Assembly (NCBI RefSeq): GCF_006385175.1
Contig: NZ_VFIY01000005.1
Location: forward strand, 7,501-71,500
DNA: 64,000 bases
From: Emcibacter nanhaiensis
GTDB taxonomy: Bacteria; Pseudomonadota; Alphaproteobacteria; Sphingomonadales; Emcibacteraceae
Reading direction: 5' to 3'
A model generated the notes under the pieces. The model was not told the DNA's origin and ran no database searches. It was given only the letters and a program-made list of their open reading frames with translations. Within the stretch, counting starts at the first letter, position 1. Each line of letters opens with the position of its first letter. This document shows positions 1-64,000 of the stretch, piece by piece. Made by a program: the position numbers and the translations under genes.

Positions 1-203
1 CCGGCCGGGTCACCGGACGCCACCTGCATTATGAAGTGCTGGTCAACGACAAGCAGGTCAATCCGCTAAGCCTGAAAATTCCCACCGGCCGCAAGCTCAA
101 GGGCGCCGACCTGGAAAAATTCATCCAGGTTGCCGGCGCCATTGATCACGAAATCAACCTGCAGAAAAACAATATCCTGCTGGCCTGGAACAAACAGGAC
201 TGA
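1..203 (+). CDS. M23 (LytM) family metallopeptidase, C-terminal fragment
   Basis: Only the last 66 residues lie in the window; the gene begins to the left. The frame opens at base 3 and ends at TGA 201-203. It contains an H-L-H-Y-E segment followed by N-P and a basic tail. In LytM/M23 peptidases the HxH motif supplies a zinc ligand and the catalytic histidine, and is followed by a 'V..VNP' strand. These enzymes are usually exported and cut peptidoglycan cross-links or act as division-associated activators. The N-terminal domains that would separate a NlpD, EnvC or DipM-like protein from other M23 proteins are outside the window, so no symbol is given. Confidence 0.75.
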   Translation, partial: GRVTGRHLHYEVLVNDKQVNPLSLKIPTGRKLKGADLEKFIQVAGAIDHEINLQKNNILLAWNKQD

Positions 204-299
204 TTCAGCCGCTTTTCCCCGAGAGACCTTAGCCCGGAACGATTTCTTAACTATTTTCGGTCATACTAATGTATCTTAAGAATGAGGGGTTAAGAGTAT

Positions 300-692
300 A
301 TGTTCAGCAGTCTGCATCAACAGTCTCGCAGCCGGACCGGCCATTTGGCGACCTACGGCCCCGCCCTGTTTTGTTTTCTGGCCTCTTTTATCATTCTTCT
401 TTTTATAAAGCTGGCGCCGGCAGACAGCCGCGACCTGGCTGTTGTTTTTCCGGCAGGGTACAGCCTGGAGGAAAGTTTCCGTGCAACCGCCGGCAGCGGC
501 GTCTATGTCACCGGCAGCGGCGCATTTGACAATATCGTTCATTTCAGAACGCCACGTGGGGGATCCCGGCAGGACATCCTGGATAAACTCTATGCCGCCG
601 GGGCTGTAATCGTAATCAACCCGTTTGGCGCGGTCGGCTGTTTTGCCCGCACCCCCGCCCAATATCAAAAGAAAGTCGCGACAAATGCTTGA
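300..692 (+). CDS. Small membrane-anchored protein of unknown function, coupled to chemoreceptor
   Basis: A 130-residue protein I do not recognise as a named family. A basic N-terminus is followed by one hydrophobic segment at about residues 23-38, which looks like a signal anchor, and then about 90 residues that would lie in the periplasm. That part has two GSG-type turns and a hydrophobic '[16 protein letters not shown]' stretch near the end. A purine-rich GAGGGG lies upstream of the ATG. Its last 8 bases (ATGCTTGA) are also the start of the chemoreceptor gene, so translation of the two is probably coupled. That makes a role in sensing with the receptor plausible, but this is inference from position only. 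Confidence 0.6.
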
Positions 693-2238
693 ACTGGAAA
701 ATCTGAGACAAAAGACCTCGACTTATTTTCTGTACATCCTGTGGCTGATGACCGCCGTTGTCGGCACTACCGGCCTTATCCTTGGCACCGGCAGCTGGAT
801 TCTCTGCACCCTGGTCAGCGCCCTGATTTCCGGCGGCGCCACCTTCCTGTGGAAAACCGCACCGGGCGAGGCCGCCTACCGCTATTATTCCTCCGTCGCG
901 CTGGTCGCCCTGATCGCCTTCTGGCTCTATGAATTTACCGGCCACCCCTGGCAGATCGACGTGCACATGAGCTTCTTCGCCGCCCTGGCCCTGACTGCGG
1001 TCTATTGTGATGAAAAAGCAATTTTGATCTCTGCCGGCACCACCGCCACCCATCACCTGCTGCTGAATTTCCTGATGCCGTCCGCCGTGTTCCCGGACGG
1101 GGCGGATTTTATGCGGGTGGTCCTGCATGCGGTGATCGTCGTGATCGAGACCGGCTTCCTGTTCCTGATGACCCAGGAACTGGCCAAGGCCTTTGCCAAC
1201 AGCGAAGCGGCGGTGTCCGACGCTCAGCTTGCCGCCGAGCAGGCCAGTCAGGCCAGTGAAGAAGCCAGCAAGCTCGCTGCCGAAGCGGAACAGACCCTGT
1301 CCGCATTGCGCGACAGCCAGGCTGAGGCGGAACGCCTGTCCGCCGAGCAGGAAACCCTGCAGCAGAAAGCCGCCCAGGAAAACCGCGACCGCCAGCTGGC
1401 CCTGGCCGACCGGCTGGAGCATGCCATCAAGGAGGTTTCCTCCCGCCTGGTCGACTCAGCGGAAAACCTCCGGCATAATGCCGACACCCTGTCCCATCTG
1501 GCCAGCGAGGAAGAAACCCTGTCCTCGGAAGTGCGCCGCGCCGCCGAAGCCAGCTCCGGCAATATCCAGAGCGTGGCCGCCGGGGTCGAAGAACTGTCCA
1601 GCTCCATTCGCGAGATTACCCGCCAGGTGTCCCATACCTCCAATATTTCCAACGAGGCGGTGAAACAGGCCGAATCGACCACCCATACCATTCAGTCCCT
1701 GGCCGATCAGACCCGCAACATCCGCGAGGTGCTGGACCTGATCACGGATATTTCCAACCAGACCAACCTGCTGGCGCTCAACGCCACCATCGAAGCCGCG
1801 CGCGCCGGGGAAGCAGGCAAGGGATTCGCCGTGGTCGCCAATGAAGTGAAATCGCTGGCCGATGAAACGGCCAAGGCGACGGAACAGATTGACGCCCAGA
1901 TCAGCAACATGCAGGCCGTGACCCAGGAGGCCGTTTCCTCCATCGAGGAAATTTCCAAAATCATTTCCCAGACCAACGAAAGCGCCGGCGTGATCAGTTC
2001 TTCCATCGAAGAGCAGAATGCAGCCACCAACGAAATCGCCAGCAATGCCCAGAGCGCGTCCCAGGGCACCCGCGACACCACCGACAATATCGGTCGGCTG
2101 CATGAAACAGCGCAGAAAACCAAAGGCTCTGCCGACAAGGTCATGAGCATTTCCGGCGAACTGGGTGAACAATCCGGCACCCTGTCCCATGTGGTGGACA
2201 ACCTGCTCAGCGAACTGCGTAGCGGAACTGCCGGCTGA
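685..2238 (+). CDS. Methyl-accepting chemotaxis protein with multi-TM N-terminal sensor
   Basis: A 517-residue chemoreceptor. About six hydrophobic segments fill residues 14-165, with very short loops and no large periplasmic domain. No HAMP domain is evident. A long Ala/Glu-rich coiled coil (about 170-240) leads into the cytoplasmic signalling domain, whose hairpin tip is at about 361-381 ([20 protein letters not shown]). This tip is the CheA/CheW contact site of all MCPs. The ATG at 685 is preferred over an upstream in-frame GTG because it gives the 8-nt coupling overlap with the preceding gene. The stimulus is unknown; a membrane-embedded sensor suggests membrane state, a small hydrophobic ligand or energy status. 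An intrinsic terminator follows. Confidence 0.9.
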
Positions 2239-2266
2239 TCCCGGTCAAATTCTCCTATCGAATCGA

Positions 2267-2297
2267 AAAGGCTCCCAACCGGGAGCCTTTCTTTTTT
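2267..2297. terminator. Intrinsic terminator between MCP gene and clpB
   Basis: A 10-bp perfect stem (2267-2276 with 2281-2290, arms AAAGGCTCCC and GGGAGCCTTT) closes a 4-base loop and is followed on the plus strand by a T-rich tract. It sits between the ends of two convergent genes. The A-run on the other side lets it work, less strongly, for clpB as well. Confidence 0.85.
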
Positions 2298-2313
2298 GTG
2301 CTAACCAGTGTGT

Positions 2314-4893
<2,580 letters not shown>

Positions 4894-4925
4894 TCAAAAA
4901 ACTCCTTAATTCATGGTTAGTTCAC

Positions 4926-4955
4926 ATATGATGTGACTTTTCTGCAACACAAGGG
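4926..4955 (-). promoter_or_regulatory. Candidate RpoH (sigma-32) promoter of clpB
   Basis: On the minus strand CCCTTG (4950-4955) is followed, 16 bases after its CTTG core, by CATCATAT (4926-4933), about 30 bases before the clpB start. This resembles the CTTG...C-rich/AT -10 pattern of heat-shock promoters. The -10 is a loose match and no transcript data are available. Confidence 0.4.
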
Positions 4956-4973
4956 TTCTTTGTGGATTTTACC

Positions 4974-5003
4974 ATAAAAAAGGCCGGTTGTTGTACCGGC
5001 CTT
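4974..5003 (-). terminator. Intrinsic terminator after the DUF4167 gene
   Basis: A 9-bp stem (AAGGCCGGT 4980-4988 with ACCGGCCTT 4995-5003) with a 6-base loop is followed on the minus strand by a T-run. It separates the DUF4167 gene from the clpB promoter, making clpB an independent unit. Confidence 0.85.
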
Positions 5004-5033
5004 CGCAATGTTTTTGAACTTTTCCCGAGGTTT

Positions 5034-5720
5034 CTATTCGGAAACCTGCTGCTCTGCCTGTTCTTCTTTCTTCTTGCGGGTTCTGCGGACCGGCTTCTTT
5101 TCCTCTTCCGCCAAGGGCAATTCACCGTTTTCCGAATCCGCTTTCTTGCGGCTGCGGCTCACAGTCCGCCGCTTCGGCTTCGCCTCTTCCCCTGCTGCAG
5201 CGCCGGTGCCGTCGCCCAGATCCAGGCTCAGAATCGTGGCACTTTCAGCTTCTTCTCCGCTGTCTTTTCCGCCCTCGGGCTCCTTGGAGGAAGAAGATTT
5301 CACCGCGCCGGCGTCTGCTTCATCGCCGTCAACCTCTATGAAATTGGCCTGGTTTTCGGCGGCCTCTTCAGCCTTGCGCTTTTGCTCTTCATCCCGGGCC
5401 GCCTGGGCCGCAGCTTCAGCAGCCGCATATTCCGCATAGATCCGGTAATAATGGTCGGCAAACTGGGACAGGGATTCCGAAATCATTCTGTCGGAAGAAA
5501 ATGCCTCACGAGCCAGGGTTTTATATTTTTCATAAAGCTGTTTTGCATTTCCACGCTGTTTTCCCAGTGGCCCGTGGCTATCCACCTGGCGGGTTGCGGG
5601 ATTACCTTGGGGCTGGGAACCGCGTCCGCCTTTTCTGCCCTTGTTGCTTTTTCCCCGCTGCTGATTGTTGTTGGGTTTCGCGTTCTGACGACCGCGGCGT
5701 GAATTTTGACTTTGTTTCAT
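5034..5720 (-). CDS. DUF4167 domain-containing protein
   Basis: A 228-residue protein. The first 50 residues are extremely rich in Asn, Gln, Arg, Gly and Lys, the sort of disordered sequence seen in RNA-binding proteins. The conserved DUF4167 core follows at about residues 50-100 (GNAKQLYEKYKTLAREA...). The rest is an acidic/basic low-complexity tail with Ala/Glu runs and a closing Lys/Arg/Glu stretch. DUF4167 proteins are typical of Alphaproteobacteria and usually sit, as here, between prmC and clpB. Their biochemical role is not established; RNA or ribosome association is an inference from composition and neighbours. Confidence 0.85.
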   Translation of the reverse strand: MKQSQNSRRGRQNAKPNNNQQRGKSNKGRKGGRGSQPQGNPATRQVDSHGPLGKQRGNAKQLYEKYKTLAREAFSSDRMISESLSQFADHYYRIYAEYAAAEAAAQAARDEEQKRKAEEAAENQANFIEVDGDEADAGAVKSSSSKEPEGGKDSGEEAESATILSLDLGDGTGAAAGEEAKPKRRTVSRSRKKADSENGELPLAEEEKKPVRRTRKKKEEQAEQQVSE

Positions 5721-5947
5721 TTAAATATACTACCAAGGCCCGGTTTATACCGATGCCTGTCACAAGGTTAACCGTCCCGACCAGGGGGACGACATAAGTT
5801 AGATTTTCAGATTTTGTGGGGTTTATATACCGGTATTTCCCTCACCGGATTTTTTACTGCCCTCAGGCAACGCCCTACAGTACCCCGGCGAATTGGAAAT
5901 GCCAAGAATCTTTTGATTTTTTTTATACAGTTATTTTGCTGCATATT

Positions 5948-6823
5948 TCAGGGACGCCAGCAGACGCACCGGTCTTTCCCCGCCAGGTCCTGTATGACCT
6001 CCACATCGGAAACGCCCCTCGCCTGCAGCAGAGCCCGCGCGGCCGCCGCCTGACCGGCGCCGATCTCGAACAGGATATAACCCCCAGGGGCAAGAAAATC
6101 CGGCAACTGGTCAATCAGTTTCCGGTAGTCATCCAGTCCCTCCGCACCGGCGTAAAGGGCGCTTTCCGGTTCGTAGTGGCGCACTTCCGGCGGCAGGCTG
6201 TCTTTTTCTGCTTCACCAATGTACGGCGGATTGGAGAGAATAATGTCGAATTTCTCCTCCGGGTCCAGGGCCCTCGTCCAGTCGCTGATGAGGAAATCTG
6301 TGCGGTCCGCAAAGCCGAGCCGCTTCGCATTGTCCCGCGCCACGTCAAGCGCAGCATCCGAAATATCAAGACCGACACCGCTGGCGTTGGGAAGCTCGCT
6401 CAGCAGGCTGAGCAGCAGGCAGCCGCTGCCGGTGCCAAGGTCAAGTATGCGCAATGGGGCAGCGCGGTCCGGGATCCTGGCCAACGCCACCTCGATCAAA
6501 GTCTCGCTGTCCGGCCGCGGGGTGAGAACATCCTTTGTTACCCGGAAAGTCAGGCTCCAGAATTCCTTTTCGCCCAGGATCTGCGACAGGGGTTCCCGCT
6601 GTTCGCGCCGCGCCAGCACGGCCTTAAAACAGCCGGCCTCCGGCGCCGTCAGTTGCCGGTCCTGCTGCAGATAGAGCTCCATCGGGCCGCAGCCGAGGAC
6701 ATGGGACAGCAGCAGCCGCGCATCCAGTTCGGCAGTGTCAATACCGCACGCCGCCAGACGGCGGCGGCCCTCCCGCAGGCGGGCGGCGACGGTATTTTTC
6801 TCTGCGGGCAGGTCGGCAGTCAT
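5948..6823 (-). CDS. prmC: Release factor glutamine methyltransferase PrmC
   Basis: A 291-residue class I SAM methyltransferase that methylates the glutamine of the GGQ motif in release factors. A helical N-terminal domain (about 10-75) precedes the Rossmann fold. The SAM loop reads LDLGTGSGC, and the catalytic NPPY tetrapeptide is present (SNPPYIGE). The neighbouring upstream gene is prfA, its substrate, as in most bacteria. The reading frame extends 11 codons further, to 6856, overlapping prfA; the ATG at 6823 is chosen because it gives the usual family length. Neither start has a clear Shine-Dalgarno sequence, so translation may depend on ribosomes ending prfA. Confidence 0.95.
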   Translation of the reverse strand: MTADLPAEKNTVAARLREGRRRLAACGIDTAELDARLLLSHVLGCGPMELYLQQDRQLTAPEAGCFKAVLARREQREPLSQILGEKEFWSLTFRVTKDVLTPRPDSETLIEVALARIPDRAAPLRILDLGTGSGCLLLSLLSELPNASGVGLDISDAALDVARDNAKRLGFADRTDFLISDWTRALDPEEKFDIILSNPPYIGEAEKDSLPPEVRHYEPESALYAGAEGLDDYRKLIDQLPDFLAPGGYILFEIGAGQAAAARALLQARGVSDVEVIQDLAGKDRCVCWRP

Positions 6824-6836
6824 GATCGGGGCAGGC

Positions 6837-7916
6837 TCAGAGCTGCATCTCGGCAAGCTTGGCGGCCTGGTCCTCTGTGATCAGGGCGGAAATCACCTCT
6901 CCCAGCCCCTCGCCGGCCATGATCTGGTCAAGCTTGTACAGCGTCAGGTTGATCCGGTGATCGGTGACCCGGCCCTGCGGGAAGTTATAGGTCCGGATCC
7001 GCTCGGAACGGTCGCCGGAGCCCACCTGGCTTTTCCGGTCCGCCGCCCGTTCCGCCTCCATCTTGGCGCGTTCGGCGTCATAGATGCGGGCCATCAGCAC
7101 CTTCATGGCCTTGGCCTTGTTCTTGTGCTGGGATTTTTCATCCTGCTGGCTGACCACAATCCCGGTCGGGATATGGGTGATGCGGACGGCGCTGTCGGTG
7201 GTATTCACCGACTGGCCGCCGGGACCGCTGGCCCGGAACACATCAATGCGCAGGTCCTTTTCATCGATCTTGATATCCACTTCTTCCACCTCCGGCATCA
7301 CCGCCACAGTGGCGGCAGAGGTATGGATGCGGCCGCCGGCTTCGGTCTCCGGCACCCGCTGCACCCGGTGCACGCCGGATTCATATTTCAGTTTGGCAAA
7401 CACGCCCTTGCCGCTGACGTTGACCACCACTTCCTTGAAGCCGCCCTGGTCGCTTTCCGAGGCGCTGACCACTTCAAACTGCCAGCCCTGCAGCTGGGCA
7501 TACCGCTGGTACATGCGGAACAGGTCGCCGGCAAACAGGGCCGCTTCGTCGCCGCCGGTGCCGGCGCGGATCTCCAGCAGGGCGTTTTTTTCGTCATCGA
7601 TATCCTTGGGCAGCAGCAGGATCTGGACCTCATGCTCGAGGCCGGGAAGCTTTTCCTTCAGGTCCGGCAGTTCCATCTCCGCCAGCTCCCGCATTTCTGC
7701 ATCGGTGTCGGAATCTTCCAGCATCTCCTCGAGGTCGCTGATTTCCTGCTGCAGCGCCATATAGTCGCGGGCGGTTTTCACCACCGGCGTCAGGTCACTG
7801 TACTCGCGGGAAATTTTGACAAAATCATCGGAACTGAGATCACCGCCCCCGGACATCAGATGTTCGAGCTCTTCATGGCGTGTAATCAGCTGGTTCAGTT
7901 TTTCCTGTGGTATCAT
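6837..7916 (-). CDS. prfA: Peptide chain release factor 1
   Basis: A 359-residue class I release factor that reads UAA and UAG stops. The GGQ motif that enters the peptidyl-transferase centre is at residues 233-235 (SGPGGQSVN). The stop-codon-reading tripeptide region corresponds to P-E-T at 189-191, the place of the RF1 PxT motif. The following segment ([16 protein letters not shown]) is also RF1-like. An AGGA lies a few bases before the ATG. It is followed by prmC, whose product methylates this protein. Length and motifs agree with full-length RF1. Confidence 0.98.
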
Positions 7917-7969
7917 AATCGTCCTGTCCTGTTTTTCCTGTTTCTAAAAATGCGATACAGAAAACCAGG

Positions 7970-9220
7970 CTAGCGATATTGCATCAGGTGATCGGAGACC
8001 TTGTCCAGGTCCACTTCCTGCTGTGATCCTTCGTCCAGGTCCTTGATGGTGACCTTGCCGCGGGCCAGCTCGTCACTGCCCATCAGGATGGCGGCGGCGC
8101 TGTCCAGCTTGTTGGCCCGCTTCATGCGTTTGCCCACATTGCCGCGGTAGCCCATGTCCACCACATAGCCGTCATGGCGCAGGGCCCGGGCCAGCTTCAG
8201 GGCTTCGGCCTGGGCCTCGCCCCCGACCGGTATAATGGCAACGGGTCGTGCGCTTTGCGGCACATGATTGTGAGACACCAGTTCCGCCAGGCGCTCGAGC
8301 CCGGCCGCCCAGCCGATTCCCGCCGTTGCCGGGCCACCCATCTGTTCGATCAGACCGTCATAGCGGCCGCCGGCCAGCACCGTGCCCTGGGCGCCGAGCT
8401 GGTCGGTGGTAAATTCAAAGGCGGTGTGGCTGTAATAATCGAGACCGCGCACCAGGCGCGGATTGACCACATAGGCAATGCCCAGCGCCTCGAGGCCGTC
8501 TTTCACCTGCTGGAAAAAGCCGGTCGAGGCGTCATTGAAATAGTCCTGCAGCACCGGGGCATCGGCGACGATCGCCCGATCCCCCTCATCCTTGCTGTCG
8601 AGGATACGGAGCGGATTCTTGTCCAGACGATTGAGGCTGTCCTCGCTGAGCCGGTCCTTATGGGCGGTGAGATAATCCACCAGCGCGTCGCGGTAAGCAT
8701 GGCGGCTTTCGGTATCGCCCAGTGAGTTGATTTCCAGGGTGATATGGTCCATCAGGCCGAGCTCGCCGAGCAAGTCCGCCGCCAGGGCCAGAAGTTCGAT
8801 ATCCGCCTGCGGTTCCGGCACGCCGAGGATTTCCACATCAATCTGGTGGAACTGGCGCATGCGGCCCTTTTGCGGCCGCTCGTAGCGGAACATGGGTCCA
8901 TAGCCGTAAAACCTGAGCGGCAGGTCCTGCTGCAGGCCGCCGGAGATGAAGGCCCGGGCAATGCCCGCGGTATATTCCGGACGCAGGGTCAGGCTTTCCC
9001 CGCCGCGGTCCTCAAAAGTGTACATCTCCTTGGAGACCACATCGGACGTTTCACCGAGGGTCCGCTTGAACACTTCGGTAAATTCAAATATTGGTGTGGA
9101 GATTTCCTGATGGCCATAGCGTTCTGCCACCTTGACGAAAGTTTCCGTGATGTATCTGAAGGCGCGGGCCTGGTCACCTAATATGTCGTGAGTCCCGCGC
9201 ACCGGCTGGAGACGCGCCAC
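7970..9220 (-). CDS. hisS: Histidyl-tRNA synthetase
   Basis: A 416-residue class II aminoacyl-tRNA synthetase charging tRNA-His. An early LRPEYTAGIAR segment forms part of the catalytic core; motif 2 appears as FRYERPQKGRMRQFHQ. The histidine-specific LVRGLDYYSHTAFEF box and the late AGGRYDGL segment are present. The C-terminal 90 residues match the HisRS anticodon-binding domain. The start is a GTG at 9220 (GTG GCG CGT), supported by AAGGAG 8 bases upstream. It follows ispG by 18 bases and is probably in one transcript with it. Confidence 0.97.
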   Translation of the reverse strand: MARLQPVRGTHDILGDQARAFRYITETFVKVAERYGHQEISTPIFEFTEVFKRTLGETSDVVSKEMYTFEDRGGESLTLRPEYTAGIARAFISGGLQQDLPLRFYGYGPMFRYERPQKGRMRQFHQIDVEILGVPEPQADIELLALAADLLGELGLMDHITLEINSLGDTESRHAYRDALVDYLTAHKDRLSEDSLNRLDKNPLRILDSKDEGDRAIVADAPVLQDYFNDASTGFFQQVKDGLEALGIAYVVNPRLVRGLDYYSHTAFEFTTDQLGAQGTVLAGGRYDGLIEQMGGPATAGIGWAAGLERLAELVSHNHVPQSARPVAIIPVGGEAQAEALKLARALRHDGYVVDMGYRGNVGKRMKRANKLDSAAAILMGSDELARGKVTIKDLDEGSQQEVDLDKVSDHLMQYR

Positions 9221-9238
9221 CTCTATACTCCTTGAATT

Positions 9239-10369
9239 TTATGATGCCTGCCGGACGGAAGCGTCTTTAGCTCGTTCCGCTTCCAGTTCGGCCGCTTTTT
9301 GTTCCACCAGTTCGACGATATGATCCACAATATGGGCGTCGTCAATCTTGTGATCGGTTACGCCCGACAGGTAAACCATATGGTTGCCGTTGCCGCCACC
9401 GGTCAGGCCAATATCCGTTTCCCGGGCCTCGCCGGGACCGTTCACCACACAACCGATGATGCTGAGACTCATGGGTGTGGAGATATGTTCCAGTCTTTTT
9501 TCCAGGGTTTCCACCGTTTTGATGACCGGAAACGCCTGGCGCGCACAGGACGGGCAGGACACAATCCGCACGCCGCGATGACGCAGGTCCAGGCTTTTCA
9601 GCATCTCAAAGCCGACCTTAATTTCCTCGACCGGGTCAGCGGACAGGGACACCCGGATGGTATCGCCGATCCCCGACCACAGCAGCATGCCCATGCCGAT
9701 GGAGGATTTCACCGTGCCGCCGCGCAGACCGCCGGCTTCGGTAATGCCGAGATGCAGCGGATAGTCGCAGGCTTCGGCCAAGCCTTGGTAGGCCGCCACC
9801 GCCAGGAACACGTCAGAGGCTTTGACGCTGATCTTGAAGTCGCGGAAATCATTATCCTCGAGAATTTTCGCATGCTCCAGCGCACTCTGCACCATGGCTT
9901 CGGGGCAGGGCTCACCAAACTGCTCCAGCAGGTGTTTTTCCAGCGAGCCGGCATTGACGCCGATACGCATGCTGCAGCCGTGATCCTTGGCCGCCCTGAC
10001 CACTTCCCGGACCCGGTCGGCGGAACCGATATTGCCGGGATTGATGCGCAGGCAGGCCGCGCCGGCTTCCGCCGCTTCGATGGCCCGCTTGTAATGGAAA
10101 TGAATGTCGGCCACGATCGGCACATTGGCCTGGCGCACGATGTCCTTCAGCGCCGCAGTGCTTTCCTCGTCCGGACAGGAGACGCGGACAATATCGGCGC
10201 CGGCCTCTTCCAGCGACCGGATCTGCGCCATGGTCGCCTCGACATCATGGGTCAGCGTGTTGGTCATGCTCTGGACCGAGATCGGCGCGTCACCGCCCAC
10301 AGGCACATCGCCCACCATGACCTGGCGGCTTTTCCTGCGTATAATGTCGCGATAGGGACGTACACTCAT
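9239..10369 (-). CDS. ispG: 4-hydroxy-3-methylbut-2-enyl diphosphate synthase IspG (GcpE)
   Basis: A 376-residue iron-sulfur enzyme of the non-mevalonate (MEP) isoprenoid pathway; it converts MEcPP to HMBPP. The N-terminal part is a TIM-barrel type domain ([21 protein letters not shown]). The three cysteines of the [4Fe-4S] cluster are seen as C-P-S-C and, about 30 residues later, the [12 protein letters not shown] segment, followed by the usual C-terminal motif. The organism therefore probably makes isoprenoids by the MEP route. Placement between a RodZ-like gene and hisS is common in Proteobacteria. Confidence 0.97.
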
Positions 10370-10495
10370 ATCATATATCCGGCATTTGCCTGCCTTAGGA
10401 CAGGCTTTGTCAAAATCGGCCTAAACATGCGCAAAAAGCGGCCCGATTTCAAGGAGAAAGGGCCGCCATTCGGTATGTGTATGATTTTTTTGCGG

Positions 10496-11434
10496 TTAAT
10501 ACTGCAACAACGCGGTTTTCTGCAGCAGTTTTTTCTGGTCCAGCGCCAGTTCGGAAACAATCTGGCCGTAATCCCCGAGCGGAGAAATGGCCACATCGCC
10601 GACAAAGACGGAAAGAGCGGAAGCATTGCTGGTCATCAGGGTCAGGCCCTTGCGATCCGGGGCAAAGAATTCCTCGCCTTTCTGCACCACACGGTCAAAC
10701 AGGATTTCGCCTTCCGGGCCGGAGATCCGGACCCAGATGTCTGCGTCAGCAGTCAGCCGGATACGGTCAGTCACAACCGCAGTGGCCATCACATCCTTGC
10801 GGGTGGCCTCGCCGGTCTTGGCGGTGGCCTGCTGAACGAAAGTGAACTTGCGTCCTGTTTCGGCTTTGTCCTCGACCGGCTGCTCAACAGAGGCCAGTTC
10901 TGTTGTTTCAGCCACCGGCTCCTGGTTTGGCGCCTGGACCGGTTCGGAAGTAGATTGCGCCAGGGTAATGCCGGTGAGATCTTCCAGCGCCAGCATATCC
11001 CCGCTGATATTTTCACTGCCGAACATCATCCATACGCCCAGCATGATCACCAGTGACAGGCTGCCGATGGAGGCGGCGATGGTTCGCGGCAGATGCGCCC
11101 GCGGCGGCACCTCCGGGAACACCAGCTCCACTTTCTCGGTGGCGCCTTCATATTCGGATTTGAACTGGCTGACGACGGATGCCGCATCCAGGCCAAGATA
11201 GGTTGCATAGCTTTTCAGAAAACCGCTCGCGTAGCAGGCTGTCGGAAAAGCAGAAAAATTATTCTGTTCGAGAGCTTCCAGCAGATGCGGTCGAATACAA
11301 AGTTCCCGGGCTACATAGTCGAGACTATCCAGTCCTTTTGATTTCCGGGCCTCTGAGAGCAAACTGCCTACATCGGGGATATTTTTATCCCCCGCCTCTG
11401 CCTTATTTACTTCTTCCCCTGTCATAACCACCAT
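10496..11434 (-). CDS. RodZ-like helix-turn-helix membrane protein (DUF4115)
   Basis: About 312 residues. The N-terminal third is an XRE/HTH_25-type domain (LLSEARKSKGLDSLDYVARELCIR, then YASGFLKSYATYLGLD). One membrane span follows (TIAASIGSLSLVIMLGVWMMF), then a linker and a C-terminal DUF4115 domain. This is the layout of RodZ, which links MreB to the membrane to keep rod shape. Conservation with E. coli RodZ is modest, so no symbol is used. Three starts are possible: TTG 11443, ATG 11434 and ATG 11425. I chose 11434; none has a strong Shine-Dalgarno. A CtrA-type box lies 170 bases upstream. Confidence 0.8.
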   Translation of the reverse strand: MVVMTGEEVNKAEAGDKNIPDVGSLLSEARKSKGLDSLDYVARELCIRPHLLEALEQNNFSAFPTACYASGFLKSYATYLGLDAASVVSQFKSEYEGATEKVELVFPEVPPRAHLPRTIAASIGSLSLVIMLGVWMMFGSENISGDMLALEDLTGITLAQSTSEPVQAPNQEPVAETTELASVEQPVEDKAETGRKFTFVQQATAKTGEATRKDVMATAVVTDRIRLTADADIWVRISGPEGEILFDRVVQKGEEFFAPDRKGLTLMTSNASALSVFVGDVAISPLGDYGQIVSELALDQKKLLQKTALLQY

Positions 11435-11603
11435 TCTATCCAATCAAATAATTACCCCCGCTGTGTTTTCCAGCGGCGCATTATTTTCATTTGTCGTTCC
11501 CGGTGTAGGAATGCCACCCCTTTGAAAACAGATATGAATAATAGTCTGCCCGAATTATTATTTGGTTAATTTTATATCTATTTTCCTTATTTACCCCCGC
11601 CCG

Positions 11604-11619
11604 TTAATCTTATGTTAAC
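11604..11619. promoter_or_regulatory. CtrA-type box TTAA-N7-TTAAC
   Basis: TTAATCTTATGTTAAC is an exact match to the alphaproteobacterial CtrA full-site pattern TTAA-N7-TTAA. It lies in the AT-rich 283-base gap between ptsP and the rodZ-like gene, which otherwise holds no ORF, RNA gene or clear terminator that I can see. The likely target is the rodZ-like gene reading leftward from 11434. Confidence 0.45.
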
Positions 11620-11717
11620 GGTTACCCCGGAAGTGAAACTTATATTAATGTGGGGAGTCAATAAAAAAGTGCAACTTGCGGGCCTAGAACATGAATTCTA
11701 GTCTGATTCGACTAAAA

Positions 11718-13985
11718 TCAGCGAATCTGAATGCCGTGATCCTTGGCAAATGTCAAAATGCTGTTTCGAACCGAATGATCAGAGCGACTCAGCAGCCCCT
11801 GCATATAATCCTGCAACTGCCCCAGGTTGAGGCTGCGGATCATCATCTTGACCGGCCCCACTGATGCGGGCGCAATGGACAGTCGCCTGAGGCCGACCCC
11901 CAACAGGCCGAGCGCGGCAAGCGGCTTGCCGCCCAGTTCCCCGCACAAGGTGACCGGGACGTCATACTCGTTACATTTGTCGATGATAAATTTCATCATG
12001 CCGAGCGCTGCCGGAGATAGCGGGTCATACCGTTCGGCTAGTTTCGGATTTTCCCTGTCACAGGCAAAAAAGAACTGCATCAGGTCGTTGCTGCCGATGG
12101 AGACAAAATCCACCAGCGGCAGCAGGTTGTCCAGCTGCCAGACCAGGGACGGCACTTCCAGCATGGTACCGACCCGGACCTTTTTCGGTTTGACCTTGCC
12201 GAACCGGTCGAGCCAGGCAAGTTCCTTGTCGAGGATAGACCGGGCCGACCTGAATTCATGCACATCGGCAATCATCGGGAACATGATGCTGATTTCCCGT
12301 CCTTCCGCCGCCAGAAACAGGGCGCGCAACTGATAGCGCAGAAGGGCCGGCCGATCGAGCGAGATCCGCATTGCCCGCCAGCCCAGCGCCGGGTTTGCTT
12401 CCTCGTCCCGCTTCAGGAACGGCACCGGTTTGTCGCCGCCGATATCCAGAGTGCGGAACACCACCGGCTTGTCCCCGGCGGTATCCAGTATGGATTTGTA
12501 AAATTCTGCCTGGCTGTCCACCTTGGGCATGGTGGCGCCGATCATGAACTGGAATTCGGTGCGGAACAAACCGACGCCCTTGGCGCCGGTGTGTTCCAGG
12601 CCGTCCATATCGATGGTCAGGCCGGCATTGATGAACAGGTCGATTTCCACCCCGTCCTGGGTCACGGCCCTTTTGTCCCGAAGTGCTTCGTAACTGGCCA
12701 GCAGTTCAGCCCGGCTCCGGATATTCTCCTGGTAGCTTTGCAGGATTTCCGGCAGCGGCGAGAAATAGATGATGCCGTCAACACCATCGACGATGACCTG
12801 CTCCCCTTCCTCCACATGACGCAGGGCGCCTTCCACCTGACCGACCATGGGTATGCCGAGGGCCCGGGCGACAATGGCCACATGGGCGGTCGGCGCCCCC
12901 TGCTGCAGGATCACCGCCTGAAGTTTGTCCCTGTCATAATCGAGCAGTTCTGCCGGCCCCATATTCTGAGCCACGAGAATGACGTTATCCGGCAGATTGT
13001 CCGCCGCGGCCGTTCCGGTCTTGCCCACCAGATGGCGGATCAGCCGGTTGGACAGATCATCCAGGTCGCTGAGCCGTTCCCTGAGATAGGGGTCGTCGGT
13101 CTGCTGCATGCGGCTGCGGTTGTCGGTCTGAATACGTTCGACTGCCGCCTCGGCGGTGAGGCCGGTTTCGATCACTTCCGAGATCTTGGTCTTCCAGCCC
13201 TTGTCCCGGGCGAACATCTTGTAGACGTCGAGGATTTCCTGATGTTCCCCGTGGTGTCTGAAATCTTCCGCCAGCATCATTTCGTCGATCTGGCCGACCA
13301 GGTTTTCCAGCGCCTCATCCAGACGTTTGAGTTCGCGTGCAGGATCACTGGACAAATGGTGGGTCACCTCGACCTTGGGTTCGTGCAGCACGGCCCGGCC
13401 TTCCGCCAGCCCTTCGGAAAAGACCACACCTTCGAAACTCGGGGTGGCGGCCCGTTCCAGGGTGCCTTCCGGCTGCTCGAGGGGATCGAACAGTTCCCCG
13501 CCGGCCACAAGCTCCGCCAGCACCATGGCCACCGTCTGCAGGACCTCTACCTCTTCTTCGGAATATTGCCTGAGCGTCTTGTTCTGAATGACCAGAACAC
13601 CGGCCACATTGCTGGCGCGCAGGATCGGCACGCCAAGGAAGGAATGGTAGATTTCCTCACCGGTTTCCGGCCGGTAAACGAATTTGGGATGGTTCTGGGC
13701 ATTGGCCAGGTTCAGCGGAATGCCGGTAGCGGCCACATGACCCACCAGGCCCTCGCCCACCTGCAGCCGGGTGGCATGGATGGCACTTTCCTTCAGGCCT
13801 TCGGTGGCGAACAGTTCCAGCATTTCCCCGCCACGCAGGAAATAGACCGAGCACACTTCCGAGACCATATTCCCGGCAATCAGGCGCACCAGCTGGTTCA
13901 GGCGGTCCTCGGCGTCGCCCGTTCCGGCCATGATCTGGTGTAACCGTCTTATCAAAAGACGCGGTGCACTGCTTGCGGGGGTCAT
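11718..13985 (-). CDS. ptsP: Nitrogen PTS enzyme I, PtsP (GAF domain + PEP phosphotransferase)
   Basis: A 755-residue protein. A GAF sensory domain occupies about residues 20-165; the rest is PTS enzyme I. The phosphorylated histidine is in GAPTAHVAIVARA, and the C-terminal PEP-binding barrel has FRTLDIGGDKP and SIGSNDLMQ motifs. PtsP takes phosphate from phosphoenolpyruvate and passes it to NPr and EIIA-Ntr, a regulatory rather than sugar-transport chain. The GAF domain binds glutamine in characterised homologues. A very good ribosome site (AAGGAGGG) precedes the ATG. The lysC-ptsP neighbourhood is typical of Alphaproteobacteria. Confidence 0.96.
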   Translation of the reverse strand: MTPASSAPRLLIRRLHQIMAGTGDAEDRLNQLVRLIAGNMVSEVCSVYFLRGGEMLELFATEGLKESAIHATRLQVGEGLVGHVAATGIPLNLANAQNHPKFVYRPETGEEIYHSFLGVPILRASNVAGVLVIQNKTLRQYSEEEVEVLQTVAMVLAELVAGGELFDPLEQPEGTLERAATPSFEGVVFSEGLAEGRAVLHEPKVEVTHHLSSDPARELKRLDEALENLVGQIDEMMLAEDFRHHGEHQEILDVYKMFARDKGWKTKISEVIETGLTAEAAVERIQTDNRSRMQQTDDPYLRERLSDLDDLSNRLIRHLVGKTGTAAADNLPDNVILVAQNMGPAELLDYDRDKLQAVILQQGAPTAHVAIVARALGIPMVGQVEGALRHVEEGEQVIVDGVDGIIYFSPLPEILQSYQENIRSRAELLASYEALRDKRAVTQDGVEIDLFINAGLTIDMDGLEHTGAKGVGLFRTEFQFMIGATMPKVDSQAEFYKSILDTAGDKPVVFRTLDIGGDKPVPFLKRDEEANPALGWRAMRISLDRPALLRYQLRALFLAAEGREISIMFPMIADVHEFRSARSILDKELAWLDRFGKVKPKKVRVGTMLEVPSLVWQLDNLLPLVDFVSIGSNDLMQFFFACDRENPKLAERYDPLSPAALGMMKFIIDKCNEYDVPVTLCGELGGKPLAALGLLGVGLRRLSIAPASVGPVKMMIRSLNLGQLQDYMQGLLSRSDHSVRNSILTFAKDHGIQIR

Positions 13986-14054
13986 CTACCCTCCTTTGCC
14001 ATTGCCCGAGAAACAGGCCGGTCCGGTCCGCCTCTCAACCTACATAGGATTGAT

Positions 14055-15068
14055 TTATTTAATTGCCAGATGTGCTGCGGCCTGTTCGACAAGCTCTTCG
14101 ATGATTTCTTTCGCTGGCTGTATGCTCTTTACCATTCCTACACTTTGCCCGGCCATGACGGATCCTCCCTGGACATCTCCGTCGATGACTGCTTTTTTCA
14201 AGGCTCCGGCCCAGTAATGCTCGATGGCCAGCTGGGCTTCCTTGAGATCTAATTCGCCAGCCTGGTATTTATTTATCACATCCTGCTGGGTTTTCATAAA
14301 ATCTTCTGTGGCCTCGTTTTTCAGCGCCCGCACCGGAATCACCGGAAAGCGGGGGTCAAGTTGGACCGAGGTCACAGCATCCCGCGCATTACCCTTGATG
14401 AAGGCCTTTTTGAAATTTTCATGGGCGATGGATTCCTCGGCACAGACAAACCGCGTGCCAAGCTGCACGCCGGCCGCCCCCATCTCCAGATAGGCGGCAA
14501 TGGTCTCGCCACGACCGATTCCCCCGGCCACAAAAACCGGCACTTCGGTAATATGGGGCAGGATCTCCTGAACCAGGATAGAGGTGGACACCGGGCCGAT
14601 ATGCCCGCCCGCTTCGGACCCTTCCACCACCAGGGCGTCAACGCCGGAGCGGATCAGTTTTTTCGCCAGCACCAGGGCCGGGGCAAAACAGATCACCTTG
14701 GCCCCGCCATCCTTGATTTTCTGGATCGCGCCTCCCGGCGGGATGCCACCGGCCAGCACCACATGACCGACCTTGTGGGCGAGGGTGACATCGATCAGTT
14801 CGTCCAGCTGGGGATGCATGGTGATCAGGTTGACGCCGAACGGCTTGTCGGTCATCTCCTTCGTCGCCGCAATTTCCCGGTCCAGAAGATCGGGTGTCAT
14901 GCTGCCGCAGGCGATCACGCCGAACCCGCCGGCATTGGACAGGGCCGAAACCAGATGGCGTTCGGAAACCCAGCTCATGGCGCCGCCGAGAATGGCATAT
15001 TCCGTGCCCAGAAACTCCTTGCCCCTGGCCCAGAGCTCGTTCAGTCGGTCCAGTCCGTTAATGCTCAT
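14055..15068 (-). CDS. NAD(P)H-dependent flavin oxidoreductase, nitronate monooxygenase family
   Basis: A 337-residue FMN-binding TIM-barrel protein of the nitronate monooxygenase / FabK-like (2-nitropropane dioxygenase) family. The N-terminus has the Y-A-I-L-G-G-A-M segment of the family. The motif EGSEAGGHIG carries the active-site His of nitronate monooxygenases, and VPVFVAGGIGRGE with GAAGVQLGTRF forms the phosphate-binding end of the barrel. The real substrate cannot be told from sequence: nitronates, an enoyl-ACP or a quinone are all known in this superfamily. It lies between lysC and ptsP with short gaps and may be cotranscribed with them. Confidence 0.85.
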   Translation of the reverse strand: MSINGLDRLNELWARGKEFLGTEYAILGGAMSWVSERHLVSALSNAGGFGVIACGSMTPDLLDREIAATKEMTDKPFGVNLITMHPQLDELIDVTLAHKVGHVVLAGGIPPGGAIQKIKDGGAKVICFAPALVLAKKLIRSGVDALVVEGSEAGGHIGPVSTSILVQEILPHITEVPVFVAGGIGRGETIAAYLEMGAAGVQLGTRFVCAEESIAHENFKKAFIKGNARDAVTSVQLDPRFPVIPVRALKNEATEDFMKTQQDVINKYQAGELDLKEAQLAIEHYWAGALKKAVIDGDVQGGSVMAGQSVGMVKSIQPAKEIIEELVEQAAAHLAIK

Positions 15069-15100
15069 TTTTCTGCCCCCGCCCTGTCATGCGTCAATTG

Positions 15101-16318
15101 TTACTCGCCATCCAGCCCGTAAGCCGTATGCAGGGCCCGGACGGCAAGCTCGGTATATTCAGAATCGACCAGCACGCTGATCTTGATTTCAGACGTGGCA
15201 ATGACCTGAATATTGATGCCTTTGTCGGCAAGGGTCTGGAACATGGTCGCGGCGACACCGGCATGGGAGCGCATACCCACGCCGATCACAGAGATCTTGA
15301 CCACATTATTGTCGGAGATGAGTTTCTCGAATTTGACATTGCCGGCATCTTCCAGGATCTTGCTGGCCTTTTCCACGTCGCCCTGGGGCACGGTAAAGGT
15401 AATGTCTGTCTTCAGGCCGTCTTCCGACTCGTTCTGGATAATCATATCCACATTGATGTTGCCTTCGGCAAGCGGGCTGAAGACATCGCCGGCGATACCC
15501 GGCGTATTGTCTACGCCAACCAGCGTGATTCTTGCTTCATTGTTGGCATAGGCGATGCCACTGACGACTTGTTTTTCCACGATCTCATCCTCATCAACCA
15601 CCAGGGTTCCCGGTGTGTCCGTAAAACTTGAAAGAACCTGAACCCGTACCCCGTGGTTCATGGCCATGGCCACCGAGCGGGTCTGCAGGACCTTGGCCCC
15701 GAGAGAGGCCATCTCAAGCATTTCCTCATAGGTAATTTTATCAAGCTTGCGCGCCTTGGGCACGATACGGGGGTCAGTGGTAAACACCCCTTCCACATCC
15801 GTATAAATATCGCAACGGTCGGCATCCAGGGCCGCCGCCAGCGCCACCGCGGAGGTATCGGATCCGCCACGGCCCAGGGTCGTAATGCGGTTGTCATCGG
15901 CAATGCCCTGGAAGCCGGCCATCACACAGACCACATTTTCCTCCAGCCGCTCACGCATGTTGGTGGTATCAATTTCCTTGATCCGGGCGGCACCGTGCAC
16001 ATCGTCGGTCTTGAACGGCACCTGCCAGCCAAGCCAGGAGCGGGCCGGAATACCCATATTCTGCAGGGTCAGGGCCAGCAGGCCGGAGGTAATCTGTTCA
16101 CCGGCGGCAACAACCGTATCATATTCCCGGGCATCATGCAGGGGAGACGCTTCCTCCACCCAGCCCACCAGCTGGTCCGTTGTACCGGCCATGGCGGACA
16201 CCACGACGGCCACCTGGTTACCGGCATCAACTTCTTTTTTTACGCGACGGGCCACATTCCGTATCCGCTCAAGATCGGCTACGGAAGTACCGCCAAATTT
16301 CATGACAATTCGTGACAT
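15101..16318 (-). CDS. lysC: Aspartate kinase
   Basis: A 405-residue enzyme that phosphorylates aspartate, the first step to lysine, threonine, methionine and diaminopimelate. The KFGGTS nucleotide motif is at the N-terminus. The middle has the TLGRGGSDTSA and TDVEGVFTTDPR segments. Two ACT domains fill about the last 140 residues, so feedback inhibition by lysine and/or threonine is expected. A GTG one codon upstream (16321) is in frame, but the ATG at 16318 gives the conserved MSRIVMKFGG start. It is divergent from ubiG; the 150-base spacer holds a palindrome and a sigma-70-like promoter facing ubiG. Confidence 0.97.
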   Translation of the reverse strand: MSRIVMKFGGTSVADLERIRNVARRVKKEVDAGNQVAVVVSAMAGTTDQLVGWVEEASPLHDAREYDTVVAAGEQITSGLLALTLQNMGIPARSWLGWQVPFKTDDVHGAARIKEIDTTNMRERLEENVVCVMAGFQGIADDNRITTLGRGGSDTSAVALAAALDADRCDIYTDVEGVFTTDPRIVPKARKLDKITYEEMLEMASLGAKVLQTRSVAMAMNHGVRVQVLSSFTDTPGTLVVDEDEIVEKQVVSGIAYANNEARITLVGVDNTPGIAGDVFSPLAEGNINVDMIIQNESEDGLKTDITFTVPQGDVEKASKILEDAGNVKFEKLISDNNVVKISVIGVGMRSHAGVAATMFQTLADKGINIQVIATSEIKISVLVDSEYTELAVRALHTAYGLDGE

Positions 16319-16385
16319 CACTCAAACCTGGTTATGCCTCTTGCGGGGCAATCTTTAAAAATCGCGCTATACATATACGTTTATC

Positions 16386-16418
16386 CTTGCTTGAAGCAAG
16401 GCTTGAGTTAGATATAGT
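16386..16418 (+). promoter_or_regulatory. ubiG promoter with overlapping 15-bp palindrome
   Basis: TTGAAG (16391-16396) and TATAGT (16413-16418) with a 16-base spacer make a reasonable sigma-70 promoter 50 bases before ubiG. A perfect palindrome, CTTGCTT-g-AAGCAAG (16386-16400), covers the -35 element. A protein bound there could block ubiG transcription and might also influence the divergent lysC gene. Confidence 0.45.
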
Positions 16419-16468
16419 GGGTAAAATATGGTTTTTTTATAACAATATTGCCGAAGGACCCTCTGCTT

Positions 16469-17239
16469 ATGGCAACAAAGACGGCCAAATCCGCCCCCAC
16501 GTCCCCCTCCAGATCCGTCAATCCGGAGGAAGTTGCCAATTTTTCCGCCCTGGCGGAAACCTGGTGGGACCCGAACGGGCCGTTCAGGCCGCTGCATAAA
16601 ATGAATCCGGTCCGGCTGGAATTTATCAAGGGCTCTCTGTGCCGGCATTTCGGCCGGGATGTTACCGCCACCGACGCCCTCAAGGGCCTGCGCATCCTCG
16701 ACATCGGCTGCGGCGGCGGCCTGTTGTGCGAGCCCCTGACCCGGCTCGGCGCCACCATGGTCGGGGCCGACGCCTCGGAAAAAAATATCCTGACCGCCCG
16801 GGCCCATGCCGAACAGACCGGACTCGAGATCGACTATCGCTACATTACCGCCGAGGAACTGGCTGACGCCGGCGAGACCTTTGACGCCATCCTCAATATG
16901 GAGGTGATCGAGCATGTGGCCGATATCCCCTCTTTTCTGGACGCCTGCCACCGCCTGCTCAAAGACGGCGGCTGCATGACCCTGTCCACCATCAACCGGT
17001 CAGCCAAAGCCTGGCTGGTGGCCATCGCCGGCGCTGAGTATATCCTGCGCTGGCTGCCGGTGGGCACCCATGACTGGCAGAAATTCCTCAAGCCGTCCGA
17101 ACTGAGCCGCAGCCTGCGCGACAGCGGCTTCAAAACCAGCGACATCAAGGGCATGGTCTACAGCCCCCTCAGCGGCGCCTGGTCGCTGGACGCGCATGAT
17201 TTTTCCGTCAATTATGTGGCGCTGGCCGAGAAGGCCTGA
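16469..17239 (+). CDS. ubiG: Ubiquinone biosynthesis O-methyltransferase UbiG
   Basis: A 256-residue SAM-dependent methyltransferase carrying out both O-methylations of ubiquinone synthesis. The SAM loop is LDIGCGGGLLCEPL, followed by the acidic residue of motif II (VGADAS). NMEVIEHV and the C-terminal GTHDWQKFLKPSEL segment are typical of UbiG. A TTG start at 16448 is possible, but the ATG at 16469 has AAGGA about 10 bases upstream and gives the usual length. It starts a plus-strand run with fdhD. Presence of UbiG fits an aerobic, ubiquinone-using respiratory chain. Confidence 0.97.
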   Translation: MATKTAKSAPTSPSRSVNPEEVANFSALAETWWDPNGPFRPLHKMNPVRLEFIKGSLCRHFGRDVTATDALKGLRILDIGCGGGLLCEPLTRLGATMVGADASEKNILTARAHAEQTGLEIDYRYITAEELADAGETFDAILNMEVIEHVADIPSFLDACHRLLKDGGCMTLSTINRSAKAWLVAIAGAEYILRWLPVGTHDWQKFLKPSELSRSLRDSGFKTSDIKGMVYSPLSGAWSLDAHDFSVNYVALAEKA

Positions 17240-17251
17240 GCTGGAGGCGGG

Positions 17252-18073
17252 ATGACAGACTTTCCCACATACCGGCCCCTGTCTGCCACGATCTGGTCAC
17301 CAACTGAAAAAGCAACGGCCGCGCACCGGGACGTTGCCTGCGAAATCCCCGTCTCCATTGAATATAACTGCGCCGCCTACGCCGTGATGATGGTGACACC
17401 GGACAATCTCGAGGATTTCGTCTATGGCTTCAGCCTGACCGAAGGCATCATCGACGGGGCAGGAGACATCATCGGCCTCGACATCCACGAGGTGGAAAAG
17501 GGCATCGTCGCCGCGGTGGAGATCAGGGAAGGGTGCTTCAAACGACTGGAAAACTTCAAACGGCAGATGGCGGGGCGGACCGGCTGCGGCCTGTGTGGCG
17601 CCGACCGGCTCGAACATGTGATCCGGCCACTGCCGCCGGTGCCGGAAGGCGCCCCTTTCAAGGCAGCGGTCATTCATGGCAGCATGCAGGGCTTGCGCGG
17701 CCATCAGCCCCTGAACCGAACCACCGGCGCCGTCCACGCCGCCGCTTTCTGTGACCGGGAGGGGGATATCCTGGCCGTGCGCGAGGATGTCGGCCGCCAT
17801 AATGCACTGGATAAAATCATCGGCCGCCTGATGCGGGAGAAACTTGATCCCGCAGCGGGCTATGTGCTGGTGTCGAGCCGCTGCAGTTTCGAGATGGTGC
17901 AGAAATGCGCCGCCGCCAGACTCCCGCTGATTGCCGCCGTGTCCGCCCCGACAGAGCTGGCCATCGAGCTCGCCCGGCAGACCGGCGTCTCGCTCGCCGC
18001 CCTGGTGCGGGATGACAATATGAGCCTCTATATGGATAGCTGCGCAAGAATCGATACCGGCCATGGCGACTGA
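17252..18073 (+). CDS. fdhD: Formate dehydrogenase sulfurtransferase FdhD
   Basis: A 273-residue protein that moves sulfur from the cysteine desulfurase to the molybdenum cofactor, making formate dehydrogenases active. The catalytic pair is in GRTGCGLCG (Cys112 and Cys115). VREDVGRHNALDK and the SSRCSFEMVQK segment are also family hallmarks. A strong GGAGGCGGG precedes the ATG. The product implies a molybdenum or tungsten formate dehydrogenase elsewhere in the genome. mobA, also in cofactor maturation, lies one gene away on the opposite strand. The end overlaps the next gene by 11 bases. Confidence 0.96.
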   Translation: MTDFPTYRPLSATIWSPTEKATAAHRDVACEIPVSIEYNCAAYAVMMVTPDNLEDFVYGFSLTEGIIDGAGDIIGLDIHEVEKGIVAAVEIREGCFKRLENFKRQMAGRTGCGLCGADRLEHVIRPLPPVPEGAPFKAAVIHGSMQGLRGHQPLNRTTGAVHAAAFCDREGDILAVREDVGRHNALDKIIGRLMREKLDPAAGYVLVSSRCSFEMVQKCAAARLPLIAAVSAPTELAIELARQTGVSLAALVRDDNMSLYMDSCARIDTGHGD

Positions 18074-18614
18074 GTTTCCCTTTTCTGTGCGGCGCGCCAC
18101 AGCGGATGACCTGGACGGCCTGCACCAGGTCATGGAGTTGTCCATGGCCCAATTGCTGGACCCTTTCCTTACGCCCCAACAGGTGGCGGCCTCCTCTGAA
18201 ATCATGGGACTGGACAGCCGGCTGGTGGAGGACGGCACTTATTTCGTCATTCTGTCGGGAAACGAGATCGTCGGCTGCGGCGGCTGGAGCCGGCGGGAGA
18301 CCCTCTTTGGCGGCAATCACACTGCCGGGCGCAGCGACCGGCTGCTTGATCCTGCCAGCGAACCGGCCCGGGTGCGCGCCATGTATACCCATCCGGAATT
18401 TACGCGCCGGGGCATCGGCCGCAAAATCCTCGAGCTTTGCGAAGGGGATGCCGCGCGGGAAGGATTCAGCACATTTCAGTTGATGGCCACCCTGCCGGGT
18501 GAACCGCTGTACCGGGCCTGTGGATATGAAGTTATCGAAAATTGCGAGGCGGCAACCTCAGACGGCACACGGGTGCCACTGGTGCGGATGGAAAAAGTCG
18601 CCTCAGCCCAATAG
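18063..18614 (+). CDS. GNAT family N-acetyltransferase
   Basis: A 183-residue GNAT fold. Residues 8-20 (VRRATADDLDGL) form the first strand and helix. YTHPEFTRRGIGRKILELCE contains the acetyl-CoA pyrophosphate loop (R-x-x-G-I-G). A 'LYRACGYEVIE' segment closes the fold. The substrate is not predictable. It overlaps fdhD by 11 bases and is probably cotranscribed. Its last 12 bases overlap the 3' end of mobA on the other strand. Confidence 0.88.
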   Translation: MATEFPFSVRRATADDLDGLHQVMELSMAQLLDPFLTPQQVAASSEIMGLDSRLVEDGTYFVILSGNEIVGCGGWSRRETLFGGNHTAGRSDRLLDPASEPARVRAMYTHPEFTRRGIGRKILELCEGDAAREGFSTFQLMATLPGEPLYRACGYEVIENCEAATSDGTRVPLVRMEKVASAQ

Positions 18615-19202
18615 CTTTCGCGCCCGGTCCAGGTCATCCGGGGTGTTGATATTCATGAAGGGGTCGGGGATCTCATCCCAGACAACTTTTTCATAGTTGT
18701 GCCGGGCGAGCCAGGTCATGACCCTGCGTTCCCCCGACAAGAGACAGGCTTCCAGGTCATCTGCCAGGGCAACCGGCCACAGGCCCATCACCGGATGAGT
18801 TCGATCGCCGGACCGGGCCACCGCCGCCAGGCAATTCCCGTCCTCCAGCGCCGCACAAAGTCGCGCCGCATAATTTTCCGGCACAAAGGGCACATCCCCG
18901 GCGAAACTGAGCAGATAGTCAAAGCCCCGCCCTTCGGCGGCACGCAGGCCGGCCAGGATGCCACCGAGCGGTCCGGGGTCGTCAATGGTATCGCGTACAA
19001 CAGGCAGGCCGGTGGCAGCGACCTTTTCCGCTTCCCCGTTATAGCTGAGGGCCAGGCCCTCCACCTGGGGACGGGCCCGGCTGATGATATGGTCAAGCAG
19101 CGTATCCTCGCCAAACGGCAGCAGAAATTTGTCGCGGCCGCCCATGCGTCGGGAGCGGCCGCCGGCCAGGATCAGTCCGAGAATTTTGGAATTTGACGTC
19201 AT
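18603..19202 (-). CDS. mobA: Molybdenum cofactor guanylyltransferase MobA
   Basis: A 199-residue nucleotidyltransferase that joins GMP to molybdopterin to form the bis-MGD precursor used by formate dehydrogenase-type enzymes. The N-terminal signature GLILAGGRSRRMGGRDKFLLP is the GTP-binding loop with its catalytic Arg and Lys. FAGDVPFVPE holds the metal-binding Asp, and NINTPDDL closes the fold. It converges with the fdhD-GNAT pair, so two Moco-maturation genes sit together although on opposite strands. Confidence 0.94.
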   Translation of the reverse strand: MTSNSKILGLILAGGRSRRMGGRDKFLLPFGEDTLLDHIISRARPQVEGLALSYNGEAEKVAATGLPVVRDTIDDPGPLGGILAGLRAAEGRGFDYLLSFAGDVPFVPENYAARLCAALEDGNCLAAVARSGDRTHPVMGLWPVALADDLEACLLSGERRVMTWLARHNYEKVVWDEIPDPFMNINTPDDLDRARKLLG

Positions 19203-19242
19203 GGCGGCAGTTTACCCCGGCTCCCGGCCAGGCGCCAGAGCC

Positions 19243-19755
19243 TTAGCTGTCCAGTTTGCCGGCGCCGGGCACCGGGAAAATATCAATGCCTTCTTCCAGC
19301 AGTTCCTGGCTTTCCTCGAGGGTGGTCTGGCCATAGATGCCGCGCTCCTCGGATTCGCCGTTATGGATCTTGCGGGCTTCGGCGGCAAAATTGTCACCGA
19401 CATTCTCGCAGTTTTCCTCGACGAATTTGCGGTATTTGGCCATCACATCATGCATATGTTCCGCAGCCCGTTTTACGTCTTCGACGCTGATTTCGGCATT
19501 TTCCGGCACCCCGGCACTGGCGGCAACAGGGACCTGGTCCAGGCCGACCAGATCTTCGGAATCCTGTACCGCGTCGGAACGACGATTGCTTTTGGCAGAG
19601 ATATTGGGCGCCATCACAGACTTGCTGATATGGTTGTCACCGCAATGCGGGCAGCAAATCTGTCCGGCCTCGCGCTGTTCCTCATAGGCATCGCTGCTCC
19701 GGAACCAGGCTTCAAACACGTGATTTTCTGCACATTTCAGGTCAAATACAATCAT
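19243..19755 (-). CDS. DUF1178 family protein
   Basis: A 170-residue protein. The N-terminus reads MIVFDLKC and carries, within 40 residues, Cys8, a His, and a C-C-P-H-C-G cluster that looks like a zinc ribbon. The family is conserved in Alpha- and Betaproteobacteria, commonly next to a nitrilase and a glutaredoxin gene as here. No biochemical function is known to me. The middle is a variable, acidic linker. A clear AGGAAAG Shine-Dalgarno lies before the ATG. It follows the nitrilase gene by 20 bases, in one likely operon. Confidence 0.88.
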   Translation of the reverse strand: MIVFDLKCAENHVFEAWFRSSDAYEEQREAGQICCPHCGDNHISKSVMAPNISAKSNRRSDAVQDSEDLVGLDQVPVAASAGVPENAEISVEDVKRAAEHMHDVMAKYRKFVEENCENVGDNFAAEARKIHNGESEERGIYGQTTLEESQELLEEGIDIFPVPGAGKLDS

Positions 19756-19775
19756 CTTACTTTCCTGATCCGCCG

Positions 19776-20603
19776 TCAGGCCGGATCTTTTACAGGCCGG
19801 TCATGCTGCAGCGACGGGATATTGGTCCGCGCCGCCTCGACCAGCGTTAAATCTATTTCCGCCAGGCTTACCCCCGGCTCGGTGCCCCCGTCCGCCAGTA
19901 TCTTGCCCCAGGGGTCAATCACCAGACTGTGGCCATAGGTCTTGCGGCCACTGGCGTGGGTTCCGGTCTGGGCCGGCGCAAAGACAAAGGCGCCATTCTC
20001 GATCGCCCGGGCTCTGAGCAGGGTATGCCAGTGAGCTTCCCCGGTCTGTTGCGTAAAAGCAGCCGGCACTGATAACATGGTCGCCCCGGCTTGTGCAAGT
20101 TTTCTAAAGAGATAGGGAAACCGAAGGTCATAACAGATCGTCAGTCCCATCCTGCCCCAGGGCAGGTCCGCCAGCACGGCCTGTTCGCCGGCCTGGTAGG
20201 ACCGGCTTTCCCGATATTGCTCACCATTTGGCAGGTCCACATCAAACATATGGATCTTGTCATAAATTTGTTCAAGGACCCCGTCCGGGCCGAACACAAA
20301 ACAGCGGTTGGCCACCTTGTCCCCGACCAGGATCGGCATGGAGCCGATTACCAGCCAGATGCCCAGCTCTTCAGCGAGGGCGGAAAAACGCCTAACCGCC
20401 GATTCTTCGTCCTGGACATGGATTTTTGCAAACAGCGCCTTGCGGCCGAGTTCCAGCAGGCTGGTGCATTCCGGCGTCATCACCAGTTGGGCCCCGCCGG
20501 CGGCGGCCTCGCGAATGAAGACTTCGGCAGCGGCGACATTCTCCGCCACCTCGTTGGAGGAGGTCATCTGCACCAGACCTATGGTGAATTTATCGCCGGT
20601 CAT
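19776..20603 (-). CDS. Carbon-nitrogen hydrolase (nitrilase superfamily, Nit-like)
   Basis: A 275-residue nitrilase-fold enzyme. The Glu-Lys-Cys triad is visible: Glu in VMTPECTS, Lys in IYDKIHMFDVD and Cys in LTICYDLRFP. The sequence is closest in look to the Nit1/Nit2 and deaminated-glutathione amidase group; position beside glutaredoxin would fit glutathione repair. This substrate is an inference. An omega-amidase role is the main alternative. It lies 6 bases downstream of grxC and so is very likely in the same operon. Confidence 0.9.
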   Translation of the reverse strand: MTGDKFTIGLVQMTSSNEVAENVAAAEVFIREAAAGGAQLVMTPECTSLLELGRKALFAKIHVQDEESAVRRFSALAEELGIWLVIGSMPILVGDKVANRCFVFGPDGVLEQIYDKIHMFDVDLPNGEQYRESRSYQAGEQAVLADLPWGRMGLTICYDLRFPYLFRKLAQAGATMLSVPAAFTQQTGEAHWHTLLRARAIENGAFVFAPAQTGTHASGRKTYGHSLVIDPWGKILADGGTEPGVSLAEIDLTLVEAARTNIPSLQHDRPVKDPA

Positions 20604-20609
20604 GCAGGA

Positions 20610-20864
20610 TCAGGCCAGCAGCGGGTCTAGTTTGCCCGCGCGTTCCAGGGCATAGAGGTCGTCACAGCCGCCCACATGCCGGTCGCCGATAAAAATCTGC
20701 GGCACGGTACGGGCGCCGCCGGCCTTTTCCATCATCACGGCCCGTTCCCGGGGGTGTTCGCCGATATCAATCTCCTCGAACTCCTGCCCCTTGGACTTGA
20801 GCAGTTTCTTGGCCCGGATGCAATAGGGGCAGAACATGGTGGTATAAATTGTTATTTTGGCCAT
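20610..20864 (-). CDS. grxC: Glutaredoxin 3
   Basis: An 84-residue glutaredoxin with the dithiol active site C-P-Y-C (Cys12, Cys15). The cis-proline loop TVPQIFI and the glutathione-binding GGCDD segment are present. It reduces disulfides and glutathione mixed disulfides in the cytoplasm. It heads the grxC-nitrilase-DUF1178 operon. GGAG lies about 11 bases before the ATG. Confidence 0.96.
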   Translation of the reverse strand: MAKITIYTTMFCPYCIRAKKLLKSKGQEFEEIDIGEHPRERAVMMEKAGGARTVPQIFIGDRHVGGCDDLYALERAGKLDPLLA

Positions 20865-20976
20865 TAATCAATAACTCCTGACGAATAATCCCTGACCGGC
20901 TGAAGCCCTGTTATTATGCCTTTATATATATTGCGATCCCGAAGGGCTTTCAATGACCCTCTAATACAAACCCGGT

Positions 20977-21765
20977 CTAAATCATACCGGGGCGCACCAC
21001 CCGGGCGATGGTCAGGCCGTAAACCCTGTCCGCGCCCCGCTTCTTAAGTTCTCTGGCACAACTTTGCAGGGTAGCGCCGGTGGTATAAACGTCATCAATC
21101 AGCAGAATCCGGGCCCCCTCTATCCGTTCCCGCTGGTTTTGCGCGACCAAGAAAGCCGCCCGGACATTCTGCTGCCGCGCGCTGTAATTGCCTTCCTGCG
21201 GTGTGGTCGCCTTGACGCGCCGGAGCAGGAGGCCGTCCCACGGCAATCCGCTTTTGTCCGCCAGTCCCGCCGCCAGCAGCGCCGCCTGGTTATAGCGCCG
21301 CCGGATCAGTCGCCGCGGATGCAGCGGCACCGGCAGGATCAGGTCACTGTCCGCCAGCAGGTCCCGACCGGCAAGATGCAGCAGATCCACCAGAAACGGG
21401 GCGAGATCGGTGCGATCGCCGTGCTTGAAGCCCAGCAGCAGCGGCCGGCTGCCGCCGTCATAGGCGAGCGCGCTCCTGACCCGGTCGAACTGACGCACAT
21501 GGGCCTGGCACACCCCACACAGGACGTTGTCGCCCTTGTCATGGGGAAAGGGAAAGCCGCAGCAGGCGCAGGCCGGACCGGACAAGAAGCTGAGGGTCGC
21601 CCAGCACTCGGCGCAGAGCTTCGCCGCATCGGGCACCAAGTCGCCGCAGGACGGGCAGCGGGAGGGCAGCAGCAGGTCGAGCAGCCGGCGGCCGGCCCCC
21701 GCCAGCAGCCCGCCAACGGTTATTCCCTGTGAATTATGCTTTTCCTGACCCCCGAATAATGCCAT
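20977..21765 (-). CDS. ComF family protein (phosphoribosyltransferase-like)
   Basis: A 262-residue protein. Residues about 20-75 hold a cysteine-rich zinc domain with several C-x-x-C pairs (CPSCG, CAECW, CACCG, CGVC). The C-terminal half is a phosphoribosyltransferase fold with the PRPP loop ILLIDDVYTTGAT. ComF is needed for DNA uptake in naturally competent bacteria; outside them the role is less clear. The frame stays open to 22062, but that part is antisense to the divergent methyltransferase, so the ATG at 21765 is chosen. Only 9 bases then separate the two start codons. Confidence 0.87.
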   Translation of the reverse strand: MALFGGQEKHNSQGITVGGLLAGAGRRLLDLLLPSRCPSCGDLVPDAAKLCAECWATLSFLSGPACACCGFPFPHDKGDNVLCGVCQAHVRQFDRVRSALAYDGGSRPLLLGFKHGDRTDLAPFLVDLLHLAGRDLLADSDLILPVPLHPRRLIRRRYNQAALLAAGLADKSGLPWDGLLLRRVKATTPQEGNYSARQQNVRAAFLVAQNQRERIEGARILLIDDVYTTGATLQSCARELKKRGADRVYGLTIARVVRPGMI

Positions 21766-21774
21766 ACAGGCAGT

Positions 21775-22722
21775 ATGACAAACAGCGACTGGTCCGACAA
21801 GAAAGAACAGAATCCGTTCGCCCCACAGACGGCGGTCATTTTCGACCGGCGCCAGGTGCGGCTGCACCGGGACCGGGCCGCGCCGATTTTCGAAAATCAT
21901 GATTTCCTGTTCCGGGAGGTGGCCGACCGGATGTGCGACAAACTGCTCGATGTGAACCGCAGCTTCAGCCGCATTCTCGATCTCGGTTGTCATCGCGGCG
22001 AACTGGGGGCGCATCTCCTGAAAGACAAGCCGGAGCTGCTGATCCGACAGGACCTGTCCCACAGGATGCTACAATATACCGGCGGCCTCAATGTCCAGGC
22101 GGATGAGGAATTCCTGCCCTACCAGGCGGAAAGCCTCGATCTGGTGATGAGCAACCTGAGCCTGCACTGGGTCAACGACCTGCCGGGATCGCTGGTGCAG
22201 ATCCGCAACATCCTCAAGCCCGACGGCCTGTTCCTCGGCGCCATGTTCGGCGGCGAGACCCTGACCGAACTGCGCCAGAGCCTGCTGCAGGCGGAAATCA
22301 ACATGGACAAGGGCGCGGCGCCGCATATCAGTCCCTTTGTCGATGTCCGTGATGCGGGCTCCCTGCTGCAGCGGGCCGGTTTCGCCCTGCCGGTGGTAGA
22401 TACCGACCGCATCACCGTCACTTACAAGGATGCGCTGTCGCTGATGACCGAGCTCAGGGGCATGGGCGAGGGCAATGCGCTTGCCAAAAAATTCAGGGGG
22501 CTAAGCAGCCGGGAAATGATCATGGAAACGGCCCGGGTCTACCAGGACCTGTTCGCCGACGAGCGCGGCCGTATCAAAGTGACCTTCGATATCCTTTACC
22601 TGATGGGCTGGGCGCCCCATGAAAGCCAGCAGAAACCCTTGAAGCCCGGCAGCGCCAAGATGCGCCTCGCCGATGCCCTCGGGGTCAAGGAACAGAGCAC
22701 CGGGGAAAAGCCGGGCGGTTAA
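21775..22722 (+). CDS. SAM-dependent methyltransferase, NDUFAF5/BioC-like
   Basis: A 315-residue class I methyltransferase fold. FDRRQVRLHRDRAA at the N-terminus and the SAM loop LDLGCHRGELGAHL are followed by SNLSLHWVNDLPG and FGGETLTELRQSL. This set resembles the alphaproteobacterial relatives of mitochondrial NDUFAF5, which modifies an arginine of a complex I subunit (as a hydroxylase in human), and the related BioC. Which reaction it performs is not decided by sequence. It begins 9 bases from the divergent comF start and its stop codon shares two bases with the stop of the convergent P-loop gene. Confidence 0.82.
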   Translation: MTNSDWSDKKEQNPFAPQTAVIFDRRQVRLHRDRAAPIFENHDFLFREVADRMCDKLLDVNRSFSRILDLGCHRGELGAHLLKDKPELLIRQDLSHRMLQYTGGLNVQADEEFLPYQAESLDLVMSNLSLHWVNDLPGSLVQIRNILKPDGLFLGAMFGGETLTELRQSLLQAEINMDKGAAPHISPFVDVRDAGSLLQRAGFALPVVDTDRITVTYKDALSLMTELRGMGEGNALAKKFRGLSSREMIMETARVYQDLFADERGRIKVTFDILYLMGWAPHESQQKPLKPGSAKMRLADALGVKEQSTGEKPGG

Positions 22723-23228
22723 GCCACCCGCACGCCGTTGAGGTCCGCGATTTCCGCCGCCTCCGGCGCCTGCCACATGCTCTCCATGAAATCGAACATG
22801 TCGCGGGTCACTTCCATGGCGAAGGTTTCGCCCTTTTCCGCGTTGCGCTTCTCAACCCGGGCCCAGCGCTCTTCCGCCGGCACATCAACATAATGCAGCT
22901 GCAGCGGCAGGCCCGCCTCCCGGGCGAGGGCGGCGAATTTCTGCCGATGCTCCCGTTTGGTGAAGCCAAGGTCCAGCACCACCGGCACACCCTGCTCGGC
23001 CAGCTTCTGCACAAGAGTCCAGATCTGCGCCTCGACCCGGCCGATGCGCTCCATGGCCCAGGCGTGACTGATGGGGTCGGGGCTGTCCATCCAGAACAGG
23101 GTGGTCATCCATTCATCAATGGGAATATGGATCGCCCCCAGCTCTTTGCACAGCGCCAGCGAATAAGTCGTTTTACCGGCCCCGGTGGAGCCGGCCACCA
23201 GATGCACCAGATAAGTTGTCTCAGACAT
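22719..23228 (-). CDS. P-loop ATPase/kinase of the AAA_33 type
   Basis: A 169-residue protein with Walker A AGSTGAGKTT near residue 12-21. PIDEWM is the position of a catalytic or substrate-binding Asp in zeta-toxin and nucleoside-kinase folds. VVLDLGFTKREHR resembles the Walker B strand and following Arg-containing helix of AAA_33 kinases. It probably phosphorylates a small molecule; the substrate is unknown. No antitoxin-like gene is next to it, so a zeta toxin role is not supported. It precedes mutT in the direction of divergence and lies at the end of a minus-strand set argJ-GNAT-mutT. Confidence 0.8.
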   Translation of the reverse strand: MSETTYLVHLVAGSTGAGKTTYSLALCKELGAIHIPIDEWMTTLFWMDSPDPISHAWAMERIGRVEAQIWTLVQKLAEQGVPVVLDLGFTKREHRQKFAALAREAGLPLQLHYVDVPAEERWARVEKRNAEKGETFAMEVTRDMFDFMESMWQAPEAAEIADLNGVRVA

Positions 23229-23253
23229 TTATATCCCCAATTCTTTGTTTTTC

Positions 23254-23703
23254 TTACAGGAAATCGCGGATCATGGCGATCAGTGGCTCGTCCGCCGGCG
23301 GCATGGGATAGTCCTTGAGTTCATTGATCCTGACCCATTTCAGGGCCTGGCCTTCCAGGCCCCGGACAATGCCGTCCCAGCGCCGGCACAGGAAACAGGG
23401 CATCAGCAGGTGAAATTTCTCATAACTATGTGACGCAAAAGTGAAGGGCGCGAGGCAGGCCTCGGTGATATCAATGTTAAGCTCTTCCTTGAGCTCGCGG
23501 ATCAGGGCCCGTTCCGGGGTTTCGCCGTCTTCCAGCTTGCCGCCCGGGAATTCCCACAGCCCGGCCATGCTTTTGCCTTCCGGCCGCTGGGCCAGCAGGA
23601 TGCGGCCGTCAATATCGACCATGATCACCGCCGCCACAGTGATAACGGGCAGGGGGCCGGTGGGACGGTTCGGGATGTCCGGACAGAGTTTGTCTTCACT
23701 CAT
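23254..23703 (-). CDS. mutT: 8-oxo-dGTP diphosphatase MutT (Nudix hydrolase)
   Basis: A 149-residue Nudix enzyme. The Nudix box is complete (GGKLEDGETPERALIRELKEEL), and the preceding LLAQRPEGKSMAGLWEFPGG is the MutT-specific part that recognises 8-oxo-guanine nucleotides. LKWVRINELKDYPMPPAD closes the domain. It clears oxidised dGTP and prevents A:T to C:G mutations. Its start overlaps the end of the upstream GNAT gene by 8 bases, so the two are translationally linked. Confidence 0.93.
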   Translation of the reverse strand: MSEDKLCPDIPNRPTGPLPVITVAAVIMVDIDGRILLAQRPEGKSMAGLWEFPGGKLEDGETPERALIRELKEELNIDITEACLAPFTFASHSYEKFHLLMPCFLCRRWDGIVRGLEGQALKWVRINELKDYPMPPADEPLIAMIRDFL

Positions 23704-24262
23704 TGTTGTTCCAGTCTTCTTTTTGCCAATCGTCTTTTTTTAGCCGGAAAAATTCCCCGCAGCCATGTTCATGACCGCAGCGGGCAAATTCCTCGGGTGT
23801 CTGCCCTTCATGAACAAATCCTGCCTTTTCCAGAATCCGCTGCGAGCCCTTATTGTCGGCCGCGGTCTGGGCGACAAGCTCGCGGACCGGCGAATGGCTG
23901 AAACAGGCCTCCACCACCGCCCTGAGCAGTTCGGTGCCATAGCCCTTGCCCCAGGCGGCGCGACCGAACCAGTAGCCGACTTCCGTCACCGGGTCGAAGG
24001 CAAAAACCCGCACCCCGCCCAGTTGCACGCCGCTGTCCCGGTCAAACGCCCCGTAACAGGCCCCGCTACCGTCCGCCCAGTCCGCTGCCCGGGCGGCGAT
24101 CATGTCCCGGCCGTCCTGTTCGCTGAACGGGAAAGGCACATTGGTGCTGAGCCACCGGGTCACTTCCCAGTCGGAGAAAATGGCCGACACTCCGGCTTCA
24201 TCGCCGGCGGCATAAGGCCGGAGTATAAGGCGTTCGGTGACAATTTCCCGGGGCATGACCAT
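23696..24262 (-). CDS. GNAT family acetyltransferase, RimJ/RimL-like
   Basis: A 188-residue protein starting ETERLILRPY-like (EIVTERLILRPYAAGD), the standard opening of Acetyltransf_3 (RimJ/RimL) members. GYWFGRAAWGKGYGTELLRA is the acetyl-CoA loop and NKGSQRILEKAGF is the closing motif. These enzymes acetylate N-terminal residues of ribosomal proteins or small amines, but the target here is unknown. It sits 3 bases after argJ and overlaps mutT, in a compact minus-strand operon. Confidence 0.9.
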   Translation of the reverse strand: MVMPREIVTERLILRPYAAGDEAGVSAIFSDWEVTRWLSTNVPFPFSEQDGRDMIAARAADWADGSGACYGAFDRDSGVQLGGVRVFAFDPVTEVGYWFGRAAWGKGYGTELLRAVVEACFSHSPVRELVAQTAADNKGSQRILEKAGFVHEGQTPEEFARCGHEHGCGEFFRLKKDDWQKEDWNNNE

Positions 24263-24265
24263 GGA

Positions 24266-25507
24266 TCAGCTCCGGTAATCGGCGTTGATGTCGATATAGG
24301 CATGGGTCAGGTCACAGGTCCAGACCGTGGCCCTGCCGGGCCCGGCCACGCCCACATCGACAAAGATATCGATATCCTGGCCCTGGAGATGGGCGGTGCA
24401 GGCGTCCTCGTCATAATTCTGCGCCGCCATGCCGGCCTCGGTCAGCCGCTGGCCGCCGATTTCAATGATCAATTTATCCCGGTCCGCCGCTTCCCCGGCC
24501 TTGCCCACCGCCATAACGATGCGGCCCCAGTTGGCGTCTTCGCCGGCGATAGCGGTCTTGACCAGCGGCGAGTTGGCGATGCTGAGCGCGATCACTTTGG
24601 CGGCGCGGTCGTCTTCCGCCCCCTCGACACTAATCCTGATAAATTTGGTCGCGCCCTCGCCGTCTTTGACCACCAGGTGGGCAAGCTCGGTCATCAGCTC
24701 CTGGAACACCGCCCTGAATTCCGCGAGCCGCGGGTCATCGGCGTCGAAAATTTCCGATCCGGCGCCGCTCTTGCCGGTGGCAAAGGCCAGCACCGTGTCG
24801 GAGGTCGAGGTATCGCTGTCGACAGTAATGCTGTTAAAGGACGGACCAGTGGTCTCGCTCAGGATCTGCTGCAACACCGGTGACGGCAGATCGGCATCGG
24901 TGAAGATATAGCCGAGCATGGTTGCCATATCGGGCGCGATCATGCCGCTGCCCTTGACGATGCCGTTGAGCACGCAGGCCCGGCCGTCGATCGCCGCATG
25001 ACGGGTCGCGCCCTTGGCAAAGGTGTCGGTGGTGCGGATGGCGTTTGCCGCCTGCTCCCAGTCCGCGCCGTGGTCGGCCGCCGCCTCGATATGGGCCAGC
25101 ATCCGGTCGGCCGGCAGCACCTCACCGATCACGCCGGTGGAGGAAACATAGACCTGGTCCGCGTCGCAGGCAGAGATCTTCGCCGCGGCAGCAATGCATT
25201 TCTGCATCGCCTCGTCCCCGGCGCGGCCGGTGAAGGCATTGGCATTGCCGGCATTGACCAGCAGCGCGCGGGCCGGTTTTTCGGTCTCGAGGCAACTGCG
25301 GCACCAGTCGACCGGCGCCGAGCGGGTTTTCGACTTGGTGAACACCCCGGCCACTGCCGCCCCTTCCGGAAAGCGGACCAGCAGCAGGTCGTCCCGGCCC
25401 TTGTATTTCAGGCCGGTCGCCGCCGTGCCCGGTTCGGCACCGTCAATGATTGGCATTTCCGGAAATTTTTCCGGCGCGAGAGGAGATTTCTTAAATTCTG
25501 TCGCCAT
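24266..25507 (-). CDS. argJ: Bifunctional glutamate N-acetyltransferase / acetylglutamate synthase ArgJ
   Basis: A 413-residue enzyme of the cyclic arginine pathway, transferring acetyl from acetylornithine to glutamate. The precursor cleaves itself before the nucleophilic Thr in K-G-S-G-M-I-A-P-D-M-A-T-M-L; here the scissile bond is Ala195-Thr196. NAGNANAFTG and SSTGVIGEVLP upstream complete the active site. A TTG six codons upstream (25525) is in frame, but the ATG at 25507 has GGAAAG just before it. ArgJ implies acetyl-recycling arginine synthesis. It is divergent from secA. Confidence 0.97.
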   Translation of the reverse strand: MATEFKKSPLAPEKFPEMPIIDGAEPGTAATGLKYKGRDDLLLVRFPEGAAVAGVFTKSKTRSAPVDWCRSCLETEKPARALLVNAGNANAFTGRAGDEAMQKCIAAAAKISACDADQVYVSSTGVIGEVLPADRMLAHIEAAADHGADWEQAANAIRTTDTFAKGATRHAAIDGRACVLNGIVKGSGMIAPDMATMLGYIFTDADLPSPVLQQILSETTGPSFNSITVDSDTSTSDTVLAFATGKSGAGSEIFDADDPRLAEFRAVFQELMTELAHLVVKDGEGATKFIRISVEGAEDDRAAKVIALSIANSPLVKTAIAGEDANWGRIVMAVGKAGEAADRDKLIIEIGGQRLTEAGMAAQNYDEDACTAHLQGQDIDIFVDVGVAGPGRATVWTCDLTHAYIDINADYRS

Positions 25508-25634
25508 CTTTCCAACCTTAAACAATTGGTCACAATTCCTATGCTATAGCCGCCTGTATAAATCATGTCGGCCAAAGCATATAGCAGAATATGCAAAATT
25601 CTGCCCCTTTGCGGGCAAATAGACTGATCAAACA

Positions 25635-25663
25635 TTGACAGGGCACCTGCACCGACTTATCTG
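25635..25663 (+). promoter_or_regulatory. Candidate sigma-70 promoter of secA
   Basis: TTGACA (25635-25640, perfect -35) is followed 17 bases later by TATCTG (25658-25663, weak -10), about 70 bases before the secA start. The region between argJ and secA holds no ORF. Confidence 0.4.
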
Positions 25664-25731
25664 TGCTAGACGTCTCATTATACAAAAAGGCCGGAGGGGA
25701 TTGTACCGCAGGGGCCACGAGGAATTAAACC

Positions 25732-28482
25732 ATGTTGGGAATGGGCAAAGTTGCCAGGAAAATTTTCGGTTCTTCCAATGATCGTTTCATCAAAAGTCTG
25801 AAGCCGCGTATCGAGGCCATCAACGCCCTCGAGGAAGGCCTCAGCGCGCTCAGCGACGAAGAACTCAAGGCCAAGACCGCCGAGTTCCGCGCCCGCCTCG
25901 ACGACGGCGCATCCCTCGACAGCCTGCTGGCGGAAGCCTTCGCCGTGGTCCGCGAAGCGGCCAAACGCTCCCTTGGCCTCAGGCATTATGACGTGCAGCT
26001 GATGGGCGGGATCGTCCTGCACGAAGGCAAGATCACCGAAATGAAAACCGGGGAAGGTAAAACCCTGGTGGCAACGCTCGCCGCCTATCTCAATGCCCTG
26101 CCCGGCAAAGGCGTCCATGTGGTCACCGTTAACGATTATCTGGCCCAGCGCGACAGCCAGTGGATGGGCAAGGTTTATGAATTCCTCGGCCTGACGGTCG
26201 GCTGTATCGTTCCCAACCTGGATGAGATGTCCCGCAAGCAGGCCTATCAGGCTGACATTACCTATGCCACCAACAACGAGCTTGGCTTCGATTACCTGCG
26301 CGACAATATGAAATTTCACCCGGACGCCATGGTCCAGCGCGCGCCGGTCTATGCCATCGTCGACGAAGTGGACAGTATCCTGGTGGACGAGGCCCGGACC
26401 CCGCTGATCATTTCCGGCCCGACCGAAGACAAGTCCGAGCTTTACGTGGCGATCGACAAGCTGATCCCGAGCCTCGTTGAAGAAGACTATGAAGTCGACG
26501 AGAAATCCAACAATATCAGCCTGACCGAGGAAGGCATGGAGCATCTGGAGCAGATCCTCCAGGAGGCCGGCCTGATCGAGGGCGGCATGTATGATTTCGG
26601 CAATGTCGCTGTGGTTCATCATGTCAACCAGGCGCTCAAGGCCCACAAGCTGTTCCAGGCGGAAAAGGACTATATCGTCAAGGACGGCCAGGTGGTGATC
26701 ATTGACGAATTCACCGGCCGCATGATGGAAGGCCGGCGCTATTCCGACGGCCTGCACCAGGCCCTGGAAGCCAAGGAAGGGGTCGAGATCAAGACCGAGA
26801 ACCAGACCCTGGCCTCAGTGACGTTCCAGAATTACTTCCGGCTCTATGAGAAACTGGCCGGCATGACCGGCACCGCCGCCACCGAAGCCGATGAATTCGC
26901 CGACATTTACGGCTTGGCCGTGGTGGAAATGCCGACCCATGTCCCGGTCGCCCGTAAGGACGAGGACGACGAGGTTTACCGCACCGCCGCCGAGAAATAT
27001 AACGCCATCATCGATGTGATTGAGGATTGCCAGAAACGCAACCAGCCGGTGCTGGTCGGTACGGTCAGTATCGAAAAATCGGAATATCTGGCCGACATGC
27101 TGAAAAAGCGCAAGATCAAGCATAACGTGCTGAACGCCAAGTTCCACGAGCAGGAAGCCTACATTGTCGCCCAGGCCGGCCGTCCAGGCGCCGTGACCAT
27201 CGCCACCAACATGGCCGGCCGCGGAACCGACATCCAGCTCGGCGGCAACCTGGAAATGCGCATCGAACAGGAAGTCACCGATATTGACGAGGGCGCCCGC
27301 GCCAAAGCGATCGAGACGATCAAGGCAGAAATCGAGCGCGACAAGGAAATCGTCAAGCAAGCCGGCGGCCTCTGTGTGGTCGGCACCGAACGGCATGAAA
27401 GCCGCCGCATCGACAACCAGCTGCGCGGCCGTTCCGGTCGTCAGGGCGACCCGGGCCAGTCCCGCTTTTTCCTCAGCATGGAAGACGACCTGATGCGCAT
27501 CTTCGGCGGCGAGCGCATGGACAGCCTGATGCAGAAATTCGGCCTTGAAGAAGGCGAGGCCATCGTCCACCCCTGGATCAACCGGGCCATTGAGAAAGCC
27601 CAGCAGAAGGTGGAAGCCCGCAACTATGACATCCGCAAAAACCTGCTGAAATACGACGATGTCATGAATGACCAGCGCAAGGCCATTTACGAGCAGCGCC
27701 TGGAAGTGATGAGCGCCGAGGACGTCAGCGACACCGTGGAAGATATGCGCCATGAAACCATCGAGGAGCTGGTCGCCGCCCATGTGCCGGCCCGGGCCTA
27801 TCCCGAGGAATGGGATATGAAGGGCCTCGGCGTCGAACTGCAGCGGCTGTTCGGCCGCGATTTCGGTGCGGAAGAGTGGATCAAGGAAGAAGGCATTGAT
27901 GCCGTGGCCTTTGAGGATCATTTAGTTGAGGCCACCAATAAATTCATGGAGGACCGGGCCCAGGAGATCGGCCCGGACATCATGAAACAGGTGGAAAAAC
28001 AGATCCTGCTGCAGAGCATCGACAGCCACTGGAAAGAACATCTGGCCCAGCTCGACCATTTGCGCCAGGTGATCCAGCTGCGCGCCTACGGCCAGCGCGA
28101 CCCGCTCAACGAATATAAGACCGAAGCCTTTTCCATGTTCGGCGACATGCTGTCGCGGACCCGGGAGAATGTGGTGACCCTCATGTCCCATATCCAGATC
28201 CACCGGGAAGAGCCCATGCCGGAACTCGAGGATCCGGAACTGGAGGCGCTGCAGACCAGCCATATCGACGCCACCACCGGCGAAAATGACGCCTACAGCG
28301 GCGGCATCAACCCCCGCGACCCCAAGACCTGGGGCAGCGTACCGCGCAATTCCCCCTGCCCCTGCGGTTCAGGCGAGAAATATAAAAACTGCCACGGAAA
28401 AATTGTCCCGAAAGTTGGCCGCAACGATCCCTGTCCCTGTGGGTCGGGCAAGAAATACAAGCATTGCCACGGGACGATCTAG
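25732..28482 (+). CDS. secA: Preprotein translocase ATPase SecA
   Basis: A 916-residue motor that pushes preproteins through SecYEG. Walker A GEGKT is at 107-111 and the [12 protein letters not shown] Walker B at about 209-220. The preprotein cross-linking domain, second nucleotide domain ([34 protein letters not shown]) and helical scaffold follow. The C-terminus has two tandem SEC-C zinc motifs (Cys876/878/887-His888 and Cys901/903/912-His913), where one is usual. This tail binds SecB and lipids; secB is also in this window. GAGGAA lies 8 bases before the ATG. A strong terminator follows. Confidence 0.98.
28345..28479 (+). repeat. Tandem 75-bp repeat coding two SEC-C motifs
   Basis: The end of secA holds two in-frame units starting at 28345 and 28420. 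Each codes R-N-(S/D)-P-C-P-C-G-S-G-(E/K)-K-Y-K-(N/H)-C-H-G; the metal ligands are spaced exactly 25 codons apart. Synonymous and some non-synonymous differences show that the duplication is not brand new. Confidence 0.9.
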
Positions 28483-28500
28483 TAAAATAGTCCAGACACA

Positions 28501-28537
28501 AAAAAGCGCTGAAAAAAAACTTCAGCGCTTTTTTTTA
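28501..28537. terminator. Bidirectional intrinsic terminator between secA and accA
   Basis: Arms AAAAAGCGCTGAA (28501-28513) and TTCAGCGCTTTTT (28521-28533) form a 13-bp stem with a 7-base A-rich loop, followed by further T residues. The A-run on the left and T-run on the right serve both convergent genes. Confidence 0.92.
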
Positions 28538-28552
28538 ATCTTAAACCAGGGA

Positions 28553-29506
28553 CTAGAGACCCACATTGCCCATGTTGAGGAATTTTTCCCGGCGCAGTTC
28601 GCGCAGCTTGTCCGCGGACAGGGCCGACAGGTCGGTCAGAGCCTGGTCGATGCTTTTGCCGAGCGCCTGCATGGTTTTGCCGTGATCCCGGTGGGCGCCG
28701 CCGACCGGTTCGGGAATAATTTCGTCGATCACTTTCAGTTTCAGCAGGTCCTGGGCGGTGATCTTGAGCGCCGTGGCCGCATCTTCCGCCTTGTCAGAGG
28801 TGCGCCACAGGATCGAGGCGCAGCCTTCGGGGCTGATCACGCTGTAGACCGCATGTTCCATCATCAGGATCCGGTTACCGGCCGCCAGCGCCACCGCGCC
28901 GCCGGAACCGCCTTCACCGACAATGACGCTGACCAGCGGTACTTTCAGGGACAGGCAGGCCTCGGTTGACCGGGCGATGGCTTCCGCCTGGCCGCGCTCC
29001 TCGGCCCCGACCCCGGGATAGGCGCCGGAGGTATCCACCAGGGTAATGACCGGAATGTCAAACTGTTCCGCCATTTTGAACAGGCGGATCGCCTTGCGGT
29101 AGCCTTCCGGCTTGGCCATGCCGAAGTTATGTTTGATGCGACTCTGGGTGTCATTACCCTTTTCATGGCCGATCACCATGACAGACTCCCCCTTGAACCG
29201 GCCGATCCCGCCGGTAATCGCCGCATCATCGGCAAAATTCCGGTCCCCGGCCAGCGGCATGAAATCGGTCACCATGGCGGAAATATAATCAGGGAAATGG
29301 GGCCGGTTCGGATGACGGGCCACCTTGATTTTCTGCCAGGGGCTGAGTTTGCTGTAGGTATCCCGGAGCAACTTGTCCAGTTTGGTCTCCAGACGCGTCA
29401 CTTCCTCGGAGATATTCAGCTCATCCCCGCTCTCAAGGTTCTTCATATCCCGGATCTGGCTTTCCAGTTCCGCAATGGGTTTTTCAAAATCCAGATAAGT
29501 CAGCAT
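28553..29506 (-). CDS. accA: Acetyl-CoA carboxylase carboxyltransferase subunit alpha
   Basis: A 317-residue protein, normal for AccA. It opens with YLDFEKPIAELESQI and continues with GDRNFADDAAITGGIGRF, RIKHNFGMAKPEGYRKA and LVDTSGAYPGVGAEERGQAEAIA, all standard crotonase-fold segments of the alpha subunit. With AccD it transfers carboxyl from carboxybiotin to acetyl-CoA, giving malonyl-CoA for fatty acids. The Shine-Dalgarno is weak. It is separated from xerD by 120 bases and may share its transcript. Confidence 0.98.
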   Translation of the reverse strand: MLTYLDFEKPIAELESQIRDMKNLESGDELNISEEVTRLETKLDKLLRDTYSKLSPWQKIKVARHPNRPHFPDYISAMVTDFMPLAGDRNFADDAAITGGIGRFKGESVMVIGHEKGNDTQSRIKHNFGMAKPEGYRKAIRLFKMAEQFDIPVITLVDTSGAYPGVGAEERGQAEAIARSTEACLSLKVPLVSVIVGEGGSGGAVALAAGNRILMMEHAVYSVISPEGCASILWRTSDKAEDAATALKITAQDLLKLKVIDEIIPEPVGGAHRDHGKTMQALGKSIDQALTDLSALSADKLRELRREKFLNMGNVGL

Positions 29507-29626
29507 GGACAGAATTTATTCCTACAGATTTTCAAGTGAAGGCCCTTATACCCTCCGTCGGCGGAAAAATAAACGGTAAAATGGCTGTATCTAGCCGGTG
29601 GTATTGCCAATTAACCGGGGGGCATC

Positions 29627-30538
29627 TCAATCCTTTCGCGCCAGGGGATGTTTCTGCTGCACCAAGCTGCGCATGCGTTCTTCCAGCACATGGGTATAGA
29701 TCTGGGTGGTGCTGATGTCGGAATGGCCGAGCATTTTCTGCACCGCCCGGAGATCGGCGCCGTTGGCCAGCAGATGGGTGGCAAAGGCATGGCGCACGAC
29801 ATGAGGGCTGAGCCGGGACGGCAGCAGACCTGCCTCGGCCCCCAGTTCCTTGAGCAACTGGGCAAAGCGGTGCCGGGTCAGGTGCCCCCCGCTGCCTCGC
29901 GACGGGAATAACCATTTGTTTTTCCTGAAATTTTCATCCTGTGACGTCATGGCATCAATATAGTCGGCGCAGGCCGCCTGGGCCCGGGGCGACAGCGGCA
30001 CCAGTCGCTCCTTGCCGCCCTTGCCTGTGACATAAAGATAGGGCTGACCGCTTCTGAGCGCCGCCAGCGGCAACCCGACCAGTTCACTGACCCTGAGCCC
30101 GGTGGCATAAAGCAGTTCCACCAGGGAACGGAGCCTGAGCGATTTGAGATCGCCCTTCGCGGCTTTTTCCCTGGCCGTCTCCAGCAGCCGGTCCACTTCC
30201 TGTTCCGACAAGAGTTTGGGCAAGGGCCGGCCGAGGCGCGGCGTTTCCAGGTTGAGGGCCGGGTTATCGGGCCGCAACCCTTCGCCGTGCAGAAATTTGA
30301 AAAACTGCCGGAGACAGGACAATTTCCGCGCCGCGGTGCTGGCCGCCAGGCCCTGTTTTTCCAGCCGGATAAAATAGTCCCTGAGCTCGCCGCTGCCGAT
30401 CTCCAGCAGGGAGACAGCAGGGATGTTTTCCAGAAACTGTTGCAGGTCGCGGCTGTAGGACTGCAGCGTATTCTGCGAAGCGGCCCGCTCGGTGGCCAGC
30501 ATTTCCAGAAAACTGCTGATCAGTCGCTGTTCTGTCAT
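29627..30538 (-). CDS. xerD: Tyrosine recombinase XerD
   Basis: A 303-residue site-specific recombinase that resolves chromosome dimers at dif with XerC and FtsK. The N-terminal SAM-like core-binding domain (residues 5-90) precedes the catalytic domain. The active-site set is visible: Arg in YATGLRVSEL, Lys in GKGGKERLVP, His-x-x-Arg in LSPHVVRHAFATHLL, and the His and nucleophilic Tyr in LGHSDISTTQIYTHV. An in-frame upstream extension to 30616 is antisense-like and would run into the preceding gene, so ATG 30538 is used. Confidence 0.93.
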   Translation of the reverse strand: MTEQRLISSFLEMLATERAASQNTLQSYSRDLQQFLENIPAVSLLEIGSGELRDYFIRLEKQGLAASTAARKLSCLRQFFKFLHGEGLRPDNPALNLETPRLGRPLPKLLSEQEVDRLLETAREKAAKGDLKSLRLRSLVELLYATGLRVSELVGLPLAALRSGQPYLYVTGKGGKERLVPLSPRAQAACADYIDAMTSQDENFRKNKWLFPSRGSGGHLTRHRFAQLLKELGAEAGLLPSRLSPHVVRHAFATHLLANGADLRAVQKMLGHSDISTTQIYTHVLEERMRSLVQQKHPLARKD

Positions 30539-30554
30539 TCGAACATTGCCAGGT

Positions 30555-32504
30555 TCAGAACCCGCGCGAGGCCAGCGCTTCCAGCGCCACGGCCCGGGCT
30601 TCCGCCTCCAGGCCATAGGATCTCAACGCCCGGATCACGGCACTGAGACCGGTCCCGTCCAGCGCCGCCGGCCCGTGAGGCCCAAGCCCCACCAGCGACA
30701 GCAGCACCGTCTCGCCGAGGCGGCCATCCCGGGCTGCCTGCACCAGGCTGCGCCAGACCGCCGGCTGCATGCTGTAGATATCCGTTTCCAGGCCGCCGGG
30801 CCCGACCTGCTGCCACATTTCTTCCGGCACCTGCCGGTCGAGGGCTTCCACCAGGCTGTAGAACAGCGCCGCCTTGTCGTCGCGTTCGGCCCGGCTCAGG
30901 ATCATCTGGCCGTTCCACCACAGGTCCAGAATATCCATGGACCAGGGAATGGTGCCGTCGGCCTCTGTCACCAGCAGCAGCGGCCAGATATCCACCAGCG
31001 CCTTGGTGGCGTCGGCATTACCGGCAAAGGCCTCGCCGCGGATAAACTGATACCAGGCCAGCGCCTTGTCCCTGTTGCCCGCAAGAAGCAGGGCGCGGAC
31101 GATATGATGGGTATGCTGCACCAGTTCGGCCGAGGGTTGCAGGGTGCTGACCGTCGCTGCATTGAGGCGCGCGACCCGGGCAAGGTCATTTTTCTCCAGC
31201 GCCCGCGCCCAGATGGTCTTGAGCAGTTCCGCTTTTTTCTGCGGGTCTTCCGCCACCGCCGCCGCCTGATAGAGCAGGACATCAGCCAGGGCCGTTTCAT
31301 CCACAGTCGCCAGGGTTTCGGCGCTGTCCAGTTCGGAGGCGGCAAACTCCTGCAGGTTGTAGATCGCCCGCAGGGTTTTGACCGGGAACCAGCCCTGGTC
31401 CCAGGCCCGGGACGCCGCTTCCAGCCGGATATCTCTGGCCAGATTGGCATTGCCGGCCACCGCATAAAGCACCAGCGGCGAAGACTGGGCCAGAAGCTCG
31501 GGCGAGGCCGCCTGCCCCAGGGTGCTGAGCAGGCTGTAGGTCAGCGGATCAAGGCTGCCATAGCCATAGGGCATAACATCAGCTGCCGTATCGCCTCCGG
31601 CCAGTAGCTTGTTGATCAGGTCCACAAAGCCATAATCGGTATTGCCATTTTCCTGCAACAGCTCCAGCGCCAGACCGGCACCGTCGGCATTTCCTTCCAG
31701 GGCCCGGCAATAGGCCAGCATTTTCAGCCAGTAGGTTCGTTCCGCGGACTGGCTGATATCGTCAATGGCCCGACGGGTCATGCGACAGGCGGCAGACAGA
31801 TCGCCGGCCAGCAGCAGGATGTCGGAGGTATCCCGGCTGGGGGCCAGCGTGCCTTCCGGCAGGATCTGGAAAAAGGACGACAGGTTTTTCAGGTCACCGG
31901 TGCCGCGAATGGCCGCGATACGGGCATCCAGATAAGATGATCCCGCTCCCCCCGTGCCATCACCCGCCGGCACCTGGGCGGCAGACAACAGCAGGCGATC
32001 AACCAGCTCATGCATCACCGGCGATTTTGCCGAGGCGGGCAGGGCGGACATCATCAGGATGACTTTTTCCCGGCTGCTGCCGATCCACATGCTGCGGCGA
32101 AATCCGCCATTGCGTTCCGTGATCAGCCCGAAGGACGCCGGGTCTTCCTCGCCCAGTTCCGCAACTTCCACTTCCCCGTCCAGGCCCGGCACGTCGGAGG
32201 TGATCACTTCCGCACCACCGGTCCGGCTTCCCGCATCGAGCGGCACCGGCAGCCCATTTGCATCCGGGGACTGGGCCGGGAAATAGGGGCCTGGTTCGCT
32301 GTCAGGAAACAGGATTGATTTCGGCGGCTCGTCGGCCGGCAGGAAATCGTCTGTGGTGCCATCGGAAGACTCCGCCGGGACCTCTTCCCCGGTTGCCTGG
32401 GGATCAGGGCGATCCTGCGCCACGGGCTGAGCCTGAACAAACTGGAGAAAACCGGCATACACCAGCCCCGCCAGAAGGGTTTTAAGCAGAAATTTCCTCG
32501 CCAT
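30555..32504 (-). CDS. Large exported protein of unknown function
   Basis: A 649-residue protein I cannot name. A classical signal peptide is present (basic MARKF, hydrophobic core, cleavage likely after FVQA at about residue 25). Residues 26-125 are acidic, Pro/Asp/Glu-rich and probably disordered. From about 130 on the protein is almost entirely Ala/Leu-rich helices, with recurring A-x-x-L-x-x-L-A-A spacing that suggests a helical-repeat (TPR/HEAT-like) solenoid. Few cysteines, no enzyme motif. It lies 16 bases before xerD and divergent to aroK. A periplasmic scaffold role is inference only. Confidence 0.75.
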   Translation of the reverse strand: MARKFLLKTLLAGLVYAGFLQFVQAQPVAQDRPDPQATGEEVPAESSDGTTDDFLPADEPPKSILFPDSEPGPYFPAQSPDANGLPVPLDAGSRTGGAEVITSDVPGLDGEVEVAELGEEDPASFGLITERNGGFRRSMWIGSSREKVILMMSALPASAKSPVMHELVDRLLLSAAQVPAGDGTGGAGSSYLDARIAAIRGTGDLKNLSSFFQILPEGTLAPSRDTSDILLLAGDLSAACRMTRRAIDDISQSAERTYWLKMLAYCRALEGNADGAGLALELLQENGNTDYGFVDLINKLLAGGDTAADVMPYGYGSLDPLTYSLLSTLGQAASPELLAQSSPLVLYAVAGNANLARDIRLEAASRAWDQGWFPVKTLRAIYNLQEFAASELDSAETLATVDETALADVLLYQAAAVAEDPQKKAELLKTIWARALEKNDLARVARLNAATVSTLQPSAELVQHTHHIVRALLLAGNRDKALAWYQFIRGEAFAGNADATKALVDIWPLLLVTEADGTIPWSMDILDLWWNGQMILSRAERDDKAALFYSLVEALDRQVPEEMWQQVGPGGLETDIYSMQPAVWRSLVQAARDGRLGETVLLSLVGLGPHGPAALDGTGLSAVIRALRSYGLEAEARAVALEALASRGF

Positions 32505-32546
32505 AGCTATTCGTCCAGCTTTTTATCGGTTTTTCTTGCGGAGATT

Positions 32547-32687
32547 TTATTTGGGAAACATATCGTCAGGGAGGGTTTTTTCCGTATGTTCCGTCGGCGC
32601 GGGAATATCCGTCGTCATCAGATAACCGGCGCCGCCGCCAATCAGGAAAATCAACAACATAATAAGAATTAACCAGAATTTACCCAT
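32547..32687 (-). CDS. Small single-span membrane protein, 46 residues
   Basis: An ORF running from ATG 32685-32687 to TAA 32547-32549. It codes a hydrophobic N-terminal span (MGKFWLILIMLLIFLIGGGA...) ending in a Gly-rich turn, then an acidic, Pro/Thr-containing tail of about 20 residues ending FPK. No clear Shine-Dalgarno, though GGTGGGG lies about 17 bases upstream. It sits 42 bases upstream of the large exported unknown, in the same direction. Third positions are biased as in nearby genes. Either a real small membrane protein or a chance hydrophobic ORF; I favour the first. The rest of the 363-base gap (32505-32867) is AT-rich with the aroK leader. Confidence 0.5.
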   Translation of the reverse strand: MGKFWLILIMLLIFLIGGGAGYLMTTDIPAPTEHTEKTLPDDMFPK

Positions 32688-32867
32688 CGGTTTGTTTTTA
32701 CCCCACCGTTTAAGTCACTTTCGGGACGCTTTTCATTCTTCCCGCCTGGGAAGTCATCTTAGCGACCCAATTCCAAGGCGTAAAGCTGCAAGAAGATTAT
32801 GTTTATTTAATGACTGGCCAATCTGCCGCTTCCCAGAGGGTCAAAGCCATGCTAAGAAAAATCCAGA

Positions 32868-33491
32868 ATGAAGAGATTCAGAAAAAAAACCAGAAAAAAG
32901 CCCGTTCCCAGACTGAGATACCCCCTGACAAGGAGCATCGCCCTGGTCGGATTGATGGGCGCCGGGAAAACCACGGTCGGCATGCGCCTGGCGCGCCGGC
33001 TGGGGATCCCCTTTATGGATTCCGATGCGGAAATCGAAGTAGCCGCCGGCCACAGCGTCAGCGAGATTTTTGAAAAATACGGCGAGCAGGATTTTCGCGA
33101 CGGCGAACGCAAGGTGATCAACCGGCTGATTACCGGTCCGCATATTGTGCTGGGCACCGGTGGCGGCGCCTTCATGGACGCGGACACCCGCCGCACCCTG
33201 AAGGATAAAGCCATCACCGTCTGGCTCAGGGCCGATGTGGAACTTCTGGTGGAACGCACATCGCGCCGGGATACCCGGCCGCTGCTGAAACAGGGCGACC
33301 CGCGACAAATTCTCCGGGATCTGGCGGCGAAAAGATACCCGGTCTATGCGGAAGCGGATATCTGCGTGGAAAGCGGCGCCGGCGCCCATGAGGAAGTCGT
33401 CAACAATATTATCCGCAAGCTGAACCATTATCTGGCAGAAGAACGAATTAAAAACAAAGGCACCCGGAATGAACAACCCGCATCCCGTTGA
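32868..33491 (+). CDS. aroK: Shikimate kinase
   Basis: A 207-residue P-loop kinase that phosphorylates shikimate. Walker A is GLMGAGKTTVG; the shikimate-binding DSDAEIE and GTGGGAF motifs and the lid Arg region (RDTRPLL) follow. Compared with E. coli AroK it has about 20 extra basic residues at the N-terminus (KRFRKKTRKK), and the start may be an ATG or another codon a little downstream. Its end overlaps aroB by 23 bases, making an aroK-aroB operon. Confidence 0.95.
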   Translation: MKRFRKKTRKKPVPRLRYPLTRSIALVGLMGAGKTTVGMRLARRLGIPFMDSDAEIEVAAGHSVSEIFEKYGEQDFRDGERKVINRLITGPHIVLGTGGGAFMDADTRRTLKDKAITVWLRADVELLVERTSRRDTRPLLKQGDPRQILRDLAAKRYPVYAEADICVESGAGAHEEVVNNIIRKLNHYLAEERIKNKGTRNEQPASR

Positions 33492-34602
33492 AACTCTCAG
33501 GGTCGACCTGGGGGAGAGGAGCTATGATATCGTGATCGGCACCGGCCTCCTGGACCGGGCCGCGGACTATATCAGACCTGTGCTGCATCGGCCGCGCACC
33601 ATGATCGTCACCGATGAAAATGTCGCCCGCCATCAGTTGCCCCGCCTGGAAAAATCCCTGCGCGACGGCGGGATCGGGTTCGACACCATTGTCCTGCCGG
33701 CCGGCGAAAGCAGCAAAAGCTTTGCCCGGCTGGAAAAACTCTGTGAAGAGCTGCTGGATAAAAAGCTGGAACGCAAGGATATGATCATCGCCTTTGGCGG
33801 CGGGGTGATCGGCGACCTGACCGGCTTTGCCGCCAGCATCCTGCGCCGGGGCATGGATTTCATCCAGATCCCGACCACCCTGCTGTCCCAGGTCGACAGT
33901 TCGGTCGGCGGCAAGACCGGCATCAACACCGCCCACGGCAAGAACCTGGTGGGCAGTTTCCACCAGCCGCGCCTGGTATTGACCGACGTCACCACCCTTG
34001 ACACCCTGGAGCCGCGCCAAGTGCTGGCGGGCTATGCGGAAGTGGTAAAATACGGCCTGATCGATGACCGGGAGTTTTTCCTGTGGCTGGAACGCAACGG
34101 CCGCGACCTGATTGCCGGCGACCGGGAAAAACAGATATATGCCATCAAAACCAGTTGTGCGGCCAAGGCCCGGGTCGTGGCAGAGGATGAAAAGGAAACC
34201 GGCCGGCGGGCGCTGCTCAACCTGGGTCATACTTTCGGCCATGCCGTTGAAGCCGAATGCGGCTATAGTGATTCCATCTTTCATGGCGAAGCCGTCGCGG
34301 TCGGCATGGCCATGGCCTTTGATCTGTCAGTGAAAATGGGCCTTTGTCCGGCAGAAGACGCCAACCGGGTTTCCGCCCATTTGACCGAGGTTCGGCTGCT
34401 GGCGCGCCTGACCGGCTTTGACCATCCGGTCTGTAAAGTGAAAATGACCGCCGAAGACCTGATGAAACATATGGCCCAGGATAAAAAAGTTGCCGACGGC
34501 AAGCTGACCTTCATCCTGGCCCGCGGCATCGGCAAGGCCTTCATCACCCAGGACGTGAATCCCCAGCAAGTCAGGGAAGTCCTTGAATTGAGTATTTACT
34601 GA
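33469..34602 (+). CDS. aroB: 3-dehydroquinate synthase
   Basis: A 377-residue NAD- and zinc-dependent enzyme forming dehydroquinate from DAHP. GGGVIGDLTGFAAS is the nucleotide loop, QVDSSVGGKTGIN the substrate site. Zinc ligands are expected at the Glu of GYAEVVKYG and the two His of NLGHTFGHAVE and FHGEAVAVGM. Translation overlaps aroK. A third shikimate-pathway gene, aroE, lies 7 kb away. Confidence 0.97.
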   Translation: MNNPHPVETLRVDLGERSYDIVIGTGLLDRAADYIRPVLHRPRTMIVTDENVARHQLPRLEKSLRDGGIGFDTIVLPAGESSKSFARLEKLCEELLDKKLERKDMIIAFGGGVIGDLTGFAASILRRGMDFIQIPTTLLSQVDSSVGGKTGINTAHGKNLVGSFHQPRLVLTDVTTLDTLEPRQVLAGYAEVVKYGLIDDREFFLWLERNGRDLIAGDREKQIYAIKTSCAAKARVVAEDEKETGRRALLNLGHTFGHAVEAECGYSDSIFHGEAVAVGMAMAFDLSVKMGLCPAEDANRVSAHLTEVRLLARLTGFDHPVCKVKMTAEDLMKHMAQDKKVADGKLTFILARGIGKAFITQDVNPQQVREVLELSIY

Positions 34603-34630
34603 CCCATATGTGCGGGCAAATGAGATCGCC

Positions 34631-35905
34631 ATGGAAACAGAATTGATTTTGACAGCCCTAGCCATCCTGTTTCTTGTCCTGTTGTCGGGATTTTTTTCCG
34701 GCTCGGAGACGAGCCTGACAGCCGCGTCCGCCTCCAACATGCACAAGCTGGCACGGGAAGGCAACAAGCGGGCGACGCTGGTTGAGCGCCTGATCGGCGA
34801 TGCGGAAAGCCTGATCGGGGCGATCCTGCTCGGCAATAACCTGGTCAACATCCTGGCCTCGGCCCTCGCCACCTCCCTGTTTATCCAGTTTTTCGGCGAT
34901 GTAGGCGTGGTCTATGCCACCATAGCCATGACTGTGCTGGTACTGGTCTTTGCCGAAGTGCTGCCCAAGACCTACGCCATTTCCAATCCGGACAAGATGG
35001 CTCTGACGGTCGCACCGCTGATCCGGGCAATCGTCTTTATTTTCTCTCCGGTGGTCCGCACCGTGCAGATTGTGGTCCGCGCCACCCTGAAACTGTTCGG
35101 CATCGACATTACCGACCAGCAGAAGGTCCTGTCCCCCCATGACGAGATCCGCGGCGCCATTTCCCTGCAGGCAGAAGAAGGCGGCCTGGTCAAGGAACAC
35201 AAGGATATGCTGGCCAGCATCCTCGACCTGGAAAGCATCCAGCTGGAAGATGTCATGGTCCACCGCAAGAATGTGGAGATGATCAACGCGGACGACAGCA
35301 TGGAGGAAATCCTCGGGCAGGTGGTGAAAAGCCCCTACACCCGTCTGCCGATCTGGCGGGAAGATCCCGACAATATTATCGGCGTGATCCATGCCAAGGA
35401 TTTGCTTCGCGCCATGAAGGCCCGGAACGGCCATCTGGATCAGATTACCCTGGAGGAAATCACCCAAAAACCCTGGTTCGTGCCGGAAACCACAAGCCTG
35501 CAGGAACAGCTGGCTGCCTTTCTCGACCGCAAACTTCATTTCGCCCTGGTGGTGGATGAATATGGCGCCCTGATGGGGATCACCACCCTGGAAGATATCC
35601 TGGAAGAGATCGTCGGCGAAATCACCGACGAATATGACACCCACCAGACCGGCATCCGGGAACTGAAGAACGGCTCCATTATTGTCGAGGGCACGACGCC
35701 GATCCGCGACCTCAACCGGCAATTCAACTGGAAACTGTCCGATGAGGAAGCGATCACCATCGCCGGCTATATCATCGACATGGCCCAGGCGATTCCACTG
35801 CCGGGACAAAAGTTCACCATCAACGGCTTCACTTTTGAAATTCTCCGCCGCCGGCGCAACCAGATCACCTCGATCCGTATCCAGCCGGCACAAGCGGAAG
35901 AGTAA
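34631..35905 (+). CDS. CNNM/CorC (HlyC/TlyC) family transporter-like protein
   Basis: About 424 residues. An N-terminal DUF21 (CNNM) domain has three to four membrane spans (ALAILFLVLLSGFFSGSETSLTAAS; LIGAILLGNNLVNILASALATS; VLVLVFAEVLPKTYA). A CBS pair (about 200-330) follows, and the C-terminal CorC_HlyC domain ends with FEILRRRRNQI. Homologues act in Mg2+ efflux or tolerance and some were named haemolysins. A GTG at 34610 is in frame; the ATG at 34631 gives METELILT and is preferred. It follows aroB by 28 bases and abuts the convergent XRE gene with one base between stops. Confidence 0.92.
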   Translation: METELILTALAILFLVLLSGFFSGSETSLTAASASNMHKLAREGNKRATLVERLIGDAESLIGAILLGNNLVNILASALATSLFIQFFGDVGVVYATIAMTVLVLVFAEVLPKTYAISNPDKMALTVAPLIRAIVFIFSPVVRTVQIVVRATLKLFGIDITDQQKVLSPHDEIRGAISLQAEEGGLVKEHKDMLASILDLESIQLEDVMVHRKNVEMINADDSMEEILGQVVKSPYTRLPIWREDPDNIIGVIHAKDLLRAMKARNGHLDQITLEEITQKPWFVPETTSLQEQLAAFLDRKLHFALVVDEYGALMGITTLEDILEEIVGEITDEYDTHQTGIRELKNGSIIVEGTTPIRDLNRQFNWKLSDEEAITIAGYIIDMAQAIPLPGQKFTINGFTFEILRRRRNQITSIRIQPAQAEE

Positions 35906-35906
35906 C

Positions 35907-36272
35907 TCAGGAAAGATCGCCTTTCTTCTCGAGAAACCTGAGGATCTGATTGATTTCGTCGATCGACAGCCGGTGGATATTGCGGGACAGCATGTTGACC
36001 AGTTTGGTGGCTTCCGGGCTCAGGCCGGCGGTATCGATGGACATTTTCGGATGGGAGAGGCGGGCAAGTTCCTCCAGATCCTCGGCATTGTCCCAGATCA
36101 GATCGAAGTAGGTGATGATCTGCTGCACCAGCGCCCAGGACGGACGCCCGCGATGGCCGTGTTCCAGAGCTGACAGATAGGCGGCGCTGACCCCAAGGTC
36201 CTTGGCCATCTGCTTTTGGCTGATTTTTCTTGTTTTTCTCAGCTCCCGGACTTTCCGGCCAAACGGCGTCAT
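35907..36272 (-). CDS. XRE family helix-turn-helix regulator
   Basis: A 121-residue protein. Residues 3-60 form a lambda-repressor-like HTH (VRELRKTRKISQKQMAKDLGVSAAYLSALEHGHRGRPS). The remaining 60 residues are helical and have no ligand domain I recognise; a possible dimerisation part (LSIDEINQILRFLEKKG) ends it. Its ATG directly follows the TAG of the Smr gene, so it is the last gene of the Tim44-mltA-Smr-XRE operon. Target genes are unknown. Confidence 0.9.
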   Translation of the reverse strand: MTPFGRKVRELRKTRKISQKQMAKDLGVSAAYLSALEHGHRGRPSWALVQQIITYFDLIWDNAEDLEELARLSHPKMSIDTAGLSPEATKLVNMLSRNIHRLSIDEINQILRFLEKKGDLS

Positions 36273-36836
36273 CTATCCTTCCTTTTTCAGAATGACATAG
36301 AGGGCTCCCTCTCCTCCATGCTCCCGGTTTGCGGAAAAGAAAGATACTACAGATTGGCGCAGCTCGCCAGAGGACAGCCAGTTGGGGACCTGGTCGCGAA
36401 GGATGCCGCGGCGGCTTTCAAATTCCCGAAGCGACAGGGAAGACAGGTCCTTTTTCGGCCCGCCCTTGCCGGTCACAACCAGAATCACCCGTTTGCCGGA
36501 CGACCTGGCGCGTTGGATATAATTGCTCAGCGCCCGGTAGGCCCGCTCCTGGGTCATGCCGTGGAGGTCGATCTTGCCTTCCACCGGCACCCGGCCGCGG
36601 CGCAGTTTCTGCTGCCAGTTATGATCGATGGTCAGGGGCGGCGAGATTTCCCGCCCCTGCGGGGCAGTCCGTCCCGGCGGATGGGACGCCCGGGCGGTTC
36701 CCCTGGCCTTTTTGCGGACGGGAGCCATATCAAGCGCGGTGTCTTTTGTAACCAGCCCGTTATTCATCGCCTTGACATCGCGGGTTACGATCGACCAGAG
36801 CTTTTTCTCATCCTCAGTCAGCGGTCGCCTGGCCAT
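36273..36836 (-). CDS. Smr domain protein
   Basis: A 187-residue protein with a basic, disordered first 80 residues and a C-terminal Smr domain. The domain has the IDLHGMTQERA motif (DLHG, a metal/nuclease-site mark) and VTGKGGPKK (the TGKG loop). Smr domains nick DNA or cut mRNA at stalled ribosomes in studied members; the role of this short α-proteobacterial type is open. Its start overlaps mltA by 23 bases. Confidence 0.9.
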   Translation of the reverse strand: MARRPLTEDEKKLWSIVTRDVKAMNNGLVTKDTALDMAPVRKKARGTARASHPPGRTAPQGREISPPLTIDHNWQQKLRRGRVPVEGKIDLHGMTQERAYRALSNYIQRARSSGKRVILVVTGKGGPKKDLSSLSLREFESRRGILRDQVPNWLSSGELRQSVVSFFSANREHGGEGALYVILKKEG

Positions 36837-38082
36837 CTTCCGCTCCTTTTTGCGTCATCCTTGTCACCACCGGTCTGGGCAACAACAGATAATAGGTGCC
36901 GGTTTCCTTCATGCGTCCGGCAATCCGGCCGGCATCATCGCCAATACCCCAGTAGATGTCGCCCCGGACCCGGCCGCGAATGGCGCCGCCGGTATCCTGC
37001 GCCACCATCAGCCGCTGCAGGGCGGTCTGGCCGGACGCGTCCTCTTCGGGTTTGATATCCAGCCATACCGGGATGCCGAGCGGCACCTTTTCCGGATCAA
37101 CCGCGAGCGAACGCCCCGGAGTCAGGGTCACCCCCAGCGATCCCACCGGCCCTTCCATCTCCAGGTGCCGGAAGAAAATATAGGACGGATTGCGCCACAT
37201 CAGGTCCCGGGCCCGTTCCGGATTGTCCGCCATCCATTTCCGGATCGCCTGCATGGACATATGTTCGCGGCTGATTTCCCCTTCCTCAATCAGGAACCGT
37301 CCCACCGCCCGGTACGGCCGGCCGTTCTTGCCGGCATACCCGACCCAAAGCCGGTCGCCGTTTTCCAGCCGGATGATGCCGGAGCCCTGGATATGCAGGA
37401 AAAAGGCGTCTTCGGAATGCTTGAGCCACACCAGTTCCAGCCCTCTTCCTTCAAGGGTGCCGCTTTCGATCTCCCGCCGGGTTTTATAGGGGACGAACTG
37501 CCCGTCGCGGACCTCGCCCCGGATTACCTTGCCGCGAAGGCCGGGATCAAAATCGCCCAGATCCAGCACCTGCAGATCATCGGGCACCGTATAGAGGGGA
37601 ACATTATAGTCTTCGGACCGGGTCAGCGATCCTTCATATTCCGGGGCGAAATAGCCGGTAAAAAGTCCTTTTTCCGGCGCCTCGCCGCTCTCGTCCGCCT
37701 TGTCCGTCAGCTTGACCGCCTGGAACCGGCTTTCCAGAAAAGTCCGGCTGTCCATTTCCGCCGCGTCCTGCAATTCCTCGCAGGGGCCGATCCAGTCTTC
37801 CACCGTCATGCGGACCGGGTCGGACGACACGATATAGTCGGCCGGCAGGCTGGACCATTTTTCGCAGGTTTTTTGCAGCGCCTTTACCGCCGGCGACAAA
37901 TCGTCCCCGGACCAGCCCGGCAGGTCGGAGACCGGCAGCACTGAATAGTCCCGTACCGGTTTGATATCCGGTTCAGGCACTTCGACAGATCTGTCGCTGA
38001 AAAGGAGAAAGACGGCAAGACCGACCGCCAGACCAAAGCCTGTCCCGAGAAAAAAGCCGGGCGGCAGGACTCCTTTAGCCAT
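36814..38082 (-). CDS. mltA: Membrane-bound lytic murein transglycosylase A
   Basis: A 422-residue peptidoglycan lyase. An N-terminal hydrophobic segment (residues 8-28) anchors or exports it; there is no lipobox Cys as in E. coli MltA. GLFTGYFAPEYEGS opens the MltA barrel; the 3D domain has MVAQDTGGAIRGRVRGDIYWG, with the catalytic Asp in the last part. It cuts the glycan between MurNAc and GlcNAc, leaving 1,6-anhydro ends. It overlaps the Tim44-like gene by 8 bases (ATGGCTAA) and the Smr gene by 23, a tight operon. Confidence 0.94.
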   Translation of the reverse strand: MAKGVLPPGFFLGTGFGLAVGLAVFLLFSDRSVEVPEPDIKPVRDYSVLPVSDLPGWSGDDLSPAVKALQKTCEKWSSLPADYIVSSDPVRMTVEDWIGPCEELQDAAEMDSRTFLESRFQAVKLTDKADESGEAPEKGLFTGYFAPEYEGSLTRSEDYNVPLYTVPDDLQVLDLGDFDPGLRGKVIRGEVRDGQFVPYKTRREIESGTLEGRGLELVWLKHSEDAFFLHIQGSGIIRLENGDRLWVGYAGKNGRPYRAVGRFLIEEGEISREHMSMQAIRKWMADNPERARDLMWRNPSYIFFRHLEMEGPVGSLGVTLTPGRSLAVDPEKVPLGIPVWLDIKPEEDASGQTALQRLMVAQDTGGAIRGRVRGDIYWGIGDDAGRIAGRMKETGTYYLLLPRPVVTRMTQKGAEDGQATAD

Positions 38083-38773
38083 TTCTGGTCGCTACCAAAG
38101 TCCAGTTGGGATCGGAACTTTTTACATCCCGGCAGAAGGTCCAGATGTCGGTGACCCGGACCGGGCCGGTCACATCGCCGGACATAATCCGGTTTTCCTC
38201 GTCCTTGGTACAAAGAACCATGTGACTTGTATATTTGACGGTGATTTCCGCCATGGACCCGGTGAGGCTGACATCCTCCAAGTCAATGCGTTCCACATCC
38301 ATCAATTTGTTTTCAAAATGATGCTTGTCCGCCTGCATGTCGTCGATGACTTTTTCAAACTGGCCAAAGACGTCCTTGTTGAGCATGTTGCGCAGGTCTT
38401 TTTTGTTTCCGGTCCAGAAAGCTTCCAGGACCATCCCGTAGGCATATTCAGCCCCATCGAGAAACGTGTCCACTGTGAAACTGCGGTCGATATTCTGGAT
38501 CTGGCTGAGAACACCATAAAAGGGGGAGTCTTCCTTTACCCCGAGGGACGGTGCTTTGTTCTGGCTCTCGATATCTTCAGCATGCGCCTGATCCCGGCGA
38601 ATGGGAACAACATTGTCTTCTTTTTCCTGGCGTCGTTCGAATGTGCCGTTATCCTCTTCGTCGGATCCGTCATAGCCTGTGCGGCTGCCCAACACCTTGC
38701 GCAACTGGAAAATGATAAATGCCGCGATCACGGCCAGGATAATCAGTTCAATATTGTCAGATCCGCTGTCCAT
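38075..38773 (-). CDS. Tim44/TimA-like domain protein
   Basis: A 232-residue protein with one N-terminal membrane span (ELIILAVIAAFIIFQLRKVLG), an acidic linker, and a C-terminal Tim44-like domain (DTFLDGAEYAYGMVLEAFWTGNKKDLRNMLN ... VTDIWTFCRDV). In Alphaproteobacteria this family is thought to be the ancestor of mitochondrial Tim44 and associates with the inner membrane. It commonly sits, as here, next to mltA, with fxsA and secB across the divergent spacer. Its exact job is unsettled. Confidence 0.92.
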   Translation of the reverse strand: MDSGSDNIELIILAVIAAFIIFQLRKVLGSRTGYDGSDEEDNGTFERRQEKEDNVVPIRRDQAHAEDIESQNKAPSLGVKEDSPFYGVLSQIQNIDRSFTVDTFLDGAEYAYGMVLEAFWTGNKKDLRNMLNKDVFGQFEKVIDDMQADKHHFENKLMDVERIDLEDVSLTGSMAEITVKYTSHMVLCTKDEENRIMSGDVTGPVRVTDIWTFCRDVKSSDPNWTLVATRNG

Positions 38774-38966
38774 ACTTTTTCTCTGTCAGGTACCCTGTTA
38801 ACGGAATGATCGGTAATATGCCGCTTTCCCCTTGGCGAAAGGGAATTATTACATATATGTTGTCCTATATATAGGACGAACCGGATATTATTTGAATACA
38901 GGATTAAAAAATCTTTTAAGGATCATTTGCCACTCTCCCGCCGGTTCCCAGACATGGAAATATTAT

Positions 38967-39461
38967 ATGCCTCTTCTTATCCTCATCCTGATTTTGCTGG
39001 TTCCCTATCTGGAATTCCTGGTTTTCATGGAAGTGGGAGAAGCCGTCGGCGGCTTTAACGCGTTCCTTGCCACGATCCTGACGGCCGTTCTCGGCGTCTA
39101 CCTGATCCGCCTGCAGGGGTTCGAGGTCATGCAGCGGATGCATCGCAACCTTCAGAATGGCGAAAGCCCGATCGAGGAAATATTTCACGGCTTTTTCCTG
39201 CTCATTGCCGGTCTCTTCTTCCTGCTGCCGGGATTCATCACCGACAGCATCGCCGTCCTGCTGGCCATCACGCCGGTGCGCAATTTCCTCGGGCGGGCGA
39301 TTGTCAAAAATATCGAGGTTCACTATTACGGCCACGGCCGCGGACCGCGGGCCGGACCCGGTGCAGGACAGGGCCCCGTCATTGATGGCGAATACCGCCA
39401 GGAGGATGAAAGCCCGTCCCAGCTGGAAGATGACCGGGATAATCCCGACCACAAAGCATAA
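38967..39461 (+). CDS. fxsA: FxsA family membrane protein
   Basis: A 164-residue inner-membrane protein. Spans are seen at about residues 2-22, 28-46 and a longer hydrophobic region at 68-100; these are followed by a soluble, Gly/Pro/Asp-rich tail. PYLEFLVFMEVGEAVGGFNAFLATI and LFFLLPGFITDSIAVLLAITPVRNFLGRAI are family motifs. FxsA overproduction relieves phage T7 exclusion by F plasmid in E. coli; its normal job is unknown. The open frame runs back to 38832, but ATG 38967, with GGAAA 8 bases before it, matches the family start. Confidence 0.9.
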   Translation: MPLLILILILLVPYLEFLVFMEVGEAVGGFNAFLATILTAVLGVYLIRLQGFEVMQRMHRNLQNGESPIEEIFHGFFLLIAGLFFLLPGFITDSIAVLLAITPVRNFLGRAIVKNIEVHYYGHGRGPRAGPGAGQGPVIDGEYRQEDESPSQLEDDRDNPDHKA

Positions 39462-39569
39462 AAACAACTATTTTTACCGCCTGCAGACAGGTTGACCTTG
39501 TGCTGGCAGGCAAACCATGTTAGCCAGACTCCTTTAACGGGGTTAAGACTATTTAACTGGGAATAAAAT

Positions 39570-40091
39570 ATGTCAGAAGAAAATGAAACCAAACCGGCCG
39601 AGCAGGCTGCCGAGACGAAAAATCCTGAAGGGATTCAGGTTGGAATTCTGGGTCAGTATATCAAAGACCTGTCCTTTGAAAATCCGACCCCGGCCCAGAC
39701 TCTGCAGAAGCTGGCCAATGAAAAGCCGACCATGGACATCAATGTAAACCTCAATGCCCGCCAGCTGGGTGAGGAAGTTTACGAAGTTGACCTGAAAATC
39801 AACAGCACGGCCAAAGCCGGTGAAGACACCGCCTTTGTGGTTGAGCTGGTTTATTCCGGCCTGTTCGGTGCCAAAAACGTACCGCAGGAAGCCCTGCAGC
39901 CGTTCCTGATGATTGAAGCGCCGCGGATGCTGTTTCCGTTTGCCCGCCGGATCGTGGCCGACGCCACCCGTGACGGTGGGTTCCCGCCGCTGATGCTGGA
40001 GCCGATCGACTTTGCCGGCCTTTACGCCCAGCAAGTCCAGCAGGCCAAGGCACAGGCCGAAGCGCCCCAGGACGACATTACCGTCAACTAA
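39570..40091 (+). CDS. secB: Protein-export chaperone SecB
   Basis: A 173-residue chaperone that keeps secretory proteins unfolded and hands them to SecA. QYIKDLSFENPTPAQTL is the conserved opening, and ELVYSGLF, EAPRMLFPFARRIVADATRDGGFPPL and the Phe/Asp/Gln tail are as in known SecB. The N-terminal 20 residues are acidic and variable. Its partner secA, here with a doubled SecB-binding zinc tail, is 11 kb away. A terminator follows directly. Confidence 0.98.
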   Translation: MSEENETKPAEQAAETKNPEGIQVGILGQYIKDLSFENPTPAQTLQKLANEKPTMDINVNLNARQLGEEVYEVDLKINSTAKAGEDTAFVVELVYSGLFGAKNVPQEALQPFLMIEAPRMLFPFARRIVADATRDGGFPPLMLEPIDFAGLYAQQVQQAKAQAEAPQDDITVN

Positions 40092-40112
40092 GCAAAAGTA
40101 TTTTGCAAAATG

Positions 40113-40142
40113 AAAAGCCCTCTCAAGAGAGGGCTTTTTTAT
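40113..40142. terminator. Bidirectional intrinsic terminator between secB and dnaQ
   Basis: A stem with arms AAAAGCCCTCT (40113-40123) and AGAGGGCTTTT (40128-40138) with a short CAAG loop, followed by T residues; the A-run on the other side serves dnaQ. Confidence 0.9.
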
Positions 40143-40164
40143 TGGGGCCGGAAACTAAAAAGCG

Positions 40165-40848
40165 TTACTCGCCGGCCAGCCACAGCGGTTCCGAGATCTG
40201 ATCGAGAAATTCCCGGTGCCGGGCCAGTTCTTCCTCGCTTGCCGCATGGGGCCGGGGCGCCCTGAATTTGCGTTCTGATTTTACCGCAGCTTCAGATTCT
40301 GCCGGCGCCGGTTCCGCCGCCAGGGAAAAGCCGGTCTGCCGGCCGCCCATCAGTTCCAGGTAAACTTCGGCCAGAAGCTCCGCATCAAGCAACGCCCCGT
40401 GTTTGATCCTGCCGGAATTGTCCACACTGAATCTTTTACAGAGCGCATCCAGGGTATTGGGCGACCCGGGAAATTTACGCCGCGCGATGGCCAGGGTATC
40501 CACCGCCCGGCTCATGGCGAAAGGCTTGAATCCCAGGTTTTCAAGTTCCCAGTTGATGAATTTCATGTCAAATTCGGCATTATGGGCCACCAGCTTGGCA
40601 TCACCGACAAAGTCGACAAATTCCTCAGCAACCTCGGCAAAGACCGGATGGTCTTTCAGAAACTCCGCTGACAGGCCGTGGATCGCTTCCGCCGAGGACG
40701 GCATGTCCCGCTCCGGATTGATATATTTATGAAAGACCCGGCCAGTGGGCATGAAATCCTGCACCTCAACACAGCCGATCTCCACCAGGCGATCCCCGTT
40801 GAAGGGATCAAACCCCGTGGTTTCCGTATCGAAAACGATTTCAAGCAT
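40165..40848 (-). CDS. dnaQ: DNA polymerase III epsilon subunit (3'-5' proofreading exonuclease)
   Basis: A 227-residue DEDDh exonuclease. ExoI FDTETTG is at residues 6-12, ExoII AHNAEFDMKF at about 95-104, and ExoIII HGALLDAELLAEVY at about 155. The last 60 residues form the flexible tail that binds the alpha polymerase subunit. The frame continues upstream to 40956, but the ATG at 40848 gives the standard MLEIVFDTETTG start and overlaps the coaE stop by 8 bases (ATGCTTGA), so coupled translation is likely. Confidence 0.96.
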   Translation of the reverse strand: MLEIVFDTETTGFDPFNGDRLVEIGCVEVQDFMPTGRVFHKYINPERDMPSSAEAIHGLSAEFLKDHPVFAEVAEEFVDFVGDAKLVAHNAEFDMKFINWELENLGFKPFAMSRAVDTLAIARRKFPGSPNTLDALCKRFSVDNSGRIKHGALLDAELLAEVYLELMGGRQTGFSLAAEPAPAESEAAVKSERKFRAPRPHAASEEELARHREFLDQISEPLWLAGE

Positions 40849-41467
40849 TGGCTTCCTCCTCAAGAATGCGGATGATCCTGTTGACCTGGTTCCTCGCATG
40901 GCGTTTGCCAAGTCCCGACTGGACCACAAAGTCGGCCCGGCGGCGTTTTTCCACATCCGGCATCTGTTTTTCCAGTATAGCCCGTAACCTTTCTTCCGTC
41001 ATGCCCGGCCGCGCCATGACCCGGCTTTTCTGGATCAGGGCCGGCGCCGACACCACCACCGTATAATCCACAGCACGATCGCCGCCGGTCTCAAACAGCA
41101 GCGGCACATCCACCACGACAATCCGGTGGCCCTGCAGCCTCATGTGGCGAACGAACAGATTGCGTTCCCGGGCGATCATGGGATGGAGAATGCTCTCCAG
41201 TTTTTTCAATGCCGCGTCATCGCCAAACACCCGCCGCCCCAGTTCCTTGCGGTCAATCCCCTGTTCGCCGGCAACCCCGGGAAATTCCTGTTCCACCAGC
41301 GGCACGGCTTTGCCGCCCGGCCCCATCAGCCGGTGGACCTCGGCGTCGGAATCAAATACCGGGATGCCCGCGGCCCGGAACATGCGTGCCGTTTCCGACT
41401 TGCCCATGCCGATCGACCCGGTCAGACCGACAATAATCACGGATCCCTTGTGCCAGGCTTTTTTCAT
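40841..41467 (-). CDS. coaE: Dephospho-CoA kinase
   Basis: A 208-residue P-loop kinase for the last step of coenzyme A synthesis. Walker A is GLTGSIGMGKS; DSDAEVHRL binds substrate; VVVDVPLLFETGG and the lid region follow. The coaE-dnaQ pair and the upstream aroE-maf-ppsR order are the usual alphaproteobacterial arrangement beside the origin. Confidence 0.95.
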   Translation of the reverse strand: MKKAWHKGSVIIVGLTGSIGMGKSETARMFRAAGIPVFDSDAEVHRLMGPGGKAVPLVEQEFPGVAGEQGIDRKELGRRVFGDDAALKKLESILHPMIARERNLFVRHMRLQGHRIVVVDVPLLFETGGDRAVDYTVVVSAPALIQKSRVMARPGMTEERLRAILEKQMPDVEKRRRADFVVQSGLGKRHARNQVNRIIRILEEEANA

Positions 41468-41480
41468 TCTTGTACCGTAC

Positions 41481-42329
41481 TCATACCAGTCCGGCCAGCA
41501 CCCGCTGGCGCAACTCTTCCGTTACTTCCGGGGTCACGCCGAACCAGGCCTCGAACCCGGGCACCGCCTGATAGAGCAACATGCCGAGACCGTCGACGAT
41601 CTGATTGCCCCGGTCCCGGGCCTCTGCCAGAAGCGGTGTGATCAGCGGATTGTAGACAATATCATTGACCACCGCCGATGCCGGCAGCCGGTCGAGGTTG
41701 AGATCCAGCGGCGGCTGGCCCTTCATGCCCTGGGTCGTGCTGTTGACCAGCAGAGTGACCTCTTCCAGGCACGCGCTGCGCCGGTCCCAGTCAATCACGG
41801 TAACCTGGTGCGGGGCAAGTTCCCGGGCCAGACTTTCCGCCCGCTCTTTGGTCCGGTTCACCAGCCGGATTTCCGGCACCCCCGCATCCAGCAGGGCGAC
41901 AATCAATGCCCGGGCCGCACCACCAGCGCCAACGATCACCGCCGGTCCCTTGGTCGGTTGCCAGCCCTCCGCATTCACCAGAATATTTTCCAGAAACCCG
42001 AGCCCGTCCGTGTTGCGCGCAGACAGTCTGCCATCCTCCCCGACCACGATGGTATTGACCGCCCCGATCCGCCGGGCGTGATCATCAATCCCGTCAACGA
42101 TCTCCATCGCCGTCTCCTTATGCGGCACGGTCAGGTTACAGCCCCGGATCCCCAGCTTGGGCAGGGCGCGCAGACAGTCTGCCAGATCCTCCGGTTTGAC
42201 CTCAAAGGGAACATAGGCACCGTCCACTTTATAGAGATCCAGCCAGAAACCATGCAGGCGCGGCGACAGGCTGTGGCCCACCGGGTGGCCCATCACCCCC
42301 GCTATTTTTGCTTTTCCCGTCAGCTTCAT
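41481..42329 (-). CDS. aroE: Shikimate dehydrogenase (NADP+)
   Basis: A 282-residue enzyme reducing dehydroshikimate. GHPVGHSLSPRLHGFW is the substrate-binding start, NLTVPHKE carries the catalytic Lys, and AVIVGAGGAARA is the NADP-binding loop, followed by NRTKERAESLA. VDGLGMLLYQA near the end is also conserved. Its ATG overlaps the maf stop (ATGA). Confidence 0.97.
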   Translation of the reverse strand: MKLTGKAKIAGVMGHPVGHSLSPRLHGFWLDLYKVDGAYVPFEVKPEDLADCLRALPKLGIRGCNLTVPHKETAMEIVDGIDDHARRIGAVNTIVVGEDGRLSARNTDGLGFLENILVNAEGWQPTKGPAVIVGAGGAARALIVALLDAGVPEIRLVNRTKERAESLARELAPHQVTVIDWDRRSACLEEVTLLVNSTTQGMKGQPPLDLNLDRLPASAVVNDIVYNPLITPLLAEARDRGNQIVDGLGMLLYQAVPGFEAWFGVTPEVTEELRQRVLAGLV

Positions 42330-42919
42330 GTGTTCAGATATCCCAGTTGCCGCAGTTCCTTCATCAGTTGTATCAGAGGAAGGCCGAGAATTGAAAAATA
42401 ATCCCCCTCTATATGGGAAAAAAGCTGCGCTCCGAGGCCTTCATAAAAATAGCAGCCGACCGAACTCAGGACGTCAGGTCCGCTGCGGTCCAGATAGTCG
42501 TCGAGAAACTCATCGGAAAAATTCCGCATGGTCAGTTCCGGGATGGTCGTGATGCGCCAGACTTCCTCATTCCCCCGGAAGATAACAAGGCTGGTGATCA
42601 GCTGGTGGGTTTTCCCGCGGAAAAATTTCAGGTTGTCCCGCGCTTCCTCCAGGTTGCGGGCCTTGCTGAACAGACGGCCGTCACAGACCAATAATTGATC
42701 GCCACCAATCACATGATCTTCCGGAAAGTCGCGGGAAACGTCCCTGGCCTTGGCCAGCGCCAGCTGCTCGGCAATTTCCTTATGGTCACAGCCTTCCTGC
42801 TGTAATTTCTCTTTCAGGGTGTCTTCATCGACATCCGCGCCGACTGCCCGGAAGTTGATGCCGGCATGTGTCAGGATTTTCTGCCGGGATGCACTATTGG
42901 ACGCCAGGACCAGGGTCAT
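42326..42919 (-). CDS. maf: Maf-like nucleoside triphosphate pyrophosphatase
   Basis: A 197-residue Maf/YceF-type protein. LVLASNSASRQKIL and VIGGDQLLVCDGRLFSKA form the nucleotide pocket. Members hydrolyse modified or canonical dNTPs/NTPs; the precise nucleotide cannot be told. Lies 3 bases after ppsR and shares a 4-base ATGA overlap with aroE. Confidence 0.93.
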   Translation of the reverse strand: MTLVLASNSASRQKILTHAGINFRAVGADVDEDTLKEKLQQEGCDHKEIAEQLALAKARDVSRDFPEDHVIGGDQLLVCDGRLFSKARNLEEARDNLKFFRGKTHQLITSLVIFRGNEEVWRITTIPELTMRNFSDEFLDDYLDRSGPDVLSSVGCYFYEGLGAQLFSHIEGDYFSILGLPLIQLMKELRQLGYLNT

Positions 42920-42922
42920 GAC

Positions 42923-43750
42923 TTATACAGTTCCCTTTTTCTCGGCATCATATTTCTGTTTCAGGTTCATCACCGCCACCGCCGTTTCCTCGATGGAGCG
43001 CCGGGTGACGTCAATCACCGGCCAGCCGTGCTTGGAAAACAGGCGCCGGGCCATTCTCACCTCTTCCCGCACCGCATCTTCGTCCACATAGGTGGTTTCC
43101 GGATCCTGTTTCAGGGACAAAAGCCGGTTGCGGCGGATCTGGATCAGCCGGTCGGCGCTGTTGACCAGGCCGACCACGAATTTATGTTTGTTTTCTTCCA
43201 GTTCCCGGGGAATGGGACAGCCGGGCACGATCGGCACGTTGGCCGCCTTGATGCCGCGGTTGGCCAGGTAAATACAGGTCGGCGTTTTCGAGGTCCGGGA
43301 CACGCCGACCAGGATGATATCCGCTTCCCTGAGGCCTTCCGTCAGCTGGCCGTCATCATGGGCCAAAGTGTAATGAATAGCATCAATCCGGTCGTAATAG
43401 GCTTCATTCATCTCATGCTGCAGGCCCGGCCGGGCGATACTGGTTTCACCAAGATGCATGCCCAGTTCGCGGATAATGCCCTGCATCACCGAAATATAGG
43501 GCCAGTTATATTCTTTGCAGGCACCCACCAGGACTTCCTCGATTTCCGGATTGACCAGGGTAAACATGATCAGGCCCGGTTTTTCCTTGAATTCCGGGAT
43601 GATGCGTTCCATGTGCCGGGTGGTGCGGATCATCGGCCAGTGATGCTTGATCGGTTCAATATCAGGAAACTGCGCCAGGGCGGCCTTGGCAACCTGTTCC
43701 AATGTATCCCCGGTGGCATCGGAAACCAGATGGAAAGTGACTTGCTTCAT
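42923..43750 (-). CDS. ppsR: Pyruvate, phosphate dikinase / PEP synthase regulatory protein (DUF299)
   Basis: A 275-residue bifunctional kinase/pyrophosphorylase. FHLVSDATGDTLEQVAKAAL opens it, and GVSRTSKTPTCIYLANRG is the nucleotide-binding P-loop of the family. It inactivates PPDK or PEP synthase by ADP-dependent threonine phosphorylation and reverses it with Pi. In Alphaproteobacteria the gene flanks the chromosome origin, and here its start is about 50 bases from the first DnaA box. It is first in the ppsR-maf-aroE-coaE-dnaQ run. Confidence 0.96.
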   Translation of the reverse strand: MKQVTFHLVSDATGDTLEQVAKAALAQFPDIEPIKHHWPMIRTTRHMERIIPEFKEKPGLIMFTLVNPEIEEVLVGACKEYNWPYISVMQGIIRELGMHLGETSIARPGLQHEMNEAYYDRIDAIHYTLAHDDGQLTEGLREADIILVGVSRTSKTPTCIYLANRGIKAANVPIVPGCPIPRELEENKHKFVVGLVNSADRLIQIRRNRLLSLKQDPETTYVDEDAVREEVRMARRLFSKHGWPVIDVTRRSIEETAVAVMNLKQKYDAEKKGTV

Positions 43751-43957
43751 TATAAAATTCCGTATTTTTGTTTCTGGTCGAACCCGGATATCAGGCTGAA
43801 TTGTGGATTATGTGGATAACCCGGACTTTTCCGGACAGATGCCGTTTTTACACACATTATTCTTTTTTCGTCCCTGAAAAATCCCCCTCTGGATAAGATA
43901 AAAGGAAACTCTGTGGGAATCACCAATAATTTTTTCTCCCCCAGGGCCGCGGGAGAC

Positions 43958-43975
43958 TTATCCACATTATCCACA
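43958..43975 (+). other. Abutting tandem DnaA boxes
   Basis: Two perfect 9-mers TTATCCACA stand directly head to tail with no spacer, in the middle of oriC. This 18-base unit could seat two DnaA molecules side by side and start a filament toward the AT-rich part. Confidence 0.85.
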
Positions 43976-44118
43976 TTTTTCGGAACCTTTGAATCTTCCG
44001 CTGTTCACAAAGTTATTCAGAAAGGATCGAAATTTCCTGTTTTTTTGTCTTTCAGGCTGCTATGTCAGTAAATCTGTGGATAAAATTTAATCCCTGTTAT
44101 CCACAGGGATCCACTACA

Positions 44119-44160
44119 ACATCATCTTTTTATTTATATAAATATAAATAGTAATTCTAT
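44119..44160. other. Putative DNA unwinding element of oriC
   Basis: 42 bases with only 4-5 G/C, mostly alternating TTTATTTATATAAATATAAAT. It lies 13 bases after the last perfect DnaA box and 26 before hemE. Low melting stability plus position beside a DnaA box pair fits a DUE. Confidence 0.65.
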
Positions 44161-44186
44161 CAGTGCATAACTTCAGGCCGAGCTTC

Positions 44187-45230
44187 ATGACGGAAAACAA
44201 GAGATTTATTGAAACACTCAAAGGTCAGCTGACGGACAGACCGCCCTTCTGGTTCATGCGCCAGGCCGGCCGTTACCTTCCCGAATATATGGCTGTCAGG
44301 AAGGAAGCGGGGTCGTTCCTGGACCTTTGTTACAATCCGGATTTTGCGGTTGAAGTCACTTTGCAGCCGCTCCGGCGCTACGACATGGATGCGGCGATCC
44401 TGTTTTCAGATATCCTGGTCATTCCCCATGCCCTGGGCCAGCATCTGGAATTCCGACAGGGCGAAGGACCGGTTCTGGAGCCGGTCGACAGTGTGGCGAA
44501 ACTTGACGCGCTTTCCCTCGATCATCTGCATGACAAACTGGCCCCGGTATATGAGACGGTTTCCCGCCTGTCGACGGAAATCCCCTCGCACACCGCGTTG
44601 ATCGGATTTGCCGGCGCGCCCTGGACGGTGGCCACCTATATGGTCGGCGGCAAGGGCTCTCCGGATCAGGCGGCAGCCCGTCTCTGGGCCTACCGGGACG
44701 AGGTGGCCTTCCAGGCGCTGATGGATCTTCTGGTCGAAGCTACCTCGCGCTATCTGATCCGTCAGGTGGAGCAGGGGGCCGAGGTGCTGCAGATATTTGA
44801 TACCTGGGCCGGAAATCTGCCCATGGGCGAATTTCGTAAATGGTGTATGGCGCCGACGAAAAAGATTGTCGACAATATCCGTGCCCGTTTTCCGGACATG
44901 CCGATCATCGGATTTCCGCGGGGGGCGGGACCGCGCTATCCGGACTATGTGCGGGAGACCGGGGTGACAGCTGTCAGCATCGACACTTCCATGCCGGCAG
45001 ACTGGGCCCGGGATAATATCCAGATGCTGTGTCCGGTGCAGGGCAATCTGGATCCCCTGCTGCTGGTCAGCGGTGGCGAAGCCCTGAAGCAGGCGGTGAC
45101 GGATATTCTTGATAGTCTTTCGGGGCGGCCGTTTATTTTTAACCTGGGTCACGGCATTGTGCCGCAGACCCCGCCGGAACATGTGGCGCTGGTTTCAGAA
45201 ATGATCAAAGAGTATGTCAGAAGCGAATAA
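44187..45230 (+). CDS. hemE: Uroporphyrinogen decarboxylase
   Basis: A 347-residue enzyme that turns uroporphyrinogen III into coproporphyrinogen III. The signature [16 protein letters not shown] is at residues 19-34, and [13 protein letters not shown] marks the second motif; FPRGAG and NLGHGI close it. A GTG at 44163 would add 8 codons and lies inside a DnaA-like box; ATG 44187 is the conserved family start. It overlaps hemH by 17 bases. First gene to the right of oriC. Confidence 0.97.
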
Positions 45231-46191
45231 AGAAAAAATCGCTGTCGTTCTGTTCAACCTCGGCGGACCGGACAGCCTGGAAGCGGTAAAACCGTTCCTG
45301 TATAACCTGTTTTACGATCCGGCCATTATCTCCGTGCCCAATCCGTTGCGCTGGTTCCTGGCCAAGCTGATTTCGACCCGCCGCGCCCCCTTTGCCCGGG
45401 ATATCTACCGGGAAATCGGGAATAAGTCGCCGCTACTGGAACAGACCGAGGACCAGGCCCGGGCGCTGGAGGAAAAGCTCAACCAGTCCGGCACCGGCGA
45501 CTATGGCTGTTTCATCGCCATGCGCTACTGGCATCCCTTTTCCGACGAAGCTGTCGAAAAGGTTAAGGCCTTTGGCCCGGACCGTATTATTTTGCTGCCG
45601 CTTTATCCGCAATATTCGCTGACCACCACCGGCTCGTCCCTGATCGACTGGACCAAAAAGGCAAAGGCGGCGGGGCTGGAAGTGCCGAGCTGGATCATCC
45701 GGGAATATCCGACCGATCCCAAATTCATCGACGCCCATGTGGCGCTGATCCGGGAAGCCTTGGATAAAATCGACACACCGTCAGATTACCGGCTGCTGTT
45801 TTCCGCCCACGGCCTGCCGAAAAAAGTCATTGAGGCCGGCGATCCCTACCAGAAACAGGTGGAAGAAACCTGTGCTGCGATCATTGAAAAACTCGGCGAC
45901 ACCGGGCTCGAGTATGTGACCTGTTACCAGAGCCGGGTCGGCCCCCTGGAATGGATCGGGCCGAGCACCGAGGATGAGATTGACCGGGCCGGCGAAGATG
46001 GCAAAAACCTGATCATCGTGCCGGTGGCCTTTGTCTCGGAGCATTCCGAAACCCTGGTGGAGCTGGATATTGAATATCGCGAGTTTGCCGAAAAAGCCGG
46101 GGTCAGGGAGTATATCCGGGTGCCGGCCCTGCAGTGCCAGCCCGATTTTATCGATGGCTTGGCCGAACTGGTGATCAAAACCGCAGGATAA
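45214..46191 (+). CDS. hemH: Ferrochelatase
   Basis: A 325-residue enzyme inserting Fe2+ into protoporphyrin [20 protein letters not shown] carries the metal-binding His, and [14 protein letters not shown] the Glu. No C-terminal extension with [2Fe-2S] cysteines is present. It overlaps hemE and is followed by hemJ, so three heme genes are in one transcript. Confidence 0.97.
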
Positions 46192-46208
46192 AAAGCGGGG
46201 AGGAAAGT

Positions 46209-46652
46209 ATGATTGATTTTCTGCAGGACAGTTATGAATGGCTTCTCGCCCTTCATATTATCTCGGTAATTTCCTGGATGGCCGGCATGTTCTATCTGCC
46301 GCGGCTGTTTGTCTATCACTGCCAGGTGGAAAAAGGGTCCGAAACCTCGGAACTGTTCAAGGTGATGGAGCGCAAGCTGATGCGGGTCATCATCAATCCG
46401 GCCATGGTGGCGTCCTGGATTTTCGGCCTGGGTCTGGCTTTCGGCATGGATCGCTGGAGCGAGCCCTGGTTTCACTTGAAATTTGTCCTGGTGCTGCTGA
46501 TGAGCGGATTTCACGGTTTTCTCGCCCGTTGGCGCAAACAGTTTGAGCGTGATGAAAACAGCCATACCGAGGGTTTTTACCGCAAGATGAATGAAGTACC
46601 GACGGTACTGATGATCCTGATCGTTTTCCTGGTGATTATGCGGCCGTTCTAG
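46209..46652 (+). CDS. hemJ: Protoporphyrinogen oxidase HemJ
   Basis: A 147-residue membrane protein with four spans. The first contains LHIISVISWMAGMFYLPRLFVYH, with two His of the family; KFVLVLLMSGFHG holds a conserved Lys and His. HemJ is the heme-containing, oxygen-linked or quinone-linked protoporphyrinogen oxidase of many Proteobacteria and cyanobacteria lacking HemG or HemY. Position after hemE and hemH supports the call. ATG 46209 has AGGAAAG just upstream; a longer upstream frame overlaps hemH and is rejected. Confidence 0.9.
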   Translation: MIDFLQDSYEWLLALHIISVISWMAGMFYLPRLFVYHCQVEKGSETSELFKVMERKLMRVIINPAMVASWIFGLGLAFGMDRWSEPWFHLKFVLVLLMSGFHGFLARWRKQFERDENSHTEGFYRKMNEVPTVLMILIVFLVIMRPF

Positions 46653-46670
46653 CAAGAACCGAGGCTTTCC

Positions 46671-46699
46671 TTGACAAACTGATCCGGGTTCCCTAGAAA
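46671..46699 (+). promoter_or_regulatory. Sigma-70 promoter of rho
   Basis: TTGACA (46671-46676), 17-base spacer, TAGAAA (46694-46699). The predicted transcript starts about 46706, leaving a leader of some 180 bases before rho with no ORF. In other bacteria rho is autoregulated by attenuation in a long leader. Confidence 0.6.
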
Positions 46700-46883
46700 A
46701 CGCCTTCACTTGTTCTTTTTTTTAGGTTATTCTGTGCTGATCCAATAAAAAAAGAACAATTGGAAATCTGTCTAATTTATCTCTCCATAATGTAGAAAGC
46801 GCCCGCCAGGGAAGCGCCATAGTTATTTACAGGTAATCTAATCTTATATTCGTTCTGAATATTCCAACTTTCCGGAAATCACC

Positions 46884-48140
46884 ATGAATCTTCTAGACCT
46901 TAAGAAAAAAGCACCCGCAGACCTTCTGTCTATGGCCGAAGAGCTGGAAATTGAAAATGCCAGCAGCATGCGCAAACAGGATATGATGTTTGCCATCCTC
47001 AAGGCGATGGCTGAAAGAGGCGAAACCATCAGCGGCGGCGGTGTGATTGAAGTGCTGCAGGATGGCTTTGGGTTTCTGCGTTCTCCGGAAGCCAATTACC
47101 TGCCGGGTCCCGATGATATTTATGTCTCCCCGAGCCAGATTCGCCGCTTTGCCCTGCGCACAGGGGACAGCGTTGAAGGGCAGATCCGGGCGCCGAAAGA
47201 AGGCGAGCGCTATTTCGCCCTGCTCAAGGTGGACAAGATCAATTTCGAGGACCCGGAAAAAAGCCGTCATAAAATCAATTTCGACAGTCTGACTCCGCTG
47301 TATCCGGATGAAAAATTCAAGCTGGATATGGAAGATCCGACCGTGACAGATCTTTCTTCCCGGGTGATCGACCTGGTGGCGCCGATCGGTAAGGGCCAGC
47401 GCAGCCTGATTGTGGCGCCGCCCAGGACCGGTAAAACCGTTTTGCTGCAGAATATCGCCCATGCCATTACCGCCAACCATCCTGAGGTATACCTGATCGT
47501 TCTGCTGATCGATGAGCGCCCGGAAGAGGTTACCGACATGCAGCGTTCGGTTAAGGGCGAAGTGATCAGCTCCACCTTTGACGAGCCGGCCAGCCGCCAC
47601 GTCCAGGTGGCAGAGATGGTGATCGAAAAAGCGAAGCGTCTGGTGGAGCATAAAAAAGACGTGGTGATTCTGCTCGACAGTATTACCCGCCTGGCCCGCG
47701 CCTATAACACGGTGGTGCCGAGCTCAGGCAAGGTGCTGACCGGTGGTGTTGACGCCAACGCCCTGCAGCGGCCCAAACGCTTTTTCGGTGCCGCCCGTAA
47801 CATCGAGGAAGGCGGATCGCTCAGCATCATCGCCACCTCCCTGATTGAAACCGGCAGCCGTATGGACGAAGTGATCTTCGAGGAATTCAAAGGCACCGGC
47901 AACAGCGAGATCGTGCTTGACCGCAAGGTCAGCGACAAGCGTATTTTCCCGGCCATGGATATCACCAAATCCGGTACCCGCAAGGAAGAGCTTCTGCTTG
48001 ACAAGGGAACCCTGTCAAAAATGTGGGTGCTGCGTCGAATTCTTATGCCGATGGGATCCGTGGATGCTATCGAATTCCTGCTTGGCAAGCTGAAAGAGAC
48101 CAAGAACAATGAGGAATTCTTCGAAAGCATGAACAATTAA
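46884..48140 (+). CDS. rho: Transcription termination factor Rho
   Basis: A 418-residue hexameric RNA helicase. The Rho-N domain (1-45), RNA-binding cold-shock-like part ([23 protein letters not shown]) and RecA-like ATPase follow in order. Walker A is [11 protein letters not shown], Walker [17 protein letters not shown]; the Q-loop/R-loop segment is near [23 protein letters not shown]. Full length, no insert. A long leader and a dedicated terminator isolate it from hemJ and nhaC. Confidence 0.99.
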
Positions 48141-48156
48141 AGTCTTGAGCTTTTGC

Positions 48157-48188
48157 AAAAGCCCCCTCTTCGACAGGGGGCTTTTTTT
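48157..48188 (+). terminator. Intrinsic terminator after rho
   Basis: Stem AAAAGCCCCCT (48157-48167) with AGGGGGCTTTT (48175-48185), 7-base loop, ending in a T-run on the plus strand. Confidence 0.92.
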
Positions 48189-48285
48189 GTTCCGGCTAAA
48201 GAGGCAAATATCCGTATACTTTTCCGTCCGCCTTTCCTATAGTTTTCAAAAAACAAACAATGAGAAATATCTTAGGGGATAAAAT

Positions 48286-49749
48286 TTGACGGAAGAAACC
48301 GCCCGTGAGCCAAGTCTGCTGGATGCCATAATCCCGGTAGTCTTTCTGATTATCCTGCTGACCACATCGGTCCTGCTTTATCAAGATGAATCTTCATACG
48401 GCCCGAACCAGATCGCCCTGATCCTGGCGGGTGGCATCGCTTTGCTGGTCGGCTGGAAAAACGGCGTCAAATGGCGGACCATGGAGAAGGCTATCTCCCG
48501 CGGGATCGGGAATACGGTGGGGGCGCTTTTAATTCTGCTCATGGTTGGCGCATTGATCGGAACGTGGATATTATCCGGCACGGTCCCGGCAATGATCTAC
48601 TACGGTCTTCAGGTGATTAATCCGTCAGTCTTCTACTTTACCGCCTGCATCCTGTGCGCCATCACCTCAATGAGTATCGGCTCCAGCTGGACGACGGCGA
48701 GTACGGTTGGCATCGGCCTGATGGGGATTGCCTCAGGACTTGGCCTGCCCCTGGAAATTACCGCCGGGGCGGTAATCAGCGGCGCTTATTTCGGCGATAA
48801 AATGTCGCCTTTGTCGGACACCACAAACCTGGCGCCGGCTATTACCGGTACAGATCTGTTCACCCATATCAGGCATATGATGTGGACCACGGGCCCGGCA
48901 ATCAGCCTTGCCTTGATATTATTCCTGGTGATCGGACTGACCCAGGAACCGGTTCAGAACAATATTTCCGTTGAAGGGCGTCTTCTTATTCTGGATCAAA
49001 ATTTCTCCATCGGCCCGCATCTGTTTATTCCCATGGTGGTGGTTTTTTACCTGGCCTATAAAAAATATCCTGCCTTTCCTACCCTGATGTTCGGGGCCAT
49101 CCTCGGCGGGATAATGGCGTTGATTTTCCAGCAGGCGACGATCCTTAAATTTGTCGGTGACGACGGGTTGATGCGCGGAGTAGCCATGTTCAAAGGGGTG
49201 TGGACCGCTTTGTTCGACGGCTACAATTCCCAGACCGGCAATGAAGAGATGGACAGTCTTTTGTCCCGCGGCGGGATGGCCAATATGCTGAACACCATCT
49301 GGCTGATCATGTGTGCCATCACCTTTGGCTCAATTCTGGAACATTTGGGGATGCTGCAAAAACTGGTTGTCGGCCTGCTTGGGCTGGCGAAGAGTACAGG
49401 ATCGCTGATTTTAATAACGGCACTGACCTGTTTCGGCATCAATGTGATCGCCATGGATCAGTATATAGCCATTGTATTGCCGGGGCGGATGTACCGGATT
49501 GAATTCGAGCGACGCAAACTGGCCGCCAAAAATCTCAGTCGTGTGCTCGAGGATACTGCGACAGTGACCTCGGTACTCGTGCCCTGGAACACCTGCGGGG
49601 CTTTTATGTCGGCGACTCTCGGAATCGCCACACTGGCTTATGCTCCTTATTGTTTCTTCAATATTTTAAGCCCGATCATTTCAGTGATTTACGGTTATAC
49701 AAATTTCAAAATCACGCCGATGGAAGAGGAAGAGGTGGCCGCGGAATGA
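48286..49749 (+). CDS. nhaC: Na+/H+ antiporter NhaC
   Basis: A 487-residue, about 12-span membrane protein. SIGSSWTTASTVGIGLMGIASGLG, AYFGDKMSPLSDTTNLAPAITGTDLFTH and LVPWNTCGAFMSATLGI are NhaC family segments. It exports Na+ in exchange for H+ and would help in salt or alkaline conditions, in keeping with a marine life (inference). The start is TTG 48286: the only nearby ATG is in another frame, and AGGGGAT lies at the correct spacing. Confidence 0.93.
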   Translation: MTEETAREPSLLDAIIPVVFLIILLTTSVLLYQDESSYGPNQIALILAGGIALLVGWKNGVKWRTMEKAISRGIGNTVGALLILLMVGALIGTWILSGTVPAMIYYGLQVINPSVFYFTACILCAITSMSIGSSWTTASTVGIGLMGIASGLGLPLEITAGAVISGAYFGDKMSPLSDTTNLAPAITGTDLFTHIRHMMWTTGPAISLALILFLVIGLTQEPVQNNISVEGRLLILDQNFSIGPHLFIPMVVVFYLAYKKYPAFPTLMFGAILGGIMALIFQQATILKFVGDDGLMRGVAMFKGVWTALFDGYNSQTGNEEMDSLLSRGGMANMLNTIWLIMCAITFGSILEHLGMLQKLVVGLLGLAKSTGSLILITALTCFGINVIAMDQYIAIVLPGRMYRIEFERRKLAAKNLSRVLEDTATVTSVLVPWNTCGAFMSATLGIATLAYAPYCFFNILSPIISVIYGYTNFKITPMEEEEVAAE

Positions 49750-49775
49750 TCGAGACGGCAGTCCTGGTCGAATAA

Positions 49776-49794
49776 ATATATCTTTTAGATATAT
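49776..49794. promoter_or_regulatory. AT-only inverted repeat downstream of nhaC
   Basis: ATATATCT and AGATATAT (49776-49783, 49787-49794) with a TTT loop. No G/C-rich stem, so a poor terminator; it may be an operator or simply AT-rich spacer before the DUF6489-mnmE unit. Confidence 0.25.
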
Positions 49795-49904
49795 AAAAAT
49801 ATATTGGCAATCCTTGAAATCTCTGCTTATATGAAGGAGTTAGACCTTTTAGCGGCTTTTATTCGTTGATCGGAAATGATTTTTCACCTGTTCAGAGATA
49901 GATC

Positions 49905-50153
49905 ATGAAGGTAACCATTGATATTGACTGCACCCCCAAGGAAGCCCGGCAATTTCTCGGCTTGCCCGACCTGGAACCTATTCAGCAGGCGTTCATGACT
50001 GAATTGCAGGACAAGATGACAAGCGGTCTGTCTCCGGAAGACATGGACAAGATGTTTCAGATGTGGGTGGCGCCGAGCCTGAATATGGCCGGCCAGGGGC
50101 TCGAGACATTCCAGAATATTTTCTGGAATACCGGTGGTAAATCCGACAAGTAA
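49905..50153 (+). CDS. DUF6489 family protein
   Basis: An 82-residue protein: MKVTIDIDCTPKEARQFLGLPDLEPIQQAF, a helical middle with Asp/Met/Lys, and a Trp/Phe-rich end (FQMWVAPSLNMAGQGLETFQNIFWN). The pattern fits an amphipathic protein that could touch membrane or pack as a dimer. The family is confined mainly to Alphaproteobacteria as far as I know, with no assigned function. It lies 12 bases before mnmE, in an apparent operon with it. Confidence 0.82.
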   Translation: MKVTIDIDCTPKEARQFLGLPDLEPIQQAFMTELQDKMTSGLSPEDMDKMFQMWVAPSLNMAGQGLETFQNIFWNTGGKSDK

Positions 50154-50165
50154 ACAAGACAAACC

Positions 50166-51512
50166 ATGACAATTTATGCACTTTCCAGCGGCAAGGGACG
50201 CGCCGGCGTGGCTGTCATTCGTCTTTCCGGTGAGAAAGCCGGCGAGGTATTGCTGCAACTGTCCGGTCTGTCCCGACGGCCTGTTCCACGTGAAGCAAAA
50301 CTGACCTGGTTTCGCGATCCCGAAACCTCGGTGCGCCTGGATCATGGTCTGGCCCTGTATTTCAGCGCACCAAACAGCTTTACCGGCGAAGATGTGGTCG
50401 AGTTCCATATCCATGGCGGACGCGCTGTGGTCGCCGGCTTACTGGAGGCGCTGTCCAAATTCACCGGCGTGCGGCCGGCCGAGCCCGGGGAATTTACCCG
50501 CCGGGCCTTTGACAACGGCAAGATGGACCTGACAGCGACCGAAGCACTGGCTGACCTGTTGAACGCGGAGACCGAAGCCCAGCGGCGGCAGGCATTGCGC
50601 CAGATGGACGGCCAGCTGGGGGAACTTTATGACGGCTGGCGCCGGGAAATCATCTCTGCCATGGCCTATCTGGAAGCGGATATAGATTTCGCCGACGAGG
50701 AAATTCCGGAGGATGTCACCGCCCGGGTGCGCCCGATCATCGAAAAACTTCACGTGAAAATAACGGATCATCTGGCGGACGGTCATCGGGGGGAACGGAT
50801 CCGCGATGGCCTGCAGGTGGTGATTCTGGGCCAGCCCAATATCGGCAAGTCGTCGCTGATGAATTATTTGTCCCGCCGGGAGGTGGCCATTGTTTCTGAC
50901 ATTGAAGGCACCACCCGGGATGTGCTGGAAGTGCATCTGGATATCCAGGGCTTTCCGGTCACCATCATTGACACGGCGGGCCTGCGCGAAAGCGGTGATG
51001 TGATTGAGGCGGAAGGCATGCGCCGGGCCCGGGCGCGGGCGGAACAGGCGGATGTGCGCATCGTTATGACCGAGGCATCGGCATGGCCGGAAATCGGAAC
51101 GGAGACTTCCGCTATGATTGACGACGAGACAATCATCATCCTCAACAAGATGGATCTGGTACCGGACCGGGAAGAGCTGGCGCGCCGGATCAAGGCGGCT
51201 GGCGGCAATATTTATCCCGTTTCCCTGAAGAACGGGGAGGGCCTAGATCAATTCATGCGGGGCCTCGAACAGACGGTGGCTGGTAAAATGGATCTGGCCG
51301 AGGCGCCGAGCCTGACCCGGACCCGCCATCGCCAGGCGTTGAAAGACTCAGTGGATCATCTGGAAAGGTTTCTGACCAACCGGACCGGGGAACTGGAGCT
51401 TCTGGCGGAAGATTTGCGGCTCGCCGCCCGGGCCCTGGGCCGGATTACCGGCGCGGTTGATGTGGAAGATATTCTCGATGTTGTCTTCTCAGAATTTTGC
51501 ATTGGTAAATAG
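50166..51512 (+). CDS. mnmE: tRNA modification GTPase MnmE
   Basis: A 448-residue protein that works with MnmG to place 5-(carboxymethyl)aminomethyl groups on U34 of tRNAs. The N-terminal folate-binding part has VAVIRLSGEKAG and AEPGEFTRRAF. The G domain has G1 GQPNIGKSS, G3 DTAGL and G4 NKMD. The C-terminus ends FCIGK, the catalytic Cys motif. A parS-like site lies in its 5' part (50282-50297). mnmG follows after 217 bases. Confidence 0.97.
   Translation: MTIYALSSGKGRAGVAVIRLSGEKAGEVLLQLSGLSRRPVPREAKLTWFRDPETSVRLDHGLALYFSAPNSFTGEDVVEFHIHGGRAVVAGLLEALSKFTGVRPAEPGEFTRRAFDNGKMDLTATEALADLLNAETEAQRRQALRQMDGQLGELYDGWRREIISAMAYLEADIDFADEEIPEDVTARVRPIIEKLHVKITDHLADGHRGERIRDGLQVVILGQPNIGKSSLMNYLSRREVAIVSDIEGTTRDVLEVHLDIQGFPVTIIDTAGLRESGDVIEAEGMRRARARAEQADVRIVMTEASAWPEIGTETSAMIDDETIIILNKMDLVPDREELARRIKAAGGNIYPVSLKNGEGLDQFMRGLEQTVAGKMDLAEAPSLTRTRHRQALKDSVDHLERFLTNRTGELELLAEDLRLAARALGRITGAVDVEDILDVVFSEFCIGK
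50282..50297. other. parS-like site within mnmE
   Basis: TGTTCCACGTGAAGCA differs from the site at 51576 by one base. It codes V-P-R-E-A of MnmE residues 40-44. Confidence 0.7.
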
Positions 51513-51553
51513 CTTTCTAATAAAGCGCAGGAAATAAAGACACTTTCGGATCG

Positions 51554-51569
51554 TTAACAATTTGTTAAC
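51554..51569. promoter_or_regulatory. CtrA-type box TTAA-N7-TTAAC before mnmG
   Basis: TTAACAATTTGTTAAC exactly fits TTAA-N7-TTAA and is close to a palindrome. It lies in the 217-base mnmE-mnmG gap, 6 bases from a parS site. The remaining gap shows no ORF. Confidence 0.45.
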
Positions 51570-51575
51570 CAGTGA

Positions 51576-51591
51576 TGTTCCACGTGAAACA
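51576..51591. other. parS centromere site (intergenic)
   Basis: TGTTCCACGTGAAACA matches the universal bacterial ParB site TGTTTCACGTGAAACA at 15 of 16 bases. Intergenic, between mnmE and mnmG, 3.5 kb before parAB. Confidence 0.92.
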
Positions 51592-51729
51592 TTGCATAGC
51601 CGATATAATGCCCGGAAAACCGGGGTCTTGAAATCCGTCGATAAAGCCATAAACTTCTTTGACATGACGGGGGTGACTGAGTAAAGTCGCCGACTTGTCA
51701 GGGCAACAGGATATCCCGGGAAATTTTTG

Positions 51730-53607
51730 ATGTTCCAGTATGATGTGATTGTAATCGGTGGAGGACACGCCGGCTGTGAAGCAGCCGCGGCTTCGGCGCG
51801 CCTGGGTGCCCGGACGCTTCTGCTGACCCACAAGGTGGAAACCATCGGCGAAATGTCCTGTAACCCGGCCATCGGCGGTCTCGGCAAGGGGCATCTGGTG
51901 CGGGAAATCGACGCCCTGGACGGCCTGATGGGTCGGGTGGCTGACGCGGCCGGGATCCAGTTCCGCATGCTCAATCGCCGTAAAGGCCCGGCAGTACGGG
52001 GGCCGAGAACCCAGGCCGACCGCAAGCTGTACCGTGCGGCGATGCAGGACTTTGTCCTGGGTTATGAAAACCTCGATGTGAAAGCTTCCGCGGCGGAAGA
52101 CCTGATCGTGGTCGAAGGCCCGGATGGTCGTCCGCTGGTGGAAGGAGTCATCACGGCGGAGGGCGAGGAGATTCGGGCCGGACGCGTGGTACTGACCACC
52201 GGGACCTTCCTGCGCGGTATGATCCATATCGGCGACCAACAGACTCCGGCCGGCCGGGTCGGCGAGGCGCCGTCATTGGGATTGTCCAAAACCCTGATGA
52301 AAATCGGCTTTGAACTGGGGCGCCTGAAAACCGGTACTCCGGCGCGGCTCAACGGCAAAACCATCGACTGGTCCGTCTGTGATGCGCAGAAGGGCGACGA
52401 CCCGCAAATCCCCTTTTCGTTCCTGACCGACCGGATCACGGTGCCGCAGATCGACTGCTATATCACCAATACCACCGAGAAAACCCACCAGATTATCCGC
52501 GATAACCTGCATCGTTCCGCCATGTACAGCGGCAATATTGAAGGCACCGGCCCGCGTTACTGTCCGTCCATTGAAGACAAAATTGTCCGTTTTGCCGATA
52601 AAAGCTCGCACCAGATTTTCCTCGAGCCCGAGGGACTGGATGATGACACGGTCTATCCCAACGGTATTTCCACCTCCCTGCCGGTGGACGTGCAGGACGC
52701 CTATATAAGAAGTATCCCGGGTCTGGAACATGTGGAAATCCTCCAGCCCGGCTATGCCATCGAATATGATTTCGTCGATCCGCGGGAGCTTCTGGCGACG
52801 CTGGAAACCAAGAAAGCCGCCGGCCTTTATTTCGCAGGCCAGATCAACGGCACCACCGGCTATGAAGAAGCGGCGGCGCAGGGCCTGATGGCCGGAATCA
52901 ATGCGGCGCTGGCGGCCGGCAATTCACATGAATTCTATCTCGACCGCGCCGACGCTTATATCGGGGTGATGATTGACGACCTGGTTACCAAGGGCACCCG
53001 GGAACCCTACCGCATGTTCACCTCGCGCGCCGAATATCGCCTCAAGCTCCGGGCGGACAATGCCGACCAGCGCCTGACCCCGCTTGGGGAAGAGATCGGG
53101 GTGATTTCCTCGGACCGGTCTAGGGCTTTTGCCGAAAAAGCTGAAACTCTGGCCAAATACCGCAATCTGGCGGCGGAATTGAAGATTACCCCCAATGAAG
53201 CGGAGAAATACGGCCTGAAAATCAACAAGGACGGGGTGGCCCGCTCGGCCATGACGTTACTGTCCTATCCCGATATTGATTTGCCGAAACTGGCCGCTAT
53301 CTGGCCGGAACTGGGGAACATTTCCCCGGAAATCGCCGAACAGCTGGAAATCGATGCCACCTACAGCGGTTATCTGGAGCGCCAGGAGGCGGATATCCTC
53401 GCTTTCCGCAAGGATGAAAACCTGCTGCTGCCGCTGGATCTGGATTACCAGAAAATCGACGGCCTTTCCAACGAGATCCGGGAAAAGCTGAAACAGGCCA
53501 AACCGGCGACACTGGGTGCCGCAGGCCGAATCTCCGGTGTGACTCCGGCGGCGCTGACCACCCTGTTGCGTTTTGTGAAAAGAAAAGACAACAGGGCCTC
53601 GGCATAA
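51730..53607 (+). CDS. mnmG: tRNA uridine 5-carboxymethylaminomethyl modification enzyme MnmG (GidA)
   Basis: A 625-residue FAD protein. [21 protein letters not shown] is the dinucleotide-binding start; [24 protein letters not shown] and the [25 protein letters not shown] segments are canonical. The C-terminal helical domain binds MnmE. A TTG one codon upstream is in frame; ATG 51730 is used. Followed at one base by rsmG. Confidence 0.98.
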
Positions 53608-53608
53608 C

Positions 53609-54232
53609 ATGAGATTTGGGCCGGACGACTTTTTCCACGAGATTAATGTTCCACGTGAAACCCGGGAAAAGCTGGAGATATATGCGGATCTGCTGGAAAA
53701 ATGGCAGAAACGCATCAATCTGGTCAGCCCGACAACCATCAGCGACAAATGGTGGCGCCATTTCTATGATTCCGCCCAGGTCATGGAGCTTTTGCCGAAA
53801 GAACGGCTGGGAACCCTGAAAATCCTCGATATCGGCAGCGGCGCCGGCTTTCCGGGGCTGGTGTTGTCCGTTATGGGGGCTGGGGAAGTCCATCTGGTGG
53901 AAAGCAACAATAAAAAATGCACCTTCATGAACCAGGTGATCAGGGAGACCGGGGCGCCGGCGACGGTACATTGCAAACGGATTGAGGAACTTACCCCCTT
54001 TTCGGTCGATTTTGTCACCTCCCGGGCTTTGGCCACCATCGATAAACTGCTACAGTTGCTGAGCGGTTTTATTACGGAGGAGACCGTCTGCCTGTTTCCC
54101 AAGGGGAAGACCTGGCAGGAGGAACTGGCGGAAGCGGAAAAAAACTGGCAGTTTCACGTGGAAAAATACACAAGCAAAACTGAAGAATCGGGTATGATCC
54201 TGAAACTAGGCAGAATAAGGCCTCGCGGCTGA
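53609..54232 (+). CDS. rsmG: 16S rRNA (guanine-527-N7)-methyltransferase RsmG (GidB)
   Basis: A 207-residue SAM methyltransferase. YADLLEKWQKRINLVSPTT and LDIGSGAGFPGLVLSVMG are the family motifs, and TSRALATIDKLL another. It methylates 16S rRNA G527; loss gives mild streptomycin resistance in many bacteria. Two parS-like sites are inside the coding sequence, near its start and end. Confidence 0.96.
   Translation: MRFGPDDFFHEINVPRETREKLEIYADLLEKWQKRINLVSPTTISDKWWRHFYDSAQVMELLPKERLGTLKILDIGSGAGFPGLVLSVMGAGEVHLVESNNKKCTFMNQVIRETGAPATVHCKRIEELTPFSVDFVTSRALATIDKLLQLLSGFITEETVCLFPKGKTWQEELAEAEKNWQFHVEKYTSKTEESGMILKLGRIRPRG
53647..53662. other. parS-like site in rsmG start
   Basis: TGTTCCACGTGAAACC: one change from 51576 at the last base. 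It codes N13-V-P-R-E-T18 of RsmG. Confidence 0.8.
54150..54165. other. parS-like site near rsmG end
   Basis: AGTTTCACGTGGAAAA, the opposite orientation of the same 16-mer with two changes. It codes Q-F-H-V-E-K of RsmG, about 90 bases before parA. Confidence 0.6.
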
Positions 54233-54255
54233 TTAGAGAGCAGGAATAAAAATAA

Positions 54256-55068
54256 ATGTCCACAAACTTATCCACAGACCGGAAAAAGCCTGAAATTATT
54301 GCCATCGCCAACCAGAAGGGCGGGGTGGGAAAAACCACCACCACCATCAACCTGGGCACGGCCCTGGCGGCGGCCCGGAAAAATGTTCTGATTGTGGATC
54401 TGGATCCCCAGGGCAACGCCAGCACCGGCGTCGGCCGCGAGCGCGATAACCGGGACATCACCAGCTACGACGTGATGATGGAGGAAGCAACTCTGTCCGA
54501 TGCCATCGAGAAAACCGATATCCCGCGGCTGTTTCTGGTATCGTCCACCATTGACCTGACCGGGGCGGAACTGGAGCTGGTGGACCAGGCGCAGCGCACC
54601 TTCCGGCTGAGAAATGCCTTCAAGGACCCGGCAGTCGAGCAATTTGACTATATTCTGATTGATTGCCCGCCGTCGCTCAATCTGCTGACCCTGAATGCCC
54701 TGTCGGCAGCGGATTCCGTGATTGTGCCGCTGCAATGCGAGTTTTTCGCCCTCGAAGGGCTAAGCCTGCTGCTCCGGACCATTGAAACCGTCCAGGCCAA
54801 CTTTAATCCGAAGCTGAAAATCGAGGGCATTGTCCTGACCATGTATGACGGACGTAATAACCTGTCCGGCCAGGTGGCGCAGGATGTGCGCAGCTATCTG
54901 GGCGACAAGGTGTTCAAGACGGTGATTCCCCGGAACGTACGGATTTCCGAAGCGCCGTCGCACGGCAAGCCGGCGCTGCTCTATGATCATAAATGCACCG
55001 GCAGCCAGGCTTATATCCGGCTTGCGACCGAGCTTCTCCGGCGTGAGAAAAACTTCCGTGCCGCATAA
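54256..55068 (+). CDS. parA: Chromosome partitioning ATPase ParA
   Basis: A 270-residue Walker-type ATPase. The deviant Walker A NQKGGVGKTTTTINLG is at about residues 17-32, and DLDPQGNASTG and IDCPPSLNLLTLNAL follow. ParA-ATP coats the nucleoid and draws ParB-parS complexes apart. No N-terminal HTH, as for chromosomal Soj-type proteins. The codons for residues 5-7 contain a perfect DnaA box. Confidence 0.97.
   Translation: MSTNLSTDRKKPEIIAIANQKGGVGKTTTTINLGTALAAARKNVLIVDLDPQGNASTGVGRERDNRDITSYDVMMEEATLSDAIEKTDIPRLFLVSSTIDLTGAELELVDQAQRTFRLRNAFKDPAVEQFDYILIDCPPSLNLLTLNALSAADSVIVPLQCEFFALEGLSLLLRTIETVQANFNPKLKIEGIVLTMYDGRNNLSGQVAQDVRSYLGDKVFKTVIPRNVRISEAPSHGKPALLYDHKCTGSQAYIRLATELLRREKNFRAA
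54268..54276 (+). promoter_or_regulatory. DnaA box in the 5' end of parA
   Basis: TTATCCACA, perfect, 12 bases into the parA coding sequence and outside oriC. Confidence 0.5.
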
Positions 55069-55099
55069 ATAACATAATAATATCAAAGACTTAAGTGAT

Positions 55100-56020
55100 A
55101 TGACCAAAGAAGAAAAAGTAAAAGCAAAAAGCCAGAAAGGGCTGGGCAAAGGCCTTTCCGCCCTTCTGGGGTCCACCGACCGGGAATATGCCGCCGTTGA
55201 AAAGGGAGAGAGTGCGCCGGCCCGGCCGGACCGGGAGCTGCCGATTGAGTTCCTGAAAGCCAATGCCTATCAGCCGCGCAAGTATTTTGACGAGGAAAAG
55301 GCCCGGGATCTGGTGGAGTCGATCCGCGAAAAGGGGATCCTGCAGCCGATCCTCGTGCGTCCCAAAGGGGCTGAGGCCTATGAAATCATCGCCGGGGAGC
55401 GGCGCTGGCGCGCCGCCCAGGCCGCCGGCCTGCACAAGGTGCCGGTCATTGTCCGCGAGCTGACCGACGGCGAAGCGCTGGAAATCGCCATTATTGAAAA
55501 CGTCCAGCGCCACGACCTGACCCCGATCGAGGAAGCGCTGGGGTATCAGCGGCTGATCGATGAATTCGGCCATACCCAGGAGAAACTGGGCAAGATCGTC
55601 GGAAAAAGCCGCAGTCATATCGCCAATATCCTGCGCCTGCTGGCCCTGCCGAAAAAAGTCCAGGATATGCTGATGGATGGATTGCTGAGCATGGGCCATG
55701 CCCGCGCCCTGATTACGGCAGAAAATCCGGAAAAGCTGGCGGCCCGCATTATCGAGGAAGGTCTCAGTGTGCGCCAGGCCGAGAAAATCGCCAAGGAAGC
55801 CAAGGGTCCCAAACAACCGCTGGAGACCAAATCGGCTGTTTCGCCCGGCGCAAAGGACGCGGATACCCTGGCGCTGGAGAATGATCTCAGTGAGTCGCTC
55901 GGCCTCAGGGTGCAGATTGATTTCCAGGACAACAAGGGGGGCGAGGTGCGAATCCGCTATAAAACCCTGGAACAGCTGGATGATATCTGCCAGAGACTGT
56001 CCGGAAACGAGGAATTCTGA
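55100..56020 (+). CDS. parB: Chromosome partitioning protein ParB
   Basis: A 306-residue CTP-dependent sliding clamp that loads at parS. The basic N-terminus GLGKGLSALLG meets ParA; the CTP-binding part has PRKYFDEEKARDLVESIREKGILQPI and EIIAGERRWRAAQAAGL. The HTH (TQEKLGKIVGKSRSHIANILRLLALP) reads parS. The C-terminus is a dimer domain. Four candidate parS sites are within 6 kb upstream. Confidence 0.97.
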   Translation: MTKEEKVKAKSQKGLGKGLSALLGSTDREYAAVEKGESAPARPDRELPIEFLKANAYQPRKYFDEEKARDLVESIREKGILQPILVRPKGAEAYEIIAGERRWRAAQAAGLHKVPVIVRELTDGEALEIAIIENVQRHDLTPIEEALGYQRLIDEFGHTQEKLGKIVGKSRSHIANILRLLALPKKVQDMLMDGLLSMGHARALITAENPEKLAARIIEEGLSVRQAEKIAKEAKGPKQPLETKSAVSPGAKDADTLALENDLSESLGLRVQIDFQDNKGGEVRIRYKTLEQLDDICQRLSGNEEF

Positions 56021-56070
56021 ACCCATTTGCGGTTAAATTTCCCGATATTTCGGAATAACTTAATAAAACA

Positions 56071-56140
56071 GACCAAATTGGTCCGATTTCCATTGACTTT
56101 CCCGTCCAGGATCGCCATTTAAAAGATACCAAATTGGTAT
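56071..56140. promoter_or_regulatory. Suf operon control region: two ACCAAATTGGT operators
   Basis: GACCAAATTGGTC (56071-56083) and ATACCAAATTGGTAT (56126-56140) share a perfect 11-base palindrome and have centres 56 bases apart. A TTGACT -35-like element (56093-56098) lies between, with only a poor -10 (around 56117-56123). The next gene, 60 bases on, is an Rrf2 regulator, a class that binds such dyads. The most direct reading is autoregulation of the suf operon. Confidence 0.7.
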
Positions 56141-56200
56141 GGATTGGTGGTAAAAGCCCGGTGTTTTCGAGACGCCGGAGCTTTGTGATGGGAAAATAAC

Positions 56201-56662
56201 ATGATCAAACTCTCTAACCTGGCGGATTACGCTGTGGTTTTGATGAGCCATATTGCGCTGAGGCCTGACCATGTGCATCCGGCAACGGAAATTGCCGGGA
56301 ATACGGGTATTCCGGCGCCGACGGTGAGCAAGATCCTCGGCATGCTGGTCAGGGCCGACCTGCTCACCTCGCACCGCGGGCTGAACGGCGGTTTCAGCCT
56401 CAAGAGCGATGCGGACGAGATTACCATCGCCAACATTATTGAGGCTGTGGACGGCCCGGTGCAATTAACCAACTGCCTGGATGTGGCAGATGACGGCTGT
56501 GACTTTCAGGCCTCCTGCGGCACCCGCGGTCAATGGCACCGGATCAACCAGGCGGTGAAAGCGGCGCTGAGCAGCGTCCGGCTGTCTGAAATGGTTTCCC
56601 CCATACCGGATTTTATCGGCAGCGACCGGGAGGACCGGCCTGCTGCAAAGACTGTGAATTAA
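56201..56662 (+). CDS. Rrf2 family regulator of the SUF operon
   Basis: A 153-residue winged-helix protein. KLSNLADYAVVLMSHIAL is the Rrf2 start; TVSKILGMLVRADLLTSHRGLNGGFSL is the recognition helix and wing. Cys92, Cys100 and Cys106 are spaced as Fe-S cluster ligands of IscR-like members, so cluster occupancy should control DNA binding. It is the first gene of a seven-gene suf run and has a paired dyad upstream. It resembles the family called SUF system Fe-S assembly regulator. Confidence 0.92.
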   Translation: MIKLSNLADYAVVLMSHIALRPDHVHPATEIAGNTGIPAPTVSKILGMLVRADLLTSHRGLNGGFSLKSDADEITIANIIEAVDGPVQLTNCLDVADDGCDFQASCGTRGQWHRINQAVKAALSSVRLSEMVSPIPDFIGSDREDRPAAKTVN

Positions 56663-56677
56663 AGCCGGAGTTATTGA

Positions 56678-58132
<1,455 letters not shown>

Positions 58133-58162
58133 GACAATTATTAAAGAAAAAGACCCAGGAAA

Positions 58163-58918
58163 ATGCTCGAAATCAAGAATTTACATGTAAAAGTCGGGGA
58201 CAAGGAAATCCTCAAAGGCGTCGATCTCAACATCGGTGACGGTGAAGTGCACGCGATTATGGGCCCGAACGGCGCCGGGAAAAGCACCCTGAGCTATGCC
58301 CTGGCCGGACGCGACGGCTATGAGATTACTGACGGCGAAGTGCTGTTCCGCGGCAAAAACCTGCTCGACCTCGACGCCCACGAGCGCGCCGGCGAAGGCA
58401 TGTTCCTCGGGTTCCAGTATCCGGTGGAAATCCCCGGCGTGTCCAACATGAATTTCCTGAAGACGGCGGTCAACAGCCTGCGCAAATACCGCGGCGAGGA
58501 AGACATGCCGGCGGTGGAGCTGCTGAAACTGGTGCGGGAAAAGGCCAAGGAACTGGATCTTGATCCGGAAATGCTGAAACGTCCGGTTAATGTCGGCTTT
58601 TCCGGTGGCGAGAAAAAACGCAATGAAATGGTGCAGATGGCGGTGCTGGATCCGGTGTTCGCCCTGCTCGATGAAACCGACAGCGGTCTCGATATCGACG
58701 CGCTGCGGGTGGTGTCCGAAGGCATCAACCGGCTGCGCAGTCCGGAAAAATCCATCTTGCTGATCACCCATTACCAGCGGCTGCTGGATTATGTGGTGCC
58801 GGATTTTGTTCATGTGCTGGCTGATGGCCGGATCGTCAAGTCCGGCGGCAAGGAACTGGCGCTGGTGCTGGAAAAAGAAGGATATGCCGGGATCGGCATC
58901 GAGGATACGGCGGCCTGA
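58163..58918 (+). CDS. sufC: Fe-S cluster assembly ATPase SufC
   Basis: A 251-residue ABC-type ATPase. Walker A is MGPNGAGKSTLS, the signature FSGGEKKRNEMVQMA, and Walker B runs into LLDETDSGLDIDALR. It drives shape changes in SufB-SufD so that the cluster forms. AGGAAA is immediately before the ATG. Confidence 0.98.
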   Translation: MLEIKNLHVKVGDKEILKGVDLNIGDGEVHAIMGPNGAGKSTLSYALAGRDGYEITDGEVLFRGKNLLDLDAHERAGEGMFLGFQYPVEIPGVSNMNFLKTAVNSLRKYRGEEDMPAVELLKLVREKAKELDLDPEMLKRPVNVGFSGGEKKRNEMVQMAVLDPVFALLDETDSGLDIDALRVVSEGINRLRSPEKSILLITHYQRLLDYVVPDFVHVLADGRIVKSGGKELALVLEKEGYAGIGIEDTAA

Positions 58919-58926
58919 GACAGATT

Positions 58927-60219
58927 ATGACTTTAAAACGCTATATCGACAGTCCGGCGGTGGCCGGGGATTTCGAAGACGTCAGGGACAAACTGCCGGG
59001 GCCGGTGGTTCTTGCCGACGCGCGTCAGTCTGCATACGACAGCTTCCGTGCCGCCGGCCTGCCCGGGCCCAAGGTGGAAGAATGGAAATACAGCAATCTG
59101 ACCAAACTGGCGGCGGGAACCTTCTCTGTGGCGGAAAGAACCGACGGCGCCGGGGCGGAAGCGGCCCGCTTTTCCTCGGCCGCCCGGCTGGTGTTTGTCA
59201 ATGGTTTCTTCTCCGCGGTTCGTTCAAACCTGGCCGATATCACGGGTCTGACTCTTACTCCTCTGAGCAAGGCAACCCAGGATCAACTTGCCCAGTTTGC
59301 CAGTCTCGACGATGAAGACAGCCTGTCAGCCCTGAACAAGGCCATGTTTACCGATGGCTTTCTGCTCGACGTGGCGGACGGGGTAGAAATTCCAGGGGCG
59401 ATCGAGATCGTTTATCTGGCTGAAGAGCATGCCGATCGCAAGGCACTGCGCACCAGGAACCTGATCACTCTCGGTGAAGGAGCCAGCCTGGAACTGATCG
59501 AAAGTTTCAGGGGCTCTGACGGTCAGGCCTATTGGACGCAGAATATTTCCCATATCCGGCTGGCGCAGAAGGCCGCTCTGCACAGCTACACGCTGCAGCA
59601 GGAAGGTGACAAGGCGGTGCATATGAACCGCAAGACCGTGCATTTGGCGGACGCGGCCTCGTTTGAGAACCACAGTCTGCAGCTGGGCAGTGAAATGAGC
59701 CGCACGGAAATTTTCCCAGTGCTTAACGGCGAAGAGGCCGGCGTCACCCTGAAAGGCGCTTACCTCGCCCGCAACGGCCAGTCGCAGGATATTTTCACCC
59801 GCATGGATCACGCCAAGGGCCATTGCCAGAGTGAGCAGGTATTCCGCGGCGTGCTTGACAAGGGCGGCAAAACCGCCTTCCAGGGCAAGGTCATTGTCGA
59901 ACAGGATGCCCAGAAAACCAATGCCGACCAGTCCTGCAAGAATTTGCTGCTGGACCGCCAGGCCCAGGCCAACGCCAAGCCGGAATTGCTGATTTTCGCC
60001 GATGACGTGAAATGTTCCCATGGGGCGACGGTCGGCGAGCTGGATGAGATGGCGCTGTTTTATCTGGAAAGCCGCGGTCTTTCTCCGGCAGAAGCCCGCG
60101 CCATGCTGGTGCAGGCGTTCCTCGCCGAGGTGTTTGAGGAACTGGACAATGAAGAATTGCGCGAGGCCTTCCAGTCCCGGATCCGGGACTGGCTCGCAGC
60201 AAGCGGGGTGAACTCATGA
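58927..60219 (+). CDS. sufD: Fe-S cluster assembly protein SufD
   Basis: A 430-residue partner of SufB. GLPGPKVEEWKYSNLTKL at the N-terminus and ADDVKCSHGATVGELDEMALFYLESRGLS near the end are typical, including the His thought to take part in cluster building. Its stop overlaps the sufS ATG (ATGA). Confidence 0.96.
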   Translation: MTLKRYIDSPAVAGDFEDVRDKLPGPVVLADARQSAYDSFRAAGLPGPKVEEWKYSNLTKLAAGTFSVAERTDGAGAEAARFSSAARLVFVNGFFSAVRSNLADITGLTLTPLSKATQDQLAQFASLDDEDSLSALNKAMFTDGFLLDVADGVEIPGAIEIVYLAEEHADRKALRTRNLITLGEGASLELIESFRGSDGQAYWTQNISHIRLAQKAALHSYTLQQEGDKAVHMNRKTVHLADAASFENHSLQLGSEMSRTEIFPVLNGEEAGVTLKGAYLARNGQSQDIFTRMDHAKGHCQSEQVFRGVLDKGGKTAFQGKVIVEQDAQKTNADQSCKNLLLDRQAQANAKPELLIFADDVKCSHGATVGELDEMALFYLESRGLSPAEARAMLVQAFLAEVFEELDNEELREAFQSRIRDWLAASGVNS

Positions 60220-61466
60220 CGTCACATAATCCCAAGGCACTGAAATCAAACTATAATATCGAGGAGATCCGCCGCGATTTCCCGATTTTCGAGCAGCAGA
60301 TCCACGGCAAACCGCTGACCTTCCTCGACAGCGGCGCCAGCGCCCAGAAACCGCGCCAGGTGATCGAGCGACTCAGTCATTATTATTCCTGTGAATATTC
60401 CAATATTCACCGTGGGGTTTATTATCTGTCCCAGCTTGGCACCCAGCTCTATGAAGAGGCGCGCGGCCGGCTGAAGAATTTCATCAATGCTCCCGACGAC
60501 AAGGAAATCATTTTTGTCCGCGGTGCCACCGAAGCCATCAACCTGGTGGCCGCGACCTGGGGCCGGCAGAACCTGGGCCCCGGTGACGAGATCATCCTCA
60601 GCCGCATGGAGCATCACAGCAACATCGTGCCCTGGCAGATGGTACGGGATGAAAAGGACTTTGTCATTCAGGTGGCGCCGATCGACGACAAGGGCAATTT
60701 CCTGTTTGACGAATATGAGAAATTGTTGTCTGAGAAGACTAAACTGGTGGCCATCACCCATATCTCCAACAGCCTCGGCACCATCACCCCGATCAAGGAG
60801 ATCATCAGGGCCGCGCACAAGGTCGGCGCGCTGGTGCTGGTGGACGGCTGCCAGGCGATTCCCCATACCCGGGTCGACGTGCAGGATCTGGATGCGGATT
60901 TTTATGCCTTTTCCGGCCACAAGATGTATGGTCCGACCGGGGTCGGTGTGCTGTGGGGCCGCAAGGAGCTGCTGGACGCTATGCCCCCCTACCAGGGCGG
61001 CGGCGACATGATCCGCAGCGTGACTTTTGAAAAAACCACCTATAACGACCTGCCGCACAAGTTCGAAGCCGGCACCCCGCATATCGCCGGCGGCATCGGC
61101 CTGGGCGCGGCGGTGGACTATATGGAAAACCTCGGCTTCGACCTGATCGAGGACCATGAACAAAAACTGCTGGCCTATGCCAGGGAGCGTCTCGCCGAGG
61201 TCAAGGGCCTGCGGCTGGTGGGGCAGGCGGATCATATGGCAGGCATATTGTCCTTCACCATGGAAAACGCCCACCCCCATGATATCGGCACCATCCTGGA
61301 TCAGGAAGGAATCGCTATTCGCGCCGGGCATCATTGCGCCCAGCCGGTGATGGACTTTTTTGATGTGCCGGCTACGGCCCGGGCCTCGCTCGGCCTGTAT
61401 AATACATTTGAAGATATTGACCGGCTGGTGGCCGGTCTCGACAAAGTGAACCGGATATTCGGCTAA
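60216..61466 (+). CDS. sufS: Cysteine desulfurase SufS
   Basis: A 416-residue PLP enzyme taking sulfur from cysteine. The PLP Lys is in FYAFSGHKMYGPTGVGVLWG, and the catalytic Cys in IRAGHHCAQPVM. Class II desulfurases need a sulfur acceptor (SufE or SufU); none is in this operon. It should also feed sulfur to FdhD. Confidence 0.97.
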   Translation: MTSHNPKALKSNYNIEEIRRDFPIFEQQIHGKPLTFLDSGASAQKPRQVIERLSHYYSCEYSNIHRGVYYLSQLGTQLYEEARGRLKNFINAPDDKEIIFVRGATEAINLVAATWGRQNLGPGDEIILSRMEHHSNIVPWQMVRDEKDFVIQVAPIDDKGNFLFDEYEKLLSEKTKLVAITHISNSLGTITPIKEIIRAAHKVGALVLVDGCQAIPHTRVDVQDLDADFYAFSGHKMYGPTGVGVLWGRKELLDAMPPYQGGGDMIRSVTFEKTTYNDLPHKFEAGTPHIAGGIGLGAAVDYMENLGFDLIEDHEQKLLAYARERLAEVKGLRLVGQADHMAGILSFTMENAHPHDIGTILDQEGIAIRAGHHCAQPVMDFFDVPATARASLGLYNTFEDIDRLVAGLDKVNRIFG

Positions 61467-61487
61467 ATACTCAGGGTAACTAACAAG

Positions 61488-61901
61488 ATGAGCTTTCTGG
61501 ACGGATTTTATAATCGCGACGACAAGGACAAGGATCCTCAAAAGGAAAAGGACGTTAAGGCAACTTCCGGCGGCCCGGCGATCAGCGAGGAAGAACGGCG
61601 CGCGCTGAACCAGAAGATTGTCGAGGTGCTGCGGGAAATCTATGATCCGGAGATCCCGGTCAATATTTACGAGATGGGCCTGATCTATGATGTGGTCATT
61701 TCCGACACCGCCGATGTCACCATCGTCATGACCCTGACCACCCCCCATTGTCCGGTGGCGGAAAGCATGCCCGGGGAGATCGAGCTCAAGGTCCGCGATG
61801 TGGACGGTGTCGGCACTGTGAGTGTGGAGCTGGTGTGGGATCCGCCGTGGGACATGAGCATGATGAGCGAAGCCGCCCGCCTCGAGATGGGATTTATGTA
61901 G
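61488..61901 (+). CDS. SUF-associated MIP18/DUF59 protein (SufT-like)
   Basis: A 137-residue protein with an acidic, Lys/Asp-rich N-terminal 30 residues and a DUF59 domain (REIYDPEIPVNIYEMGLIYDV ... MTLTTPHCPVAESMP). The Cys of TPHCP is the key residue of this class. Such proteins act in cluster maturation or hand-over and are often named SufT or the SUF assembly protein. Followed by sufA after 9 bases. Confidence 0.92.
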   Translation: MSFLDGFYNRDDKDKDPQKEKDVKATSGGPAISEEERRALNQKIVEVLREIYDPEIPVNIYEMGLIYDVVISDTADVTIVMTLTTPHCPVAESMPGEIELKVRDVDGVGTVSVELVWDPPWDMSMMSEAARLEMGFM

Positions 61902-61910
61902 GAGAAGATG

Positions 61911-62249
61911 ATGTCAGCAGAAGCCGTATTGCAAATTTCCGATGCCGCTGCGGACCGGATCAAATTCCTGCTCGCGCAGCGCGGCAAGCCGTCCCTCGGC
62001 GTGCGCCTCGGCACCACCACCAAGGGCTGTAACGGCCTCAGTTACAAGGTGGATTATGTGGACGAGGAAACCCCCGGCGACGAGAAAGTGACCGACAAGG
62101 GGGTAACTGTCTATATCGACGGCATGTCCATGATTTACCTGATCGGCAGCACCATGGACTACAAAGAAGACAAGTTCCAGACCGGTTTTGTCTTTGAAAA
62201 TCCCAATGCTACCGGCACCTGCGGCTGCGGCGAAAGCTTCAGCGTTTAG
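61911..62249 (+). CDS. sufA: A-type Fe-S carrier SufA/IscA
   Basis: A 112-residue HesB/IscA protein. Three Cys ligands are visible: one in TTKGCNGLSY and two in the C-G-C-G tail (TCGCGESF). It takes clusters from SufBCD to target proteins. ATG codons are at 61908 and 61911; GGAG at 61901 is 6 bases from the second, so that one is used. Last gene of the suf operon, ending 3 bases from the convergent patatin gene. Confidence 0.94.
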   Translation: MSAEAVLQISDAAADRIKFLLAQRGKPSLGVRLGTTTKGCNGLSYKVDYVDEETPGDEKVTDKGVTVYIDGMSMIYLIGSTMDYKEDKFQTGFVFENPNATGTCGCGESFSV

Positions 62250-62252
62250 AGT

Positions 62253-64000
62253 CTAGAGCGCCTCGATCCGGGCCTGCAAATCTTCCAGCAGTTCCGGCAC
62301 TTCGCTGAGGTGCTGCTTTTCCGTTTCGAGAATGGCGAGGAAGGCCCGTTTTTTAAGGGCTTTCACATCGATCCGCTCGTCCAGATGTTCGAGAGAGGCC
62401 TGGTTGGCAAGGATGTCGATCAGCCGTTCGGCGCCGTTGAGCCGGCCCCACAGATAGTCATTCTCCCGGTCGGCGCGGCTGAAAAAGGCGCCGAAGGAGC
62501 GCATGGCCGTCCCGCGCAAAGGCATTTCATTCTGGTCCTTTTTCAGCACCGAGCCGTCGTTGGGGCTGATCCGGTTGACCAGGATTTCATTGAATTCCCC
62601 CAAGTCCTTGGCGCCCATGACGGAAAAGGTGATCACATCCCAGAAGGCGAAGCCCAGATAGGACACGGTCAGCTCATGGCCGACGGTTTCCTGCCAGGAC
62701 AGGTTGTTCTGCTCGGCGATCAGGCCGTCCGCCACGGCCCGGAATTTATCCAGGTTGAGGTCCTGGGCCAGCATATCGAGGGCGATCGATAATTCCTTCT
62801 TGCCGGCGGCAAGGGAACAGCTATTGGTCTCGCTGCTGGGATCGTCGTCAAAAGGTTCCTTGAGGAGCCGGCAAAAGATTTCCCGGATAATGTTACGGGT
62901 GGGGTCGGAAACAAACCCGATATCCTCCAGCGTGTCCAGCTTCTGCAGGACCTTGTAGAAATCGCCTTTGAGCCGGTCCAGCGCCTGCACGTCCAGCTCA
63001 TGTTCGCCGTATAGTTTGTTCAGTTCCTGGATCATGAACTGCAGCCGCCGGCGATGGTAATTGACATCGAAATTGACCAGGAAGCGGGCCCAGGCCGGAA
63101 GTTCCGCGTCCTCCTTGTGGCGATCGAACAGGTCGCCGACCCAGTCCAGCAGCTTGCCGCGAGCGCTGGCTTCCTTGAGCAGGTGGCCATACAGCCCGGT
63201 GAAACTTACCTCGTCCTGATAGGCCCAGCACTGCAGGATGGAAAAGACCTGCCGGCGTTTTGCGCTGCCGGGGGGGCAGTCGCAGATGTCGCCGATAATG
63301 CGGGTCAGGCGGGTCAGGCAGTTTCTCACCTTGAGGCGGGCATAGCCTTCATAGGAAAAGCCGGCATCGTCAACCGAGCGGGCGTTGGCCAGGTTGCGCC
63401 AGCAACGGATGTCGTCGGCGGTCACTTCGCCGTTCATATCGTCGGCGGAAATCTCCTTTACCAGCGCTTCCACATTGGGCTTGATGCTGTCGACCACGGT
63501 CTTGATGATGCGCACCTGCTGGTTCAGGGCCTGCACTTCCATCAGGTCGTCATGCATGGGCTGGTTCATGGGAATGTCCGACAGCGCGCCCTTGATGGTA
63601 TTGAGCAGGCTGGGCGGGGCGCCGGTCGGCTTGATGGACAGTTCTTCCGGATTGGGGTCGATATAGACAATACGCCGGTCCACCTTGCGAAAGGCCGGCC
63701 GGCCGTGGATGGCGGAGATCACCTGGTCGAACGGTTTGTTGTTCAGGATGCTGCCGTCCAGGAAGGAGGTCTTGTGCGGGTCCAGTCCGGCCAGGCGGTA
63801 ATCCCTGAAATTTCGGTCCAGGAAATTCTCCTTTTCCGCCCAGTCCTGTCCCAGATCCTTAAGAAAATGATCCACCTCCCTGAGCTGTGCCGGCGGAAAC
63901 GCCCCGGGGTAACAGGCGGTGGCCCGGGAGGCGAAACTCAGCGCCGGCAGGTCCTTTTTTTCAAAGTCACTGAAGCTGTCCTCGGGCACGGAGGTGAAAA
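62253..64000 (-). CDS. Patatin-like phospholipase with DUF3376, C-terminal part
   Basis: At least 582 residues to the window end, with the N-terminus outside. The frame is still open at base 64000 (F-T-S before a GTG), so 63989 is not the true start. SFLDGSILNNKPFDQVI carries the Asp of the patatin Ser-Asp dyad (DG motif), followed by RRIVYIDPNPE. The long helical region after it is like DUF3376. The GxSxG Ser must be in the part not seen. Lipid hydrolase activity is therefore likely but not provable here. Confidence 0.82.
   Translation of the reverse strand, partial: FTSVPEDSFSDFEKKDLPALSFASRATACYPGAFPPAQLREVDHFLKDLGQDWAEKENFLDRNFRDYRLAGLDPHKTSFLDGSILNNKPFDQVISAIHGRPAFRKVDRRIVYIDPNPEELSIKPTGAPPSLLNTIKGALSDIPMNQPMHDDLMEVQALNQQVRIIKTVVDSIKPNVEALVKEISADDMNGEVTADDIRCWRNLANARSVDDAGFSYEGYARLKVRNCLTRLTRIIGDICDCPPGSAKRRQVFSILQCWAYQDEVSFTGLYGHLLKEASARGKLLDWVGDLFDRHKEDAELPAWARFLVNFDVNYHRRRLQFMIQELNKLYGEHELDVQALDRLKGDFYKVLQKLDTLEDIGFVSDPTRNIIREIFCRLLKEPFDDDPSSETNSCSLAAGKKELSIALDMLAQDLNLDKFRAVADGLIAEQNNLSWQETVGHELTVSYLGFAFWDVITFSVMGAKDLGEFNEILVNRISPNDGSVLKKDQNEMPLRGTAMRSFGAFFSRADRENDYLWGRLNGAERLIDILANQASLEHLDERIDVKALKKRAFLAILETEKQHLSEVPELLEDLQARIEAL

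Follow-up and report, generated by a model that had tools for sequence, protein, structure and literature searches.

In the 64,000-nucleotide stretch of Emcibacter nanhaiensis DNA that was analysed (the window), ppsR (42923–43750, minus strand), encoding a kinase/pyrophosphorylase (PF03618, NF003742), and hemE (44187–45230, plus strand, with its ATG at 44187), encoding uroporphyrinogen decarboxylase (TIGR01464), diverge on either side of an intergenic region of 436 bp (43751–44186). This gap is richer in A+T than the genome, with 38% GC versus about 57% in most samples of contig C5, and its borders, as an earlier note on this DNA had pointed out, are the same two genes between which the experimentally mapped origin of Caulobacter, Cori, is located (PMC1914354).

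Regarding DnaA boxes, the gap contains five exact ones, at 43811 (−), 43958 (+), 43967 (+), 44075 (−) and 44097 (+), which agrees with the earlier count; first-order shuffles of the gap gave a mean of 0.007 exact boxes and a maximum of 1 in 20,000 trials, and the gap holds the sole cluster among the 36 exact boxes of the 3.96-Mb draft genome. One-mismatch boxes, previously given as three, number two, TAATCCACA at 43802 and TTATCCAGA at 43888–43896, both on the minus strand. The former abuts the exact TTATCCACA box at 43811–43819, forming a pair (43802–43819, −) whose second member aligns in relatives; the latter is 77 bp from the 43811 box, a spacing kept in the complete same-family genome G002 and in others. 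Two further exact boxes abut at 43958–43975 on the plus strand (TTATCCACATTATCCACA), and G002 has the same 9-bp spacing with TTATCCCCA; finally, the exact box at 44075–44083 (−) is opposed to that at 44097–44105 (+), and stands 22 bp before it. The same distances between boxes (77, 9 and 22 bp) are found again within the family, and relatives often carry TTATCCCCA where E. nanhaiensis has TTATCCACA.

The 44097 box, identified by the scan and by alignment, adjoins the presumed unwinding site. It is followed by a conserved spacer and trinucleotide stretch, GGGATCCACTACAACATCATC (44106–44126, +), a candidate DnaA-trio element that reads CTA-CTA in relatives, and then by an A/T-only run of 24 bp (44127–44150), already recognized in the earlier note, which nearly all family members have and which is presumed to be the DNA unwinding element. 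In the family alignment, conservation of the gap is highest across a CACAGG-ATCC-ACTAC block, the CTA/CAA trinucleotides after it and the A/T run. The arrangement of a strong box and a conserved trinucleotide stretch leading into an A/T run resembles the basal unwinding system (BUS), in which a DnaA box, a spacer and a DnaA-trio unwinding element have been described across bacteria, including Bacillus subtilis (PMC8287927), and the trios of the relatives read 3′-GAT-GAT-5′ as in that system; the conservation in relatives rests on the alignment, the automated trio search having been set aside because it picked inconsistent boxes. In E. nanhaiensis, unlike the BUS, the stretch reads TAG-TAG-AAA-AAT-AAA-TAT, and not GAT, after a spacer of 15 bp. 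The BUS criterion is three or more 3′-NAN-5′ trios within 16 bp of a DnaA box; six NAN trios follow the 15-bp spacer here, a number only marginally above chance, since six or more trios arise in 4% of shuffles and three or more in 79%.

GC skew was the check set beforehand for an origin at this point. Cumulative skew in the 64-kb window has its minimum at about 44.6 kb, and is negative to the left of the gap and positive to its right. Of the 19 contigs that make up the draft genome, seven were sampled, contig C5 (760 kb) every 39 kb; on C5, negative skew is confined to the part before the gap, and the next 700 kb are positive. In the six other contigs no minus-to-plus switch was found between samples, the last sample of contig C18 being mixed, and contig C4 has a plus-to-minus switch, like a terminus. 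The switch therefore falls at the gap, with no second minimum where the genome was sampled. The pattern recurs in two complete chromosomes from this family: the G002 record has the ppsR–hemE gap at both its start and its end, and its skew stays positive over roughly the first 1.5 Mb and is negative beyond 1.65 Mb up to the last base, and in G001 the switch is within 4,090,001–4,110,000, with the start of hemE at 4,099,095.

The gene order is also widely kept: across 58 loci representing eight families of this order, ppsR is nearly always next to hemE, the gap being about 290–560 bp long. The resemblance to Cori of Caulobacter crescentus covers the hemE and COG1806/ppsR flanks, the DnaA box cluster, the A/T-rich stretch and the proximity of parS (PMC1914354, PMC4468827), with some differences: the boxes are strong TTATCCACA boxes in place of the moderate G-boxes and weak W-boxes of Cori, no match to the IHF consensus WATCARNNNNTTR was found within the gap, and the five CtrA sites of Cori have no counterpart. 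Computed support for oriC thus consists of the box cluster, the skew switch, the gene order, the nearby parABS genes and sites described below, and conservation. Together these bear out the earlier call of a chromosomal origin beside hemE, and with high confidence the gap can be read as oriC, the one site at which replication of the E. nanhaiensis chromosome begins; it is almost certainly an ordinary alphaproteobacterial origin of the hemE type, well supported and in the usual location for the class.

As for DnaA binding, the unwinding point and timing at oriC, we infer them from the sequence. DnaA-ATP would bind the strong boxes of the gap, bridging the inverted tandem pairs of abutting boxes at 43802–43819 and 43958–43975 and also filling the opposed pair 22 bp apart (44075/44097); starting at the 44097 box, it would spread along the conserved trinucleotide stretch and open the 24-bp A/T run at 44127–44150, next to hemE. 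The helicase would load there and two forks would leave, with hemE transcription co-directional with its fork.

Concerning CtrA, no match to TTAA-N7-TTAA with 0 or 1 mismatch occurs within the gap, which contains five weak two-mismatch matches, one TTAA and no TTAAC; the absence of the site from the gap, noticed previously, is thus confirmed. The regulator itself is encoded in the genome, with 77% identity to that of Caulobacter, along with GcrA, SciP and a CcrM-type RAMA domain protein, and its binding specificity appears standard because TTAAC-N6-TTAAC is enriched genome-wide (25 matches, the reversed control giving 5). An exact CtrA site is likewise absent from 57 of the 58 same-order gaps, the single exception being a very A/T-rich gap; the control genome G110, whose CtrA is 87% identical to that of Caulobacter, has two exact sites in a gap of 61% GC, and six other genomes picked for a Caulobacter-like CtrA have one exact site per gap. 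According to the literature, only the origins of Caulobacter and perhaps Rickettsia show CtrA sites (PMC4468827): the Sinorhizobium meliloti origin has neither CtrA motif nor CtrA binding (PMC4433202), and CtrA of Brucella abortus does not bind the origin (PMC2877005); a counter-case is Wolbachia, for which predicted origins with several CtrA motifs were reported (PMC1914354). E. nanhaiensis is similar to S. meliloti and B. abortus, which belong to a different order, in having CtrA in the cell and an origin that is free of its motif or not bound by it. The remark on CtrA in the earlier note was therefore right but to be expected, as relatives and published origins mostly have no such sites, and their absence is the rule for alphaproteobacterial origins and not a surprise. 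Its suggestion that origin control may differ from Caulobacter is likewise supported, but describes what is usual for these origins: control here probably differs, CtrA probably does not bind oriC directly, and it may act away from oriC, by analogy with Sinorhizobium. Elsewhere in the window, a perfect CtrA-type site, TTAATCTTATGTTAA, is present at 11604–11618 within an A/T-rich stretch.

Two GANTC (CcrM-type) sites were found in the gap by motif scan, at 43917–43921 and 43991–43995, the same number as in the earlier note; an enrichment of GANTC in oriC was considered and rejected, given that 1.96 sites are expected by chance. The motif is strongly depleted in the window as a whole, with 94 sites versus 284 expected from shuffles. 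A separate case is that of genomes G047 and G035 (loci L169 and L170), in which the ppsR–hemE gap is 451 bp long and has 13 GANTC sites against 1.7 expected, with shuffles never exceeding 8; CcrM-linked origin control is possible in their genus, judging from these counts.

Other explanations of the gap and of its control were weighed. The boxes could serve for DnaA titration or for control of the hemE and ppsR promoters, with the true origin elsewhere on the chromosome, and regulated alphaproteobacterial promoters do have DnaA boxes as well (PMC4468827); however, the skew switches at the ppsR–hemE gap in three genomes, neither a second box cluster in the draft genome nor a second skew minimum in the sampled contigs was found, and parABS is close by, so that this explanation is highly improbable. 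With the gap taken as oriC, CtrA could still control it through diverged or half sites missed by the TTAA-N7-TTAA scan, a proposal in line with the five two-mismatch matches and with the presence of CtrA, SciP, GcrA and the CcrM-type enzyme in the genome. It is unlikely in view of the enrichment of the perfect motif elsewhere, of the single TTAA and missing TTAAC of the gap, and of the same-order gaps, nearly all of which have no exact site. Timing of the origin by CcrM methylation at the two GANTC sites is similarly unlikely: the sites are present, the window is depleted of the motif and the genome encodes the CcrM-type RAMA domain gene, but two is the number expected by chance in the gap, and the count in most family members is between zero and two. 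The preferred reading remains that of an ordinary hemE-type origin with no direct binding of CtrA.

At a distance of 6–12 kb from the gap are the segregation genes parA (54256–55068, +) and parB (55100–56020, +), both from the gene annotation, accompanied by four parS or parS-like sites; in Caulobacter, parS is within 8 kb of Cori (PMC4468827). The cluster was found by a relaxed scan, as the canonical 12-bp core matched in one place elsewhere and the local sites use TGTTCCACGTGAAACA. An exact parS (51576–51591) is upstream of the mnmG–rsmG–parA–parB run; sites with one mismatch are inside mnmE (50282–50297, also present in G002) and inside rsmG (53647–53662), and a parS-like site with two mismatches is at 54150–54165. 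The parS upstream of mnmG, at the head of the run, occurs in essentially all relatives. In E. nanhaiensis, a CtrA-type site detected by motif scan, TTAACAATTTGTTAAC (51554–51569), is located 22 bp before it. Across 46 upstream-of-mnmG regions, exact CtrA-type sites are all at −22 from parS, in six genomes of three genera (51554–51591 of the window, L197, L201, L202, L212 and L256), and at no other parS offset; 0.6 are expected over all regions and offsets, and three of the six genomes are close relatives, which leaves about four independent cases. Titles and abstract openings in the literature contained nothing clearly relevant to a CtrA site beside parS.

A DnaA site is also associated with parA, as an exact TTATCCACA box, found by the box scan, covers codons 5–7 of the gene (54268–54276). 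Of 30 parA loci compared (L294–L323), 20 contain one or more exact boxes close to the start of the gene, some of them two in tandem, 12 bp apart, and such boxes occur even where those of oriC are degenerate. Where ParA retains the peptide LST, it is usually encoded as TTA-TCC-ACA, one of 144 possible spellings, a preference pointing to selection at the DNA level. The parA- and parS-linked sites suggest control of segregation by DnaA and CtrA. A broader proposal, that in this family cell-cycle inputs sit at the segregation locus and not at oriC, with CtrA and DnaA timing segregation and CtrA leaving oriC alone, is tentative and, in our judgement, more doubtful than probable.

In conclusion, the origin is now placed for a little-studied alphaproteobacterial family, in a branch that keeps CtrA, GcrA, SciP and a CcrM-type enzyme with no CtrA sites at the origin, which supports the view that the origin control of Caulobacter is a local invention. 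It is the composite sites near parS and parA that merit closer attention; they suggest, in testable form, where cell-cycle control may be exerted instead of at the origin.
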